Assembly: GCF_002554795.1 (NCBI RefSeq)
Contig: NZ_PDEQ01000001.1
Coordinates: 496,001 to 560,000, forward strand
Origin: Longibacter salinarum
GTDB taxonomy: Bacteria; Bacteroidota; Rhodothermia; Rhodothermales; Salinibacteraceae
Direction: 5' to 3'
DNA length: 64,000 nucleotides
The translations under genes and the position numbers were made by a program. The stretch's first letter is position 1; each line of letters begins with the position of its first letter. Below the pieces are notes generated by a model. It saw only the letters and a list, made by a program, of their open reading frames with translations. It ran no database searches and had not been told where the DNA came from. This document shows, one piece after another, positions 1 through 64,000 of this stretch.

Positions 1-617
1 AGGCGAAGTCAAGAACTTGGCGCCCGTACACTATCGTTCTGCGGACAACTGGGCGACTTCTTCGGTCAACAGACATAGGCCTATCAGTAGTTATCACTAC
101 TAACATCTTAAGGTTAATATTGTAATTTGTACAAATTGATAAGCATAATTTATATATGAAATTCATCTATTACATCAATTTTTAGATACACCTTAGACAC
201 ACTATGCATGAGATATGCCTAGGCATATCTTTATTTATATGGGTGCGGACGTCCTTTTAGGCCCACCTTTACCTTCTCTCACAACGAAAAACACATGGCC
301 ATCGTGCCACGCCTAGTAGTGTGATGTAGACCCAGTTTTGTGAACGAAGCAGTCTCCGTGCAGCGCTTCACAAAGTATCGACCGACATTGTTGCTTCTCT
401 CCGAGTGCATTCAACATCAGCAAGGTATACTCCTCACCTGCACCGTAGCATAGATATGCTATAATACTTAACACTTTGTCCAGCTTTTTATACATTGAAT
501 GTTCGGATTACATACAGCTATCGGTTGAGTCCTTAATATTGTGTCATCCGGGTGGCGACTAGAAAAAGCCATCGCGTTCTGCCAGGTTGGAAGAGAGACC
601 AATCCACCCCAACCGAC
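1..617. other. AT-rich accessory gap without a convincing gene
   Basis: This stretch is clearly more AT-rich than the core genes that follow. A short open frame runs from the window edge to a stop at 101-103 and could be the 3' tail of a gene lying to the left, but nothing in it is recognisable. A perfect palindrome lies at 211-230. The remaining sequence shows no coding signature, tRNA or other RNA that I can identify. It leads directly into a decayed transposase, so it may include the remains of that element's left flank; I could not find a terminal inverted repeat. Confidence 0.5.
211..230. repeat. Perfect 20-bp palindrome
   Basis: AGATATGCCTAGGCATATCT is its own reverse complement over all 20 positions and is followed by a T-rich run. 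It could be a dimeric-repressor operator, or a hairpin ending transcription from a gene left of the window edge. The sequence alone does not decide between these. Confidence 0.6.
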
Positions 618-1864
618 ATGATTGCGATGGCCACCTTTGAGATTACAATCGACAACAACACGATCCAAGACCTTCTCCAAAGCGATCAGGGCCTGTCGGC
701 GCTGCTCGGGCCAATCCTGAACCAGGTCCTGGACGCGGAAATGAGTGAGCACCTGCGCGCCGCGTGTACGAGCAGACCAAACTCCGCACCGGCTACCGGA
801 ACGGCTCGTACACGCAGCAACTCACCGCACGCCTCGGGATGCTCGACTTGGAGGTGGCTCGCGACTAAGAGAGGGACGTTCAAGACATCGTATCAGCGAT
901 GCGAGAAAGCGCTGGTCCTTGCGCTGATGCAGATGGTGAACCTAGATCTCATGAGATGTACTCAGGCCGTCTCCACTCGCCGCGTCAAGAAGATCACCAC
1001 CGAGCTCTGCGACTGCAAGTTTACACAGTCGACGGTATCGCGCCTCTTTGATGGGCTAGATGAGCAGGTCGACGCCTGGGCGCAGCGCCCGCTCGACGGG
1101 TAGCCGTACCCGTTCGTGCTTTTCGATGCACTGCAGATCGAGGTCCGTCACGAAGACGCGGTGCGAGCCACCACCGTCGTGATTGGCGTCGACATCGGGA
1201 CGGATCGACAGCGAGAACTCCTCAGGCTGCATCTGTCCTACAGCAAGACCGAAGGCGGCTGGCACCGGTTCATCGAGAGGCTCAAGGCGCGAGGGCTCTC
1301 CGGCGTTCGCGTGGCCACCAGTGACGCCCATGACGGCCTCCGCCTGGCGGTAAATGCATCGTTCCCCGGTCTGATCGCCAGGTGCACTTCCGGCGCAACG
1401 TGATCGTGCAGACGCCGCCTCCACTCACCGACCGGATGCACAACCAGCTGGCCCCCATTCTTACCGCCTCGGCGCCAGCGCCTGCCCGTTAGACCCTGCA
1501 CGCAACGATCGAGACGCTCGAAGGCGAAGGCGATACCGCAACGGACGTACTGAAAACGGGCTTCGATGACGCCACCGCGATGCTAGCGCTTCCGCCCAAG
1601 CACCGCTGCCGCCTTCGGACCACAAACATGTTCGATCGTTTGATCGAGGAGATTCGACGTCGAGAACGCATGGTCCGCATCTCCCCGACGATGGATGCAG
1701 CGCGTCGTCTGATCGGGTCTCGCTGCGCGGAGCAGAACGAGGAGTGGTCCACCAGGTGCCGCCATCTCACCATGGATGACTTCTTCGCCTGGGAGCGTGC
1801 ACAGGCCGTGCAAGCCGAGGCCGAGCCTGACCCGACCGCAACGCCGCTCCTTCACACCGCATAA
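618..1864 (+). pseudogene. Decayed IS256-family (Mutator-type) transposase
   Basis: The protein is readable only by switching frames. An N-terminal part starts at the ATG at 618. A Tyr/Arg-rich stretch follows in another frame from about 761. The first frame resumes from about 870 with the family-typical segment AVSTRRVKKITTELC. Next come DALQIEVRHE (first catalytic Asp region) and VATSDAHDGLR (second catalytic Asp), then a third stretch from 1379 reading QVHFRRNVIVQT, and a C-terminal end with LTMDDFFAWERAQ, the usual IS256 tail. I count at least three frame changes plus in-frame TAG codons near 1101 and 1490, so no active enzyme can be made. Order and motifs are those of IS256 transposases. 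Terminal inverted repeats and target duplications were not found. Confidence 0.88.
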
Positions 1865-2023
1865 TCCGACGATCTTATCAGAACGCAATGCACAACATGC
1901 GAGACTTTATATTTTTTGCGTAGTTGATTACGAATATACAGTCTAATAGGATATAGATCGTGTGTACATAATAATATGAAGTTTTATAGTACTCTATTTG
2001 ACGACTACTGTATAGAAAGTACT

Positions 2024-3148
2024 ATGAATCCGTTGCGTGGGCGAGAAATATCTTCGACTCTTGTACTCTTATCAGCTCTTTTGCTATTCGGTGGATGTGA
2101 TATCGTAGGATCGGAAACAAAGTCCGGACCTGATCCCTCTCTTGAGCTAAGCTCATCAACGGTGACGTTCGACGAATACACTACCGAAGCAAGACTAACT
2201 CTTGTTCTCTACAACTCCGACTCCCTTTCTTGGAGTGTCGCAGAACGACCCAACTGGTTGCATGTTGCCCCAGACAACGGAGTCGTGAGAGGCAGAGACC
2301 AACTATCTCTGCGCGTTGATACGACCCAAATAGTGGGAGGAACTGTCGCTTCCGAACCATTGATTCTAACTTCGGGCGAGAAGAAGGACACCGTCAGGGT
2401 GACAAAAGAGGTTCCACGCCCCCTCCTCCACCTCAGCACCACATCCTTTCACTTGGACGAACTGAGACGGTCGGATAGTTTAACGATCGAATCCGAGTAT
2501 GGCCACGAGATTCCATGGACGATTCAACACAAGCCCAAGTGGATAACCGTGCACCAATCGGATTCCACCTCAGTCACCGCGTCGATGTCGATGTCATTTA
2601 CAGTGGACGAATCACTGTTACCATACGGCTCTGATAATAGCAACCAGATTGACATTCGATGAGGAGGACAGATTTCGTCCATTGCTGTGACGAAGACTGT
2701 CTCTCACTACAGATATGTTCTAAAAGAGACGCTTGGAGGATCCTGAAACCTCACTCACCTATTCCTCCCGGGTCGAGACGAACCGCTGATGTTTTCTGAC
2801 GAAGCGAATTCGTCGGTCTCGGTAGGTCCGAGTCCATGGGTATACTTCACGTCGACTGACCGCTACAACGGACCCGACTGGGAGTTTGCACCTACAAAAG
2901 CGAGCCACTTGATCAAGGGTCCAGATGCAAACCAAGTCACGTTTTACGACCCTTAGACCGCTGAGTCTGCACCCGCTGGCGTGAGGGCATGGCTCTCATC
3001 CGCAATCGCACTCGGCATCGACGAAGTTCTCTTCGTCCGACCGACTGCTGATCCGACATCCATATTCGCTGTCAAGATTATGGACATCCTAGAAGTCTCC
3101 GATGGCAAAGACGAGATCACCGTCAAGGTGGCCGAGTTCATGCGATAG
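2024..3148 (+). pseudogene. BACON-like lipoprotein frame interrupted by three in-frame stops
   Basis: The start at 2024 is preferred over an upstream ATG at 1976 because it gives a clean lipoprotein signal: a charged N-terminus, a hydrophobic run and the lipobox LFGGC. Two beta-rich repeats follow, each with a WSV/WTI...PxW motif (SWSVAERPNWLHV and PWTIQHKPKWITV), as in BACON domains of Bacteroidota surface proteins. The frame meets TGA at 2660-2662, TGA at 2744-2746 and TAG at 2954-2956, yet stays open and protein-like to a TAG at 3146-3148, with no frameshift anywhere. As it stands only the first 212 residues would be made. It is probably a decaying surface lipoprotein gene; the function of the C-terminal part is unknown. 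Confidence 0.65.
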
Positions 3149-3305
3149 TTCGTCCTGCGTATCGCATCCATGTTTATTGCATAAAAACGAGTCTATATCC
3201 GTTTCGTGACCCAGCCCATAGAGCCATAATCCATACCCGGGGGTGAGGGAGATGATAACACAAAGCAATACTTAAGCATTTAGACATGTCCCGACGACAA
3301 ACACA

Positions 3306-3521
3306 TTAGCCTGCCGAATCTGAATTGGATAGATCCGTGTCGTGACAGCTCTCGATATTATCCGGAATAGCCGGAATGTCATTCTCCACAGGCTCTTGGT
3401 AGTCCGAAGCTTCAAGGTTCACATTGCCGCTCAGGTCGTCTCTTTCTTCGGACGCAATCTCCCCCTTGAAGCTAACAGATAGTATGATCTTGAACTCCTC
3501 GTGCGAGTCGGGCGCTTTCAC
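3306..3521 (-). CDS. Small acidic hypothetical protein directly after scpB (doubtful)
   Basis: A 71-codon frame starts with GTG four bases after the scpB stop codon. The product is acidic, has no membrane segment and matches no family I recognise. Its composition resembles the acidic tail of ScpB, so it may be either a tiny downstream gene translated by reinitiation or a former extension of ScpB cut off by a frameshift. The only support is its position and open frame. Confidence 0.3.
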   Translation of the reverse strand: MKAPDSHEEFKIILSVSFKGEIASEERDDLSGNVNLEASDYQEPVENDIPAIPDNIESCHDTDLSNSDSAG

Positions 3522-3525
3522 ACCG

Positions 3526-4725
3526 CTACGCCGATTCTCGGTCGCCCGATTCTACATCCGACGGGACACCATCAGCAGTTACATTTCCATCCGCACGGTC
3601 GCCCGCATCCTCTGGTGTCTCGTTCTCCGCCTCAACTCCTTCTTCGGACGAGCTGACCTCGTCGGACGCTTCTTCGTTGTCGATGAAGTCGTCTGCGTCC
3701 AGCTCGCCTTTCTGGACCATCTCACGAGCCTCGGAAAGCACCTCTTTGGCCGTCTCCCGGTCGGTGATCTCTTTCTCGGTATCGAGTTGCAGGAGCTGTG
3801 ACCGCTCTTCGTCGAAGTTCGGATCGTCGAGAAGATCTTCGATTTCCCGAAGCGTCGGCAGGTCCTCGAGCGTGTTGAGCCCGAACTGCTCCAGAAACCG
3901 ATCCGTGGTTCCGTAAAGCAGCGGCCGGCCGAGCGACTCGCTCCGCCCCTTGACGTCGGCCAGCCCGAGGTCCAGCAGCTTGCGAATCGCGTAGTCGGAG
4001 TTTACGCCGCGGACGAAGTCGACCTCCGGACGCGTGACGGGCTGCCGGTACGCCAGAACCGCAAGCGTCTCCAGCAGCGATCGAGACAGCGACGTCTCCT
4101 GCTCGCCCACGACCAGCGCCTTGACGAACGGCGACATTTCGGGGCGAGTCGTAATGCGGTAGCCACCGGACCACTCATGGATCACGAGCGGACGACCGGT
4201 CGACTGGTATTCCTGATTCAGGGCGCGGACGTGCGCTTCGACCGTGGCAATGTCTGGCTGCATACGACCGGTCACCTCGGCAAAGATCTCGCCGATACGG
4301 TGCGGAGGAACCGGCTCATCAGCAGCGAAAATCATGGATTCCGCCGCCTTCATCAGGCGAGGATCGATGTCGATCTCCTCCAGGGCCTCGGGGTCGAGTC
4401 GGGCGCCGGGCACGGTGTGATCGCGATCGTCTTCCGGTGGGCCGTCGCTGTCAGACTCTTCCTCTGATTCCGGATCGGAGACCGTCTCTCCATCCTCGGC
4501 CCCGTTTTCTTCCGAATCCGCAGATTCCGGTGCTGGGGACTGTGCTTCCGGTTTATCCGTGGTCTCCCGGCCAGGGTTGTCGACGCTTTCTTCCTCTCCT
4601 GTCACGGGTTCGTCGATAGCACTGGCTTCAGGCCCCGGCGACATTACAGGACTGGACTCAGATTCAGGTGCGTCGTTTGCGTTGTCTGTGTTTTCGGCGC
4701 TTCCGTTTGTAATGGGATTGGTCAC
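3526..4725 (-). CDS. scpB: Segregation and condensation protein B
   Basis: ScpB is a winged-helix dimer that joins ScpA and SMC to form the bacterial condensin. The conserved core spans about residues 120-300 and includes LMKAAESMIFAADEPV at its start, the segment LLETLAVLAYRQPVTRPEV and the second winged helix with GRPLLYGTT. At 399 residues it is about twice the usual length. The excess is an N-terminal extension of roughly 120 residues rich in Glu, Asp, Ser and Pro, and an acidic C-terminal tail of about 90 residues. Such acidic additions fit a salt-tolerant cytoplasm. The start is GTG. It follows scpA by about 50 bases in the same direction, the usual scpAB pair. Confidence 0.95.
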   Translation of the reverse strand: MTNPITNGSAENTDNANDAPESESSPVMSPGPEASAIDEPVTGEEESVDNPGRETTDKPEAQSPAPESADSEENGAEDGETVSDPESEEESDSDGPPEDDRDHTVPGARLDPEALEEIDIDPRLMKAAESMIFAADEPVPPHRIGEIFAEVTGRMQPDIATVEAHVRALNQEYQSTGRPLVIHEWSGGYRITTRPEMSPFVKALVVGEQETSLSRSLLETLAVLAYRQPVTRPEVDFVRGVNSDYAIRKLLDLGLADVKGRSESLGRPLLYGTTDRFLEQFGLNTLEDLPTLREIEDLLDDPNFDEERSQLLQLDTEKEITDRETAKEVLSEAREMVQKGELDADDFIDNEEASDEVSSSEEGVEAENETPEDAGDRADGNVTADGVPSDVESGDRESA

Positions 4726-4774
4726 TTTTTCTTTGCAATAACGGTAATACCAGTTCGTGCGTCTGTGCTTCGGG

Positions 4775-5644
4775 TCAGCCGGTCATGGCGCCATCGCCGC
4801 CAATGGCAGTGTCGCCCGGCGCCTTCGATCTCTCGGATTCATCTGACGTCGACGATGCGTCGTCGTCCGCAACCTGCACCCCGTCCGGGATCTCAACACC
4901 GGGGTCGTCTTCGATCAACGGCTGCTCGTCGCGCTCGACAAGGGTGAAGTCAATCGCGTCTTCCGTATGAATCTCAACGTACAGATACTGCTGACGGGCA
5001 AGCTCAAGCGTCGCAAGAAATGTGGCGATGATGAACGGCTTCGAGCGCCCCTCACACAGCTCACTGAACGGCACGCGGGGCTCGGACATCAACCGTTCGA
5101 GCACGTACTCCTGCTGCCCCTCGATCGAATACCGGAGCGGCTCGACCTCGTGCACCACCTCTTCCTCTTCCTCGGCCTGCTGTAGCATCTGACCGAGAGC
5201 TTTCACGAGGTCGTACACCGAGTTGTCGACATCGACGTCGTGCGAGTCCTGGATTTCGTCTCGGTCGCTCGCCGCCTCCCCGCGCGGATACATGTCGCTG
5301 ACCGTTTCACGTCGCTCGGCTAGCTGGTCCGAGGCTTCTTTGAAGCGAACGTATTCAAGCAGCCGCTCCACGAGTTCTCGCCGGGGATCAACGACCTCGC
5401 CGTCCTCGTCCGTCGTCTCCGTCGGAAGCAGCATCCGCGCCTTGATGTTGATCAAGAGCGCAGCCATGTAGATGAAGTCCGCGACCCCGTCCAGGTCGAT
5501 TTCTTCGAGCAGACGCACGTACGCGAGGTACTCGTCCGCGATCTGGGCGATCGGGATGTCGTAAATGTCGAGCTCATCCCGTCGGATGAAGAACAGCAGC
5601 AGGTCCATCGGACCTTCGAACTGCTGCAGGGAAACGCGATACAT
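4775..5644 (-). CDS. scpA: Segregation and condensation protein A
   Basis: ScpA is the kleisin subunit that bridges the heads of the SMC dimer in chromosome condensation. The N-terminus MYRVSLQQFEGPMDLLLFFI carries the family signature (F-GP-DLLL), followed by DIPIAQIADEYLAYV and ALLINIKARMLLP. The C-terminal winged helix with the P-F-E-L motif (VPFSELCEGRSKPFIIATFL) is present near residues 190-215. Its 289 residues include an acidic linker and an acidic tail. It lies upstream of scpB and downstream of galE in one minus-strand run. Confidence 0.95.
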   Translation of the reverse strand: MYRVSLQQFEGPMDLLLFFIRRDELDIYDIPIAQIADEYLAYVRLLEEIDLDGVADFIYMAALLINIKARMLLPTETTDEDGEVVDPRRELVERLLEYVRFKEASDQLAERRETVSDMYPRGEAASDRDEIQDSHDVDVDNSVYDLVKALGQMLQQAEEEEEVVHEVEPLRYSIEGQQEYVLERLMSEPRVPFSELCEGRSKPFIIATFLATLELARQQYLYVEIHTEDAIDFTLVERDEQPLIEDDPGVEIPDGVQVADDDASSTSDESERSKAPGDTAIGGDGAMTG

Positions 5645-5678
5645 GGGCAGCTACCGTCACTTCAGGGAGCGTTGCGAT

Positions 5679-5705
5679 ACGTGCGCCGGATCCTCGGGCG
5701 CACGT
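5679..5705 (-). repeat. Intercistronic hairpin between galE and scpA
   Basis: ACGTGCGCC and GGCGCACGT form a perfect nine-base stem around an eight-to-nine-base loop. No T-run follows in the direction of transcription, so this is more likely an RNA-processing or stability hairpin, or a weak attenuator, than a simple terminator. Confidence 0.4.
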
Positions 5706-5714
5706 GAGGAGGTG

Positions 5715-6716
5715 TCAGGACGGGCGCTCGCTCACGGAGGCGTAGCCGTCCGGGTGCTTCACGTGCCAATCCCATGCCGTAGAAATGATGTCCGACAACG
5801 TCGGAAACTGCGGGTCCCAGCCCAGCTCGTCGCGAATCCGCTGTGCATCGGCAATGAGTGTCGCGGGGTCCCCCGGGCGGCGGTCTCCCACCCGCGCCGG
5901 AATCTCTCGACCGGTCACCTCGCGCGCGGTTTCGATCACCTCACGCACGCTGTATCCATTTCCATTGCCGAGATTGTACACGCGGCTCTTGCCGTCCTTC
6001 AGAGCTCGGAGAGCGAGAATGTGAGCCTGCGCCAGGTCCCGAACGTGGATGTAATCACGGACGCACGTACCGTCGGGCGTGTCGTAGTCATCGCCAAAAA
6101 TGACGATTTCATCGCGCTGACCGAGGGCGACCTCGAGCACGATCGGGATCAGATGCGTCTCCGGATCGTGATCCTCCCCATGATCCGGTCCTGCCGCGCC
6201 GGCCGCATTGAAGTAGCGGAGGGCGGCGAAGGTCATCCCCCGCGTCCGGTCGAGCCAGTGCAGGTAGCGCTCGAGGATACGCTTCGACTCTCCGTACGGA
6301 CTGCCCGGGTCGATCGATGTCTCTTCTGTTATCGGCATCTCATCCGGCAAACCGAACAGGTTCGCCGTAGACGAGAGAATGAACCGATCGGCGTCGTGCT
6401 CGACGGCCGCACGCATGAGGTTAAGTCCGCACCGGATGTTGGTATCCAGATACAGGAACGGCTCCTCCATCGACTCCCCGACGAGCGTATGCGAGGCGAA
6501 GTGCATGATCGCATCGATGTCGTACGTTCGGAAGACGGAGTCCACCGCACCGGCGTCTGCAAGGTCGCCCACGACCAATGTCGCGTCTTGATGCACGGCC
6601 TTGCGGTGGCCCTGGGACAAGTTATCGAAGACGACAACGTCTTCGCCCTGCCGGATCAACTCACGAACGACGGTACTCCCGATATATCCGGCTCCACCGG
6701 TAACAAGGGTGCTCAT
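5715..6716 (-). CDS. galE: UDP-glucose 4-epimerase
   Basis: An extended short-chain dehydrogenase that interconverts UDP-glucose and UDP-galactose with bound NAD, supplying galactose for surface polysaccharides. Residues 1-13 give the NAD-binding motif [20 protein letters not shown] and the active-site pair SPYGESK (Tyr and Lys about four residues apart) follow, then [10 protein letters not shown] and the UDP-sugar-binding segment with [14 protein letters not shown], all typical of GalE. Its 333 residues match the family. It is the first gene of the galE-scpA-scpB run and is separated from pnp by a terminator. Related sugar epimerases cannot be fully excluded, but the motif set favours GalE. 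Confidence 0.93.
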
Positions 6717-6837
6717 ACGAGAACTGAGTTGGGAATGGTCATAAAAAGCCTTTTCCGAACGAACGTTACAACGTGCACGATGCGTGGAGAAGGGTCAATG
6801 CCGACGGCCGAATTCACTTGAATGGCACAGCGAACAT

Positions 6838-6880
6838 AAAAAAGCGGCGAGACACCGGCCCGAAGGCTGCGTCTCGCCGC
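6838..6880 (-). terminator. Rho-independent terminator after pnp
   Basis: GCGGCGAGAC (6844-6853) and GTCTCGCCGC (6871-6880) pair perfectly over ten bases, and on the minus strand the hairpin is followed directly by six T residues (6838-6843). It ends the rpsO/pnp transcript before galE. Confidence 0.92.
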
Positions 6881-6920
6881 AGTACTGCATCTTACGATCC
6901 AGCACGTGCCGGAGGCAAGG

Positions 6921-9062
6921 TTACTCCTGGTCTTTGCCGTTGTCCTTCGACAGGAACGGTTTCCGTGTCAGGCGGAGCTTGCCGTCGTCGCGAACCTCCA
7001 GAAGGTGCACTTTCACCTTGTCGCCCACCTTGAGGTGGTCTTCGACGTTCTCCACGTACTCATGCGAGATTTCCGAGACGTGCAGCAGTCCCGTCTTCTC
7101 GGGCATGATTTCGATGAAGGCGCCGAAGTCACGGATGGTCTTCACCGTGCCAACGTAGTCTTCGCCCTCTTCGGGTACAGCGACGATCTGCTTGATCCGC
7201 TCGATTGCGGCTTCCGCATCTTCCTGGTTCGTCGCGGCAATCGTCACGAGACCCACGCCGTCTTCTTCGTCGACGGTGACGTCTGTGTTGGTCTCTTTCT
7301 GAATGCTCTTCACGACCTTACCACCCGGCCCGATCACGGCGCCGATGTGTTCAGGATCGATCGTGAGCTTGGTCAGGCGCGGAGCGTACGGCGAGAGGTC
7401 CGTGCGGGCCTCGTCGAGCGTCGACTCCATGTGCTCCAGGATGTGCGCGTGTGCCTGGCGTGCTTTCTTCAGCGCCGTCAGCATCACGTCGCGGTCGAGA
7501 CCAGCGATCTTGATGTCCATCTGGCAGGCGGTGATTCCGTCCCGCGTACCGGTGATCTTGAAGTCCATATCACCGAGATGGTCCTCCTGGCCGAGGATGT
7601 CGGTCAGGATAGCGGTCTTGTCGCCGCGCTTCACGAGGCCCATGGCGATACCGGCCACCGGCTTCTTGAGCGGCACACCGGCATCCATCAGCGCAAGGCT
7701 ACCCGCGCAAACGCTCGCCATCGACGAGGAACCGTTCGACTCCGTGACCTCCGCATTCACGCGGATGGTGTACGGGAAGTCGTTCTGGTCCGGTATGACC
7801 GGGCTGAGCGCGCGCTCGGCCAGCATACCGTGTCCGATCTCGCGGCGTTTGGGTCCGCGGAGGAACCCGGCTTCACCAACGGAGAACGGCGGGAAGCGAT
7901 AGTGCAGGAAGAAGCTCTTGTCGACGTCGGTGAAGACCTCATCGACCGGCTGGACGTCTTTCGACGTACCGAGCGTTACGGAGCCGAGCACCTGCGTCTC
8001 GCCACGCGTGAAGAGGGCCGAACCGTGAACCCGCGGAAGCAGGCCGGCTTCGGTGTTGAGCTCGCGGATATCGTCGTATCCACGACCGTCGATCCGGCGC
8101 TGATCGTCGAGGATCATCGTCCGCATCTCCTTCTTCTGGACCTTGCCGACGGCGTCACGAATGTCGCCGCGGGTGTAGCCTTCGGCCGTCTCCTTCTCGT
8201 CACCGAGCATGCTTTCGACGGCTTCGTCTTTGATCACATCCAGCCCACCGTAGAACGACTTCTTGTCGTACGGCTTGCGGATATGGTCGGCCACACGCTG
8301 TCCGAACTGCTCGCCGACTTTGTCGACCAACTCCTGCGGGACGACGTCTGGCTGCCATTCAAACGACTCCGGCTGGCCAAAGTCCTGCACGAGGGCGTTC
8401 TGGCCTTCGACGAGCTTCTTGATGGACGCGTGCGCGGTGTCGAGCGCGTCGATCATCGTCTCCTCGCTGATCTCGTGGGCTTCGCCCTCGACCATGACGA
8501 GCGAGTCCATCTTCCCTGCGACGAGCAGGTTGAGATCGGACGCTTTCGTTTCTTCGAGCGTCGGGTTGACGATCAACTCGCCATCGACGCGTCCGACGCG
8601 AACCTCCGCGATCGGTCCCTGAAACGGGGCCCCGGAAAGGGCGAGTGCCGCCGAGGATCCGACGCCGGCGAGAATGTCGGCATCGTATTCCTTGCCGGCA
8701 GAGATCACAAAGTTCACCAGGTGAACGTCGTGGTAGAAGCCGTCCGGGAAAAGCGGGCGGATCGCGCGGTCAACGAGACGCGCGGTGAGGGTTTCCTTGT
8801 CGGTCGGACGTCCCTCACGCTTGATGAAACCGCCCGGCACCTTACCACCGGCGGCAAATTTCTCACGGTAGTCGACCGTGAGCGGGAAAAAGTTAGATCC
8901 CTCGCGGACGCTATCGCTCAGAGTAGCCGTCGACAGCACCATCGTATCGCCCATGCGGACGACGACGCTACCATTCGCCTGGCGGGCAATCTTGCCCGTC
9001 TCGAGGCTCATCGACTTGCCCGGCGCGAACTGAATCTCACGGGTCGTTGCTTCTAAAGGCAT
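6921..9062 (-). CDS. pnp: Polyribonucleotide nucleotidyltransferase (PNPase)
   Basis: PNPase degrades RNA 3' to 5' by phosphorolysis and can add tails in reverse, as a trimer in the cytoplasm. Two RNase PH-like domains are visible: the first from the N-terminus (GSVVVRMGDTMVLSTA, KREGRPTDKE), the second from about residue 310 (RRIDGRGYDDIR, LPRVHGSALFTRGETQ, SGSSSMASVCAGSLALMDAG). A KH domain (IDPEHIGAVIGPGGK, about 555-570) and an S1 domain (YVGTVKTIRDFGAFIEI, about 620-690) complete the usual order. Length (713) is normal. It follows rpsO, the classical rpsO-pnp arrangement, and ends at a strong terminator. The long open frame on the opposite strand is only its shadow. Confidence 0.98.
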   Translation of the reverse strand: MPLEATTREIQFAPGKSMSLETGKIARQANGSVVVRMGDTMVLSTATLSDSVREGSNFFPLTVDYREKFAAGGKVPGGFIKREGRPTDKETLTARLVDRAIRPLFPDGFYHDVHLVNFVISAGKEYDADILAGVGSSAALALSGAPFQGPIAEVRVGRVDGELIVNPTLEETKASDLNLLVAGKMDSLVMVEGEAHEISEETMIDALDTAHASIKKLVEGQNALVQDFGQPESFEWQPDVVPQELVDKVGEQFGQRVADHIRKPYDKKSFYGGLDVIKDEAVESMLGDEKETAEGYTRGDIRDAVGKVQKKEMRTMILDDQRRIDGRGYDDIRELNTEAGLLPRVHGSALFTRGETQVLGSVTLGTSKDVQPVDEVFTDVDKSFFLHYRFPPFSVGEAGFLRGPKRREIGHGMLAERALSPVIPDQNDFPYTIRVNAEVTESNGSSSMASVCAGSLALMDAGVPLKKPVAGIAMGLVKRGDKTAILTDILGQEDHLGDMDFKITGTRDGITACQMDIKIAGLDRDVMLTALKKARQAHAHILEHMESTLDEARTDLSPYAPRLTKLTIDPEHIGAVIGPGGKVVKSIQKETNTDVTVDEEDGVGLVTIAATNQEDAEAAIERIKQIVAVPEEGEDYVGTVKTIRDFGAFIEIMPEKTGLLHVSEISHEYVENVEDHLKVGDKVKVHLLEVRDDGKLRLTRKPFLSKDNGKDQE

Positions 9063-9375
9063 GTTCGTCTGTTCTCGTTCTCAACAAAATATCGATCGAT
9101 CGCGATTCACCGGCCTCTACTTGAAGGCCTCTCGCGAAAGGCGTCCCCTCACGTGCGAGGACGCAACAACAAGGGCACAACCCCGCTCTCGAGCTTCTGT
9201 GCTGTGACATCCACATCGGGGTGGGGCCTGTACCCGGCCTCGGTGCACTCGTGAACTGCGAACCGTCTCTGGCTCAGCAGCGCGTGCGCGAGGCCGTGGG
9301 CGTTCGAACTCGATCAAGAAGCGAACCAGGTGAAACCGACCCGTCTTACCTCATCCAAACGCCTGAAACAGCAAG
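9063..9375. other. rpsO-pnp intergenic leader region
   Basis: No gene is apparent between the rpsO terminator hairpin and pnp. It presumably holds the pnp promoter and leader; in other bacteria PNPase controls its own mRNA here. I see only short direct repeats (GGCCTCT twice near 9112-9130) and no clear long hairpin. Confidence 0.4.
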
Positions 9376-9401
9376 CGGCCCCTTCCCGAAGGAAGACGCC
9401 G
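9376..9401 (-). terminator. Probable terminator after rpsO (UUCG-type hairpin)
   Basis: On the minus strand CGGC-GT-CTTCC pairs with GGAAG-GG-GCCG around a TTCG tetraloop, with one mismatch and one wobble. The following sequence is only moderately T-rich, so termination may be partial, allowing read-through into pnp. Confidence 0.6.
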
Positions 9402-9416
9402 CAGGCCGTACACTTC

Positions 9417-9683
9417 TTACTTCCGAAGACCAAGCTCGGAGATAATCGAGCGGTATCGCTCGATATCCTCGGCCTGGAGGTAATTCAGAAGACGACGACG
9501 CTTACCGACGAGCTTCAGAAGCCCGTGACGCGTCGAAAAGTCCTTGGGGTGGTTCTTCAGGTGGTCCGTCAGCCGCTCAATGCGCTTGCTGAAGATGGCA
9601 ATCTGCACCTCGGGGGTTCCGGTGTCGTCCGGGTTATTCCCGAACTCATTGACCAACTGCTGCTTCTCTTCCTTCGTAATCAT
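9417..9683 (-). CDS. rpsO: Small-subunit ribosomal protein S15
   Basis: S15 is a primary 16S-rRNA-binding protein in the platform of the 30S subunit. The 88-residue product has the usual length and family signatures: DTGTPEVQIAIFSKRIERLT, HLKNHPKDFSTRHGLLKLVG and KRRRLLNYL. It lies between ribF and pnp on the same strand, as in many bacteria. Confidence 0.98.
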   Translation of the reverse strand: MITKEEKQQLVNEFGNNPDDTGTPEVQIAIFSKRIERLTDHLKNHPKDFSTRHGLLKLVGKRRRLLNYLQAEDIERYRSIISELGLRK

Positions 9684-9813
9684 ACGCTAGGTGTACCTCT
9701 TTAGATGTTATCATGCTAAAGAAGAATCCGCGGCACCCCTCTATGAGGTGACTTGCGCGGGCGAGATGGGGCGTTTCACACCGCCGTTCTCCACGTAATA
9801 CTGGCTTGTGGAA

Positions 9814-10767
9814 CTAAACAACCGGATCGGGGAAATTCCCTGTCTCAATGACTTGTCTGCAATGTTCTTCATCCCTCGAAAGTTGCGTGGCGAGCTCATC
9901 CGCAGATTCGAATTTTTGCTCATTACGAAGTCTTCGCAAGAATTCAACGCGGATCGTCTCTCCGTAAAGATCTGCCTCGAAATCAAAAATGTGCACTTCT
10001 GCGGTGACGTCCATTCCATCAAACGTCGGCCGACGCCCGATATTCATCATGCCCGCGTGCGTCTCGCCGGCAGACGGTCGGTGCACGCGGACCGCGTAAA
10101 CGCCGATCTTCGGAACGAGCTTCCTGGCGTCCGACACGTCGATATTCGCTGTAGGATACCCGATGGTCCGACCGCGCTTTGCTCCCTCCTCGACGGTCCC
10201 CCGCATGTCGTACGGGCGGCCGAGTAGCTCCGCTGCACTGGATACCTCGCCGCCTCGCAGCAACGACCGCACCCGACTCGACGATACGACGTCTGAGCCG
10301 ATCTGTTGCGCGGGAATAACATCGACCTCGAAGTCATGCGTTTTCCCTAACTCGCGGAGCAGGTCGACATCGCCCTCCCGATTCCGACCGAAGGCATGAT
10401 CATAGCCGACGGTGATCTCACACAGGCCGATTCGTTGCACGAGAATCTCTTCCACGTACTCGACCGGCGGGAGATGCGCGAATGCCTTCGTAAACGGCAC
10501 GACGACGAAGCGATCCACGCCGAAATGCTCCAGAAGGTCACCCCGCTCTTCCACCGTACTCAGCAAATCCACCTCTCGGCCATGGACGACGGACCGCGGA
10601 TGCGGGTCGAACGAGACGACGGTTGCCGTCCCGCCGCGCTCTTCCGCCCGCTGCTTCAGATAACTAATGATCGCCTGATGACCGCGATGCACGCCATCGA
10701 ACGTGCCGACGGTTAAAACGGATGAATCGTCTCGGGAGATGTTGTCCCAGCCAATTTCACGCTTCAT
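9814..10767 (-). CDS. ribF: Bifunctional riboflavin kinase / FMN adenylyltransferase
   Basis: The enzyme makes FMN from riboflavin and ATP and then FAD from FMN and ATP. The N-terminal nucleotidyltransferase half carries GTFDGVHRGHQAII (HxGH-type site, about residues 22-35) and VGYDHAFGRNREGD. The C-terminal kinase half shows GRPYDMRGTVEEGAKRGRTI, GYPTANIDV and GVYAVRV, with the family-typical catalytic Glu in VEFLRRLR. Length (317) is normal. It is co-oriented with truB upstream and rpsO downstream. Confidence 0.96.
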   Translation of the reverse strand: MKREIGWDNISRDDSSVLTVGTFDGVHRGHQAIISYLKQRAEERGGTATVVSFDPHPRSVVHGREVDLLSTVEERGDLLEHFGVDRFVVVPFTKAFAHLPPVEYVEEILVQRIGLCEITVGYDHAFGRNREGDVDLLRELGKTHDFEVDVIPAQQIGSDVVSSSRVRSLLRGGEVSSAAELLGRPYDMRGTVEEGAKRGRTIGYPTANIDVSDARKLVPKIGVYAVRVHRPSAGETHAGMMNIGRRPTFDGMDVTAEVHIFDFEADLYGETIRVEFLRRLRNEQKFESADELATQLSRDEEHCRQVIETGNFPDPVV

Positions 10768-10861
10768 GCGCGCAGGGAGGTAGCCGTATGGACGTGGAGT
10801 AGTAGGGTTCGCGCTCTTGAGAGCGATACATCAGTGCCATGTAACGCCGCACAATCGGATG

Positions 10862-11593
10862 CTACATGCCGAATGCGTCTCGAAGCTGATCAAGGCTCCA
10901 GGCATCCTCAACCCGGTAATCACCGATTGCTGTACGCCTGAGTGCCGTCAAATGCGCGCCGACGCCAAGTTCGGCGCCGACATCCCGCGCCAGGCTCCGA
11001 ACGTACGTGCCCTTCGAACAGTCGATCTTAAAATCAACCTCCGAGCCTCGGATATCGGTAATGCACGCGTCGTAAATGGTTACCGGACGCGGGGGACGTT
11101 CGACCTGCTCACCCCGACGGGCTTTCTTGTAAAGCTTTTCTCCACCTATCTTGACCGCGGAATACATTGGCGGGACCTGCTCAATCTCGCCAACGAACGC
11201 CTCAAGTGCATCGCGAATCTCCGCTTCGCTCAGATGCGACGTGTCGACGGACTCCGTCACCGCCGTCTCCGAATCGTGAGACGGGGTCGTCTCACCAAGC
11301 CGCATCGTTCCCGTATACGTCTTCCGCAGATACATGAACGCATCTTGGAGCCGCGTGGCCGGCCTTGCCACAAGCACGATCAAGAGCCCTGTGGCCAGCG
11401 GATCCAGCGTACCTGCATGCCCTACCTTTTTGAGGTCGGCGAGGCTGCGGACCTCGCGCACGATATCAAACGACGTGCTGTTCGCGGGTTTATCGATCGG
11501 TAGTACAGCACCAGCGGCTATGTCCTCCGGCAGATTCGGTGGGACAAAAACCAGATCGGGATCGATGGAACGATGAGCAGATGCCGGCGGCAC
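10862..11593 (-). CDS. truB: tRNA pseudouridine-55 synthase
   Basis: TruB isomerises U55 in the T-loop of tRNAs. Near residue 30 the family start LPIDKPANSTSFDIV appears, followed by KVGHAGTLDPLATGLL, whose Asp in GTLDP is the catalytic nucleophile. Later motifs IEQVPPMYSAVKIGG, KLYKKARRG and CSKGTYVRSLARDVG are all present. Its 243 residues match the shorter TruB form without a large C-terminal PUA domain. The start is GTG; no better start lies before the conserved core. It belongs to the rbfA-truB-ribF segment of the operon. Confidence 0.96.
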   Translation of the reverse strand: MPPASAHRSIDPDLVFVPPNLPEDIAAGAVLPIDKPANSTSFDIVREVRSLADLKKVGHAGTLDPLATGLLIVLVARPATRLQDAFMYLRKTYTGTMRLGETTPSHDSETAVTESVDTSHLSEAEIRDALEAFVGEIEQVPPMYSAVKIGGEKLYKKARRGEQVERPPRPVTIYDACITDIRGSEVDFKIDCSKGTYVRSLARDVGAELGVGAHLTALRRTAIGDYRVEDAWSLDQLRDAFGM

Positions 11594-11652
11594 AGAGTCG
11601 TGGCGAGACGTGAATAGACGAAATCAGGTGGTATCGTGGAAACCGAGTGCCG

Positions 11653-12069
11653 TCAGGCATCGGCATCGTCTTCCGGCGCAGGCGCGTCGACAGGCTCATC
11701 TCGCGCCTCCCGCCGCTCGCGCTCCTCGCGGATTCGATCGAACAAGTTATCCATCTTCTTCGCCTTCTGCAGCGACTCGTCGAGGAAAAACTCGATCTCC
11801 GGCATCGTGCGAAGCTGATGCCGAATCCGAGACGCAAGTTTCTCGCGGATCTCCGGAGTCAGTGCCTTCAGTTGTTTGAATGCAGCCTCACGTTTGGCGC
11901 TAGTATCCCCGAGCACGCTGGCATAGAGATAGGCGGTCGACAGATCGCCCGTGACGCGAGCATTCGTGATGGTAACCATCGGCTGCAGCTGGTCGGCATA
12001 GTCCCGCTGCAGTATGCGCGCCACTTCCCGCTGAACGAGTTCAGCGACGCGTTCGGTGCGAATACTCAT
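11653..12069 (-). CDS. rbfA: Ribosome-binding factor A
   Basis: RbfA is a small KH-fold protein that helps the 30S subunit mature, chiefly at the 5' end of 16S rRNA, and matters at low temperature. The N-terminus [20 protein letters not shown] and the segment [20 protein letters not shown] are characteristic. At 138 residues it is slightly long because of a short acidic tail. It sits between infB and truB, its usual place. Confidence 0.95.
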
Positions 12070-12133
12070 AGGTATCTTGGATTCGGTGAAAGAGATCGAG
12101 AGAAGGCAGTCGGCCGGATCAGGGAGTACGGAA

Positions 12134-12167
12134 ACGGGCGCGCTGCCCCAGAGAGCAACGCGCCCGT
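12134..12167 (-). terminator. Intra-operon hairpin between infB and rbfA
   Basis: ACGGGCGCG and CGCGCCCGT form a perfect nine-base stem around a 16-base loop just after the infB stop codon. On the minus strand it is followed by only three T residues. It may lower rbfA-truB expression relative to infB, or serve as an RNA-processing or stability element. Confidence 0.45.
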
Positions 12168-12186
12168 GTATCCGTGTACAACTGAT

Positions 12187-15100
12187 CTACACTTCCAGCG
12201 TGCGCTTCTCTTCGACCACGACGTAGCTTTCAAGCTCGTCGCCGACTTTGATGTCGTTGAAGTTCTCGACAGAGATCCCGCACTCGAAGCCGCTCTTCAC
12301 TTCCTTGACGTCTTCCTTGAAGCGCTTGAGCGATCCGATACGTCCTTCGTAGGTGACCACACCTTCGCGAACGACGCGAATCCTGTGGTTGCGTGAGATC
12401 GTGCCGTCCGTAACATACGAACCGCCGACGGTTCCCACGTTCGGCACCTTGAAGATGTCTCGGACTTCGGCGTGCCCCTTGATCTCTTCGCGCTCTTCGG
12501 GCGAGAGGAGACCTTCGAGAGCCGCATGTACATCCTCGATCGCGTCGTAAATGATCGAGTATGTCCGGATATCGACCTCTTCCTGCTCGGCCGCCTGTCG
12601 GGCGCCGCGTGTCGGTCGAACCTGAAAGCCGAGAATAACGGCATCGGAGGCACGTGCAAGCATGACGTCGGACTCCGTAATGGCACCCACACCGCTGTGG
12701 ATGATGCGGACAGCCACTTCGTCGGTCTTCAGCTTGAGGAGCGCGTCCGATAGGGCCTCTACCGAGCCACCCACGTCCGCTTTGACGATGAGGTTGAGTT
12801 CGTGGAACTCGCCCTCCGCCATGCGACGGGAGATCTGGTCGAGCGAAACCTGACTCTTGCGGCGCAGCTCCTGCTCCCGGTGAATGCGCTGACGCTCATT
12901 CGCGATCTCACGCGCTTCGGACTCGTCTTCGAGAGCCACAAACTGGTCACCCACTTCGGGGGACCCGTCACAACCGAGAACCAAGACCGGAGTTGAAGGT
13001 CCGGCTTCGCTAACACGGTTGTCGCGCTCATCGAACATGGCACGAACCGATCCGCTGTAGATACCCGCGACAAACGGGTCACCAACTTCAAGTGTACCGC
13101 GCTGAACCAGCACCGTGATCACGTTTCCTCGCCCTTTCTCCAGGCGACTTTCGATGATGACACCCGACGCATCGCGGTCCGGGTTCGCCGTCACCTCCAT
13201 GATCTCCGACTGCAGGATAATCTTGTCCAGCAGGTCGTCAATGCCTTCGCCGGTTTCAGCGGAGACTTTCGCAACCTGAACCGTACCGCCGTACTCCTCA
13301 ACAAGGACGTTGTGCTCAGCAAGCTCCGCCATGACCTTCTGCGGATCCGCTTCGCGCTTATCCATCTTGTTGATAGCGACCACGATGGGTACATCCGCGG
13401 CCTGGGCGTGGTTGATGGCCTCGATCGTCTGCGGCATCACCGAGTCGTCGGCAGCCACAACGAGAACCACAATGTCCGTGGCCTTCGCACCACGGGCACG
13501 CATGGCGGTAAACGCCTCGTGACCCGGGGTATCGAGGAAGGTAATCGCCTCGTCTTCGTGATCGGGCAGTCGCACGCGGTGAGCACCAATATGCTGCGTG
13601 ATGCCACCTTCCTCGCCTGCAACGACGTTCGCGCTACGAATATAATCAAGAAGCGACGTCTTACCGTGATCGACGTGACCCATGACGGTCACGACCGGTG
13701 CACGTGGCTCGAGGTCTTCCGGATCATCATCCTCAATGGCGATGGCCTGGTCACCGAACTCATCGATGAACTCGACCTCCAGCTCGTACTCGGCCGCGAC
13801 GAACTCAATCGTCTCACGGTCGAGACGCTGGTTGATTGACACCATCATACCGGCATCGAAAAGCGTCGAGATCACATCACCGACAGGCTCACCCATCAGG
13901 TTTGCGAGCTCACCCGTCGTTACAAACTCGGTCAGGCGCAGAATGCCTTCCTGCTCCTTCTTCCGGCGACGACGCTCTTCCCGCTCTTCTTCGTGACGCT
14001 GACGACGGCGGCGACGGCGGCGCTGGCGGGCACGGCTGGCGCCCTGCTCCAACTCCTGCAGCGTCTCCTGAATCGTCTGCTCGACGTCTTCCTCGTCGAC
14101 ACCACGATTGCGGCTGCGCTTCTTCCGCTTCTTCTTTTTCTTCTTCTGACGCTTCTTATTGCGGTCCTTCCGACTCTGCTGTTTCTTCTTCGAGTCGCTG
14201 TCGTCTTTGGACTTCTTCTTCCGCTTCCGCTTGCGCTTACGGCTCTGGATTTGCGTGAGGTCGACTTTGCCGACCACCTGCGTACCAGAGAGACGATAAC
14301 GGTCCGCCTTTAGGGTTTCGGACTTGTTCTCCGCCCCCTCCTTCGCTTCGACGGATTCCACGTCTTCAGCATCGGCATCTGCTATTTCCGCACGAGCCTC
14401 CGCCGCCGTATCGGTCGTTGGAGCCGCGTTCGGGTCAATCTCATCTTCTTCAGAGGCCGTTGCATCCGCGTCATCGCTCTCTGCAGACGCTTCTGCTTCT
14501 TCGGCTTCGGCTTCAGCGGCTTCAGCGGAAACGTCCTCGCTGGCTTCGGCCTGTCCGTCAGTATCGTCAGTCGCTGCCTCCGCCTCGACTTCTACCTCAG
14601 CCTCAACTTCTGCCTCAGCCTCGGGGTCATCTACCGATTCGTCCGCCTCGGCCTCGGCCGTTGCCTCCGGCTCAGCGGCTTCGACATCTGCAGTGGCTTC
14701 CGCCTCTGCATCCGACTCATCGACAGCATCCACGTCCGCTTCCGCTTCGACCGGCTGCTCCTCCGGGGCTTCAGCTTCCGCGACCGGTTCGTCCTCAGCT
14801 TCCGCGACCGGCTCGGCTTTCGCCTCTTCTTGCGGTTCTTTCGTCGCCTCCGCTTCAGGTTCGGATGCCGCATCAGCCGCGGCCGGTTCCTCTTCGGGCT
14901 GCGCGTCCACGGCTTCGTCGGCCGTCTCGGCGAGCGCCTCAGATTCAACATCTTCCTCAGCAGCAGGTGCTTCGTCTACTTCCTCCGCCGCACTCGCCTC
15001 CGCCGTCGTATCGGCCTCAGCTTCCGCTTCGGGCTCAGAAGACGCCTCGGACTCAGCAGCCGCCTCGGCAACTACTTCCTCTTCGGCCTCCTCGGACGCC

Positions 15101-15423
15101 TCAGCAACATCCGTTGCTTCGTCCGATTCGTCGCCATCGAGCGTAGCCACCTCGTCGCGCGCCACCTCGTCTTCGTCCGACGCTTTGTCCTCTCGGAGCT
15201 CACGCACACGTTCGGCGGCCTCGGCGTCATCGGCATATTCCTGCCTCAGCACAAGGTACGCCTCTTCGTCGACGATAGACGCATTGAACCCATTCCCCGA
15301 CAGCGCGTCGCTGAACCCCTCTTCCTCGAGGAACTCGACCACGCGATCGGTCGAGACGTTCAGCTCTCGCGCTACCTTGAATAGCTTCTTCTTCTTAAAC
15401 TTTTTCTGTTCAGTCGTCGCCAT
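12187..15423 (-). CDS. infB: Translation initiation factor IF-2
   Basis: IF-2 is the GTPase that brings initiator tRNA to the 30S subunit and promotes subunit joining. At 1078 residues it is long. A small N-terminal helical domain ([20 protein letters not shown]) is followed by about 290 residues almost wholly of Ala, Glu, Asp and Ser, then a Lys/Arg block at about residues 390-480, an IF2-N domain ([18 protein letters not shown]), and the G domain from about 575: [30 protein letters not shown] and AINKMDK. Domains II, III and C2 follow with normal length. The acidic-then-basic linker is extreme and fits a halophilic lineage. It lies between nusA and rbfA. Confidence 0.98.
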
Positions 15424-15494
15424 GTAGTCGTTTTCTGTTGCTCAACAAGCCTGCGGGACGCAATGGGAGCGATCCCAGGTCGGTCGGCGCGGGC

Positions 15495-17375
15495 TTACTC
15501 CTTTGCTTCAGGCTCTTCTTCGACAGCACCCGCAACGGTTTCGTCCGGGGTGTCAGTCAAAGAATCCTCCTCCGCATCCATCTTCGGTGCGGCTCCCGCT
15601 TCTTCTGCTTCGTCGTCGGATACTTCGTCGTCGGCTAGATCGGGGGATTGGGGGTCTTTTGAGTCAGTAGGGTCGATCTCGTCTGTTGGTGGTACCGATT
15701 CGTCGCTGAGGGTTTCCGGATCGGGGCCTGGCGCAGTGGCCGTAGGCTCCGGCTCATCCGTTTCCTCTGCAATCGCTTCCTCCGAGACGGCGTCCGCCTC
15801 GGGGGACTCGGCACTCATTTCTGTTCGTTCTTCTGGGACGGCGGCGTCCTCCGCTGCTTCGGGCCCGTCCGGGCCGAAGTCAGCAACGGGGCCACCGACG
15901 TCTTCTGCCGGGGCATCCTCCTCCGTCGGCATGTCTGCTGCAAGTTCTTCTGCTGCGAAGTCCTCTGGGGGGCGATCGGCTGGGCCACCGGACGACTCTT
16001 CTGCCGCGGACTCCGGTGCGTCAACCAGGTCTTCCTCGCTGCGCGGCTCTCGCTCGTCCGATCCGATATCCTCGTCCTCGAGGCTCTCGATCGTGAAATC
16101 GCCACGCTCGATCGTCTCGACAATGCCCGGCCCTTTCTCGAACTCGGCGCTAATGATGTCGAGAACGCGCTGGGCCGTATCACGGTCCAGATCCGCACGG
16201 CGCCCGAGGGCATCAGCGGAAAGCTCAAGCACCGCTTTTCCGGTGTCGCAGCCAATATGTTTAAGCTTCTCGATCGTCTCTTGTTCGAGCTCGTCGCCGA
16301 ACTCTTCGATGTCGATGTCCTCCTCATCGGAGGGGATTTCGCGGTAGACATCGATTTCGTAACCGGTGAGCTGAGACGCCAGCTTGATGTTCACTCCGCG
16401 ACGTCCAATGGCCTGGCTGACCTCGTCAGCCGCGACCTCAACTCGAGCACGAGGAGGATCAGCATCGTCGTTCAGCTTCACGCTGACCGGATTCGCCGGC
16501 GAGAGCGCCCGTGCCACCATCTGGCTCGGATTCTCCGACCACTCCATGACGTCGATATTCTCGTTGGACAGCTCCCGCACCACAGCGTGGATCCGGACGC
16601 CCTTGACGCCAACGCAGGCACCGACGGGGTCTACACGCTCATCGTGGCTTACGACAGCCACTTTGGCGCGGTCGCCAGGGATGCGAGCAATCTTTTTAAT
16701 CTCGACAATACCGTCGTAAACTTCTGGCACCTCGATCTCGAAGAGGCGCTCCATGAACACCGGTGAGGTTCGGCTTACGACAACCTGCGGGTCGGAGCCC
16801 GCGTCACGACGCACCTCTTTCACGACCGTACGAAGCATATTCCCCTTGCGATAGTGATCGCCGGGGATCTGCTCGTTGCGCGGAAGAACGACTTCCACAC
16901 CGTCGTGCATGAGGAGCGCCTCGTGGCGGCGAACCTGGTAAATCTCGCCGACGATAATTTCGCCGATGAGATCGGAGTACTCGTCGTAAATCTTCTCCTT
17001 CTCAATGTCGCGAATGCGCTGCCGGAACGTCTGCCGGGCCGTTAGCACGGCGCGACGCCCGAAATCACTAATATCAAGCTCGCTTGCAACCTCGTCGCCC
17101 TCCTCAAAGTCCTCATCAAGTTGCTTCGCATGCCGCTCCTCGATTTGCGTAACGGGATCGACGAGGTTATAGTCCTCCACGATTTCCTGGATGTGGAGGA
17201 TCTGGATGTCGCCCTGATTCGGGTTAAAGATGATCTCAAACGCCTCATCGGACCCATACCGCTTATCAATCATCGCACGAATCACGTCTTCGACGATGAT
17301 CTGGAGGGTTTCGCGGTCGATGTCCTTCGCACGGGCAATTTCCCCGAACGAAGAAACGAGGTCTGCACTTCGCAT
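15495..17375 (-). CDS. nusA: Transcription termination/antitermination factor NusA
   Basis: NusA binds RNA polymerase and modulates pausing, termination and antitermination. The N-terminal domain (about 1-130) ends in RRAVLTARQTFRQRIRDIEK. An S1 domain follows (IIVGEIYQV...VEVVLPRNEQIPGD), then two KH domains containing DPVGACVGVKGVRI and AIGRRGVNIKLASQLTGYEI. Beyond about residue 345 is a helical region with helix-hairpin-helix character, then an acidic, Pro- and Ser-rich tail of about 190 residues that is not part of the usual family and matches the acidic extensions of IF-2, ScpB and S1. It is preceded by rimP and followed by infB. Confidence 0.97.
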   Translation of the reverse strand: MRSADLVSSFGEIARAKDIDRETLQIIVEDVIRAMIDKRYGSDEAFEIIFNPNQGDIQILHIQEIVEDYNLVDPVTQIEERHAKQLDEDFEEGDEVASELDISDFGRRAVLTARQTFRQRIRDIEKEKIYDEYSDLIGEIIVGEIYQVRRHEALLMHDGVEVVLPRNEQIPGDHYRKGNMLRTVVKEVRRDAGSDPQVVVSRTSPVFMERLFEIEVPEVYDGIVEIKKIARIPGDRAKVAVVSHDERVDPVGACVGVKGVRIHAVVRELSNENIDVMEWSENPSQMVARALSPANPVSVKLNDDADPPRARVEVAADEVSQAIGRRGVNIKLASQLTGYEIDVYREIPSDEEDIDIEEFGDELEQETIEKLKHIGCDTGKAVLELSADALGRRADLDRDTAQRVLDIISAEFEKGPGIVETIERGDFTIESLEDEDIGSDEREPRSEEDLVDAPESAAEESSGGPADRPPEDFAAEELAADMPTEEDAPAEDVGGPVADFGPDGPEAAEDAAVPEERTEMSAESPEADAVSEEAIAEETDEPEPTATAPGPDPETLSDESVPPTDEIDPTDSKDPQSPDLADDEVSDDEAEEAGAAPKMDAEEDSLTDTPDETVAGAVEEEPEAKE

Positions 17376-17447
17376 AATGGGTGTCGTCGATTCGAGTGTT
17401 GGTGTCGGACGCGCGGCAGCGCCCGTCGGTACAGGATGGGATCGGCC

Positions 17448-17924
17448 TTACCAGGGTAGCTCGATCCGAGCCTGATTGATCGCGTCATACGGTACGCGTC
17501 GCCGTTCGCCGTCGGGCATCTCCAACTCAATGCCGTCATCATCAGCTTCTGCAAGGTCAGCGACGACGTTCTGTTCGTCGTTCTCCTCTTCCAATTGATA
17601 TCGTACGCGCAACGTGCGACCAACGTTCTTTACAAATTGCTGCGGCATCGTGATCGGTCGCTTGATACCGGGGGTGGACACCTCCAGCTTGTAGCTCCCG
17701 TCCACCACATCTTCTACATCCAGCAAAAAACCGAGTTCGCGGCTCACGACGGCAAGATCATCCAGCCCGAGGTCGGTGGTGGCGTCCACATACACCTCGA
17801 CAACGCGTGTGCCCTTGTGACCACGCACCTCAACGTCAACGAGGAAGTAACCGGTTCCGGCAATGACTTCCTCCGCGAGCTGTCGAATCTGCTCGGTCAG
17901 ACTAAGTTTTTCGGTTGCTGGCAT
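17448..17924 (-). CDS. rimP: Ribosome maturation factor RimP
   Basis: RimP assists assembly of the 30S subunit. I place the start at the ATG at 17924 (MPATEKLSLTEQIRQLAEEV), giving 158 residues, the family's normal size; a TTG eight codons upstream would only add a non-conserved leader. Family features include VEVRGHKGTRVVEVYVD, the segment LDVEDVVDGSYKLEVSTPGI and KRPITMPQQFVKNVGR. The C-terminal SH3-like part has VPYDAINQARIELPW. It is the first gene of the rimP-nusA-infB operon and begins just after a terminator-like hairpin. Confidence 0.95.
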   Translation of the reverse strand: MPATEKLSLTEQIRQLAEEVIAGTGYFLVDVEVRGHKGTRVVEVYVDATTDLGLDDLAVVSRELGFLLDVEDVVDGSYKLEVSTPGIKRPITMPQQFVKNVGRTLRVRYQLEEENDEQNVVADLAEADDDGIELEMPDGERRRVPYDAINQARIELPW

Positions 17925-17946
17925 GGAGAAAACCGTTGTATTCTGC

Positions 17947-17980
17947 AAAAAACGCTCGACCCCAACACGTGGGGCGAGCG
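17947..17980 (-). terminator. Terminator-like hairpin just upstream of rimP
   Basis: CGCTCG-a-CCCCA pairs with TGGGG-CGAGCG, and six T residues follow on the minus strand. It lies about 20 bases before the rimP start, so it either ends the nadB transcript or acts as an attenuator in the leader of the rimP-nusA-infB mRNA. Confidence 0.8.
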
Positions 17981-18308
17981 TCTCACGATATCATCGCGAA
18001 CGGCCGCAATCATTCCTGGGTGGCGACCGTCGCGCGGATGATCAGCAGGTATCTGACCCGTGGCCAGCGTCCTGCTTGCCCGTTTGGAATGTCGAAACGC
18101 ACCCCCTGGGTGGATGTTTCTCTAACGGCCGTCCCTAACGGTTCTCGTGTACGAAGATTGGACGGAGGGAAAGGCTCTTCGATCGCCCGGTGTACCCGAA
18201 CAGTCGTTTATCCCAGACGAGCGGGGCGCTACCCCCTTCTCGCGGTTCGTGTGAATAAAAGATCACCCTCGGACAGCTACATCTCTGCCCACCTTTTGAT
18301 CGCGAAAT
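17981..18308. other. Gap between nadB and the rimP leader
   Basis: No gene or RNA is recognised in these roughly 330 bases. The region probably carries the promoter for the rimP-nusA-infB operon if that operon is not read from nadB. Confidence 0.4.
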
Positions 18309-19898
18309 CTACACAAATGTGGGGCGACGTTCTGCGTCCGAGGGCTCCGGATAATCGAGAATATAGTGCAGGCCACGACTCTCCCGCCGCTGCTTCGCGC
18401 ACTCGATGATGAGGTAGCTCACGGTAATCATGTTGCGTAGTTCACAGAGCGGACGCGACACGCGCGACTCCTGATAGAATTGCTCCGTCTCCTCGTGTAA
18501 AAGGCGCGTCCGCCGATGCGCGCGGTCAAGCCGAAGCTCGCTTCTCACGATGCCAACGTAGTTGCTCATCACGCGCTGGAGCTCATCCCGGTTGTGGGTA
18601 ATGAGAACATGTTCGTCCGGTGGACGCGTACCGCTGGCATCCCACTCCGGCACGCCATCCGCTGGCTGGTGATCATTAGCGTACTCCACCGACGGAGCAA
18701 CGGCCCGTTCACTGAACACGAGCCCCTCCAGCAGCGAATTGCTAGCCAGACGGTTGGCCCCGTGAAGTCCCGTGCATGCCACCTCGCCGCTCGCAAAAAG
18801 ACCGTTGATGCTGGTGCGCCCCACGTGATCGGTCTGAACGCCGCCACACTGATAATGTGCAGCCGGGACAACCGGGATCGGATCGGACGTCATGTCGATA
18901 CCGAACGACGCACACGTCTTATAGATGTGCGGAAAGTGCTCCTGAATCTCAGATGCCGGTCGATGCGAAATATCCAGAAGCACGTATTCATCGCCGCGCT
19001 GCTTCATTTGATCGTCGATGGCCCGAGCGACGATGTCCCGGGGCGCCAGTTCGGCTCGTTCGTCGTACTCAAGCATGAACCGTTGGCCCGCCTGATTGAA
19101 GAGACGGCCTCCCTCGCCGCGTACCGCTTCGGAAATCAGAAAACTATCGGCGTCCGGATGGTACAGTGAGGTGGGATGGAACTGTACGAACTCCATGTTC
19201 GACACCCTCGCCTTCGCACGGGACGCCATCGCCACGCCGTCCCCGGTTGCGACGTCCGGATTGGTGGTATGGCGGTAGACCTGACCGGAGCCGCCCGCCG
19301 CCAGCATCGTGACGTTGGCGAGAATGGTTTTCACCGTATCAGCCGCCTCGTCGTAAACGTAGGCACCAAAGCAATGCACATCGGGACGGAGCCGCGTGAC
19401 GTGCTGCCCGAGGTGGTGCTCCGTGATCAGATCGACGGCGAAATGATGCTCCATCACGTCGATGTTGCGATGGCTCATGACGTGATCGAGTAGTGCATGC
19501 TCGACCTCATACCCCGTCGTGTCGGCCGCGTGAACGATACGGTTCGCGGAGTGGCCTCCCTCCCTCCCGAGATGCAATTCCCCGTTTCCGTTGGCCGTCG
19601 TGAACGAGGCGCCGAGTTCGATCAACGCTCGCACACGTTCCGGACCCTCCGTCACGACAAACTCGACCACGTCTGGATCGCACAGCCCCGCGCCCGCAAT
19701 GAGCGTATCCTCGATATGACTCTCCGGGGTGTCCTCCTCGTCCATCACGGCGGCAATCCCGCCCTGTGCGTACGTGGTGTTCGCTTCGTGCACCACGTCT
19801 TTCGTCACGAGCGCCACCGAGCCGTGCTCTGCAACGCGACGGGCATAACTCAGACCGGCGACGCCGGTGCCAATGACAAGAAAGTCGTAGACGTCCAT
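18309..19898 (-). CDS. nadB: L-aspartate oxidase
   Basis: NadB oxidises L-aspartate to iminoaspartate with FAD, the first step of bacterial NAD synthesis. The dinucleotide motif GTGVAGLSYARR lies at residues 9-20. The family segments ANTTYAQGGIAAV, GREGGHSANRIVHAADTTG, EFVQFHPTSLY, SEAVRGEGGRLFN, PVVPAAHYQCGGV and the FAD-contacting GANRLASNSLLEGLVF are all present in order. Its 529 residues are normal. No nadA or nadC lies in this window. Fumarate reductase/succinate dehydrogenase flavoproteins share the fold, but the YAQGGIAAV and HYQCGGV forms are those of NadB. Confidence 0.96.
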   Translation of the reverse strand: MDVYDFLVIGTGVAGLSYARRVAEHGSVALVTKDVVHEANTTYAQGGIAAVMDEEDTPESHIEDTLIAGAGLCDPDVVEFVVTEGPERVRALIELGASFTTANGNGELHLGREGGHSANRIVHAADTTGYEVEHALLDHVMSHRNIDVMEHHFAVDLITEHHLGQHVTRLRPDVHCFGAYVYDEAADTVKTILANVTMLAAGGSGQVYRHTTNPDVATGDGVAMASRAKARVSNMEFVQFHPTSLYHPDADSFLISEAVRGEGGRLFNQAGQRFMLEYDERAELAPRDIVARAIDDQMKQRGDEYVLLDISHRPASEIQEHFPHIYKTCASFGIDMTSDPIPVVPAAHYQCGGVQTDHVGRTSINGLFASGEVACTGLHGANRLASNSLLEGLVFSERAVAPSVEYANDHQPADGVPEWDASGTRPPDEHVLITHNRDELQRVMSNYVGIVRSELRLDRAHRRTRLLHEETEQFYQESRVSRPLCELRNMITVSYLIIECAKQRRESRGLHYILDYPEPSDAERRPTFV

Positions 19899-20051
19899 GT
19901 TCTAAACGCGAAGTGCGGAAATCGAAATTCGAAGTGATTGACTCGCTGTGTGTTAAAGCGTTGTACGTTGACACGTTGCCGTGCAGGCCGCATTGACGCA
20001 GGTAGTCACCACCTCGGAATGCTTCCCACATCCACACTTCAACACATTCAC

Positions 20052-20249
20052 AACCTGTTTGGCGGATGAATCTCGAAACGCAAGGACAGTTGCCCATGCC
20101 GATGATAAGGCCTGACGGTGACCTTCTCGCGATTACACAGTAGACACGGTGCGTGAGATCAACCGACCCCAGTAATGCGTGCATAGCGAGGACCGACCAG
20201 CGGGAGGTCCGTACCCTTGGATCGCCGAAGGCTGTCCGCCAAACAGGTT
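20052..20249. repeat. 198-bp element with inverted-repeat ends, copy 1
   Basis: The ends are inverted repeats: AACCTGTTTGGCGGATG on the left and GTCCGCCAAACAGGTT on the right. A second copy of exactly the same length lies at 61296-61493 in the opposite orientation. The last ~65 bases are the best conserved (GCGAGGACCGA, GAGGTCCG, ATCGCCGAAGGCTGTCC), and the interior aligns with only small gaps. Similarity continues a few bases beyond the ends (TTCA before, CTCA after). There is no open frame of note. It looks like a miniature, non-autonomous transposon or other dispersed intergenic element. It lies between the nadB start and the prfB stop. Confidence 0.75.
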
Positions 20250-20270
20250 CTCACACCTTCACAATGCCGT

Positions 20271-21407
20271 TTACACCGGTGATGTATCACGGTCTTTCTT
20301 TCCGGCTGTGAGATAAGCCTGGATGAACGGCTCAAGGTCTCCGTCGAGCACGCCCTCCGCATCGGTGATCTTTGTCTCCGTTCGGTGGTCGTTGACCATC
20401 GTGTACGGGTGCAGGACGTACGAGCGAATCTGGCTTCCCCACTCGATGCTTTTCTTCTGGCTCTCCATCTTCTCCTTCTCGCGCTCCTGAATCTCCCGCT
20501 CCTTCTGGTAGATCCGGCTTTTCAGCATCGTCTCCGCGCGGTTACGGTTCTGAAGCTGACTCCGCTCCTCGGTACACTCGGCCGTGACGGTGACTTCCTC
20601 CCCGTTCGAAAGCTCTCCATCCCAGATCAGACGGACACCCGTTGCCACCTTGTTAACGTTCTGGCCTCCTTTTCCGCCCGACCGAAACGTCTGAAACTCC
20701 ATCTCACCACTGCTTAGATCGACCTCGATCGTATCGTCGATCTCCGGATAAGCGAATACGCTGGCAAATGACGTGTGACGACGGCTCTCTGAATCGAACG
20801 GCGAGATTCGAACGAGGCGGTGAACACCGGATTCGCCCTTGAGGTAGCCGTAGGCGTAATCGCCTTCGATGGAGAGCGACGCGCTTTTGATGCCCGCCCC
20901 TTCGCCCTGCTGGTACTCGAGCATCGTGACCTTGTAGCCCTCTTTTTCCGCCCAGCGCATGTACATACGCAGGAGCATCTCGGCCCAATCCTGACTCTCC
21001 GTTCCGCCGGCGCCCGGGTTGACCGTGAGGATCGCGTCCCGCACGTCATCTGGGTCGTCGAGCAGGCTCTTCATCTCCATCTGCTCAAGAGTCGCTTCCA
21101 GGGACTCCGCCTCAGCGATGATTTCGTCGCTGAGGTTCTCTCCTTCCTCCGAGGCGAGCAGTTGCAGCGTTTCGATGTCTTCCGCCTGCTCCTTCAGGTC
21201 TTCCCACGCTTGAACCCAGCGCTTCTCCCGTGCAATACGTTTTTCGACCTCCTGGGCGTGTTCGGGGTTGTCCCAGAAGCCCGGCTCGACGCGCTCGTGG
21301 TTGAGCTCTTCGATCGTATCGCGGCGCCCATCAATGTCCAGGTAGCCGCGCAGATCGTCCACGCGCTGGAGGAGTTGCTCGATGTCGGAATCAGAATACT
21401 TCTTCAT
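20271..21407 (-). CDS. prfB: Peptide chain release factor 2
   Basis: RF2 ends translation at UAA and UGA codons. The start at 21407 (MKKYSDSDIEQLLQRVDDL) gives 378 residues, the usual size; the open frame extends 71 codons upstream but that part is unlike any RF2. The stop-recognition SPF motif (RISPFDSESRRHTSFASV) and the catalytic GGQ loop (GSGGKGGQNVNKVATGVRL) are intact. After LRGYL the gene continues in the same frame as DIDGRRD, so the programmed +1 frameshift (in-frame UGA) that regulates prfB in many bacteria is absent. It is followed by the 198-bp repeat element rather than a clear terminator. Confidence 0.97.
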   Translation of the reverse strand: MKKYSDSDIEQLLQRVDDLRGYLDIDGRRDTIEELNHERVEPGFWDNPEHAQEVEKRIAREKRWVQAWEDLKEQAEDIETLQLLASEEGENLSDEIIAEAESLEATLEQMEMKSLLDDPDDVRDAILTVNPGAGGTESQDWAEMLLRMYMRWAEKEGYKVTMLEYQQGEGAGIKSASLSIEGDYAYGYLKGESGVHRLVRISPFDSESRRHTSFASVFAYPEIDDTIEVDLSSGEMEFQTFRSGGKGGQNVNKVATGVRLIWDGELSNGEEVTVTAECTEERSQLQNRNRAETMLKSRIYQKEREIQEREKEKMESQKKSIEWGSQIRSYVLHPYTMVNDHRTETKITDAEGVLDGDLEPFIQAYLTAGKKDRDTSPV

Positions 21408-21468
21408 TCGGTTGCCGCGTCGCGGCGTGGTTCTGCGAAAAGAGACGCATACAGGGAACGGGGTGGAC

Positions 21469-21855
21469 TCAGGCGCTGGCGGGGTGCCGTCGCTCAGGCG
21501 CTGATTCAATCCCAAACAACCCCCGCAACTGGCCTCCGACAGCGCCTCCCGCAAACCCGAGTAGCGCACCAAATAGGAGCGTAAGCGCAACGACGGCTGC
21601 ACCGGGGGTGTTTCCGCCAATCAACCCACCGAGAACGTCCAGTAGAATGGGTGTAGATCCGGGTGCGACGCTGTACGACCACGCCAGAATGCCAGCCCAG
21701 GGCAACAGGACGGTCAGGAGTCCAGCCAGCCAGCCCCGACCTGCCGACAACACGCCGACGAGAACCGCCGGCACCAGCGTCCACTCCCACCCAAGGGCGA
21801 GATGAAGAACTGCGCTCAAAGCCGCGGCGAGGGCAACGTTTCGAGTTAGCTGCAT
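21469..21855 (-). CDS. Small integral membrane protein, unknown function
   Basis: The frame opens at 21903 but the ATG at 21855 (MQLTRNVALAAALSAVLHLA) begins directly with a transmembrane segment and is preferred. The 128-residue product has about four hydrophobic helices with Gly/Leu-rich faces and ends in a short charged tail (RLFGIESAPERR-like). No catalytic motif is visible and I do not recognise a family. It lies 61 bases upstream of prfB and just downstream of an aminotransferase gene on the same strand, so it may be co-transcribed with them. Confidence 0.7.
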   Translation of the reverse strand: MQLTRNVALAAALSAVLHLALGWEWTLVPAVLVGVLSAGRGWLAGLLTVLLPWAGILAWSYSVAPGSTPILLDVLGGLIGGNTPGAAVVALTLLFGALLGFAGGAVGGQLRGLFGIESAPERRHPASA

Positions 21856-21927
21856 GAGGCGCAGGGTCGTGTCGGTTCGGAATGCGAGAAACGGTACGGC
21901 CACCGAGCGAGGCCAGCCTCGGATGCG

Positions 21928-23121
21928 TTAGAGCGACTTGACGAAGCGCTCCATGCGTTCCAGAGCTTCCTCGATTTGCTCGAGCGAGGTCGCGTAGGAG
22001 CAGCGGACATATCCTGCACCGCTGGGGCCAAAGGCGTCCCCCGGGACACAGGCAACGCCCTGCTCATGCAGGAGGTTTTCCGCAAACTCCTCCGAAGACA
22101 GGCCAGTCGACGTGATGTCGGGGAAGGCGTAGAACGCGCCTTTCGGCTCAAACGTCGGTAGACCGATCGTATTCAATCCATCAACGATCGTGCGGCGACG
22201 CTCATCATAGGACTGACGCATCATCTCCACGTCGTCCTGGCACTCTTTCATGGCGGCGACGGCTCCCACCTGCCCGACGGTCGGGGCGCTCATCACCATG
22301 TACTGGTGCGCTTTGTACATGCCGCGGAGAATGGGCTCCGGCGCGCACGCATATCCAATGCGCCATCCCGTCATAGCGAAGTTCTTCGAGAAGCCGCCGA
22401 GGAGGATCGTGCGATCGCGCAGTCCCTGGATGGACGGGACAGAGACATGGCCTTTCTCCTTGATGTCGCCATAGATCAGCCGATCGTAAATCTCGTCGCT
22501 GATGACGATCAGATCGTGCTCGATCACGAACTCAGCGATTTCCTCAAGCATGTCGCGCTCGAGAACGGCCCCCGTCGGGTTGTTCGGGTACCCGAGGAAA
22601 ACGGCCTTCGTGTTCTCCGTCACCCTCTTCTCCAGATCCGCGGCCGTCACCTGAAAGTTCGTCTCGACGCGCGTCGGCACGTCCACGACCTTGCCCCCGG
22701 CGAAGCGAGCGGTTGGGCCATAGGACACGAAGCAGGGCTCCGGAATCAGGATCTCATCGCCTGGATCGAGAATTGCCAGCATCGCGAGTTGCATGGCCTC
22801 GCTGCACCCGACCGTGACGAGCACTTCGGAGTCAACGTCATACTGCAGGCCGTAGAGACGATTGAGATCACCAACGATCAGTTCGCGGAGCTCCTTGAGG
22901 CCGGCGTTTGACGTGTAGCTCGTCTGCCCCTCCTCCAGCGAACGAATGCCGGCATCGATGACCGGCTTCGGGGACACGAAGTCCGGCTCGCCGATCCCGA
23001 GCGAGATCACGTCGTCCATCGTCGCGGCAATCTCAAAGAACCGGCGGATGCCGCTCGGCGGGGTCGTACGCATCCGCTCGGACAGGTACGTCGAAAGATC
23101 GGCGGTCGTGGAAGGTGACAT
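21928..23121 (-). CDS. PLP-dependent aminotransferase, class I/II
   Basis: A fold-type I aminotransferase of about 397 residues, starting at the ATG at 23121 (MSPSTTADLSTYLSERM); the upstream 34 codons lack family similarity. Signatures are ISLGIGEPDF near the N-terminus, YTSNAGLKELRE, FLGYPNNPTGAV, VISDEIYDRL and the PLP-lysine region GGFSKNFAMTGWRIGY, followed by the substrate-carboxylate Arg near YVRCSYATS. This pattern fits the aspartate/aromatic/alanine aminotransferase group (PatA/AspC-like). The exact amino-acid substrate cannot be read from the sequence. Confidence 0.93.
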   Translation of the reverse strand: MSPSTTADLSTYLSERMRTTPPSGIRRFFEIAATMDDVISLGIGEPDFVSPKPVIDAGIRSLEEGQTSYTSNAGLKELRELIVGDLNRLYGLQYDVDSEVLVTVGCSEAMQLAMLAILDPGDEILIPEPCFVSYGPTARFAGGKVVDVPTRVETNFQVTAADLEKRVTENTKAVFLGYPNNPTGAVLERDMLEEIAEFVIEHDLIVISDEIYDRLIYGDIKEKGHVSVPSIQGLRDRTILLGGFSKNFAMTGWRIGYACAPEPILRGMYKAHQYMVMSAPTVGQVGAVAAMKECQDDVEMMRQSYDERRRTIVDGLNTIGLPTFEPKGAFYAFPDITSTGLSSEEFAENLLHEQGVACVPGDAFGPSGAGYVRCSYATSLEQIEEALERMERFVKSL

Positions 23122-23354
23122 ATCAGTCGCAACGGCGTGAGAACAGGTGATGGAAGGCAATGCAGCGAGGCGTCTACTGAGTCGGTATAATGTGCACGCG
23201 AGAAGATTGAATGTCGACCGCACGCCACGCGATCCACTAGTTTCGCGGGAAATTGGGATTCGTGACGCACGATACTTTCTTCGAACTATGGAACCATGAT
23301 TGCCGCAACCACTGAAAGCGGCCTAATATTATTTGCTATTACTACCACAACACG

Positions 23355-24200
23355 ATGATGGAAAGAGTAAAGACAACTGTCATCACGATCTGCGCCATTA
23401 TGATAACCCTTGTCTGCCTTCTTCTTCTATGGCGTTTGGGTACAGAATGGCTCGAAGACTTCCGGCGCGCCAACCAGCCAGAAATCGAGTCCAGGGAAGT
23501 GTTGGATCGTCGTCCAGATGGTGAACGACGCAGATTTGTTGTGAGCGAACAACTCCCCATTCTTGTCGACAGCAGTCGGAGCAAGTACATCGTTGAGATC
23601 GCTCCGAAGACCCTTCGTACGGCTGAGGGTGCATATTACAACGGTTCGAAACGACAGCGAACGTTTTCCAAGATGATTGTTTACCCTGATTATCCGGAGA
23701 GCGCTGCCGATATTATTCTATTCGAAAACGATGCGCCCATCGTGAATCTCGTGGCATTCGATGCCTCCACGCAGACGGCAACGCCAGTCTTTGAAGAACG
23801 CGTCTTCATTTCGAGATATATAGCTATGAAACGGCCGCCAGATGGCGTCGTGTTGTACGCCGCCGCGATTTTCGAGGACACCAACGAGTCCGGTACCCTC
23901 GGCCCTGAGGACCTCACAACGATTTACGAGATCGATCCGGTATCAGCGGAGAAAACCGTCTTAGCAGATTCTCTCGTCCGATTTTCTCGCTTTCACGTGA
24001 CGCGCGACACATCAAATATTTTTCTTGCGACGATCGCACGACCAGACGTCGACATTATCGATGGCGTTCAGCGAAGACTTCGCGTGCTGGACCGGTCGAC
24101 GCGAGAGGTTTATCCCGTACTTTCTTCCGATAAAACGAAAGATCTTCAGAATCTCCTGGATGCGATCGACAGCAACGGTGAATTAGATCTAGACGAATAG
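23355..24200 (+). CDS. Membrane-anchored protein, unknown function
   Basis: The 281-residue product starts with one transmembrane helix (about residues 8-27, TTVITICAIMITLVCLLLLW), leaving about 250 residues most likely outside the cytoplasm. That part is rich in beta-type segments and charged residues and contains DTNESGTLGPEDL and DSNGELDLDE, Asp-rich stretches that resemble calcium-binding dockerin or EF-hand-like loops. It may bind Ca2+, but this is inference. The gene stands alone, is somewhat more AT-rich than its neighbours and faces away from the aminotransferase gene. I do not recognise a family. Confidence 0.75.
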   Translation: MMERVKTTVITICAIMITLVCLLLLWRLGTEWLEDFRRANQPEIESREVLDRRPDGERRRFVVSEQLPILVDSSRSKYIVEIAPKTLRTAEGAYYNGSKRQRTFSKMIVYPDYPESAADIILFENDAPIVNLVAFDASTQTATPVFEERVFISRYIAMKRPPDGVVLYAAAIFEDTNESGTLGPEDLTTIYEIDPVSAEKTVLADSLVRFSRFHVTRDTSNIFLATIARPDVDIIDGVQRRLRVLDRSTREVYPVLSSDKTKDLQNLLDAIDSNGELDLDE

Positions 24201-24732
24201 CGGGAGAAGGCTCCCTACGCTATCGAAACCGATTCATCGATTGCTCCGAAGTTTTGGAAAGGTCCTACGATTGGCGGATAGAGAATTCAGGATTGTGGAT
24301 CGGACCGCTAACAAGACATCTCGGTCTCACTCCAAGATGCCCTGCGCTCGAAATGCAGCGTTCGACTTGTCGCTACTGGCGTGAACTATAAACGGAAACA
24401 GTGGACCGGTCTCCGTCACGACAACATGCCCATCCTGAATCCCCAATCCATAATCCGTAATCCTAACCCCCAATCCCAGGAACCCAATCCGATTCACAAC
24501 CCACAACCCACCATCGACGAACGTTCGTTCTTCCCACGAATCACGTCAAACCCGCACGGTTCGGCGTTGAAACTCCGGCGCGCTTCCTCGTAGGTTGGAT
24601 TTGATGTAACGAACCAGGCTTCCGTGACGGGTGCCTGGCGCTTGTGTCGGGTGGGCTGCTATGCCGAGGTGCCCATCCACCGCAAGCCGCTATCTCCGCC
24701 GTTTCTTTTCGATTGGAACCGCTTTTCTCCTT
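24201..24732. other. Intergenic gap with a degenerate AATCCNN heptamer repeat
   Basis: No gene is seen. At 24438-24465 four consecutive heptamers read AATCCCC, AATCCAT, AATCCGT and AATCCTA, and the C-rich AAC/AATCCC pattern continues irregularly to about 24511. The last 100 bases before 24733 would carry the promoter and a pyrimidine-rich leader of the aldehyde dehydrogenase gene. Confidence 0.55.
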
Positions 24733-26220
24733 ATGGCAGACACGTTTCATAATATCATCGCCGGCGAGGCCACCGACGCCGCCTCCGGTAAGACGTTCGA
24801 CGACCTCAACCCCGCCGACCGTAACGACGTCATCGGCGCGTTCCCATCCTCCGGACCGGCCGACGTCGACAACGCCGTTGAGGCGGCGAGCGAAGCCTTT
24901 TCGTCCTGGAGCACCACACCCGCCCCGGAGCGCGGCAACATTCTCCGCCAGATTGGCGATGCGCTGACCGAGCGCAAGACGGAGCTCGCGCAGATCATGA
25001 CGCGCGAGATGGGCAAGCCGGTCTTTGAAACGAAGGGCGACGTGCAGGAAGCGATCGACACCGCGTATTACGCAGCGAGTGAGACGCGCCGCCTGTTCGG
25101 TCACACGGTGCCCAGCGAGCTGCCGAACAAGTTCAACATGAGCATCCGGCGCCCGATCGGCGTCTGCGGCATCATCACCGCCTGGAATTTCCCGGTGGCG
25201 GTCCCGACCTGGAAGATCTTCCCTGCGATCGCGAGCGGCAACACGGTCGTCTTCAAGCCGAGCGAAGAAGCGCCGCACAGCGCGACGGTGCTCTGCGAGA
25301 TCATGTCCGATGCAGGCGTCCCTGACGGCGTGGTGAACCTGGTGCACGGTGCGGGCGAAGCCGGAAAAGCGCTGGTCGAGCACCCCAACGTGGATGCAAT
25401 CGGCTTCACCGGCTCGAGCGAGACCGGAAAGGCCATCGGCGCCACGTGCGGCCGGCTGAACAAGAAGTACTCGGCCGAAATGGGCGGCAAAAACCCGATG
25501 ATCGTGATGGAGGACGCCGACCTGGAGCTTGCCATCGAAGGTGTCATCTGGGGCGCGTACGGTACGACGGGTCAGCGCTGCACGGCCACGAGCCGGCTCA
25601 TCATCCATGAAGACGTGGAGGCTGAGTTCATCGAGATGATCAAAGAACAGGCTGCCGACCTTACGCTAGGATCCGGTCTCAAGGATGACACCGATGTTGG
25701 CCCGGTCATCAACGAAGCCGCACTGGAGAAAATCTCCGGCTACATCAAGGAGGGCGTCGATGCAGGCGCCGAGCTCGTGTTCGGCGGGGAGCAAGCCACC
25801 GACGGCGCACTGGCCGATGGCTGCTTCTTCCAGCCGACGCTCTTCCGCGGCGTGGAGCGCGACATGAGCATCTTCCAGGAGGAAATCTTCGGTCCGGTGC
25901 TGTCGGTCCACACGATTTCGTCGTACGAGGAAGCGGTCGCGGCGGCGAATGATACCGTGTACGGCCTCTCCTCCTCCATCTACACCAACAAGGTCGCCCG
26001 CGCTTTCCGCGCGATGCACGACCTGGAGGCCGGCATCACGTACGTCAACGGCCCGACGATCGGGGCAGAAGCACACATGCCGTTCGGCGGCGTGAAGGAC
26101 ACCGGCAACGGCCACCGCGACGGCGGCTGGGAAGTCTTTGAGTTCTACACGGAGACGAAAACCGTCTATGTTGACTATAGCGGAAAACTCCAAAAAGCGC
26201 AGATTGATAACGTGGAGTAA
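24733..26220 (+). CDS. NAD(P)-dependent aldehyde dehydrogenase with an exchanged 3' end
   Basis: The enzyme oxidises an aldehyde to its acid with NAD(P). The ATG at 24733 (MADTFHNIIAGE) is chosen because similarity begins there. The catalytic pair is Glu249 (in AEMGGKNP) and Cys283 (in TGQRCTAT). ITAWNFPVAVPTWK, FKPSEEAPHSA and GFTGSSETGKAI are the classical binding motifs, and QEEIFGPVLSV is near the C-terminus. Length (495) is normal. The substrate is unknown; semialdehyde dehydrogenases of sugar-acid breakdown (KGSADH-like) are closest in style. The last 17-20 codons switch to AT-rich synonymous codons, and a GC-rich version of the same ending lies at 27684-27764, indicating that the gene end was replaced. 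Confidence 0.95.
   Translation: MADTFHNIIAGEATDAASGKTFDDLNPADRNDVIGAFPSSGPADVDNAVEAASEAFSSWSTTPAPERGNILRQIGDALTERKTELAQIMTREMGKPVFETKGDVQEAIDTAYYAASETRRLFGHTVPSELPNKFNMSIRRPIGVCGIITAWNFPVAVPTWKIFPAIASGNTVVFKPSEEAPHSATVLCEIMSDAGVPDGVVNLVHGAGEAGKALVEHPNVDAIGFTGSSETGKAIGATCGRLNKKYSAEMGGKNPMIVMEDADLELAIEGVIWGAYGTTGQRCTATSRLIIHEDVEAEFIEMIKEQAADLTLGSGLKDDTDVGPVINEAALEKISGYIKEGVDAGAELVFGGEQATDGALADGCFFQPTLFRGVERDMSIFQEEIFGPVLSVHTISSYEEAVAAANDTVYGLSSSIYTNKVARAFRAMHDLEAGITYVNGPTIGAEAHMPFGGVKDTGNGHRDGGWEVFEFYTETKTVYVDYSGKLQKAQIDNVE
26142..26168 (+). repeat. Putative left junction repeat inside the aldehyde dehydrogenase gene
   Basis: This 27-base segment (beginning GTTCTACAC and ending ACCGTCTA) recurs at 27683-27709 with only two differences. 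Base composition changes immediately downstream here. It is the most likely crossover point, or attachment-site-like core, for the insertion carrying the putAbiC-like gene. No integrase gene is present between the copies. Confidence 0.55.
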
Positions 26221-26262
26221 ACCCCGCCCTGTTGCCTCTAAACGGGCATTTGAAGCATAAAC

Positions 26263-26305
26263 GAGACGCCTCCTGAATGCGAGTTTGGGAGGCGTCTCTT
26301 GTGTT
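26263..26305 (+). terminator. Terminator after the intact aldehyde dehydrogenase gene
   Basis: GAGACGCCTCC (26263-26273) pairs with GGAGGCGTCTC (26288-26298), eleven bases, followed by TTGTGTT. It is a different hairpin from the one behind the displaced gene end at 27812. Confidence 0.8.
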
Positions 26306-26492
26306 AAGACTAAATTAAGTGGCAAGATAGGGATAGGAGGGATAGAGAACGGGGTTTGTCGCCTGTATGGGGATATTGAAAGGTTATTTTGAGGTCAACG
26401 GCAGACAAATGAGCGGCTGATGATCTTTTTGCGGTGTTTGATCATTACACACTCGTCTTCGGCATATCTCTGAATCTAAATTATAGACTGTT

Positions 26493-27485
26493 TTGTCGGA
26501 CACGAAGAGCACAGAACAAAAAAGTGGTGGGACTCAAAAGACGTTGGATGTGACATTAGCTATTTTTGCCGCAGCTCTATTAAGCGTTGTAGGTATTTCA
26601 TTCGGGGTTATAATTTTCAGGTATTGGCTTAATAGTCAGGTAGATGATTTTCAAGGCTTAGATCAAGTATCTGAAGTTGGTGATCTTATCGGAGGCGTCA
26701 CCGGTCCGGTCTTCGCATTCGTTGGTGCTCTACTGGTCTACGTAGCCTTTCGTCAAGGCCAAAGAGAGTTATCATTAATGGCTCAAGAGATTCAAACAAA
26801 TCAGGACCAAGTAAAAGAACAGGCTGACAGCTTGGCGCGACAGAACTATGAGAACGGATTATTTTCGCTTCTTGATGTTTATAATCGTAGATCAAAGCAG
26901 TTGGCCGTCTCGCTAACTAAACTGTATGACAACCTACAAAAATCCTTTTACATTAGAGCGATAGCATCATGCAACGACGGTTTTTTCAGCCACCAGGTAG
27001 AGATTGTACGGATTACAAATAAGAAAGTATACTACAACATCCATGAAACGATACAAGGGGACGACAGGGAGTACCACAGAACAAGTGGTGAATACACAGT
27101 GGACCGTTTAGAGCTTTTATCTCATGTCAACACTAGCATTGAACATCCCCGGTTGTTAGACCATGCCTTTCAAAATGCCAAGGGTTATAACGCTCAGTCC
27201 GAACTTGCACTCAGCTGTCTTTTAGAGATTAACAGATATGAGAATAGGCAACATGTTGACGGTGGTGTTAGAGTCTATAATTTTGTGACTAATGCAAAAG
27301 AGAAGACACTCTTATATTACTTTGCCCTCTTGCGTGCTCATATAATTAAGCCGAACAATGTTGAAAGTATAACAGAGAGGATTGGCGTTTCACCCTATCT
27401 AATCCTGAATGAAACGCATACAAGATCAGGCTTTGTAGAACGCGTTCGCATCTACCTAAGTCAATATGAACGCAATCTCTCTTAA
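26493..27485 (+). CDS. putAbiC-like membrane protein, candidate phage-defence protein
   Basis: The 330-residue product has two transmembrane helices (about residues 18-43 and 68-88), then a coiled coil with repeated Gln/Glu (LMAQEIQTNQDQVKEQADSL), then LARQNYENGLFSLLDVYNRR and a helical C-terminal region. Two N-terminal helices, a Q/E coiled coil and an N-F/Y-E-N-x-F-x-LL motif are the architecture of the 'putative phage abortive infection protein' (putAbiC) family, membrane proteins found in defence islands; their mechanism is not established. The start is TTG, required to include the first helix. The gene is strikingly AT-rich compared with both sides and lies between the two versions of the dehydrogenase 3' end, so it is probably horizontally acquired. 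Confidence 0.7.
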   Translation: MSDTKSTEQKSGGTQKTLDVTLAIFAAALLSVVGISFGVIIFRYWLNSQVDDFQGLDQVSEVGDLIGGVTGPVFAFVGALLVYVAFRQGQRELSLMAQEIQTNQDQVKEQADSLARQNYENGLFSLLDVYNRRSKQLAVSLTKLYDNLQKSFYIRAIASCNDGFFSHQVEIVRITNKKVYYNIHETIQGDDREYHRTSGEYTVDRLELLSHVNTSIEHPRLLDHAFQNAKGYNAQSELALSCLLEINRYENRQHVDGGVRVYNFVTNAKEKTLLYYFALLRAHIIKPNNVESITERIGVSPYLILNETHTRSGFVERVRIYLSQYERNLS

Positions 27486-27682
27486 ACTACCGGTCTCCTT
27501 AAGCGCTTCATTTTGCAATCCCAGACTGTACGGAGTGCGTGTAGGCACGTCGCCGCAAGGAGAACAGCCGACATGGAATAGCCGACGTGTAAAGTTCATC
27601 TTTGATGTGAATCAGGATGAACAGACGTGTATTCGTTCTCCGGTGTTGGGCCAATCCGACGAAAGGCGTGATGGTCTGAAGG
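27486..27682. other. Right part of the inserted segment
   Basis: No gene is recognised between the putAbiC-like gene and the displaced gene end. Composition returns gradually to that of the host. Traces of the dehydrogenase sequence upstream of 27683 may remain but are too decayed to be sure. Confidence 0.4.
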
Positions 27683-27764
27683 GTTCTACACAGAGACGAA
27701 GACCGTCTACGTCGACTACTCGGGTCAGCTGCAGAAGGCCCAGATCGACAACGTCGAAGACTGA
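27683..27764 (+). pseudogene. Displaced 3' end of an aldehyde dehydrogenase gene
   Basis: From 27684 the frame encodes FYTETKTVYVDYSG, then QLQKAQIDNVED and a stop at 27762-27764. This matches the last residues of the intact dehydrogenase (FYTETKTVYVDYSG, then KLQKAQIDNVE) almost exactly, but uses GC-rich host-like codons. There is no start or upstream body. It is best read as the original end of the gene, pushed 1.5 kb away when the putAbiC-bearing segment entered with its own version of the end. A leftover of a deleted tandem paralogue is the alternative. Confidence 0.88.
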
Positions 27765-27811
27765 GTCTTTTTGAAATCAAGAAGGGTGTTTGCGGAAGAC
27801 ACCCGGCTCCG

Positions 27812-27847
27812 GGCCGCGGCGATCATCGGATCGCTGCGGCCTTTTTT
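27812..27847 (+). terminator. Strong terminator behind the displaced gene end
   Basis: GGCCGCGGCGATC (27812-27824) pairs with GATCGCTGCGGCC (27829-27841) around an ATCG loop with one wobble, followed by six T residues. A second small hairpin (GGGTGT/ACACCC) lies just before it. It was probably the original terminator of the aldehyde dehydrogenase gene. Confidence 0.9.
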
Positions 27848-27932
27848 GTTGACCAGCTCGTTTTATCAATCAGTCGGACGCTACGTCCGCTCGCCTTCTC
27901 TGGCCAAAGACGCTGACTGTACTCCCGATTCA

Positions 27933-28004
27933 GGCCTGTTTGATGGACAACTCTCGGCCCCTCCTTCCCTCGTATCAGCCAACAACCTATCCGACAAACA
28001 GGTT
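27933..28004. repeat. Short relative of the 198-bp element
   Basis: GGCCTGTTTGATGGACA on the left and TCCGACAAACAGGTT on the right are inverted and resemble the ends of the 198-bp elements, but only 72 bases separate the outer edges. The bases after the right end (TTCAAACCTTCA) resemble the flank after copy 1 (CTCACACCTTCA). It could be an internally deleted, decayed copy. The similarity is partial. Confidence 0.4.
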
Positions 28005-28109
28005 TTCAAACCTTCATGCAGGCTGTCTTTGAACGAGTTGCTTTCTGACGCCACGTGCCTCATTATTACGATCGCCTAGTCGTTTAACCTCTGCACCTCC
28101 CTGATCATC

Positions 28110-28541
28110 ATGAGTGTATCCGACCTTTCAAACGACCGCGCCCCGGAACGGGACTGGTTCCTCGCCCTCCTCGTCGATCATGTCAACGAGCACGGCGGAT
28201 CAATCCCGCTGACGATAACCGTCGGGGGAAGCGTCGTCACGGGCACGCTGATCGGTGTCGGCGAATACTACGAGCGTACCGCCGACGACCTGTCGGACGT
28301 ATTTCCCTCTCGGGCTGACACCATCACGGAGGCACTACAACAAGCTGGCACGGATTCAGTCAATGCCGTCAAGCGACACAAAGAGCAGGTCCGCAAGGGC
28401 GAGACGGAACTGGAGACGCCTCATTTTCTACATCTTCGCAACGTGCAATTCTTGAGCGCGGGCCCAACCACGGAAACGGCCCTATGGCGAGGACGCATTG
28501 ACGACATATCTGGATTCTCACTGGGTGAGGCAACCGTTTGA
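28110..28541 (+). CDS. GvpU-like gas-vesicle accessory protein homologue, solitary
   Basis: The 143-residue product has the order of features I associate with GvpU: DWFLALLVDHVNEHG near the N-terminus, ITVGGSVVTGTLIGVGEYYE, then after a charged middle FLHLRNVQFL and WRGRIDDISGFSLGE. Those proteins accompany gas-vesicle genes in some bacteria, but stand-alone members occur and their role is not known to me. No gas-vesicle structural gene (gvpA) is in this window, so a flotation role here is unlikely. It lies just right of the accessory insertion and is preceded by a pyrimidine-rich leader. Confidence 0.6.
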   Translation: MSVSDLSNDRAPERDWFLALLVDHVNEHGGSIPLTITVGGSVVTGTLIGVGEYYERTADDLSDVFPSRADTITEALQQAGTDSVNAVKRHKEQVRKGETELETPHFLHLRNVQFLSAGPTTETALWRGRIDDISGFSLGEATV

Positions 28542-28923
28542 GCGCGCCTTCGACGACAGGGCGACACAGACGTGCTCCCTCATGCTACCGAGCCCAAATA
28601 CGACGGGTTGAAGTGGACGCCTTTGACCCCGCGACGCCTGCGCGTATGGAGGACGAGCCTCTTATTCATGGGGTCCCTGGACTACGTCGAACCGTCTGTT
28701 GTTCGAGCTGCGTGGGGGTACCACCTACACGTGTGTAGGTAATGCTTGCAATTCGCTCGCCGTCGGCAAAGGTTAGTTGAAGTCAATGGCGAAATGTCGA
28801 CGGTGCTGACTGCGGGTCCTATGTTCGACGTGACTCATTGATTGCGCCGCTCTGAAACCGTATCCACGCCGAAGGTAGCGCGTCGGTGATTTTGTTCGTA
28901 ACCCCCAGTTCCCGATTTACGAT
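28542..28923. other. Intergenic region upstream of the CoA-transferase gene
   Basis: No gene is supported here. A small perfect inverted repeat ACCTACAC-gt-GTGTAGGT lies at 28723-28740 and could be an operator or a weak hairpin. The promoter of the CoA-transferase gene should lie in the right half. Confidence 0.4.
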
Positions 28924-30204
28924 ATGAATCTCGTCTCCGCTTCTGACGCTGTATCGGTCGTCTCGTCCGGCAACCGCGTCTTCGTTCACACGGCCGCTGC
29001 CGCGCCGCAGAAACTCGTCGATGCGCTCACCGATCGGGCGAGCGAACTGTCAGACATTGAGATCGTCCATCTCCATACGGAAGGCAATGCACCGTACGCG
29101 GACCCCGAATTTGCCGACACGTTTCATACCAACGCTCTTTTCGTCGGTGGCAACGTTCGGACAGCCGTTGCAGAAGGTCGCGCCGACTACATTCCGGTAT
29201 TTCTGAGCGAGGTCCCCGCGCTCTTCCGGGACGAGGTGCTCCCCCTCGACGTAGCACTGCTGCAGGTCTCCCCACCCGACAAACACGGCTACTGCTCCCT
29301 CGGCGTCTCCGTCGACGTGTCCCGGGCCGCCCTCGAGATGGCCGAACATGTATGCGTTCAGGTCAACCCCCAGATGCCTCGAACGCACGGCGACGGACTG
29401 ATTCACGTTTCGCAGATCGACTTTGCCGTCGAAGGCGACATGCCGCTACCGGAAGCAGCGAACGCTACGCTTTCCGATGTCGAACTCGCGATCGGCAAGC
29501 ACTGCGCAGAACTCGTCGACGACGGAGCCACGCTTCAGATGGGCATTGGCGCAATTCCAGATGCTGTGCTGAAGGCACTGTCCAGCCACAAGGATCTCGG
29601 CATCCACACGGAAATGTTCTCCGAGGGTGTTATTGATCTCGTGGAGTCAGGCGTTGTCACGGGCGCCAACAAAGCCATCCACCCAGGCAAAATCGTCAGT
29701 AGCTTCGCCATGGGCACGCGCCGCCTCTACGACTTCATGGACGATAATCCGCTCGTCCAGATGCTCGATGTCGCGTATGTAAACGACACCGCCGTCATCC
29801 GCCGCAACCCGCAGGTGACAGCGATCAACTCCGCCGTCGAGGTCGACCTGACCGGTCAGGTGTGTGCCGATTCGATCGGAACGTACCAGTACAGCGGCGT
29901 CGGTGGCCAGATGGACTTCATCCGTGGTGCGTCGCTCTCCGAGGGCGGAAAACCGATCATCGCCCTCCCCTCTACCACGCGTAAAGGCATTTCCCGCATC
30001 GTTCCGTTCTTAAAAGAAGGAGCAGGCGTTGTCACGACGCGCGCTCACGTGCACTACATCGTGACCGAGTACGGCGCGGCAAACCTGTACGGCAAGAACC
30101 TGCGCGAGCGAGCAGAAGCCCTCATCAACATCGCACACCCGGATCACCGAGAAGATCTCCGCGAAGCGGCCTTCGACCGATTCAACGTCCTGGCAGCCAC
30201 CTGA
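28924..30204 (+). CDS. Acetyl-CoA hydrolase/transferase family CoA-transferase (4-hydroxybutyrate CoA-transferase-like)
   Basis: A family I CoA-transferase moving CoA between an acyl-CoA and a free acid, commonly acetate. The 426 residues comprise two related domains. The glycine-rich loop GIGAIPDAVLKAL and the catalytic-Glu region HTEMFSEGV (Glu230) are intact, and the C-terminal half shows GGQMDFIRGA and a KGISRIVPF segment, as in 4-hydroxybutyrate or butyryl-CoA:acetate transferases. The exact acid cannot be read from sequence. It is a single-gene unit, ending at a bidirectional terminator facing malic enzyme. Confidence 0.9.
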   Translation: MNLVSASDAVSVVSSGNRVFVHTAAAAPQKLVDALTDRASELSDIEIVHLHTEGNAPYADPEFADTFHTNALFVGGNVRTAVAEGRADYIPVFLSEVPALFRDEVLPLDVALLQVSPPDKHGYCSLGVSVDVSRAALEMAEHVCVQVNPQMPRTHGDGLIHVSQIDFAVEGDMPLPEAANATLSDVELAIGKHCAELVDDGATLQMGIGAIPDAVLKALSSHKDLGIHTEMFSEGVIDLVESGVVTGANKAIHPGKIVSSFAMGTRRLYDFMDDNPLVQMLDVAYVNDTAVIRRNPQVTAINSAVEVDLTGQVCADSIGTYQYSGVGGQMDFIRGASLSEGGKPIIALPSTTRKGISRIVPFLKEGAGVVTTRAHVHYIVTEYGAANLYGKNLRERAEALINIAHPDHREDLREAAFDRFNVLAAT

Positions 30205-30289
30205 TCAACAGCAGATGCAGCGGTTCTCTCACCCGACTGACTGAGTTCAGTACTCTGGGTGGGCGTTGACGTCACGACGCAAAAGTAAA

Positions 30290-30331
30290 GCCAGCACTCC
30301 CACGCAGCGCGGAGTGCTGGCTGTTGTTATT
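30290..30331. terminator. Bidirectional terminator between the CoA-transferase and malic enzyme genes
   Basis: GCCAGCACTCC (30290-30300) pairs perfectly with GGAGTGCTGGC (30311-30321). T-rich sequence follows on both strands (TGTTGTTATT on plus, TTTACTTTT on minus), so it serves both converging genes. Confidence 0.85.
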
Positions 30332-30364
30332 AAGCCGTCGCCGGCCCAAACCGAAGCTGCCTTC

Positions 30365-31798
30365 CTACCGGGAATGCACCGGATCTCGGCCTGCAATGCC
30401 TTCTTCCCATGCGGCTTCCTTCACTGCCTCAGCGACGCGGTCCACGACGTGCTGGTCAAACACACTCGGAATCACGTAGTCCGATGTCAGGCTGTCCGAT
30501 GAAATTGTATTCGCAATTGCGTGTGCAGCGGCAATCTTCATCCCATCGGTCACGTCTGTGGCGCGACAGTCCAGAACGCCTTTGAACAGGCCGGGAAAGC
30601 AGAGCACGTTGTTGATCTGGTTCGGATAATCGCTCCGCCCCGTCGCCATCACGGCCACATGCGGATACGCGACCTCTGGCATGATTTCCGGCCGCGGGTT
30701 GGCCATGGCAAAGACGATGGGATCACGGTTCATCTTCTTCAGATCGTCGATCCCGATCACGTCCGGGCCAGACAAGCCGATGAACACGTCTGCACCTTCC
30801 ATAACTTCGGACAGCTCTCCGTCCTCCCCATTCGGATTGGTAACTTCCGCGTACGCTCGCTTCGCCGGATCTAGATCATCGCGATCGAGGTGAACCGCTC
30901 CCTGACGGTCGACACCGACGATGTTGTCCACACCCATCTCGTCGAGCATGTGCGTCACGGCGGTTCCAGCCGCACCGATCCCAACAATAACGACCTTAAT
31001 GTCCTCGAGCGGCTTGTCGACGATCTTCAGCGAGTTGATGAGCGCCGCCACAGCGACGACGGCTGTGCCATGCTGATCGTCGTGAAAGACCGGAATATCG
31101 AGTCGCTCTTTCAGGCGCTGTTCGATTTCGAAGCACCGTGGAGCGGCGATATCCTCCAGATTAATCGCCCCGAACACCGGAGCGATACGCGCCACCGTAT
31201 CGACGAAAGCGTCTACGTCCGTTTCATCAACACAGATCGGAAAACCGTTGACGCCGGCGAATTCGCGCAGGAGCTGTGCCTTGCCCTCCATCACGGGAAT
31301 GGACGCCTCCGGCCCGATGTCGCCCAGTCCAAGCACAGCCGTCCCGTCGGATACAACCGCAACTGTGTTGCTCTTCATCGTGAGGCGGTGGGCGTCTTCC
31401 GGCGAATCCGCAATCGCCTCACAGACCCGAGCGACGCCCGGCGTGTACGCCATCGAGAGCTGATCACGATTTGTGAGCGGCGTTTTGCTCCGGACTTCGA
31501 TCTTCCCTCCGAGATGCATCAGGAAGGTGCGATCCGATACGTTCTGCACGTCGACGCCGTCGATGGAGCGCACCTCCAGGACAATTTCGCGAGCGTGGTC
31601 AATACTTCGCGCATTGATGGTAATATCGCGCACCATGACATCTTCGTTGGCACGGACGATGTCAATCGCACCGATGTTGCCACCACGGGCTCCGATGACC
31701 GACGTGACTTCGGCGAGCATGCCGGGGCGATTTCGGATGTCGAGGCGAAGCGTGACCGAGTTGCTTGCACTCGGAAGATAGTCTGGAATGTCTTCCAT
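30365..31798 (-). CDS. NAD(P)-dependent malic enzyme with N-terminal ACT domain
   Basis: Malic enzyme decarboxylates malate to pyruvate with reduction of NAD(P). The first ~85 residues form an ACT domain (VTLRLDIRNRPGMLAEVTSV), a regulatory ligand-binding fold. The catalytic part begins near residue 95 and contains MAYTPGVARVCEAI, GDIGPEASIPVMEGK, EDIAAPRCFEIE, VFHDDQHGTAVVAVAA (metal-binding Asp) and the nucleotide loop VIVGIGAAGTA. Its 477 residues fit the short bacterial form plus ACT. Cofactor preference is not certain. With the mut module it would connect C4 acids to pyruvate. Confidence 0.94.
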   Translation of the reverse strand: MEDIPDYLPSASNSVTLRLDIRNRPGMLAEVTSVIGARGGNIGAIDIVRANEDVMVRDITINARSIDHAREIVLEVRSIDGVDVQNVSDRTFLMHLGGKIEVRSKTPLTNRDQLSMAYTPGVARVCEAIADSPEDAHRLTMKSNTVAVVSDGTAVLGLGDIGPEASIPVMEGKAQLLREFAGVNGFPICVDETDVDAFVDTVARIAPVFGAINLEDIAAPRCFEIEQRLKERLDIPVFHDDQHGTAVVAVAALINSLKIVDKPLEDIKVVIVGIGAAGTAVTHMLDEMGVDNIVGVDRQGAVHLDRDDLDPAKRAYAEVTNPNGEDGELSEVMEGADVFIGLSGPDVIGIDDLKKMNRDPIVFAMANPRPEIMPEVAYPHVAVMATGRSDYPNQINNVLCFPGLFKGVLDCRATDVTDGMKIAAAHAIANTISSDSLTSDYVIPSVFDQHVVDRVAEAVKEAAWEEGIAGRDPVHSR

Positions 31799-32088
31799 AA
31801 GAAAAGGGAATCCGTGAGGGAGCGGGGATAGAAAGGGGCCGTGTCTACACCGAGACCGGGCGCGCCCGGCTGAATGGACAGGCTACATGTTCGGGCAGGG
31901 ACACTCCGATGAGCCACACCGGGCGGAGTTCGCGAACACCGTATGAAAGCCGAGAAGTAAACCGAATCTTTCTACGACGTTGCATTAAGGCAGGAAAGCG
32001 AAGAGCATGCCGGACGATACGAGCCGGGCGGGCGCCACATGAACCTACCGTCAACAACGTACCGAGCGGCGGGCTAAGCGTACACCAT
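31799..32088. other. Gap between the S1 terminator and the malic enzyme gene
   Basis: About 290 bases with no recognisable gene or RNA. It must contain the malic enzyme promoter, read on the minus strand. Confidence 0.35.
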
Positions 32089-32127
32089 TAAAAAGCGGGC
32101 GACCTCCGACGTGGAGATCGCCCGCTT
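32089..32127 (-). terminator. Terminator after rpsA
   Basis: AAGCGGGCGACCTCC (32093-32107) pairs with GGAGATCGCCCGCTT (32113-32127) with one mismatch. The minus strand continues into a run of T residues. Confidence 0.88.
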
Positions 32128-32173
32128 GTGTTTCAGCAACGTAGGGACGTCTGGCGTCCCGTGCGAGGCCGAC

Positions 32174-34765
32174 TTAGCTGTTCGACTGCTCGTCGAATTC
32201 AGCCAGTGCGTCCTCAATTTCCTCGGCGTAGGCGTCACCGATGCCGTTGATTTCCGTGAAGTCATCCGCATACTCGCGGAGATCGGAAATCGACATTACG
32301 CCTGCATTCTCAAGACGACCCACCTGGGGGAAGTCTTCCGGGAAACCGGATGTCTCGTCAAAGCCAGCCGATTCTTCGGCAGCTTCTTCGCCTGCCTCTT
32401 CGGCTTCGGCCACGTCGAGGGCATCCTCTTCCTCTGCGGCTGGCTCTTCCGTTTCTTCCTCTGCAGCTTCTTCGACATCTGCTGCTTCGGCTTCCACTTC
32501 AGGTGCCTCGGCTTCTTCAACGCCGCGACGCTCTGCTTCCTGCATCTGCGCTTTGAGGTCGGCAAGGCCGGAAAGCTCTCCGAGCGTCGTCGGTCCGGAC
32601 GTAGATTCGTCTTCGCCCTTGTCCTGATACTGCTGGACGCTGCGGCGCTCTTCCTGCTTCTTCTTGCGCTCCTCGCGACGTTCGGCTTCGCGCTCCTGGT
32701 GCGCCTCCTGGCGCTCCTTGGCGGTCTCGCTGAGGACAATGTCCTTGCGCGACTTGTCGAAGCGAATCACTCGCAGTTCGAGCTCGTCGCCCTTCGCGTA
32801 GTGGCTCTGGAAGTTGCGCGGGCCGTTCTTTAGCTCGCTGCCCGGAACGAAGGCTTCCACGTCGAGCGGAAGCTCCACCACGAGTCCTTTGTCCTCCACA
32901 CGGACGACTTCGGCCTCGGTGTCGTTGCCTTCGCTGTAGGCTTCGGCGAACTGATCCCACGGGTTCGTCTTGACCTGCTTGTGGCCAAGCGAGATCCGAC
33001 GACGCTCCTCGTCAATGTTGAGGATGACGACATCGAGATCCTGCCCCTTGTTGATCATGTCACCAGGGTGACGGACCTTCTTCGTCCACGACAGATCCGA
33101 GATGTGGACGAGGCCATCGATTCCAGGCTCGATCTCAACGAAGACACCGAAGTTGGTGATGTTACGCACCGTTCCAGTGAGGACCGTGCCGGCCGGGTAG
33201 CGATCAGAGATGCCATCCCATGGATCCGGCTGGAGCTGCTTCATACCGAGGGAGATCTTCTTCTCCTCCTCGTCGATATTCAGGATCTTGACGTCCACGA
33301 GCTGTCCGAGCGAAACCATCTGGCTCGGGTGCTTGATGTGGCGCGTCCAGCTCATCTCACTGATGTGAACGAGGCCCTCGATCCCCTTCTCCAGCTCCAC
33401 AAAGGCGCCGTAGTTGGTGATCGAGACAACCTTTCCTTCGACGGTTTCTCCTTCGTCGTACTTCTCGCCGATGTTGTCCCACGGGTGCGGCTGGAGCTGC
33501 TTGAGACCAAGCGAAATACGCTGGCGCTCTTCTTCGTAATCCAGGACCACAACCTCAATTTCGTCGTCGAGCTCGACGATCTCACTCGGGTGCGAGACGC
33601 GGCCCCACGAGAGGTCGGTGATGTGCAGGAGGCCGTCCACGCCGCCGAGGTCGATGAAGACACCGAAGTCGACGATGTTTTTGACGGTACCGCGAAGCAC
33701 CTGCCCAACCTCGAGCTGCTCGAGAATCTGCTGGCGCTGCTCCTCCAGCTCTTCTTCGATGAGCTCGCGGTGCGAGACGACAATGTTTTCGTTCGACGGA
33801 TTGAGCTTAACAATCTTAAACTCCATCCGCTTGTCCAGGTACGCGTCGAAGTCGCGGACCGGCCGCGCGTCGATCTGCGAACCCGGGAGGAACGCTTCGA
33901 GATCGTCGAAGAGTTCCACGATCATACCACCTTTGATGCGGCGGACGATCGTGCCCTCGATAATCTCTTCGTTCTCGTAAATCTCTTCGATCCGCTGCCA
34001 GCGGCGAACCTTGTCGGCCTTGGCCTTCGACAGCACAAGTTGACCGTCGCGATCTTCTTTGCGCTCGAGGTACACCTCAACGGTGTCGCCCGGCTTGAGC
34101 TCGCGCGAGAACTCATCGGCACTAATGATGCCGTCGCTCTTGTATCCGATGTCAATCAGAACATCGTCGTCGGACACTTTGAGCACGCGACCTTCAACAA
34201 TGTCCTCTTCACGGACATCGATCGAGGTCTGGTCAATGAACTGACGGAACTGGCTATAGACCGGGTCCTCCTCCCGCTCCCGTTCTTCTGCCTCCAGTTC
34301 GTCGAGAGAAATGGTGCGGCCGAACATCTCGCCGGTGAAGCCCTGCGCTTCCTCTGTGCGCTCAAGGTCTTCCAGCGAAACGGTCTGACCCGGCTCTGCC
34401 GTGTCGACAAAGTCGATATCAGCATCGTCTCCCGAAGGAATTGCAAAGTCCTGTGCAGCGGCTTCCACTGCCTCCTCCAGGATACGATGGACGGGGCCGA
34501 CGGGCTCGGGCTCCTCTTCCACAGCCTCTACCTCTTCGGCCTCTTCGGCGTCCGCGGCTTCGTCAGCCTCTGCAGCGGGGGCGCCGTCGCCTGCTTCTTC
34601 AGCAGCCGGAGCATCAGCGTCCGTTGCCTCGGCCTCCGCTTCAGCATCCGTTGCTTCGGCAGCAGCGGCATCCTGAGCATCCGTATCCACCTCTGCGGTG
34701 GCTTCGGTTGCCGGAGCGGCTTCCGTCTCTTCAGTTGTTGCGGTTTTCTCTTGGTTTTCTGCCAT
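32174..34765 (-). CDS. rpsA: Ribosomal protein S1 with acidic extensions
   Basis: S1 holds mRNA on the 30S subunit and is needed for leaders without a Shine-Dalgarno sequence. Six S1 repeats can be followed, starting at [79 protein letters not shown] and the more divergent [10 protein letters not shown]. At 863 residues it is about 300 longer than the Escherichia coli protein. The excess is an acidic N-terminal region of roughly 190 residues, an acidic stretch after the sixth repeat, and a final module ([27 protein letters not shown]) that looks like a helix-hairpin-helix. It follows cmk after a long gap, as in the common cmk-rpsA order. Confidence 0.96.
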
Positions 34766-35406
34766 ATAGGTTCGTGTGGAACCGTCGCGCGGGCTGAACT
34801 TCCCGGACCCATCTTCATGCGTCCAGCGCAGTCACCGAGCGGGCGATCCCTACAATTCTGGTGCGTTTGTACTCGTCGGCGCCTGGAATTCCAACAAGGA
34901 CGTTCGTATCGAATGGTGTGAGTGTGTAGCCGAACCCGTCCAGCCTTCGTTCCAGGACTTTCCAATGCCCTCTCATGCACATCGGTGTGCTGTCGAGGAG
35001 AGGCGTCGAGCCTCCGTCGTCCCGGTGGAAGCATCCACCAGCAACGCCGCATGGATATCGGCGGCTATCTGGGTCGGAATCATGTTGTATTGCCCCGGGG
35101 AGGCGACGTTCCCCATTTTTCGCCGACTACGCGAAGCGCGCGTGAGTTTCCGGCGGACCCTTCACCCGGATTGGGAGATCGACTGAATCGATGATCAAGA
35201 ATTGCCCGACGCCACCGAATATCGAGGTCGGGGACGGAATCCACGCCGGTCTCATCGGAGATGTCACGGTGCGAAGCACTGGACGTAGGGAACGAAATAA
35301 ACCAGGAGCGCCCCGACCGATCATCGGAACATGGGCGATTCTCTCGTCGGCACGTCCCCGGGGTCCATCTGTGCACCCGTTTTCGCTCTTGCATGCTCCA
35401 CCGACT
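34766..35406. other. Long gap between cmk and rpsA
   Basis: About 640 bases without a convincing gene. Short open frames on both strands have no family resemblance and shadow-like composition. The region must hold the rpsA promoter and leader; S1 often controls its own translation through its leader. No defined RNA structure was recognised. Confidence 0.45.
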
Positions 35407-36090
35407 TTACGCGCTCTGCGCGAGCTCGGCCTTCACGCAATTGACAACGAAACCGACCTGCTCGTCGATCGAGCGTGAGGTGGTGTCAAGTTCGACGGCG
35501 TCATCCGCCCGCTTGAGGGGAGCGATTTCCCGCGTGCGGTCCGCCTCGTCTCGTTCTTCAATCTCTCGGAGCACGCTTTCGAACGTCACGTCCTCGCCCT
35601 GCTTTTGATACTCTTCAAGACGCCGGCGGGCTCGCTCGCGCGCATCCGCGACCATGAATATTTTAACGTCGGCATCCGGGAAGACGACCGTACCGGTATC
35701 GCGACCGTCAAGGACAACGCCTCCATGCTTCTCCGCCTGCTCTCGCCCGACGCGCCGCTGCGTGTCGAGTAGCTTTTCACGCACGCTCTGCAACGCACTG
35801 ATTTGACTCGCCATATTGCCGACCTCAGCAGTCCGGATCGTCCCGGACACGTCTTCCCCATCGAGCACTACCCGCATGTCGTTGTCGCGATAACGGATGT
35901 CGACACGCACATCGGGCAGGATCGCGCGTGCCTCGTCCGGCGTCCCCTCTGCATCCCGGCGGATGAAGGCGAGCGCGATCGCACGATACATCGCTCCGGT
36001 GTCCAGGTACACGAAACCGAGGCGATCAGCCGCGGCTCGTGCAGTCGTGCTTTTTCCGGACCCGGCCGGTCCGTCGATGGTGACGATCAC
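35407..36090 (-). CDS. cmk: Cytidylate kinase
   Basis: Cmk phosphorylates CMP and dCMP with ATP. The P-loop GPAGSGKST occupies residues 7-15, followed by LGFVYLDTGAMYRAIAL, the segment VSGTIRTAEVGNMASQIS, VVLDGRDTGTVVFPDADVKI and ARERARRRLEE, all family signatures. Its 227 residues are typical. The start codon is GTG. It lies upstream of rpsA on the same strand, though separated by 640 bases. Confidence 0.96.
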   Translation of the reverse strand: MIVTIDGPAGSGKSTTARAAADRLGFVYLDTGAMYRAIALAFIRRDAEGTPDEARAILPDVRVDIRYRDNDMRVVLDGEDVSGTIRTAEVGNMASQISALQSVREKLLDTQRRVGREQAEKHGGVVLDGRDTGTVVFPDADVKIFMVADARERARRRLEEYQKQGEDVTFESVLREIEERDEADRTREIAPLKRADDAVELDTTSRSIDEQVGFVVNCVKAELAQSA

Positions 36091-36195
36091 GATGAAAAGA
36101 AGAGGTTGCAGGGAAAAAACGGGTTAGAGCTGTCGGCAGAACACGATCGAATCCGGCGACATCCATATGATCGACCGTGTGATCCGATGGGGTGG

Positions 36196-36822
36196 CTAGC
36201 GCGGAACGGTGTCCCCATCCACATCTTCGTTGACAATCAGGATCTCGTTCGGGTACCGAATCGGGCCGATGGCAGTCTGAACCGTCGGGCGAGCCCGCAA
36301 TTTCACGTTCGTCGGCTCACCTTCCCCTCCGAGTGCCAATGCCAGATTAACGATCTCACGCAGGTTTCCATCGAAGAAGTCGACGAGATCCAGCTCCATC
36401 TCGATCGGAATGTCGGTCGGCTCTCCCGGTGGTATGACCACTTCACGATCAAATCTGCCAGCAATCGTTTCCTTATCCTGGAGAAAGAGCCGCCAGTCCA
36501 TCTGCGTCAGTCGTGCATTTTGACTGTTCTCAGCCGGATTACTCGCGGCGACCTGAACCGTGAACTCAAGCGGCATCTTACCGTCTGCAATGGCCGCGCT
36601 CAGGCGGAGCATATCCGTCGCCCCGAAGTCATCATAACTGTCGACCCCTTGCAGGGAAACGCCCGCAAGCCGTGCATCTGTGACACGGTCGAGCCGGAAG
36701 TCAACTTTTCGAAGATTGCTGACCTCACGTAGCGTCTGGCAACCGGACATGAGTACCGCAATCGCGAGGCCGAGACCCGCGATCAGAACTGCAACGGGGA
36801 TCCGCTGGCGAATATCTTTCAT
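36196..36822 (-). CDS. LEA14-like lipoprotein (LEA type 2 family)
   Basis: The ATG at 36822 is chosen because it starts a lipoprotein signal: MKDIRQRIPVAVLIAGLGLA and the lipobox VLMSGC. The mature part of about 180 residues shows the pattern of LEA type 2 / WHy domains: FRLDRVTDARLAGVSLQG near its start, then LEFTVQVAASNPAENSQNA, LFLQDKETIAGR and VVIPPGEPTDIPI. Such proteins are beta-sandwich lipoproteins of unknown envelope function in Bacteroidota-type bacteria. The gene lies upstream of cmk on the same strand. Confidence 0.7.
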   Translation of the reverse strand: MKDIRQRIPVAVLIAGLGLAIAVLMSGCQTLREVSNLRKVDFRLDRVTDARLAGVSLQGVDSYDDFGATDMLRLSAAIADGKMPLEFTVQVAASNPAENSQNARLTQMDWRLFLQDKETIAGRFDREVVIPPGEPTDIPIEMELDLVDFFDGNLREIVNLALALGGEGEPTNVKLRARPTVQTAIGPIRYPNEILIVNEDVDGDTVPR

Positions 36823-37041
36823 GAAGGGGAGAAATCTCGTATGATGAGAACGCGACGGAATGCGGCCATGCAACGCCATCTTCGATCCGTGCGCACCCGT
36901 AAACAGCGTCGGAGTTTCGACGCTTCATCGAATCCACGTGCTGTCAACGTAACGTCTACATGATTGCCAGTGAATTTCGCGGCACATGTTCATTCTGGAC
37001 GTAGCGACCCTGATCGATTGTCTCTTCGAACACCTTAATGT

Positions 37042-37629
37042 ATGCGCAAGCTTTCTCCCCAGGACATCCCACGCCTTACCCCGTCCGATGCCCGCTCAGC
37101 CGACCCTCATCCGATTTCCGTGATCGTACATAACGTGCGATCCATCTACAATGTCGGATCGATGTTTCGCACGGCCGATGCTGCGCGAGTCGAGCATCTT
37201 TATCTGACGGGGTACACGGGAACGCCCGACCACAAGAACCTCCACAAAACTGCGCTTGGTGCTCAGGACGTCGTCTCCTGGTCCGCTCACGACGACGTGA
37301 CGCCGGTCATCAACGACCTTCGAGCTGAGGGATACTCAATCGGCGTGCTCGAAATCACAGACGAACCGCTCCATCCAGCCGAAGCGCCCGCAACTTCGTT
37401 TCCGCTCGCTATCATCGTGGGCAACGAAGTGACCGGCGTTGAGGACGACATTGTCTCTCTCGCAGATCTCGCATTCGAACTCCCACAGTACGGAATGAAG
37501 CACTCCCTCAACGTCAGTGTGGCGGCTGGAATGGCCTTGTCGCATCTGGTCCGTCGCTTTCGCCACCTCCACGACCTCCAGGACACGCCCGGGAACCGTG
37601 CGCTCGAGACGGAACTCCCCGACGTCTGA
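37042..37629 (+). CDS. TrmH/SpoU-family RNA 2'-O-methyltransferase
   Basis: A SPOUT-fold enzyme that methylates ribose 2'-OH groups in tRNA or rRNA with S-adenosylmethionine. All three motifs are present: HNVRSIYNVGSMFRTADAA (motif 1, about residues 29-47), LAIIVGNEVTGVEDD (motif 2) and LPQYGMKHSLNVSVAAGMA (motif 3), which together form the knotted SAM site. At 195 residues it is the short form without an N-terminal RNA-binding domain, closer to TrmH/TrmL than to RlmB. The exact target nucleotide is unknown. Confidence 0.9.
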   Translation: MRKLSPQDIPRLTPSDARSADPHPISVIVHNVRSIYNVGSMFRTADAARVEHLYLTGYTGTPDHKNLHKTALGAQDVVSWSAHDDVTPVINDLRAEGYSIGVLEITDEPLHPAEAPATSFPLAIIVGNEVTGVEDDIVSLADLAFELPQYGMKHSLNVSVAAGMALSHLVRRFRHLHDLQDTPGNRALETELPDV

Positions 37630-37815
37630 CCCTGCTATGGCTGCCTTTTCGCCGGGACATTCCCCACACCGATCTCGGATAGAGGACGACGATTCAGCCG
37701 CCGTGGATTTTTTACTCTATCCGATGCAGACCATACACTTGCGGGAACTCCCCGGCGCGTCTGTCCGTGCCGCCGACTGAAGCGCTTCCACCTCACCCGT
37801 CCGCCCCTCGCTGCC

Positions 37816-39969
37816 ATGAGTACATCTCTCGACGACCGGTCCGATGTGGGTACTGCCCAGGACCTTTCTTTTACGAAGGACTTCGCACCCATCCCCACAC
37901 AGGAATGGGAAGAAAGAATCCGGTCGGACATGCGTGGAAAACCTCTCCACCGCTTGAACTGGGTGAGCGTAGATGGAATCACATTGCGCCCGTTCTACCG
38001 CCAAGACGACCTGCGTGACTTCGAGCATCTGGCCGACGATCCGGTCGCCCTCGTGCAACCTGCTGCAGACGAAGACGAGGCGTCGGCATCACACCCGTCT
38101 GCTGGAAACAAGTGGTCGATTCGTCAGGACATTACCGATGCGGACCCGTCGGACGCTGCTCAACGCATCGCAGCAGCCGTGCAGGGCGGCGCAGACGAGA
38201 TCGGACTGCCCCTGTTCGCTCCGCCCCTGCTCGACTCGTCCGCGCACATGAACCGCGGCATTCATGTGGCTGGACGCGAGGATCTTTCGATGCTTCTCGA
38301 CTCCATCGACCTTTCCCAAACAGGCGTTCACCTCGCCGGCGGTCCCGTCGCGGCCGTCCTGCTTCCCGAATTGATGGATCAGGCGACGTCGGATGGTCAA
38401 CCCAGTGAGCTGCGCGGAAGCGTCGGATTTGATCCGGGTGGCAGCCTCGCGACCGGTTCCATCACGGACCCGACCGTAGCGTTCGGCCTCGCAGCCGAAT
38501 CTGTCGAGACGGGCATCGAGATGCGGAACATGCGAACCATCATGGTGGACGCCCGGCCGTACCATAACGCCGGCGCATCGGCCGTACAGGAGCTTGCTTT
38601 TACCCTTGGAGCGCTCACCGAGACGCTCGATCAGCTCACGGAACGAGGCGTCTCCGCCGACACTGCGGTCGATCGGCTTCACTTCGCCCTCCCGATCGAC
38701 ACCTCATACTTCGTAGAAATCGGGAAACTACGGGCACTCCGCTTCCTCGCGACCCGAGTGGTGAATGCGTTTCTCGATCAAAGCGAATCCAACCGAACCG
38801 TCCAGGCAGCGGACCTATTCGTTCAGGCGCACACGTCCCGTCGCACGCAGACGGTGTATGGCGCGTACGTCAACATGCTGCGCGGGACCACCCAGGCTGC
38901 ATCCGCCATCATCGGCGGGTGCGACGTGCTCACCGTTGCCCCCTTCGACGAGAGCCTGAACGGGCCAAACGATTTCGCAAGCCGTATTGCGAGAAACACC
39001 CAGCTCATTCTTCGACACGAGAGCCATCTGGACCAGGTCGCCGATCCGGGGGCCGGCTCGTATTACGTCGAAGCGGTGACAAACGCTATAATCGAGGAGG
39101 CCTGGCCGCTCTTTCAGGCTATCGAGAAAGCCGGCGGCATGCTTGAGGCCTTAGCCTCCGGAACGATTGCTGAACAGATCGCCGAGGTTCGAGAGAAGCG
39201 GCGTGAACGCGTCGATCAGCGTAAGCACGTTCTCGTGGGAACCACGCATTATCCCGATGTGGACGAGCAGCACCTGTCGGACGTAAACAAGGCGAACCAC
39301 GCCATTCCGGATGGCCTGGCCTCCGCGCCTGATGAGGGCCATGGACCGGAAGAACACTCACCCAAGGCCGTTCCTGCCGTTTCCGGTGACGATATCCTTG
39401 AGCCGATCGTCGAAGCAATGAACAACGGGGCGTCACTCCGCGACGTATCCGCGGCCCTCGCGGCAACGCCTGTCGGTGGTGGTCCGGGCATTCGAGCGCT
39501 TCCCTCCATCCGTCTCAGCGAACCGTTCGAACAGCTTCGTCTCCGCGTCGAAGCATACGCCGAGCGAACGGGGCGCACCCCGACGGTCCTTCTGGCGCCC
39601 TACGGTCCGGCTGGTGCACGGAGTGCCCGAGCAAACTTTGCCCGTAACTACCTGGGCGTTGCTGGCTTTCGGATCGTTGAGCCCATCTCCTTCGACACTG
39701 CAGACGGCGCCGCCTCGGCAGCCATCGACGACGGCGCCGACATCGTCGTCGCCTGCAGTAGCGACGATGCCTATAGCGACTACGTGCCCGCCCTTCGCGA
39801 AGCTCTAGATGAGGGCGAGTCACGTTCACTGCTGATCGTTGCCGGTGCCCCGGATGGCGTTTCTGACAACGTGCGACCGGCTGCCGACCACTTCGTCCAC
39901 CTGAAAGCTCCACTGCTCGACACCCTCCGTTCGATTCTCCGCGATCTGGGCATCGACGCCACCGTGTGA
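37816..39969 (+). CDS. mutA: Methylmalonyl-CoA mutase, small (beta) subunit
   Basis: This subunit pairs with the catalytic MutB in the B12-dependent interconversion of methylmalonyl-CoA and succinyl-CoA. The barrel domain starts with [20 protein letters not shown] and continues through [20 protein letters not shown] and [18 protein letters not shown] to [17 protein letters not shown]. The C-terminal flavodoxin-like domain (about 580-717) lacks the DxHxxG cobalamin-ligand motif, as expected for the non-catalytic subunit. At 717 residues it is slightly longer than usual because of a linker near 470-500. It starts 46 bases before mutB ends its own leader, in the same transcript. Confidence 0.94.
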
Positions 39970-40015
39970 CGTACGCATCTGCCCATCCGCTACCCTGTCG
40001 CTCTTCCTTACCGCC

Positions 40016-42178
40016 ATGCGCCCTGACTTCACCACCACCGACGCCCCCGTCGCACCCTCTCCGTCGACGGAATCACACCAAAGCAATGGCAGCTCCTGGA
40101 CGACGCCGGAGAACATCGACGTATCGCCCGCCTACGGCCCCGACGCGCTCGACGACCTCGACCACCTGAACTACGCGGCCGGACTCCCGCCATACCTCCG
40201 CGGGCCATACAGCACGATGTACAACTTCCGGCCATGGACCATCCGACAGTACGCCGGCTTCTCGACCGCGGAAGAGTCCAATGCCTTTTATAGAAGAGCG
40301 CTCGCGAGCGGCCAGAAAGGACTCTCCGTCGCGTTCGACCTGGCCACACACCGAGGGTACGATTCGGACCACGACCGCGTACGCGGGGATGTGGGTAAGG
40401 CGGGCGTCGCCGTCGACACCGTTGAAGACATGAAGACGCTCTTCGACGGCATCCCGCTGGATGAGATGTCCGTCTCCATGACCATGAATGGGGCCGTGCT
40501 TCCCGTGATGGCGTTTTACATCGTCGCCGCCGAAGAACAGGGCGTTTCCCACGAGCAGCTCAGCGGCACGATCCAAAACGACATCCTGAAGGAGTTCATG
40601 GTGCGGAATACGTACATCTATCCGCCCGAACCCTCGATGCGCATCATCGGCGACATATTCGGCTACTGCAGCCGTGAAATGCCGCGTTTCAACGCAATCA
40701 GCGTGAGCGGCTACCACATGCACGAGGCCGGCGCCCCAGCTGACATCGAACTCGCCTATACGCTGGCAGATGGACTCGAGTATCTGCGAACGGGCATCGA
40801 CGCGGGTCTGGATGTGGACGATTTCGCGCCGCGTGTCTCGTTCTTCTGGGCGATCGGCATGAACCACTTCATGGAGATCGCGAAGATGCGGGCCGGGCGG
40901 ATGCTGTGGGCGAAGCTCGTCAAGCAGTTTAACCCAGAGAACCCGAAGTCGATGGCTTTGCGCACGCACTGCCAGACATCAGGATACAGCCTCGCGGAGC
41001 AGGACCCATTCAACAACGTGGTGCGAACGACCATCGAGGCGTTGGCTGCCGGACTCGGGCACACGCAGTCCTTGCACACGAACGCACTGGACGAGGCGAT
41101 TGCGCTCCCCAGCGAATTTGCCGCCCGCATCGCACGCAACACGCAGCTCTACCTGCAGGACGAAACAGACATCACACGCGCCATCGACCCCTGGGCCGGG
41201 TCGTACTATGTCGAGAAACTGACCGGCGACCTTGCCCGCCGCGCGTGGGCGCTCATCCAAGAGGTCGAAGACGAAGGCGGCATGACGCGCGCCATCGAGC
41301 AGGGACTACCAAAGCTCCGCATCGAAGAGGCCGCCGCACGCAAACAGGCCCGCATCGACACCGGTCGCGAGACCGTCGTCGGGGTCAATCGCTTCCAGAC
41401 CGACGAAGACGAGCCGATCGACACGCTCGAGATCGACAATGAGGAGGTGCGCCGGCAACAGGTTCGCCAGCTGGAGCGCATTCGCGGGGAACGCGATGAG
41501 GCCGCCGTCCGCAACGCGCTCAACGCCATTACCGAAGCCGCGGAGACCGGCGACGGAAACCTCCTCGAACGGGCTGTGAACGCCGCCCGGCACCGCGCGA
41601 CACTCGGAGAGATTTCAGATGCTATGGAAAACGTATTTGGTCGACATACGGCCCAGACGCAGACCGTATCGGGCGTTTACGCCGCAGAAGCAGGAGTAGA
41701 CGATAGCTTCGAGGAGGCGCGCGACAAGGCCGATCGGTTCGCCGAGGTCGCCGGTCGTCGACCGAGAATCATGGTTGCGAAAATGGGTCAGGACGGACAT
41801 GATCGCGGAGCGAAGGTGATCGCGACGTCCTTTGCTGACCTCGGCTTCGATGTGGATGTCGGACCACTCTTCCAGACGCCGAAGGAAGCGGCGCGCCAGG
41901 CAGTTGAAAATGACGTGCACATCCTGGGCATATCGAGTCTCGCCGGCGGACACAAGACACTCGTGCCCGAGGTGGTCGATGCTCTCCAAGCGTTTGGTCG
42001 CGACGACATCCTCGTGATCGTAGGCGGCGTCATCCCCCATCAGGATTACGATTTCCTGTACGATCGCGGCGTGACGGGCGTGTTTGGGCCTGGAACCGTC
42101 ATCTCTGAGGCTGCCGCACAAATCCTGGACGTTATGATCGCGCGAGAACGCGACGAAACGGTGGCAAATCCACAGTAG
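40016..42178 (+). CDS. mutB: Methylmalonyl-CoA mutase, large (alpha) subunit
   Basis: The catalytic B12-binding subunit. Substrate-barrel motifs include [57 protein letters not shown] and [13 protein letters not shown]. The C-terminal domain has [20 protein letters not shown], in which His595 of DGHDRG is the lower cobalt ligand, then [14 protein letters not shown] and the [11 protein letters not shown] segment. Its 720 residues match the family. It begins 46 bases after mutA. MeaB, its GTPase chaperone, follows two genes later. The module would convert propionate-derived methylmalonyl-CoA to succinyl-CoA; epimerase and carboxylase genes are not in this window. Confidence 0.97.
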
Positions 42179-42347
42179 CTGGGCGCTCATCGCTCTGCTC
42201 AACCGGCTGCCTGCTCTCAGATGCTCGGTTTCATGTGCAGATCCGTGCATGCACAAAGACGCAAACATTGATCGTCTGTCATTTGTCACTCGGCATGACG
42301 TAATTTAGGAAAAAGATACGGGCTCTTTTCCCTTATTCTGCTCTCCG

Positions 42348-43694
42348 ATGGCTACCGGTTACAGCGCGTATGTCATTAATGAAACGCGCTACCCCGACCT
42401 TTCCGCGTGTCCCTGGGTCGAGCGCATCCTCGTCTCCGCTCTGCTTTTTGAATACGGCGTACCAGATGACGACGCACCACCCGAGGTGCTAGAGCTAACG
42501 TATGATTCGGACCTCCTCTTCCCGTCGCTCCGAACGATTGAGGTGCATTCCTCTGACATCGATGACCTGTTTACGAGCGAAGAACGCATCGCCATCTTCG
42601 AGGACGGGCGCCCTCTGCCCCCGTCCGTCTGTGACCGAGTGCTCGGACACCTAATTGTCGATTACGCGATCGACACCGAGAAAACCGACGCGTCGACACG
42701 CTTTCTGCTTCAAAGCACGCTCTCGTCCGCGGAAGATATCTTCTTCGACCGGCTTCAACAGGCCATTGAGGACGGAGAGGTACGACTCAAATCTGTTCGC
42801 GTCGACTCCTTCTACGGTACGCACGTTCTCATCAGTGATAACGCCTCAGAGACACCGTCAATTGACGTCCGTACGTATCCGATGGAGGATTTGCAGGGCC
42901 TGATACCCAACTCGCCCTCGACGTCGACAATCGATAAGGAACGAGGACGTACGAGTCGGACATCCGATGCCGTTGAAAGCTCAGAGAACGCGTCACCCGA
43001 TGCCGTTCGAGAGCAGGCAGCGCGGGACATCGAACAGCTAGAGAAGACCGTCGACGACGATCATGACTTCGGGGCTGGGTACGATTTCCGCCCGGACCAT
43101 CCCGACGATGACGGGATGGGAATCGACACGCCGGACGAATTCGAGGGCCGTCCGGATGCTGAACATGAGGCGGTCTCCATGACATCGTCGAGCGACTACG
43201 TCTTCGGTCCTCTTCGATCAATCGAGGAGGAAATCGGTAGCCCGACGACCTATGTCTTCGGGCCCACACGAAGTTTGGAAGAGGATCTGGGCGGCGGCGT
43301 CTCAAAATCGTGGGCGAAGACGCTGGAGGAGGTTGCTTTCAAGGAAGATACGTCGGCATCGTACGCCGATACGTACGACTTTAATACGCAAGATAAATAC
43401 GACTTCACCCCTCCGGAGTACGATATCACCCCCGAAGACGGTGATGATTCAGACGAGATGGGTGAGGATGTGCCTGAAGACGAGCCCGACAGCTGGTCGA
43501 CGCGCCCCGCGGTCGCAACAGACGCAGAAATAGATACCGAGGCCGTTGGTGCAGAGGTCGTCGGTGAGGTACGAACGCCCCGTGCCCATCGTCGTGCGAC
43601 GACGAACGAGCCGCTGGGTCTCGCCACGCTGATACAACTTATTTTCGTCGCCACGATTCTGGCCGGCCTGCTTCTGCTCGTGCTTCTGTACTGA
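42348..43694 (+). CDS. Acidic tail-anchored protein in the methylmalonyl-CoA mutase cluster, unknown function
   Basis: The 448-residue product has a folded-looking N-terminal third (about 1-175), a long acidic, low-complexity middle, and a single C-terminal transmembrane helix (about residues 423-446, IQLIFVATILAGLLLLVLLY) ending at the C-terminus, so it should be tail-anchored with its bulk in the cytoplasm. The middle carries an internal repeat, YVFGPLRSIEEEIG and YVFGPTRSLEEDLG, then YDFNTQDKYDF and YDITPED. No family is recognised. It lies between mutB and meaB in the same direction, which suggests but does not prove a link to that pathway. Confidence 0.75.
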   Translation: MATGYSAYVINETRYPDLSACPWVERILVSALLFEYGVPDDDAPPEVLELTYDSDLLFPSLRTIEVHSSDIDDLFTSEERIAIFEDGRPLPPSVCDRVLGHLIVDYAIDTEKTDASTRFLLQSTLSSAEDIFFDRLQQAIEDGEVRLKSVRVDSFYGTHVLISDNASETPSIDVRTYPMEDLQGLIPNSPSTSTIDKERGRTSRTSDAVESSENASPDAVREQAARDIEQLEKTVDDDHDFGAGYDFRPDHPDDDGMGIDTPDEFEGRPDAEHEAVSMTSSSDYVFGPLRSIEEEIGSPTTYVFGPTRSLEEDLGGGVSKSWAKTLEEVAFKEDTSASYADTYDFNTQDKYDFTPPEYDITPEDGDDSDEMGEDVPEDEPDSWSTRPAVATDAEIDTEAVGAEVVGEVRTPRAHRRATTNEPLGLATLIQLIFVATILAGLLLLVLLY

Positions 43695-43815
43695 CGGTGG
43701 CTCAAATCCCTCGCCCGGTCCGTCTATGTGGATCGGGAACGTCTGTCCTTCCCTCTCGGTGGATGATCTCCGCCTCCGCCATCGCATTCATTCCACGCTC
43801 TAAAGGGTTGCCCGC

Positions 43816-44850
43816 ATGGCCCCGTCGAACCTGAACCCAAATCTGTCGGCCGATCCCACGTCATCTCAGGCTCTCGATGTCGACGCGTATGTCGAAGGTA
43901 TTCGTGGCGGCGATCGTGTCGTGCTCAGCCGCGCCATCACGCTCATCGAAAGCACCCGGGAGCGAGACCGAGTCGCTGCGCGCGAGGTAATGGATCGCCT
44001 ACTGCCGGACGCCGGACAATCGATTCGCGTCGGCGTGACCGGCGTCCCGGGCGTGGGCAAGTCTACCTTCATCGAGAAGCTCGGCATGTCTCTTGTCGAC
44101 GACGGCCGGAAGCTGGCGGTTCTCGCGATTGACCCTAGCAGCGAGCGGACGCGCGGCAGCATTCTCGGGGACAAGACGCGTATGGGACGGCTCTCGCAGC
44201 ATGAATCGGTGTACATTCGCCCGTCCCCCACCAGTGGTTCTCTTGGAGGCGTCGCCCGAAAGACCCGCGAAACGATCCTCCTCTGCGAAGCAGCCGGCTA
44301 CGACACGATCTTTGTCGAAACCGTCGGTGTCGGCCAATCGGAGATCACGGTTCACTCCATGGTGGACGTGTTTCTCCTGCTCGGGATCGCGGGAGCGGGC
44401 GATGAGCTACAGGGCATCAAGCGCGGCGTCGTCGAGATGGCTGACATCATCGCGATCAACAAGGCGGATGGCGACAACGTCCGCCGCGCAGAACGGGCAC
44501 AACGACAGTACGAGAACGCGCTCCAGCTCTTCCCTCCCACCGATTCCGGATGGGAACCCGCCGTGCTTACGTGTTCGGCAGAAACGGGCGATGGTATTGA
44601 GGATGTCTGGACAGCAGTGACTGAGTACGTCGACCACACGCAATCGACCGGCTTTTTTGGTGAACAACGTCGTCGGCAGGCACGCTACTGGATGCGCCAA
44701 ACGATCGAACAGCGCCTCATGGACGACTTTTTCTCCAGCTCGGATGTGCAGTCGAAGCTCCGCGAAATCGAAGACAGCGTGCTTGATGGTACGATGAGTT
44801 CGTTTGCTGCTGCGGACGAACTGCTGGACGCCTATCGCGAGGGCCGATAA
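43816..44850 (+). CDS. meaB: Methylmalonyl-CoA mutase-associated GTPase MeaB
   Basis: MeaB is a G3E-family P-loop GTPase that loads and protects the B12 cofactor of methylmalonyl-CoA mutase. The Walker A motif GVPGVGKST spans residues 76-84. AIDPSSERTRGSILGDKTRM, FVETVGVGQSEITVHSMVD (switch region and Walker B) and the NKADGDN base-recognition motif follow. The C-terminal helices (ARYWMRQTIEQRLMDDFF) mediate dimerisation in the family. Its 344 residues are normal. It is the last gene of the mutA-mutB cluster. Confidence 0.96.
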   Translation: MAPSNLNPNLSADPTSSQALDVDAYVEGIRGGDRVVLSRAITLIESTRERDRVAAREVMDRLLPDAGQSIRVGVTGVPGVGKSTFIEKLGMSLVDDGRKLAVLAIDPSSERTRGSILGDKTRMGRLSQHESVYIRPSPTSGSLGGVARKTRETILLCEAAGYDTIFVETVGVGQSEITVHSMVDVFLLLGIAGAGDELQGIKRGVVEMADIIAINKADGDNVRRAERAQRQYENALQLFPPTDSGWEPAVLTCSAETGDGIEDVWTAVTEYVDHTQSTGFFGEQRRRQARYWMRQTIEQRLMDDFFSSSDVQSKLREIEDSVLDGTMSSFAAADELLDAYREGR

Positions 44851-45057
44851 CGAGCGACCGGTAGCACATGCCGAACTCTATCTGCATCGTCGCCACCCGC
44901 GTTTCTCAGTACCGGATGTGCTTCTCCATCGTCACCCACGAGAGGAATTCAGCGGCTGCGGAACGAGTCGTTAATATTAGCATAATATAAAGAAAATGAG
45001 GAGGCGGCCCTATGTGCACCTCCGTATCTGAAGTATGACGATCGTCAGGTGACGTCT

Positions 45058-45558
45058 ATGTACCGATATTTTACGCCCTTCATCGCGCTCCTTGCTGCAT
45101 TCGTTGTCTTCTCTGGCTGCGCGTCGACTCAATCCGCATCCGATCGGGGAAACACGAACGACGTATTGGGGACGTGGAAGTACCGCACCATGGCGGGATC
45201 TGATGTTCTTGACGAGGGCGTGATTCAGATTACGATGGTGCAGGGCCGTTTGGAAGGGACGCTACGGGATGCACGGGTCGGGACAATCCCGGTGGATGTG
45301 AGCTATCGTGGTGAGCGCCTGGAGCTCGATCTCGATGAGATCCGAATCTACGGTCGCGTGCAGAACGACGAGTTTACGGCATATTACGAACGTCCGATGT
45401 GGGACGTGTCGACATCGCAAGACGTCCGCCACCAGACCAACAATCGTTTGAGCGGATCGCTCTCTGCGCGACGCGTTCACAGCACAGGATACGAAGAGCC
45501 CGACATCGACCTTGGCTGTGACGCGTTGACCGTCGAGTCCAAGAGCGCGTGTTCGTAA
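45058..45558 (+). CDS. Small lipoprotein, unknown function
   Basis: I choose the ATG at 45058 (MYRYFTPFIALLAAFVVFSG) over a GTG nine bases upstream. The signal ends in the lipobox VFSGC. The mature part of about 145 residues reads GTWKYRTMAGSDVLDEG, then ITMVQGRLEGTLRD, then beta-type strands: a small lipocalin-like or GTW-type beta-barrel pattern. No family is certain. An AT-rich stretch with TAATAT and TATAAA at about 44970-44992 is a plausible promoter. A strong terminator follows, so it is a single-gene unit. Confidence 0.72.
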   Translation: MYRYFTPFIALLAAFVVFSGCASTQSASDRGNTNDVLGTWKYRTMAGSDVLDEGVIQITMVQGRLEGTLRDARVGTIPVDVSYRGERLELDLDEIRIYGRVQNDEFTAYYERPMWDVSTSQDVRHQTNNRLSGSLSARRVHSTGYEEPDIDLGCDALTVESKSACS

Positions 45559-45603
45559 CACGCTGCAGTTTTCAAGACGGTCCAGCTTCCTCATTCACGC
45601 TTC

Positions 45604-45638
45604 GATCCGCCAGCCCTGCGCCGGCGGATCATTTTTTT
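45604..45638 (+). terminator. Terminator after the lipoprotein gene
   Basis: GATCCGCC (45604-45611) pairs perfectly with GGCGGATC (45623-45630), followed by A and seven T residues. Confidence 0.92.
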
Positions 45639-45698
45639 GTGCACTCGTAGAACACGCTCACGACCGGTGGAGTACCTGCCCCACCGCACGATCTGACG

Positions 45699-48083
45699 AT
45701 GTTCTCACACCCTTTCCCACCGACGGTGCCGCCCGCAGTGACCGACTCGAACGCTCCCTCTTCGGAGCACAGCAACTTCATTCGCGACATCATCGACGAA
45801 GACCTCAAAACCGGGCGCCATGGCGATCGCGTCGCTACGCGCTTCCCCCCGGAGCCGAATGGATATCTCCACATCGGCCACGCAAAGTCAATTGTCCTGA
45901 ACTTCGGCATCAAGCAAGACTACGCCGACCGGGCGGACACCCAGTGCCATCTCCGCTTCGACGACACCAATCCGGAGACGGAGTCGATGGAGTACGTCGA
46001 GTCGATTAAGGATGCTGTTCGCTGGCTCGGGTACGACTGGGACGACCATCTCTATCACGCGTCCGACTACTTCGAACAGTTCTACGACTTCGCTGTCGTC
46101 CTTATCGAGAAAGGACTGGCATACGTCGATAGCCTCGATGAAACCGAGATTCGCAAGTACCGCGGGACGGTAAATAAACCGGGCAGACCCTCGCCGTATC
46201 GCGATCGCTCGGTTGAGGAAAACCTGGACCTCTTCCGTCGCATGCGAGACGGAGAGTTCGAGAACGGTGAGCACGTCCTGCGTGCGAAGATCGACATGGC
46301 ATCGCCGCACATGATCATGCGGGATCCTCTTCTCTTCCGCATCAAGCATGCGCACCATTATCGGCGTGGCGACGAATGGTGCATCTACCCGATGTACGAC
46401 TTCGCCCATCCGCTTGAGGACGCAATCGAGAACATCACGCATTCCCTCTGCACGCTGGAGTTCGACAACAACCGCCGCGTCTACGACTGGGTGCTCGAAA
46501 ATTGCCTGGAGCCGGACAAGGTCGATGACCGGCCGCACCAGCACGAGTTTGCCCGGCTGAACATCACCTACACGGTGATGAGCAAGCGGAAGCTGCTCCA
46601 GCTCGTGGAAGAAGGTCGCGTCAATGGCTGGGATGATCCCCGCCTGCCGACCATCTTCGGCATGCGCCGGCGGGGAATCACGCCGGATGCCATCGTGTCG
46701 TTCTGCGAAGACGTCGGTGTGACGCGATCGGAGAGCCGGGTGGAAATCGCGCAGTTCGAGCACGCTATCCGCGATGACCTGAACGAGAAGGCCCCCCGCG
46801 TGATGGCCGTTCTTGACCCGCTCAAGGTCGTCATCACGAATGTGGACGACACCCTCGAGCCCCTGGAAGCGAATCATTGGCCCCGGGACATCGATCGAGA
46901 TGAGATGCGCTCCGTCCCCTTCTCGAACGAGATATACATTGAGCGAGACGATTTCCGTGAAGACCCGCCGTCGGACTTCATCCGTCTGGCACCGGGCCGC
47001 GAAGTGCGCCTGCGCTCCGGCTACTTCTTCACCTGTGAAGACGTCATCCACAACGAAAACGGGGACATCACCGAAATCCGAGGGACGATCGATCCGGAAA
47101 CCCGCGATGGGACAGCCCCCGACGGACGGTCGCCGCGCGGTACCATCCACTGGGTGTCGGCACGACACGCGGTTCCGTTCGAAGCGCGGTTGTACGACCG
47201 GCTCTTCGACGTTCCAGCGCCAGACGACGGGGAAGAAGACTTCCACGCCCATCTGAACGACGATTCGCTCATCGTTAAAAAAGGCTTCGTCGAACCGAGC
47301 GTTCGCGACTTTGATGCCGACCAGCGGTTCCAGTTCGAGCGAAACGGCTACTTCTGGCAGGATCCCGAAGATTCATCTGACGAGGCATTGGTCTTCAACC
47401 AGATCGTCCCGCTGCGCGACACGTGGACGGAGGATGAGGACACCGTGGACCTGGAGAAGAAGCGGCGCGAGAAGGAGGAACAGAAGCGGCGCAACCGCGA
47501 GCGCTCGATCGCCAACAAAAAGGATCCCGCTGAGACGCTGGACGACGACGCGCGCGCCCTCTTCCTCACGTACCGCGATGAGTACGGCGTGAGCCCGGAA
47601 GATGCCGCCATCATAGCGGGTCGAGACGATCTCGCCGCCCTCTTCACGGACGTCGTCAATCGTGGCTCGAAGCCTCAACTGGCGGCAAATTGGATCGTCA
47701 ATGAGCTCCTGGGGTTGACGAAAGGTGCTGTCGTCACAGACCTTCCGTTTGATGCGTCCGACTTCGCCTCCCTCCTCGACCTGATCGCAAACGATCAGGT
47801 GTCGAGCTCCGGAGGACGCACAGTACTCGAAATTCTGGTCGACCGGGGCGGCGCTCCGGAAGCCATCGTCGATCGTGAGGGTCTCCGACAGATCGATGAC
47901 ACCGAAAAGCTCCGCTTGGTCGTGCAGTCGGTCGTTGATGATCACCCCGACGAAGCCGATCGGTATCGGAACGGCAAGAAGGGCCTCGTGGGCTTCTTCA
48001 TGGGTCAGGTGATGCAGCGCACGAAGGGCAGTGCCAACCCGGAGAAGGCCCGTGAGCTCGTTCAGGAGGAGCTTGGAGATTAA
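45699..48083 (+). CDS. glnS: Glutaminyl-tRNA synthetase with C-terminal YqeY-like domain
   Basis: GlnRS charges tRNA-Gln with glutamine. Class I motifs are HIGH at residues 58-61 (in PPEPNGYLHIGHAKS) and VMSKRKL at about 293-299. FDDTNPETE and FEFDNNRRVYDW-type segments distinguish it from GluRS. After the anticodon-binding barrels and a Lys/Arg-rich linker at about 580-610, the last ~180 residues form a helical GatB/YqeY-like domain (PQLAANWIVNELLG and GKKGLVGFFMGQVM are typical), an addition known in Deinococcus GlnRS that helps bind tRNA. Length (794) reflects this fusion. It converges on gltX with a shared terminator. Confidence 0.95.
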   Translation: MFSHPFPPTVPPAVTDSNAPSSEHSNFIRDIIDEDLKTGRHGDRVATRFPPEPNGYLHIGHAKSIVLNFGIKQDYADRADTQCHLRFDDTNPETESMEYVESIKDAVRWLGYDWDDHLYHASDYFEQFYDFAVVLIEKGLAYVDSLDETEIRKYRGTVNKPGRPSPYRDRSVEENLDLFRRMRDGEFENGEHVLRAKIDMASPHMIMRDPLLFRIKHAHHYRRGDEWCIYPMYDFAHPLEDAIENITHSLCTLEFDNNRRVYDWVLENCLEPDKVDDRPHQHEFARLNITYTVMSKRKLLQLVEEGRVNGWDDPRLPTIFGMRRRGITPDAIVSFCEDVGVTRSESRVEIAQFEHAIRDDLNEKAPRVMAVLDPLKVVITNVDDTLEPLEANHWPRDIDRDEMRSVPFSNEIYIERDDFREDPPSDFIRLAPGREVRLRSGYFFTCEDVIHNENGDITEIRGTIDPETRDGTAPDGRSPRGTIHWVSARHAVPFEARLYDRLFDVPAPDDGEEDFHAHLNDDSLIVKKGFVEPSVRDFDADQRFQFERNGYFWQDPEDSSDEALVFNQIVPLRDTWTEDEDTVDLEKKRREKEEQKRRNRERSIANKKDPAETLDDDARALFLTYRDEYGVSPEDAAIIAGRDDLAALFTDVVNRGSKPQLAANWIVNELLGLTKGAVVTDLPFDASDFASLLDLIANDQVSSSGGRTVLEILVDRGGAPEAIVDREGLRQIDDTEKLRLVVQSVVDDHPDEADRYRNGKKGLVGFFMGQVMQRTKGSANPEKARELVQEELGD

Positions 48084-48115
48084 ACGGCCGAGGCCGTTTA
48101 GTTAGATTCAACTAG

Positions 48116-48158
48116 AAAAGGGATGCGTCGCCTCCGAGAGGCAGCGCATCCCTTTTTT
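48116..48158. terminator. Bidirectional terminator between glnS and gltX
   Basis: AAAAGGGATGCG-t-CGCCTC pairs with GAGG-CAGCGCATCCCTTTT, giving a long stem flanked by A residues on the left and T residues on the right, so it works in both directions. A second small palindrome, TAAACGGCC/GGCCGTTTA, spans the glnS stop codon at 48081-48100. Confidence 0.93.
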
Positions 48159-48179
48159 ATGCCGAAGCACAATCCAGCG

Positions 48180-49673
48180 CTATCCGAGCGTCTCGATCGC
48201 TTTCCGCATGCGACGGACGCAGGCGTCCTGCCCCACGGCGTGGAGTAGGGAGAACACCCCTGGACCGTACGTGCGCCCACTCACGGCGAGGCGAGACGGG
48301 TGGATGATGCGGCCGGCACCGGCATCATTTTCGTCGGCGATGGACCGGAGCGTGGAATTGAGATTGTCCGTCGTAAACTCGTCCATCTCCTCGATCGCAT
48401 CCGCGTACTGCTCAAGCAAATCGGCGGAATCCTCCTTCCAGCGCTTCTCGACGCCTTTCTCGTCGTACGAGGTTGGATCCTCGAAGAAGTAGCGCGCTTC
48501 GGTCGCGAGATCGCGGACCTTTGTAATGCGGTCCTGCATCAGTTCGACGACTTCCTTGATCCGCTCGTCGGAAGCTTCGATGCCAGCTGCGTTGAGAAGC
48601 GGCTTCGCCTCGACGGCGAGTTCGTCGATACTCCGCTGGCGAATGTACTGCTCGTTGTACCAGTTTAGCTTGTCAAGATCGAACTGCGTGCCGCTAGAAC
48701 CAACGCGTTTCAGAGAGAAGGCCTCGCAGAGCTCCTCAAGCGAAAAGACCTCTTGCTCCGTACCGGGATTCCATCCCAGGAACGCAAGGAAGTTGACCAG
48801 GGCGTCTGGCTCATATCCTTCCTCTTCGTACTGATTCACGAAGACCGGAATCCCGAGGTCGTCGGCGTCCCGTTTCGAGAGCTTGCCTCCTTCCGGACTC
48901 ATGATTAGCGGCAGGTGCGCCATCTTGGGCGGCTCCCAGCCGAACATCTCGTACATGAGAATGTGCTTCGGCGTTGATGACAGCCACTCTTCGCCCCGGA
49001 TTACGTGGCTGATCTCCATGAGATGGTCGTCAACCACGTTGGCGAGATGGTACGTCGGCAGCCCATCGGACTTGATGAGAACCTGGTCGTCCAGGCCCGA
49101 CGACTCAAATGAGACGGTGCCCCGAATCTCGTCGTCGAAGCGAATCGATCGATCCGACGGCACTTTCAAGCGAATCACGTAGTCGGCGCCAGAATCCAGC
49201 AGCTCCTGCACGTCCTCGTCGGACAGCGAAATGGAGTTGCGCATCTTGTGCCGCGTGGACGCGTCGTATTTGGCGGCCGCGTGCTCCGTGCCGAACTCTT
49301 CCCGCATCGCCTCCAGCTCCTCCTCGGTATCGAAGGCGTAGTAGGCATCTCCCTGCTCGACCAGTTGATCCGCATATTCGCGGTACGTCCCGGCGCGTTC
49401 CGACTGACGGTACGGTTCGAACGGTCCGCCAGCATCCGGGCCCTCGTCCACATCGAGATTCGTCCACGCGAGGGCACGGCGGATGTCGTCTTCCGCACCT
49501 TCGACGTAGCGCGTCTGATCGGTATCCTCGATCCGGAGAACGAAGGTACCGTTATGCTTCCGGGCGAAGAGATAGTTGTAGAGCGCCGTGCGCAGTCCGC
49601 CGATGTGCAGCATCCCGGTTGGACTCGGCGCAAATCGGACTCGAACGGGCGTGTCGTCGTGATTCGATGCCAT
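48180..49673 (-). CDS. gltX: Glutamyl-tRNA synthetase
   Basis: GluRS charges tRNA-Glu. [20 protein letters not shown] contains the class I HIGH-type site (about residues 11-30), [11 protein letters not shown] lies near residue 47, and the KLSKRDADD loop is near residue 265. The C-terminal anticodon-binding region with EYANDxxR-type helices is complete. Its 497 residues are typical of bacterial GltX. With a dedicated GlnRS next door, it probably charges only tRNA-Glu, but this depends on whether gatCAB exists elsewhere. Confidence 0.97.
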
Positions 49674-49985
49674 AAGCGTACAATATCTGTGTGGTCAATA
49701 GCGTTCATGCACCCCACCACGGTCCTCGACGTGCGGCGTACCGGCGTTTTTCTCGGACCCGGTTCAGCTTGGTGTCTACATCCATAACGTGGGTGGCACC
49801 CAAATCATAACCCGGGAGCGACCCACAGTTTCGTACAGATCTTGTACGAAGAGCGGATCTCGAATGAATCCCGCAGAGCCACATACGCATTGCTTGCAAT
49901 CGTAACCCGGACCGCCCTAGCATAGAATTTGGACCGGACAGGACCGACCCCCGGCGTTCATTGATGGCTTACCTGACGTAACTCT
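49674..49985. other. Divergent promoter region between gltX and the parvulin operon
   Basis: These roughly 310 bases separate divergently read genes and should hold both promoters. No gene is supported. The leader right before 49986 is short of any Shine-Dalgarno sequence (GTAACTCT before the ATG). Confidence 0.45.
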
Positions 49986-52052
49986 ATGGATTCTCTTCCC
50001 TTCCATCCGACACTCCCCCACTCACTGGGACGGTGGATGTCCGCCGTTGCCGTGATCATTCTGTCTGCACTCGGCACTGCGGGTCCTTCAGCAGCGCAAA
50101 ACGCGGCGCCGGACTCCATCGTTGCGGTTATTGCGGGAGATACGCTGACCGATACGCAGTTCGCCGACTGGTATTCGCGTAGCGCTCGTGCCATGAACTC
50201 CGACGAGCCTGCAGTTGAACCTGGAAACGACGACATCACCGAATCACCGGATGGCCCGGAATCGCCAGAGGACTTTCTCGAACGATACATCGACTTTCGA
50301 CTAAAGGTACGCGCCGCCCGGGACGCCGGTCTGGACACGCTTGCGTCACTGCAACAGGAGATCGCGTCGTATCGCCGACAGATCGCGCGCCCCACACTGA
50401 TGGATGAGCAGATCATCGGGCCCATCGTCCGAGAAATGTATGAGCGGCGCCAGGAAGAGATTGATGTCAGCCACATCCTCATCGCCGTCGATGAGAACGC
50501 CGCTCCAGAGGATACGCTACGCGCCTACAAAAAGCTGGCGTCGATTGTAGATTCCCTGGAAGGGGGCGCCTCCTTCGCCTCGATGGCCCGTGCCCATTCC
50601 GATGATCCCTCCGCGTCGCGCCAGAACGGTCCAGGCGCAGGCGGACGCCTTGGCTACATGACCGCCGGTCGCCTCGTCAAACCCTTCGAGGATGAGATGT
50701 ACGCCACAGCGGTGGGTGAACGCTCGAACGTCTTTCGCACGCAGTACGGCTATCACGTGCTGAACGTCCATGACCGCCGCGAGCGTCCCGCACCCATTCG
50801 CATCGCCCACATCCTGATTCGGTCACAGTCCCCAGAGGATTCTGCAGCGGCTCGCACAACCGCCGACTCGCTCCTGACGTTACTGCGTACGGGCGACGCG
50901 CGCTTCGACAGCCTTGCCGTCCAGTACTCTGACGATGAACGATCGGCACAGCGTGGGGGCGAACTGGGTGTACTTCAGCCCGGTCAGAATATCCCACCGA
51001 GCTTTCGCGACGCTGCCTTCGGGCTCGATGAAGTCGGCACCGTTTCCGACGTCGTGTCGACACGCTTTGGCTTTCACCTCATCAAACTCCTCGAACGGCG
51101 TGAGCGCCCCTCACTCGACGAGGCGTATGATCGATTAAAGCAGCAAGCGAGCCGGATGTCGCGCGTGCAAATGCGGGAAAAGGAGGTCGCAACCCGTGTG
51201 CTACAACGTCGTGGTGCATCCTTCGACACAGCAGCGGTAGCGGCGGCAGCCTACGGTTCCCCTCAGGCGGTCGACTCACTCGCACAGCCGCTGGTCGAGT
51301 TTCGGGAAAACGAAGAAACGGATACCAGCGCACAGATCGCTGTCATTGGCGACTCCACCTACACGCTCGACGATCTCTCCCGCTACGTTGCCTCGACGCC
51401 TCAGATCCGTCGGCAATCGATTCGGGAGGCTGCGCAAGGATTCATGACCGAACAGGCCCTCACGATCGCGGCGGCAGAACTTGAAGAGCGCGATCCGGAC
51501 TTTCGCCGGCGGATGCAGGAATATCGCGACGGATTGCTCCTCTTCGAATACATGCAACGCTTCGTCTGGACTCCCGCCACGCAGGACACGTCTTCACTCC
51601 GTAAAATGTACCGGGAGCATACGGATCGATACCGGTTCCCAGATCGGGTGCGCGTTCTGCGCCTGCTCGCACCGGCTGACTCTCTGCTACCCGATCCCGG
51701 TGATTCCCCGTCGGACGCCTTTGCCGGCGAGATGATCGACCGGGCAGAAGCGTCCACCCTCGTCGAGGCGGATACCCTCTATCTGACGGATGATGCCCCC
51801 GAAAGCCAGCAGTCACTGCTCGCAGCTGAAGACGGCGCGATCGTCGGCCCGATAGAAAGTGGTGGTCAGCGAGCATTGCTGATGCGTCTGGGCGTCGACC
51901 CGGCCCGTCGGATGACCTTTCAGGAAGCGCGAAGCCGCGTCATTCGAGATTATCAGGACGCATACGAACAAGAGGTACTCTCTCGTTTACGCAAAGAGTA
52001 CCGCGTCGAGACCTTTCCTTCGCACCTTCCTCAGATGGACGAGAGCCGGTAG
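49986..52052 (+). CDS. Periplasmic peptidyl-prolyl isomerase with two parvulin domains
   Basis: A secreted chaperone-isomerase of the PpiC/SurA type. The signal peptide covers about residues 1-38 (VAVIILSALGTAGPSAAQ). An N-terminal SurA-like helical region follows, then two parvulin domains: about 158-265 (DVSHILIAVDE, SGARHSDD-like loop, YGYHVLNVHDRR) and about 270-375 (IRIAHILIRSQSPED, GGELGVLQPGQ, FGFHLIKLLERR). About 300 residues of helical chaperone-like sequence complete the 688. It is the first of three adjacent parvulin genes read in the same direction; together they probably escort outer-membrane proteins. Confidence 0.9.
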   Translation: MDSLPFHPTLPHSLGRWMSAVAVIILSALGTAGPSAAQNAAPDSIVAVIAGDTLTDTQFADWYSRSARAMNSDEPAVEPGNDDITESPDGPESPEDFLERYIDFRLKVRAARDAGLDTLASLQQEIASYRRQIARPTLMDEQIIGPIVREMYERRQEEIDVSHILIAVDENAAPEDTLRAYKKLASIVDSLEGGASFASMARAHSDDPSASRQNGPGAGGRLGYMTAGRLVKPFEDEMYATAVGERSNVFRTQYGYHVLNVHDRRERPAPIRIAHILIRSQSPEDSAAARTTADSLLTLLRTGDARFDSLAVQYSDDERSAQRGGELGVLQPGQNIPPSFRDAAFGLDEVGTVSDVVSTRFGFHLIKLLERRERPSLDEAYDRLKQQASRMSRVQMREKEVATRVLQRRGASFDTAAVAAAAYGSPQAVDSLAQPLVEFRENEETDTSAQIAVIGDSTYTLDDLSRYVASTPQIRRQSIREAAQGFMTEQALTIAAAELEERDPDFRRRMQEYRDGLLLFEYMQRFVWTPATQDTSSLRKMYREHTDRYRFPDRVRVLRLLAPADSLLPDPGDSPSDAFAGEMIDRAEASTLVEADTLYLTDDAPESQQSLLAAEDGAIVGPIESGGQRALLMRLGVDPARRMTFQEARSRVIRDYQDAYEQEVLSRLRKEYRVETFPSHLPQMDESR

Positions 52053-52106
52053 TGCTTTCGCCGCTGCGACCTCGTTCCCCCGCCCCCGTTTTAATCGAAA
52101 CGATCT

Positions 52107-53126
52107 ATGGCCTCGTACTCGGCCTCTCGAATCCTCCACCTGAATCGCGTTCCCGCTCTCGTCTTCGGAGCGATTCTACTCGTCGCTCTCGTTCACCTCA
52201 GTTCGGGCTGTAGTGGCGATGCGGCACCGGAGGCGTACGTAGCTCGCATTGGTGATAGCTATCTGACCGAGTCGGAGGTGAGTTCGTCGCTGCGCGCGCT
52301 ACCAGCTGGCGTCGATACCGTTGAGGCTCGTCAGCAAATTATCGAGCAGTGGATCACCCGAACGCTGCTTCTCCGTGAGGCCGAGCGTTTGAATCTCCGC
52401 GAGGAGCCCGACGTTCAGCGTCAGATCGAGCAACAGGAGCGGTCCATCCTCGTTACGGCGCTGACGGATCGGATGTACAACCAGGCGGATGTGGGTCCAT
52501 CCGAAACGGAGATCCAGAATTACTTCCAGAGCAATCGCGACCAGCTTGCACTGCGCGAGCCATTCATTCGTGTTCGGCATCTTTCGATTGCCACACGTAA
52601 CCGTGCGGAAGAAGCCCGGTCGGCCCTGCAGACGGCCGCTGCGGAAGGGGCGCCGCTAGACAGTACGTTTGAGACTCTCGTCAACGAGTACGCCGAACGC
52701 CCAAAACAGTCGCGCATGCTCTCGACGAGATTCGTCCCGGCGTCGCGACTCTTTGGCCATTACCCATACGTTCGGGATGAACTCTCGGAACTCGGCCCCG
52801 GCCAGATTTCTCCCGTTGTGGAGGATGATAGTCTGTACCACGTGATGCAACTTGTGGAGCGAATCCCAGAAGGTTCCGAACCGGAATTGAGATGGGTGAA
52901 AGACCAAATCCGGCGCCGGCTGACCATTCGCTCGCGGAAACAGATGTACGCTCGTGAGGTTCAACAACTTCGCAATCAGGCCGCGGCCCGGAACGAACTC
53001 GACATCCCCGACTACGGCAGCCCGCATGCAGAACCAACGGGCATGCCTGCTCAAGGGACGGATTCGACCGAGGCCGATACCAGCGACGCCGATCCGTCGT
53101 CCGCCCCTGACACGACGACCAACTGA
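52107..53126 (+). CDS. Parvulin-type peptidyl-prolyl isomerase lipoprotein
   Basis: The 339-residue product begins with a lipoprotein signal ending in LSSGC (about residue 35), so it should be membrane-anchored in the periplasm. Residues 45-140 form a SurA-like helical region (YVARIGDSYLTESEVSSSL). A single degenerate parvulin domain spans about 150-255 (IRVRHLSIATRNRAEEARSA, then YHVMQLVERIPEG) but lacks the usual GG-D loop, so isomerase activity is doubtful. The C-terminus is Thr/Asp/Pro-rich. It lies 54 bases after the previous parvulin gene. Confidence 0.85.
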   Translation: MASYSASRILHLNRVPALVFGAILLVALVHLSSGCSGDAAPEAYVARIGDSYLTESEVSSSLRALPAGVDTVEARQQIIEQWITRTLLLREAERLNLREEPDVQRQIEQQERSILVTALTDRMYNQADVGPSETEIQNYFQSNRDQLALREPFIRVRHLSIATRNRAEEARSALQTAAAEGAPLDSTFETLVNEYAERPKQSRMLSTRFVPASRLFGHYPYVRDELSELGPGQISPVVEDDSLYHVMQLVERIPEGSEPELRWVKDQIRRRLTIRSRKQMYAREVQQLRNQAAARNELDIPDYGSPHAEPTGMPAQGTDSTEADTSDADPSSAPDTTTN

Positions 53127-53257
53127 CCGCCGGCTGTCTTTACTCCGTCTGCAGAGCGCAGCCATACCGTTTTCTTCCGAATAAACCGCGCGTCCCTGTG
53201 ACATCACGAACTGCGGGCCGTCGGTTTCTCTCCCTGTTGATTTCCATTTTCGACTGC

Positions 53258-54658
53258 ATGCTTTCCTCTTCCCCGAGTTCATTCTCTTCCACCTTCTCCG
53301 GCGTCAGGCTGTTGGCGTTGCTCATGCTTGTCATGAGTGTTTTCAGCCATCCGGTCCAGGCTCAGGATTCGTCCCGGGCTGACGACAAGCAGATCGTCGA
53401 CCGTATCGTCGCCATCGTCGGAGACGAGATTGTCCTCAAGAGTGACGTCGACCAGATGGTAGCCCAGATGCTGCAACAGCAGCGCGGCGCTCAGTACAGC
53501 ACAGACCTCTGGATGCAGGCGCTGAATCGACGCGTTGATGAGCATGTTCTCATCGAACAGGCCCGTCGGGACACGAACATCACGGCGACGGACGAAATGG
53601 TGGAGCAGCAACTCAATTCGTGGATTGAGCAAAATGGTGGCGAGCAGGCCATCGAACAGGCGTTCGGAAAAGACATCCTCGAAGTGCGCGAGGAGATGAC
53701 GCCCGATATTCGCGACCAGCTGCTCGCCCAGCAGCTTCAGCAGCAGAAGCTCAGCGATGTAGAGGTTACCCCGAGCGAGGTTCGACAGTGGTTCCAGGAG
53801 CAGCCGCAGGACTCCCTTCCCCGACAGCCTGAGTCGGTCCGCCTCTCGCATATCGTGCGGTACCCAGAAATCAGTGAGTCGGCGAAAAAAGAGGCTCGCA
53901 ACATCCTGAAGACGATCCGGGACTCCATCGTTAACAAGGGTGCGAGCTTTGAAGAAATGGCCCGCCAGTTCTCCGATGACACCGGGTCGGCTCGGGACGG
54001 AGGCCAGATCGACGGGCTCCCCCTCGATGCCTTCGTTGCCGACTTCGCCGCTGTTGCTGCCCGCACCCCGATCGGTGAGGTCTCGCGGATCTTCTACAAC
54101 CCTCAGCACAAAGGATATCACATCGTCCGCGTCAATGACCGTCGCGGAGACGTCGTCGATCTAAACCACATTCTGATTCGCGTTGACCAGTCGCAGGCAG
54201 AAAGCGGATCTGCGGTCGAATACCTCGAGGCGGTACGCGACACGCTGATTAACAACCCGGACGTTCCCTTCGAACTCATGGTCAAGCGCCACTCGCAGGA
54301 GGAACGGTCGCGAAGCAATGGCGGTCGCGTAACGGATCCACAGACTGGCATTCGCGATCTCGCCCTCCAACGTCTGGGCCCGAGCTGGCAGCGGACGATC
54401 AACTCGATCGATGTGGGTGACATCAGCGAACCGAGCGAGGTCAACCTGCTAAGCGGTGAGCGTGCCTACCACATCGTCTTGCTGCAGCGCCGTCTCCCGC
54501 CGCACCGGATCAACCTCGACCAGGACTACGAACTCGTACGTCAGGCCGCCCTTCGAGCAAAGCGACAGCGCGTGATGGACGACTGGCTGAGCGAACTGCG
54601 CAACGAAGTCTTCGTCGATATCCGCATTGACGAGAACGACCTGACCGCCACGCGCTAG
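53258..54658 (+). CDS. SurA-like periplasmic chaperone / peptidyl-prolyl isomerase
   Basis: The open frame begins at a GTG at 53198, but the ATG at 53258 gives a proper signal peptide (RLLALLMLVMSVFSHPVQAQ). The mature protein starts with IVDRIVAIVGDEIVLKSDVD, the classic SurA beginning, then N-terminal chaperone helices and two parvulin domains: about 225-330 (LSHIVRYPE, DGGQIDGLPLDAF, GYHIVRVNDRRGD) and about 330-440 (LNHILIRVD, SNGGRVTD, YHIVLLQRRLPPH). Its 466 residues and domain order equal SurA. It ends at a terminator and is the last gene of the parvulin trio. Confidence 0.92.
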   Translation: MLSSSPSSFSSTFSGVRLLALLMLVMSVFSHPVQAQDSSRADDKQIVDRIVAIVGDEIVLKSDVDQMVAQMLQQQRGAQYSTDLWMQALNRRVDEHVLIEQARRDTNITATDEMVEQQLNSWIEQNGGEQAIEQAFGKDILEVREEMTPDIRDQLLAQQLQQQKLSDVEVTPSEVRQWFQEQPQDSLPRQPESVRLSHIVRYPEISESAKKEARNILKTIRDSIVNKGASFEEMARQFSDDTGSARDGGQIDGLPLDAFVADFAAVAARTPIGEVSRIFYNPQHKGYHIVRVNDRRGDVVDLNHILIRVDQSQAESGSAVEYLEAVRDTLINNPDVPFELMVKRHSQEERSRSNGGRVTDPQTGIRDLALQRLGPSWQRTINSIDVGDISEPSEVNLLSGERAYHIVLLQRRLPPHRINLDQDYELVRQAALRAKRQRVMDDWLSELRNEVFVDIRIDENDLTATR

Positions 54659-54668
54659 CGGTCGTTTT

Positions 54669-54705
54669 GCCGGCGTTCTCGATTGAGGGCGCCGGCTTTT
54701 GTTTT
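54669..54705 (+). terminator. Terminator after the SurA-like gene
   Basis: GCCGGCG (54669-54675) pairs with CGCCGGC (54690-54696), followed by TTTTGTTTT. It separates the parvulin genes from the MoxR gene. Confidence 0.8.
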
Positions 54706-54753
54706 GATACATTTCGTTTCTCCTGCCCTCCTCCCTCTCCGCCTGCCCTGTCT

Positions 54754-55728
54754 ATGGCTGATCAGACCCCGGAAACGCTTCATGAACTCAGTGAGACGTA
54801 CGACCAGCTGAGGCGCGAAATCGGTAAAGTCATTGTCGGCCAGGAGGAGATCGTGGAGATGGTCGTCGTGTGCCTGCTTGCCCGCGGACACACGCTTCTG
54901 ATTGGTGTGCCGGGCCTCGCCAAAACGTTGCTCGTCCGCACGCTCGCGCGAGCGCTGGATCTTGACTTTAGCCGTATCCAGTTTACGCCGGACCTGATGC
55001 CGTCAGACATTACAGGCACGGAGATTATCCAGGAAACGGACGGGGGAGCACGCACCTTTGAGTTTGCACGCGGCCCCATTTTCGCCAACGTCGTCCTTGC
55101 AGACGAGATCAACCGTACGCCGCCCAAGACGCAGGCAGCGCTTCTCGAGGCGATGCAGGAGAATCACGTAACGGCCGCTGGCGAGACCTTCGAGCTCGAG
55201 CGCCCGTTCTTCGTGCTCGCCACGCAGAACCCGATCGAACAGGAAGGAACGTATCCGCTTCCGGAGGCCCAGCTTGACCGCTTCATGTTGAATCTGTGGC
55301 TCGACTATCCGTCCTTCGATCAGGAAGTTGAGGTCGTTCGATCCACGACGGCAGGGACCGAAGCATCCGTCCAGCCTGTCATGGACGCCGAACAGCTTCT
55401 GCGTTTCCAGCAGTTCGTTCGGGAGATCCCCGTCGCAGATAATGTCATCGAGTTCGCTGTGCGTCTCGTTTCGCAGACCCGGCCTCAGCGAGACGCGGCT
55501 CCGGACTTCGTGAATGAATACCTGAGCTACGGTGCCGGCCCGCGCGCCTCGCAGTATCTCGTTCTCGGCGCCAAGACGCTGGCAGCTCTGGATGGTCGAA
55601 TGACACCGCTGGAAGCGGACGTCAAACGAATGGCCGTCCCCGTTCTTCGCCATCGCATTGTCACGAACTTCAACGCGGAAGCGGATGGCATCACGCCCGT
55701 CAAGGTGATCGACCGGCTCGTGGGATAG
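54754..55728 (+). CDS. MoxR-family AAA+ ATPase
   Basis: MoxR ATPases act as chaperones that activate or assemble partner proteins, often with von Willebrand-type partners. I start at the ATG at 54754 (MADQTPETLHELSETY), as the 29 upstream codons are pyrimidine-rich leader. IGKVIVGQEEIVEMVVV precedes the Walker A motif GVPGLAKT at residues 51-58. FTPDLMPSDITGTEI, Walker B VVLADEINRTPPKTQAALLE and sensor FFVLATQNPIEQEGTYPLPEAQ follow, all diagnostic. Its 324 residues are normal. The usual DUF58 and VWA partners are not next to it here. Confidence 0.95.
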   Translation: MADQTPETLHELSETYDQLRREIGKVIVGQEEIVEMVVVCLLARGHTLLIGVPGLAKTLLVRTLARALDLDFSRIQFTPDLMPSDITGTEIIQETDGGARTFEFARGPIFANVVLADEINRTPPKTQAALLEAMQENHVTAAGETFELERPFFVLATQNPIEQEGTYPLPEAQLDRFMLNLWLDYPSFDQEVEVVRSTTAGTEASVQPVMDAEQLLRFQQFVREIPVADNVIEFAVRLVSQTRPQRDAAPDFVNEYLSYGAGPRASQYLVLGAKTLAALDGRMTPLEADVKRMAVPVLRHRIVTNFNAEADGITPVKVIDRLVG

Positions 55729-55766
55729 CTGCTTTCCGTCCCCCCTCCCAACTTCTTTTCCGCACC

Positions 55767-56969
55767 ATGCTTCGCGTTGCACTCGTTGGTGGCGGCCACG
55801 CGATGCTTCCGACCATCCGGAACGCCGGCGCATGGATACGCGACGAAGTTGCTCACGTCACGCTGTTTGATGCGAGTCCGCAACTTTACTACTCCGGGAT
55901 GATCCCGGAATATCTCGGCGGCGTTTATTCAGAACAGCAGGTCTCGATCGATCTCGGCTCCCTCTGTCGGCGTTCGTCGATCGAATTTCGCCCCCATGCT
56001 GTTACGCGAATCGATCCCACGACGCACACGATCACCGACGCAACGGGAGGATCGTTTCCCTTCGACGTTATTGCCGTGAACATCGGAGGACGCAACCCTG
56101 GCCTCCCCGCGGACGCGACGCCAACAAAGCCACTTCATCGCCTCCCTCAGCTCCACCGGCAGATCACCTCGGTCCTTGACCGGCCCGGGGATACCTTGTC
56201 TTTGCTGATCGCGGGTGGTGGCGCAGCAGGGGTAGAAATCGCCATGAACGTTACGGCGCGATTTCTGGCCGCTGGCCGCCAGGGCGACCTCACCTGTACG
56301 ATCGTAGAAGGCGAATCCACTCTCCTCCCCGGTTTTGCGTCTGGGCTACAGCAACACGTTGACAGCGTCCTGTCTCATCGGGGGGTCGATATCCGCACCG
56401 ATTCCCGCGTCGCCTCCGTCAAGGACTCCCGCACTCATCTGAGCGACGGCTCCTGCATGGAAGCAGATTGCGTCCTCTGGGCAACGGGCGTCACCGGCTC
56501 CGACGTGCTTCGCGATAGCAGCCTTCCCACCGATGAGCGAGGCTTCCTGAAGGTGAACCAAACGTTGTCTGTCGAACAACATCCTCGGATCTTCGCAGCG
56601 GGAGATTGCGCTGTCGTTGACGGGTTCCAAGAGCTTCCACGCGTGGGTGTTCACGCGGTCAAACAAGGCCCCGCCCTCTTCACGAACCTGGATCGCACGG
56701 TGCGAGCGCTCCACCGATCCCGTATCCCACCCCCAGACGGTCAATTGGCGTCATTTCGGCCGTACGGCGTTGCCCCGCTCATCCTCTCCACCGGCACACC
56801 GGAAGGACTCTGGGTATCCAATGGCCTATGGTGGAAAGGCCGCTCTGCTCTCCGGATGAAGCACTGGATCGACCGGCGCTGGATACATCCGTATAACGAG
56901 GCATTCGATACGTGGAGTCTGTCCCTTGCCCGCGCCGATGCGCCGCTGTCGCACACCAACGGTACCTGA
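55767..56969 (+). CDS. FAD/NAD(P)-dependent oxidoreductase (NDH-2/SelD-N-terminal-like)
   Basis: A two-dinucleotide-fold flavoprotein of 400 residues. The FAD motif is degenerate but recognisable at the start (VALVGGGHAM, about residues 4-13). LYYSGMIPEYLGG, the NAD(P)-binding loop LIAGGGAAGVEIAMN near 150, CVLWATGVTGSDVL and the second FAD contact RIFAAGDCAVV follow. The C-terminal SNGLWWKGRSALRMKHWIDR resembles the flavoprotein domain fused to selenide water dikinase in some bacteria and related stand-alone NADH dehydrogenases. Substrate is unknown; no selD is in this window. It follows moxR by 38 bases. Confidence 0.85.
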   Translation: MLRVALVGGGHAMLPTIRNAGAWIRDEVAHVTLFDASPQLYYSGMIPEYLGGVYSEQQVSIDLGSLCRRSSIEFRPHAVTRIDPTTHTITDATGGSFPFDVIAVNIGGRNPGLPADATPTKPLHRLPQLHRQITSVLDRPGDTLSLLIAGGGAAGVEIAMNVTARFLAAGRQGDLTCTIVEGESTLLPGFASGLQQHVDSVLSHRGVDIRTDSRVASVKDSRTHLSDGSCMEADCVLWATGVTGSDVLRDSSLPTDERGFLKVNQTLSVEQHPRIFAAGDCAVVDGFQELPRVGVHAVKQGPALFTNLDRTVRALHRSRIPPPDGQLASFRPYGVAPLILSTGTPEGLWVSNGLWWKGRSALRMKHWIDRRWIHPYNEAFDTWSLSLARADAPLSHTNGT

Positions 56970-57062
56970 ACTCACGGGTACACCCACCGTTTTTACCACT
57001 GCAGAAAGAAGAAGTGTTGCGTACCTTTCCGGTGGGATCAGTCTACGCTTAGATCGTACATT

Positions 57063-57698
57063 ATGGATACGCTCACGTCCCCAGCAGAACGACTCCTTCG
57101 CGGCATCCTTGCGTTTCCCGTCGTTTTTCTGCTAGCGGGACTATTCGCCGTCGCGTCGTCAGGGCAGACGCCCTCCGCACCGACATCAACCGAGTCCAGC
57201 CGTCCAGTCATTGATGTCGAGCGGGTTCAGAATATGGTGCACGCGCAGATCAACGACGTACGGGCGGAACGTGGCTTGTCGCCTCTGGAATACAACCGCT
57301 CCCTGGACCCCCTGGCCCGCGTGCACAGTGAAGACATGGCCCGCCGTGACTTCTTCGGGCATACGAACCCGGACGGCGACGGGGTGAACGAACGGGCGCG
57401 CCAACTCGGTCTCACCTGCACGCTACAGCTTGACGAGCAGCGGACCGCCCACGGCTTCGGCGAAAACCTTTACACTGGAACGCTCTACCGAGGATACCGC
57501 GACATCTTCGAGGGCGATACCATGGTCCGTCGAGAGTATGACTGGAAAGACGAGTCTTCGATCGCGCGCGGCATCGTGAATGGATGGATGAACTCACCGG
57601 GCCACCGAGCGAACATTTTGGATTCCCGATACGAGACAGAAGCGCTTTCTACCGCGATCGATGATGACACGTTTTACGTTACACAAATCTTCTGCTGA
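57063..57698 (+). CDS. Secreted CAP-domain (SCP/PR-1-like) protein
   Basis: An N-terminal hydrophobic segment (about residues 15-33) directs export. The CAP domain spans about 50-211: VQNMVHAQINDVRAERGLSP, LDPLARVHSEDMARRDFFGH (metal-site His), HGFGENLYTG (Glu) and GWMNSPGHRANIL (His), with the final VTQIFC strand. Bacterial CAP proteins are exported and of diverse, mostly unknown function. Two cysteines are present (in LTCTLQ and at the C-terminus) and could pair. It lies 18 bases before the reductase gene and may be co-transcribed with it. Confidence 0.92.
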   Translation: MDTLTSPAERLLRGILAFPVVFLLAGLFAVASSGQTPSAPTSTESSRPVIDVERVQNMVHAQINDVRAERGLSPLEYNRSLDPLARVHSEDMARRDFFGHTNPDGDGVNERARQLGLTCTLQLDEQRTAHGFGENLYTGTLYRGYRDIFEGDTMVRREYDWKDESSIARGIVNGWMNSPGHRANILDSRYETEALSTAIDDDTFYVTQIFC

Positions 57699-57715
57699 CT
57701 AAACCCGCTGGCAGC

Positions 57716-58483
57716 ATGAACCTCTCCGGTTACAGCGCGCTTACGCTTATCGAACGCATCGACTTCGCCGACGACCTGGCTTTGTTTCGGATGAAGCCGC
57801 CGACTTCTGTCGACTTCATCCCGGGCCAGTACGCGACCATCGGGCTCATGGACGACAACACCGGGCGCCCCCTACTCCGCCCGTATTCGCTGGCGTCGGC
57901 ACCCAACGAGGACCCGCTTGAGTTCTTTATCGAACGTGTTGACGAAGGCAAACTCACGCCGCGACTCTGGGAGCTCGACACTGGAGCCGAGGTCTGGATG
58001 CGGGATAAGATCGTCGGCCGATTTGTTCTCGACGAGTCCCGCACGTTTCACGTTATGGCTGCGACGGTAACCGGCGTGGCGCCGTACGTGAGCATCGTCC
58101 GGGACCAGATTCGAGCGTTGAAGACGGGGGCCCTCGATGAACCGTTCCGCATGCTGATCCTCCACGGCGCGAGTCATTCGTGGGAACTCGGAACGTATGT
58201 GCCCGAGCTCGCAACACTCGCAGACGAGCACCCCTGGCTCGACTACGTGCCAACGGTGAGTCGTCCATGGGACGAATCGGAGTGGGACGGGGAGACGGGA
58301 CGCGTAGAAGACGTGCTGCGCAAACACATGGACGCGTGGGCTCCTCCAGCCGATGACACGGCGGCCTACACCTGCGGTCACCCGAAAATGATCGACAAAG
58401 CGCAGGGCATTCTGACTCGCGCGGGGTTGGAGGAAGAATCACTCCACGAGGAGAAATATTTCGTCGAACGAGTGTCTGCCTGA
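57716..58483 (+). CDS. Ferredoxin/flavodoxin-NADP+ reductase
   Basis: A bacterial-type (Fpr) FAD enzyme moving electrons between NADPH and ferredoxin or flavodoxin. FAD-binding RPYS lies at residues 55-58 (RPLLRPYSLASAP). ATVTGVAPYVSIVRDQI is the nicotinamide-side motif, LHGASHSWELGTYVPEL and TYVPTVSRPW-type segments are typical, and YTCGHPKMIDKAQGIL binds NADPH. The C-terminus ends in EEKYFVERVSA, as in the Fpr subfamily. Its 255 residues are normal. Its stop codon lies one base from that of the convergent flavoprotein gene. Confidence 0.93.
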   Translation: MNLSGYSALTLIERIDFADDLALFRMKPPTSVDFIPGQYATIGLMDDNTGRPLLRPYSLASAPNEDPLEFFIERVDEGKLTPRLWELDTGAEVWMRDKIVGRFVLDESRTFHVMAATVTGVAPYVSIVRDQIRALKTGALDEPFRMLILHGASHSWELGTYVPELATLADEHPWLDYVPTVSRPWDESEWDGETGRVEDVLRKHMDAWAPPADDTAAYTCGHPKMIDKAQGILTRAGLEEESLHEEKYFVERVSA

Positions 58484-58484
58484 A

Positions 58485-59543
58485 TCACGATAGCGCCTGC
58501 CGGATCTGGTCCCCCGCATCGAGTCCAGTTTCGATCGCCGGCCCGATCCGACCGACGCCCGCGACGTAGTCGCCGGCAAAGAACAATCCGGCTTCTTTTC
58601 CTGGCTCCAGTGCCTCTACGTCGGCTCTACTGACGGGCATCGAGTATCGCCACCGCTGCGTGTCATACCATTCCGGGCGCTTCAGATCCGCATTTAGAAC
58701 CTTTGATGCGAGATCCTTTACGTCGGACATGAACCGGTCCGGGTCGGCATTGACGCGCGACGCGGTCCACGCCGGCGACATTTGCACAACCACAACGTTC
58801 TCTCCGTCTGCCGCGCGCTCGGGCTTGTCGTGTTCGAAACCGATCCATGAAATGTCATGTGACTCGTCATCGTTGACAAGCCCGTAGTAATTGCCGTGAC
58901 GCTTGATCCTGCGGTTATAACCGAAGATGTACGAAAACTGCGGAATGTAGTCGGCAGAGCCCACAGCCTCGGCCAGCCCCGTCAGAAGATCACGCGTGTT
59001 GTCATCGCGAGCCGTATCGGCCGACGTCTGTAAGATCGTGCTCGTTTGCGGCGCCGGTGGAGTTAAAAGCACGGCATCGAATGGGCCTTGACGTACGTTG
59101 TCCGTGTCCGTTAGAAGCCACGCACCGTCCGATCGAACGATGTGATCGATGCGCGTCTCCGTTTGTTTAACCGCAGGAATGCTTCGTGCGAGCACCTTCC
59201 CCAGCGTACTGATGCCTCTAGCATACGTCCATTTCTCCGATATATCCTGATCGTCGGGCTCGTACAGCGCACCGTCGCCATCGAACGCCCAGACTTCCCC
59301 ATCAATCTGTACAAGGTCATCCGTGGGTAGATGGTCAAACAACAGCGTGCGAATCCGGTCGGATGATGGCGCGATGTAATTCGCACCGTGGTCGTAGCGG
59401 GCCCCATATTTTCCACGTGTCGCTGCGCGCCCCGAATAACCGCGGCTCTTCTCAAAGATCGTAACTTCAATCGGCTGAGTTCGAAGCCTCCAGGCGGCAG
59501 CAAGACCGGATAATCCAGCCCCGATGATAGCGAGTCGAGCCAT
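58485..59543 (-). CDS. FAD-dependent amine-oxidase-type oxidoreductase (renalase-like)
   Basis: The frame opens at 59702, but the ATG at 59543 starts directly with MARLAIIGAGLSGLAAAWRL, the FAD-binding motif, and is preferred (352 residues). FEKSRGYSGRAATRGKYGAR binds the second part of FAD, and YDHGANYIAP follows, as in the bacterial renalase-like family of small NAD(P)-binding amine oxidases. The C-terminal LEPGKEAGLFFAGDYVAGVG and the helix EAGLDAGDQIRQ-like end close the FAD domain. Substrate is unknown; some relatives oxidise isomeric forms of NAD(P)H. It converges with the ferredoxin reductase gene with almost no gap. Confidence 0.87.
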   Translation of the reverse strand: MARLAIIGAGLSGLAAAWRLRTQPIEVTIFEKSRGYSGRAATRGKYGARYDHGANYIAPSSDRIRTLLFDHLPTDDLVQIDGEVWAFDGDGALYEPDDQDISEKWTYARGISTLGKVLARSIPAVKQTETRIDHIVRSDGAWLLTDTDNVRQGPFDAVLLTPPAPQTSTILQTSADTARDDNTRDLLTGLAEAVGSADYIPQFSYIFGYNRRIKRHGNYYGLVNDDESHDISWIGFEHDKPERAADGENVVVVQMSPAWTASRVNADPDRFMSDVKDLASKVLNADLKRPEWYDTQRWRYSMPVSRADVEALEPGKEAGLFFAGDYVAGVGRIGPAIETGLDAGDQIRQALS

Positions 59544-59855
59544 AGGTTGCGCAAAGACGGAAGAATCTGAGTGACGGGACGAACTATCAGGCACGATACG
59601 ATACGGCGCCGTTAATCTCTGCGATGGTGCCGTAACATTCCTCTCCGAGTCGTCTTGGTAAACACGATGCGATGCGGTTCTTCGATAGATGGTTGCATCC
59701 AATGATCATATGAACCGGGAGCCTCCTGACCGTTCGGTCGTATAGGCGAACGTCATCCGGGAGATCAGGCCCGGTGTGGCCGAATGCAGGAGCGATCTGC
59801 AAGAACTAGACGCTGCAGTTCGGCCCGCCTTTCCTCGTGCTGAACGACACACGCT
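59544..59855. other. Divergent promoter region between the flavoprotein and fxsA genes
   Basis: About 310 bases with no supported gene. Open frames here only extend the flavoprotein frame upstream. Promoters for both flanking genes should lie here. Confidence 0.4.
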
Positions 59856-60467
59856 ATGCTTGCACGTCTCGTTGTCCTCTTCCTCGTCACCCCAGCTGTT
59901 GAACTCGCCCTGCTGCTGAAAGTCGGGCAGTTGATTGGTTTTTGGGAAACGGTGGGTATCATCGTCGCCACGGGCATCGCAGGGAGCTTTCTCGCGAAAC
60001 GCGAAGGCGTTTCCGCGTGGCAGCGGCTGAACCGGAGTCTCGCCCGGGGTGGTCTCCCCGGAAAGGAGCTACTTGACGGCGTTATTATTCTGATCGCCGG
60101 CGCGCTTCTTATCACACCTGGCGTCCTAACCGATATCGTTGGTTTTATGGGGCTTCTCCCCCCCTCACGGGCGCTCATCCGCAAGCTCATCATGAAGCGG
60201 GTGCAGAAGAAGATGGAGGATGGCTCACTCAACATGCAGTTCGGCTTCTTCGGAGGCGTTCCGTCAGGCGGACGCGGAGGCACACCGGACGGCCCCTCGG
60301 GTCCCGCTGGCGGCCCAGGCGGAAACCCGGCTGGTGATAGCGGCCCGTCGCCACGCCCGAACGGACCCAAACCGTCAGAGCGAAAGCGTGAACGCGAACC
60401 CGGTTGGGAGGGCACGCCCCGACAACGACCCGGCCATATCGAGGAGTCCGGTGAGTCGAGTTCGTGA
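59856..60467 (+). CDS. fxsA: FxsA-family membrane protein
   Basis: FxsA is a small inner-membrane protein first known for relieving F-plasmid exclusion of phage T7; its normal role is unclear. The family core spans about residues 1-120: LFLVTPAVELALLLKVGQLI, IIVATGIAGSFLAKREG, then LLDGVIILIAGALLITPG and VLTDIVGFMGLLPPSR, giving about three membrane segments. The remaining 80 residues are Gly/Pro/Arg-rich and hydrophilic. The last 93 bases overlap the 3' end of the gene on the opposite strand. Confidence 0.9.
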   Translation: MLARLVVLFLVTPAVELALLLKVGQLIGFWETVGIIVATGIAGSFLAKREGVSAWQRLNRSLARGGLPGKELLDGVIILIAGALLITPGVLTDIVGFMGLLPPSRALIRKLIMKRVQKKMEDGSLNMQFGFFGGVPSGGRGGTPDGPSGPAGGPGGNPAGDSGPSPRPNGPKPSERKREREPGWEGTPRQRPGHIEESGESSS

Positions 60468-61094
60468 TCCGAGAAAAGCAATTAGGTCGAGGACAAAGAG
60501 CCCGGCCCCCTGCATAATCAACGAGCTCCCGTGGCCCCTCAACGCGCGTGCGCTGTCGACCCCTCTGTAGGAAAGCAGAACCAGCGTCGTCCCAACAGAT
60601 GAGTAGGCGACGTTTAGCCCAAGGTTAAAGAGCAGGATGTCGTGGTAAAAGCGTTCGGCTGAGACCGCAGCCTCGTAGCCTCTCGTGGGATCGTCGCCCG
60701 ATACCAACCCGGCTGTAGCAATGCCGATGTTCACGACACCCCAAAGTCCGGACTGTGCTCCGAATCCCCACCACGCCGGGCGTTCAGGTCGACTTGCTCC
60801 GAGAATGAGAGCGAGGCCTCCAAGCGCATTCACGCTGCCCCAGGCCGCTACGCGCCACAGATGGGCGCGCTCTGCAGCCATTCTGTCTTCCACCAGAGTC
60901 TCGACGCGCTCATTCGAATGCGGATAGAGATTGGCAGTATCGTGCGCTACCGGGATCGGCACGGCAGCCACCGACGTCGCAGGTGATTCAAGCTGTTGAG
61001 CGAACGCCTGCGAATACGGCATGGACGAGGCAAGAAACGCCATGACGACGAGAAGACGTGTAATTGAGTGCTGGGACATCGTTTTTCCCATCAT
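60375..61094 (-). CDS. Exported multi-helix membrane protein, unknown function
   Basis: The 239-residue product starts with a signal-like segment (LLVVMAFLASSMPYSQAFAQ; the ATG at 61079 is an alternative start). A hydrophilic stretch with HSNERVETLVEDRMAAERAH follows, then about four membrane segments (AWGSVNALGGLALILGA, WGVVNIGIATAGLV, FNLGLNVAYSSVGTTLVLL, LIMQGAGLFVLDLIAFLG). I recognise the general style of Bacteroidota/Rhodothermota membrane proteins but no named family. Its 3' end overlaps fxsA tail-to-tail by 93 bases. Because its own membrane segments reach into that overlap, the overlap is likely real. Confidence 0.75.
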   Translation of the reverse strand: MMGKTMSQHSITRLLVVMAFLASSMPYSQAFAQQLESPATSVAAVPIPVAHDTANLYPHSNERVETLVEDRMAAERAHLWRVAAWGSVNALGGLALILGASRPERPAWWGFGAQSGLWGVVNIGIATAGLVSGDDPTRGYEAAVSAERFYHDILLFNLGLNVAYSSVGTTLVLLSYRGVDSARALRGHGSSLIMQGAGLFVLDLIAFLGSRTRLTGLLDMAGSLSGRALPTGFAFTLSL

Positions 61095-61295
61095 GGAGAG
61101 AAGACGGCGATTCGACTGAAAGGTATCCCATCGTGGTCCCTAAAACCGCAACGATGGTTTAAAAGCCTGCAGCTCGTCGCGATCGTCTTACACCGTTTCA
61201 ACTTCAAAATATCGGTGTCTCCGACGGTCTCCGTTTAACGGATGCGCCAGCCCCCGACTGTCGTCGGGACAAGCCTCAGCACGAGAACCGTTGAG
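61095..61295. other. Intergenic flank of repeat copy 2
   Basis: No gene is visible. The region carries the promoter for the membrane-protein gene on the minus strand. Near 61270-61295 the sequence (GAGAACCGTTGAGAACCGG) is a small direct repeat bordering the 198-bp element. Confidence 0.35.
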
Positions 61296-61493
61296 AACCG
61301 GTTTGGCGGACAGCCTTCGGCGATTCAAAGATCCGGACCTCTCCACGATCGGTCCTCGCGCCGCTTGCAATACACGGATTGGTTGCACTCGCGCACCGCG
61401 TCTAAGTCGTTATCGCGGAAGGAACGGCTCAGGTCTGCGAATAGACATGAACGGCCGTTCTTACGTTTTCACGACCCATCCGCCAAACAGGTT
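61296..61493. repeat. 198-bp element with inverted-repeat ends, copy 2
   Basis: It runs from AACCGGTTTGGCGGACAG to CATCCGCCAAACAGGTT and has the same length as copy 1 (20052-20249), to whose reverse complement it aligns along its length with scattered differences and one or two single-base gaps. The best-conserved block is next to the GGACAGCC end. The element lies in a non-coding gap. Equal length together with sequence divergence suggests an old insertion or a constrained structure. Confidence 0.75.
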
Positions 61494-61698
61494 GTGAACC
61501 TATAACGTAGCAACGTTTTTCTGCCCAGATCAAGGCAGTTGAGTCGGCATGGCCAGGTCCCTCCGATATTGTCATACCGAAAACGTATTACGACCTGGAT
61601 GGCGATTCACATCAATACAGAAACGTCCCGCTCTCTCGTTGAGACCGGGGCGTTCGTTTTCTCCCGCAACCATATGCATTTCCGGCGCTACGGTCGCG
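61494..61698. other. Gap after the TerB-like gene, with possible weak terminator
   Basis: No gene is seen. Around 61620-61655 a GC-rich imperfect hairpin (ACGTCCCGCTCTC with GAGACCGGGGCGTT) is followed by TTTT on the plus strand and T-rich sequence on the minus strand; it may end the TerB-like gene. Confidence 0.35.
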
Positions 61699-62508
61699 TC
61701 AGCGGTGCCGACCGTTGAGGCGGACGTTCACGTCCCAGGCGCGGGCGATGGACGTGATAAGCTTGCGCTCGCTGTCCGATAGATTGCCGTCCGCGCGGGC
61801 GACGCAGTGAAGGTCGTCGAGGACAGCCAAACGCTGAACGTCCGGAAGCGCCTTCTTCAGTGTTGTCATGGAATCTCGAATGAGCGCTTCCTGCTCCCCT
61901 TCGGCATACACTTGCAGCGACGACCGCACGATCTCGCGTGCCTCTTCGGGACCGAGGTCAGGCTGCCATTCCTGCAGTCGTTCGAGGATGACGGTGATTT
62001 CACCTTCGGCTAATTCGTTGTTGGCGACGTGGGCCACCACAAGAAACAGGAAGGCTAGTTCGTGAATCAGGCCCCAGTCCTCTCCCCGGGGCTGGACGGC
62101 CGCGTCCGATTCATCCATCAACTCGCGCTCCAGGCGACGGAGCGACCACGCATCAGCAACACGCGAGATCAGTCCCTGCTCTCGTTCGAGCAGAACGCCG
62201 TCGGCCTCCGCGATACGAATTACATCCGTGAGGGCCCGGCGGCGCTCATCTGGACCGAGAGATCCTCCAAGCGTGTCGATCGCACGCGTGAGCTCCGAAT
62301 TGGCATCCCCTTCGATGAATGCGGTCGCTGCCTCCATAACGATTTCTTGGACGTGCGTGTCTTCCGACACAACCGCCCAGTCTTTGAGCGCGTCCGTAAT
62401 TGCCGCAACCTCGCCGTCGGAGAGTTCGTGATCCGTTCCGTACGCGAGTGCGACGTACAGCAGCGCCAGATCGTGCGTTTTCGTCCAGCCGTCGTTCAAG
62501 TCAACCAT
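61699..62508 (-). CDS. Double TerB-like helical protein
   Basis: I choose the ATG at 62508 (MVDLNDGWTKTHDLALLYV), which starts the similarity; the 51 codons upstream look non-coding. The 269-residue product contains two TerB-like units: about 8-110 with YVALAYGTDHELSDGEVAAI and IRIAEADGVLLEREQ, and about 140-260 with FLVVAHVANNELAEGEITVI and DLHCVARADGNLSDSERKLI. The acidic A-x-AD-G-x-L/S-x-E turn bears the metal-coordinating residues in TerB of tellurite resistance. Function is unknown; TerB-like proteins occur in stress-response and defence contexts. No other ter gene is nearby. Confidence 0.8.
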   Translation of the reverse strand: MVDLNDGWTKTHDLALLYVALAYGTDHELSDGEVAAITDALKDWAVVSEDTHVQEIVMEAATAFIEGDANSELTRAIDTLGGSLGPDERRRALTDVIRIAEADGVLLEREQGLISRVADAWSLRRLERELMDESDAAVQPRGEDWGLIHELAFLFLVVAHVANNELAEGEITVILERLQEWQPDLGPEEAREIVRSSLQVYAEGEQEALIRDSMTTLKKALPDVQRLAVLDDLHCVARADGNLSDSERKLITSIARAWDVNVRLNGRHR

Positions 62509-62904
62509 GCGTGGCGATTTAAAATTCCTCAACGTTGCCCGTACTGTGAGGCAGGATACGGTGAACGATTCCCAAAACGCAATCTCCGGAAAACACTCAC
62601 CTGCGAAGTTTGGATCTAAAGACTGCACACCCGTGAGACAATATTCCAGCGCTTTGGGCACCGATCAGGGGGTATGAAAACCGACGTATGATCGCAATGA
62701 GAAGAGCAGATCCCGCGCCACGGAACGACGGTTCCAAGGGCCCAACAAGCCGTGCTTCGATGAGCCAGAGCGAGCGAACCGGGCGGGATTAAGGCGCGCG
62801 AAGCTAGTGCCCCTGGTACGCAATGCGGAAACCGGTCGGTGCAGCGCCCCGGAGGAAATGTCCTTGGGGTGCCGCGCGCAGCTCGAATAAGGTATTGTTA
62901 GGGC
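62509..62904. other. Intergenic gap with a structured GC-rich segment
   Basis: No gene is supported. At 62844-62872 GCGCCCC-GGAGGA pairs with TCCT-TGGGGTGC (twelve pairs with one bulge) around an AATG loop, but no T-run follows on either strand, so it is not a standard terminator. Confidence 0.4.
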
Positions 62905-63513
62905 TTAGGCCTCAGTTAAGTGTGATTCGACCTCGTCGGCGAGTTCCACGCCCACCGTTTCGTATCCGCCACCTTCGTACCAGGCAATGAGTTCCTGGAT
63001 GATTTCCATTTTGTCACGGCCCTGCTCGCGCAGGTTGTTGAATAGGCGCTGTCCATTTTCCGGGCGCGGCCCCCACGTGAAGCGTTCGTTCCCCTCCGAA
63101 TCGAATGCCACAAGCTTCGGGATGCTTCGGCTTCCTCCCGTTAGGTATTGATCCATGACGTCGAGATTGTCGTCCCGGTGCAAGATTCGTAGCGTGATAT
63201 TATCATTCGTATCGGCTGCCGCCTTGATGACCGGGAGTGAGAACGCGGAGTCGCCACACCAAGGCTCCGTGATCACCATCCAAAGCTGGGGCTCGTTAAT
63301 CGAGGATACGGCCGAAGAAAGCTCCTCGGATGGAGAAAACGCCTTCTCTACTTTTTGCGACCGTTCCCAGTTGTACCGGAGATAATGCAACATCTTTCGG
63401 TCCTCCCGATCGACCTCGCCGATCGGTCGATCTTTCTTCTCTTTCCATGCCTTCTTGTACTCCAGGTAGGTGAAGCCGTCATGCGGACGCTTCTGTTCAA
63501 AAAAGTCTTTCAT
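62905..63513 (-). CDS. Thioredoxin-fold protein with a single active-site cysteine
   Basis: The ATG at 63513 (MKDFFEQKRPHDGFTYLEYK) gives 202 residues; upstream codons are not conserved-looking. The middle holds a thioredoxin fold: LWMVITEPWCGDSAFSLPVI places a C-x-x-S/A site (Cys in WCGDSA) where thioredoxin has CxxC, and SIPKLVAFD supplies the cis-proline. Members of this thioredoxin_9-like family with WCGDxA are common in Bacteroidota and lack the second Cys, so a simple dithiol reductase role is unlikely. Peroxide or thiol handling is only a guess. Confidence 0.85.
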   Translation of the reverse strand: MKDFFEQKRPHDGFTYLEYKKAWKEKKDRPIGEVDREDRKMLHYLRYNWERSQKVEKAFSPSEELSSAVSSINEPQLWMVITEPWCGDSAFSLPVIKAAADTNDNITLRILHRDDNLDVMDQYLTGGSRSIPKLVAFDSEGNERFTWGPRPENGQRLFNNLREQGRDKMEIIQELIAWYEGGGYETVGVELADEVESHLTEA

Positions 63514-63769
63514 CCGTGCAGTTTGGTATTTCGGAAAGAACACGCCTGATGCGTAATGGAACCCATCGTGTAGGTGCGACGGACCCGGGCACGATAGGTT
63601 CAATCAGCGTCGAAGGCGTTACGTGTCGTCGAGTCTAAAAGATGATGTATCCGGCCAGTCTTTCCCGGCTTCTCATCACATTTCCGATTCACTCAATGTA
63701 CGTTATGAGGGCCGAGGGATGATTCTTTTTCCCGGCGTTTCGCGCTCACCGGAACCTGCTATTGTGCCT

Positions 63770-64000
63770 ATGTTCTCTGCACCGACCTACGTCGCCCGTC
63801 GCCGCGAGCTGGCGAACCAGATGCCGCCTGGCCTCGTCCTCCTTCTCGGGAATGAGGAGGCGCCAATGAACTACGAAGCAAACCCCTATCCATTTCGGCA
63901 AGATAGCACGTTTCTGTACTACACGGGACTAGATCAACCGGGTCTTGCGCTTCTGATCGACACAGCAACCGGGAAATGCACCCTGTACGGCAAGGACGCG
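63770..64000 (+). CDS. Aminopeptidase P family protein, N-terminal part (runs off the window)
   Basis: The frame from the ATG at 63770 is open to the window end (77 codons). MFSAPTYVARRRELANQMPP, LVLLLGNEEAPMNYEANPYP and FRQDSTFLYYTGLDQPG match the start of the N-terminal domain of Xaa-Pro aminopeptidases (AMP_N), where a Phe-Arg-Gln-x-Ser/Thr-x-Phe-x-Tyr segment is typical. The metal-binding catalytic domain lies beyond the window. These enzymes remove N-terminal residues that precede proline. Confidence 0.9.
   Translation, partial: MFSAPTYVARRRELANQMPPGLVLLLGNEEAPMNYEANPYPFRQDSTFLYYTGLDQPGLALLIDTATGKCTLYGKDA

Follow-up and report, generated by a model that had tools for sequence, protein, structure and literature searches.

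ISLrh is a transposase-encoding insertion sequence of the IS5 family, IS1031 subgroup, that is 857 bp long, has the inverted repeat GAACCTGTCTAGTATCT, and produces TNA target duplications (PMC12016507). In Methanosarcina acetivorans, a MITE tied to ISMma12 is 140 bp long and occurs in 24 copies, with 16-bp inverted repeats and 3-bp direct repeats (PMC3852290). Two further reports describe how insertion sequences behave within genomes: in Wolbachia, recombination between terminal inverted repeats is reported to invert the element (PMC3004938), and other insertion sequences are reported to use REP repeats as targets (PMC1525189). Here, we describe a repeat family in Longibacter salinarum that we consider, with a probability of about 0.93 judged from its sequence features, to be a MITE family. 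Its members are short and gene-less, they have terminal inverted repeats and TNA duplications, and they are dispersed copies for which paralogous empty sites can be found.

An earlier note on the window, the 64,000-nt stretch of DNA that was analyzed, had claimed a pair of 198-bp copies in opposite orientation that share a conserved block near one end and lie in gaps, and this description proved accurate. The copies occupy positions 20052-20249 (plus strand) and 61296-61493 (minus strand), each is 198 bp long, and their ends are alike. Their pairwise identity is 72%, and a BLAST search of the genome with copy 1 recovered copy 2 at E = 2.7e-24; therefore, the likeness between them is not due to chance. 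The conserved block ATCGCCGAAGGCTGTCC is found at one end in both. Copy 1 lies in a 372-bp gap between a nadB-like open reading frame (start 19898) and a prfB-like open reading frame (end 20271), and copy 2 lies in the gap 61095-61698, between open reading frames ending at 61094 and beginning at 61699.

The TNA target duplication begins one base beyond each 198-bp end, which makes the mobile unit 200 nt long rather than 198. Counted in this way, including the single base between inverted repeat and target duplication, copy 1 spans 20051-20250 on the plus strand. Its left terminal inverted repeat (CAACCTGTTTGGCGGA) occupies 20051-20066 and its right terminal inverted repeat, which reads GAACCTGTTTGGCGGA on the minus strand, occupies 20235-20250; sequence and family statistics together place a TCA target duplication at 20048-20050 and 20251-20253. 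Copy 2 spans 61295-61494 (200 nt, minus strand in the family orientation), with TGA target duplications on the low side at 61292-61294 and on the high side at 61495-61497. The window also contains a 73-nt deletion derivative at about 27933-28005, which has degraded ends (GGCCTGTTTGATGGA...TATCCGACAAACAGGTT) and TCA on both sides. Separately, in reverse-strand open reading frames at 14100-15800 and 32300-34700 of the window, TTC/TCG/GCC-type codons recur in runs of low complexity; these runs probably encode acidic stretches rich in Glu and Ala, such as a halophile would be expected to have.

We estimated the size of the family in several ways. With E values of up to 0.01 accepted, a sequence-only covariance model built from 33 copies gave 134 matches in the 4.4-Mb genome, and BLAST with either window copy gave at least 40 genome candidates, all of them real matches. 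The inverted-repeat core CCGCCAAACAGGTT, with two or fewer mismatches allowed, occurs at 291 genome sites, compared to 28 for a reversed control pattern. We also examined base by base a 1.46-Mb sample consisting of contig ends and large parts of contigs C4 and C7 to C12, with the six small contigs C17 to C22, of 483 to 1,197 bp, left out; it contained 40 short end pairs, or approximately 27 per Mb, which is consistent with the genome-wide count. On average, two family members are 69% identical (median of 81% to the nearest neighbor, maximum of 98%), and lineages within the family are about 62 to 98% identical.

For 92 copies, both ends could be tabulated. Most of these are 197 to 201 nt long, with 198 nt (28 copies), 199 nt (21 copies), and 197 nt (11 copies) the most frequent lengths, and a tail reaching from 102 to 253 nt. 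The equal length claimed for the window pair is thus a general tendency of the family, but only 28 of the 92 copies measure exactly 198 nt. Seven head-to-tail copies form a tandem array at C5:265016-266396 (L190:2017-3396) with a period of 197 bp and 94% matching, in which every junction has the fused ends CAGGTTCTGTTTGG. A 303-bp relative at C5:408863-409165 (L334:17514-17816) has ends of the same type and is flanked by TCA duplications, but its interior is mostly different; a truncated copy lies near L379:8178.

The terminal inverted repeats extend over 15 to 16 bp at both ends (GAACCTGTTTGGCGGA), and most of their columns are at least 90% conserved in 33 copies. Outside the 198-bp ends there is one variable base, followed by TNA. 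When 3-bp flanks were compared at this one-base offset, left and right agreed in 47 of the 92 copies, compared to a mean of 20.3 and a maximum of 34 in 1,000 shuffles; none of the other offsets and widths tested on the 92 copies stood out. TNA is present on both sides of 59 copies, with an identical middle base in 46 of them, and the window copies fit this pattern (TCA/TCA for copy 1, TGA/TGA for copy 2). For the 44 insertions that lie outside host repeats, joining the two flanks gives an apparent symmetric target preference, roughly TnnaACGTTNAACGTtnnA. Of the 89 copies that could be placed relative to genes with a home-made codon model, 88 are intergenic, although the window itself is approximately 77% coding. 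The earlier note had offered a precise mobile unit as one explanation of the pair and had named many copies in gaps, flanked by short target duplications, as the mark of a MITE; the 134 matches, their intergenic placement, and the TNA duplications bear this out. Small, palindromic-ended, intergenic, multi-copy elements are also what a REP/RAYT-type or other single-strand (IS200/IS605-like) repeat would look like. To our knowledge, however, such elements make no target duplication, and with the 3-bp TNA duplication demonstrated for the MITE family, we give this alternative practically no weight. An integron attC site was likewise considered and was dropped because target duplications are shown.

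The earlier note had also raised selection on structure, in which case the copies would be structured RNAs or cis-regulatory elements whose fold is conserved. Such an element would be in keeping with the nearly uniform length, with the conservation of a short GGACC...GGTCC hairpin, and with an RNAalifold result for 83 copies (-3.3 kcal/mol, compared to about 0 for shuffled columns). However, an Rfam scan gave no match, and the stem covariation that the note had suggested as a sign of an RNA is almost absent in both the 33-copy and the 83-copy sets; for 33 copies, the RNAalifold covariation term was +0.25, with one covarying pair among 22. Pairing between the terminal repeats was kept in 1106 of 1239 cells (83 copies), no better than the mean of 1101.6 obtained when right halves were shuffled among copies, and flanking genes have no preferred orientation (24 ++, 22 --, 23 -+, and 17 +-). 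We therefore regard an RNA or regulatory element as very improbable. Conservation of the GGACC/GGTCC hairpin is mainly at the sequence level, with six double changes, and the hairpin may be a protein site. A coding function was rejected as well: at most 27 of 83 copies share any one open reading frame.

Several MITE copies are flanked by members of a second repeat superfamily, with types A, B, and C of about 160 to 202 bp. These host repeats have their own imperfect inverted ends (TAnACnnTTTC...AATRTCGG), and some copies have a TAA or TTA duplication when examined by eye; given these ends and duplications, the host repeats themselves appear to be a further MITE superfamily. The host repeat A that holds copy 2 spans 61187-61591 in the window, measures approximately 202 bp without the insert, and has TAA flanks. 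Most of the 15 host-repeat loci in the 1.46-Mb sample lack the 198-bp element, and an uninterrupted host A of 202 bp is present at C13:23621-23822 (L322:3621-3822). The filled host A in the window matches this empty paralogue up to GTTCA and resumes from TTCTCG; the intervening sequence consists of the element and the duplicated TNA. Empty host A reads GTTCAAAC, and filled copies read GT-TNA-n[element]n-TNA-AC. From this paralogous empty site, the insertion of copy 2 can be read exactly. Empty copies also exist for B and C, all of these comparisons being paralogous, and in host B the empty and filled copies agree.

About 18 MITE copies sit at one fixed point within the three host repeat types, in either orientation, and they belong to unrelated lineages. 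The element at C3:112299, which lies in host A, is 96% identical to host C elements at C1:783709, C2:33861, and C5:199299. It is 77 to 78% identical to the elements of three of its host A neighbors and 68% identical to that of the fourth, and its host A flanks are 86 to 93% identical to those of the same neighbors. Host B holds two element lineages that are 64 to 67% alike, and host C holds two element lineages in opposite orientations. Such nesting at a fixed point suggests that elements either landed there by preference or were exchanged repeatedly by gene conversion. According to the second explanation, a single insertion was followed by gene conversion, or by inversion between inverted repeats; the common flanks and ends supply the homology needed, and inversion through terminal inverted repeats is documented for insertion sequences in Wolbachia (PMC3004938). 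Against it, empty host copies are present alongside filled ones, and the palindromic form of the preferred target would also make it easy for elements to insert independently in either orientation. We give this explanation even odds. More tentatively, the middle region of the host superfamily could be a preferred landing site that unrelated lineages entered repeatedly in both orientations, which would amount to targeted nesting of one MITE in another. Because of the nesting, a single genome offers many filled sites together with their empty counterparts, making the target choice of IS1031-type transposition testable.

As for the mobilizer, the most likely type is a transposase of the IS1031 subgroup of IS5. 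We name this subgroup because the first eight bases of the ends, GAACCTGT, and the TNA duplication both match ISLrh, a single published example (PMC12016507). The repeat class, which the earlier note had left unassigned, now fits MITEs of the IS1031 subgroup within the IS5 family, but the full-length transposase element with the same ends that the note had proposed to look for was not found. No transposase gene with the family ends was present among matches to PF01609, PF13340, and PF13359 (covering the genome and up to 25 family members), none of the end pairs spaced 300 to 4,000 bp apart in the 1.46-Mb sample delimited an autonomous element, and a search through unpaired ends found no autonomous partner. 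The one PF13340+PF01609 element of the genome (L105:864-1808, near 22 kb on C1), an IS5-type transposase, has inverted repeats of the TAGGCAGTGTTTGAAAACTC type, unlike those of the MITE family. These results would also be expected if the MITE had been moved by another DDE family that makes 3-bp duplications; we consider this unlikely, given that a published element of the IS1031 subgroup has both the GAACCTGT start and the TNA duplication. Short-read assemblies often place multi-copy insertion sequences in small contigs. In this assembly, contigs C10 and C12 (L103 and L104) both start within one and the same gene for a DDE_Tnp_1 transposase; these breaks are probably due to an insertion sequence present in several copies.

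The family extends to a genus mate (G001), which carries copies of it. Genomes of the Salinibacter lineage contain MITEs of 79 to 259 bp with the same 15- to 16-bp ends and TNA duplications; their interiors are unrelated to that of the Longibacter family and have internal hairpins of their own. A collection-wide scan for TNAGAACCTGTTTGGCGGA detected these ends in S. altiplanensis and in the MAGs QS_3_64_15, SW_9_63_38, and ERR2683635_bin.17, most of them with a partner end. Among short pairs in Salinibacter altiplanensis and related MAGs, the same TNA occurs on both sides in 10 of 11 (the exception is L259). Outside the Salinibacter lineage, the scan gave lone ends only, at about the number expected by chance, and viral contigs gave three single-end matches. 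In our literature search, we found no description of MITEs in Salinibacter and no paper giving the end sequence. The Longibacter repeats would thus represent a large, apparently undescribed MITE family with an end sequence common to the Salinibacter lineage, and naming it aids the annotation of intergenic DNA and strain typing.

We propose that an IS5-family, IS1031-type transposase acting in trans would bind the GAACCTGTTTGGCGGA ends and move the unit, which would then be joined at a TNA site within a roughly palindromic preferred target, about TnnaACGTTNAACGTtnnA. The near-constant length may reflect successive bursts from different source copies, each preserving length; repeated bursts of this kind would give rise to lineages that differ by 25 to 35% in their interiors and have ends and length in common. 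Selection would have removed insertions that fell in genes.

Compared to known systems, the family shares with ISLrh an inverted repeat that opens with GAACCTGT and a 3-bp TNA duplication, but ISLrh is 857 bp long with a transposase, the Longibacter units are 200 bp long without one, and the remainder of the inverted repeat differs (PMC12016507). Like the ISMma12-tied MITE of M. acetivorans, it consists of many gene-less copies in the same length class, with inverted repeats of 16 bp and duplications of 3 bp; it differs in a copy number that is several times higher, in lineages that are about 62 to 98% identical, and in that no partner was found (PMC3852290). The nesting resembles the targeting of REP repeats by insertion sequences in that a mobile element lands preferentially in another repeat family; in Longibacter, however, both partners appear to be MITEs (PMC1525189).
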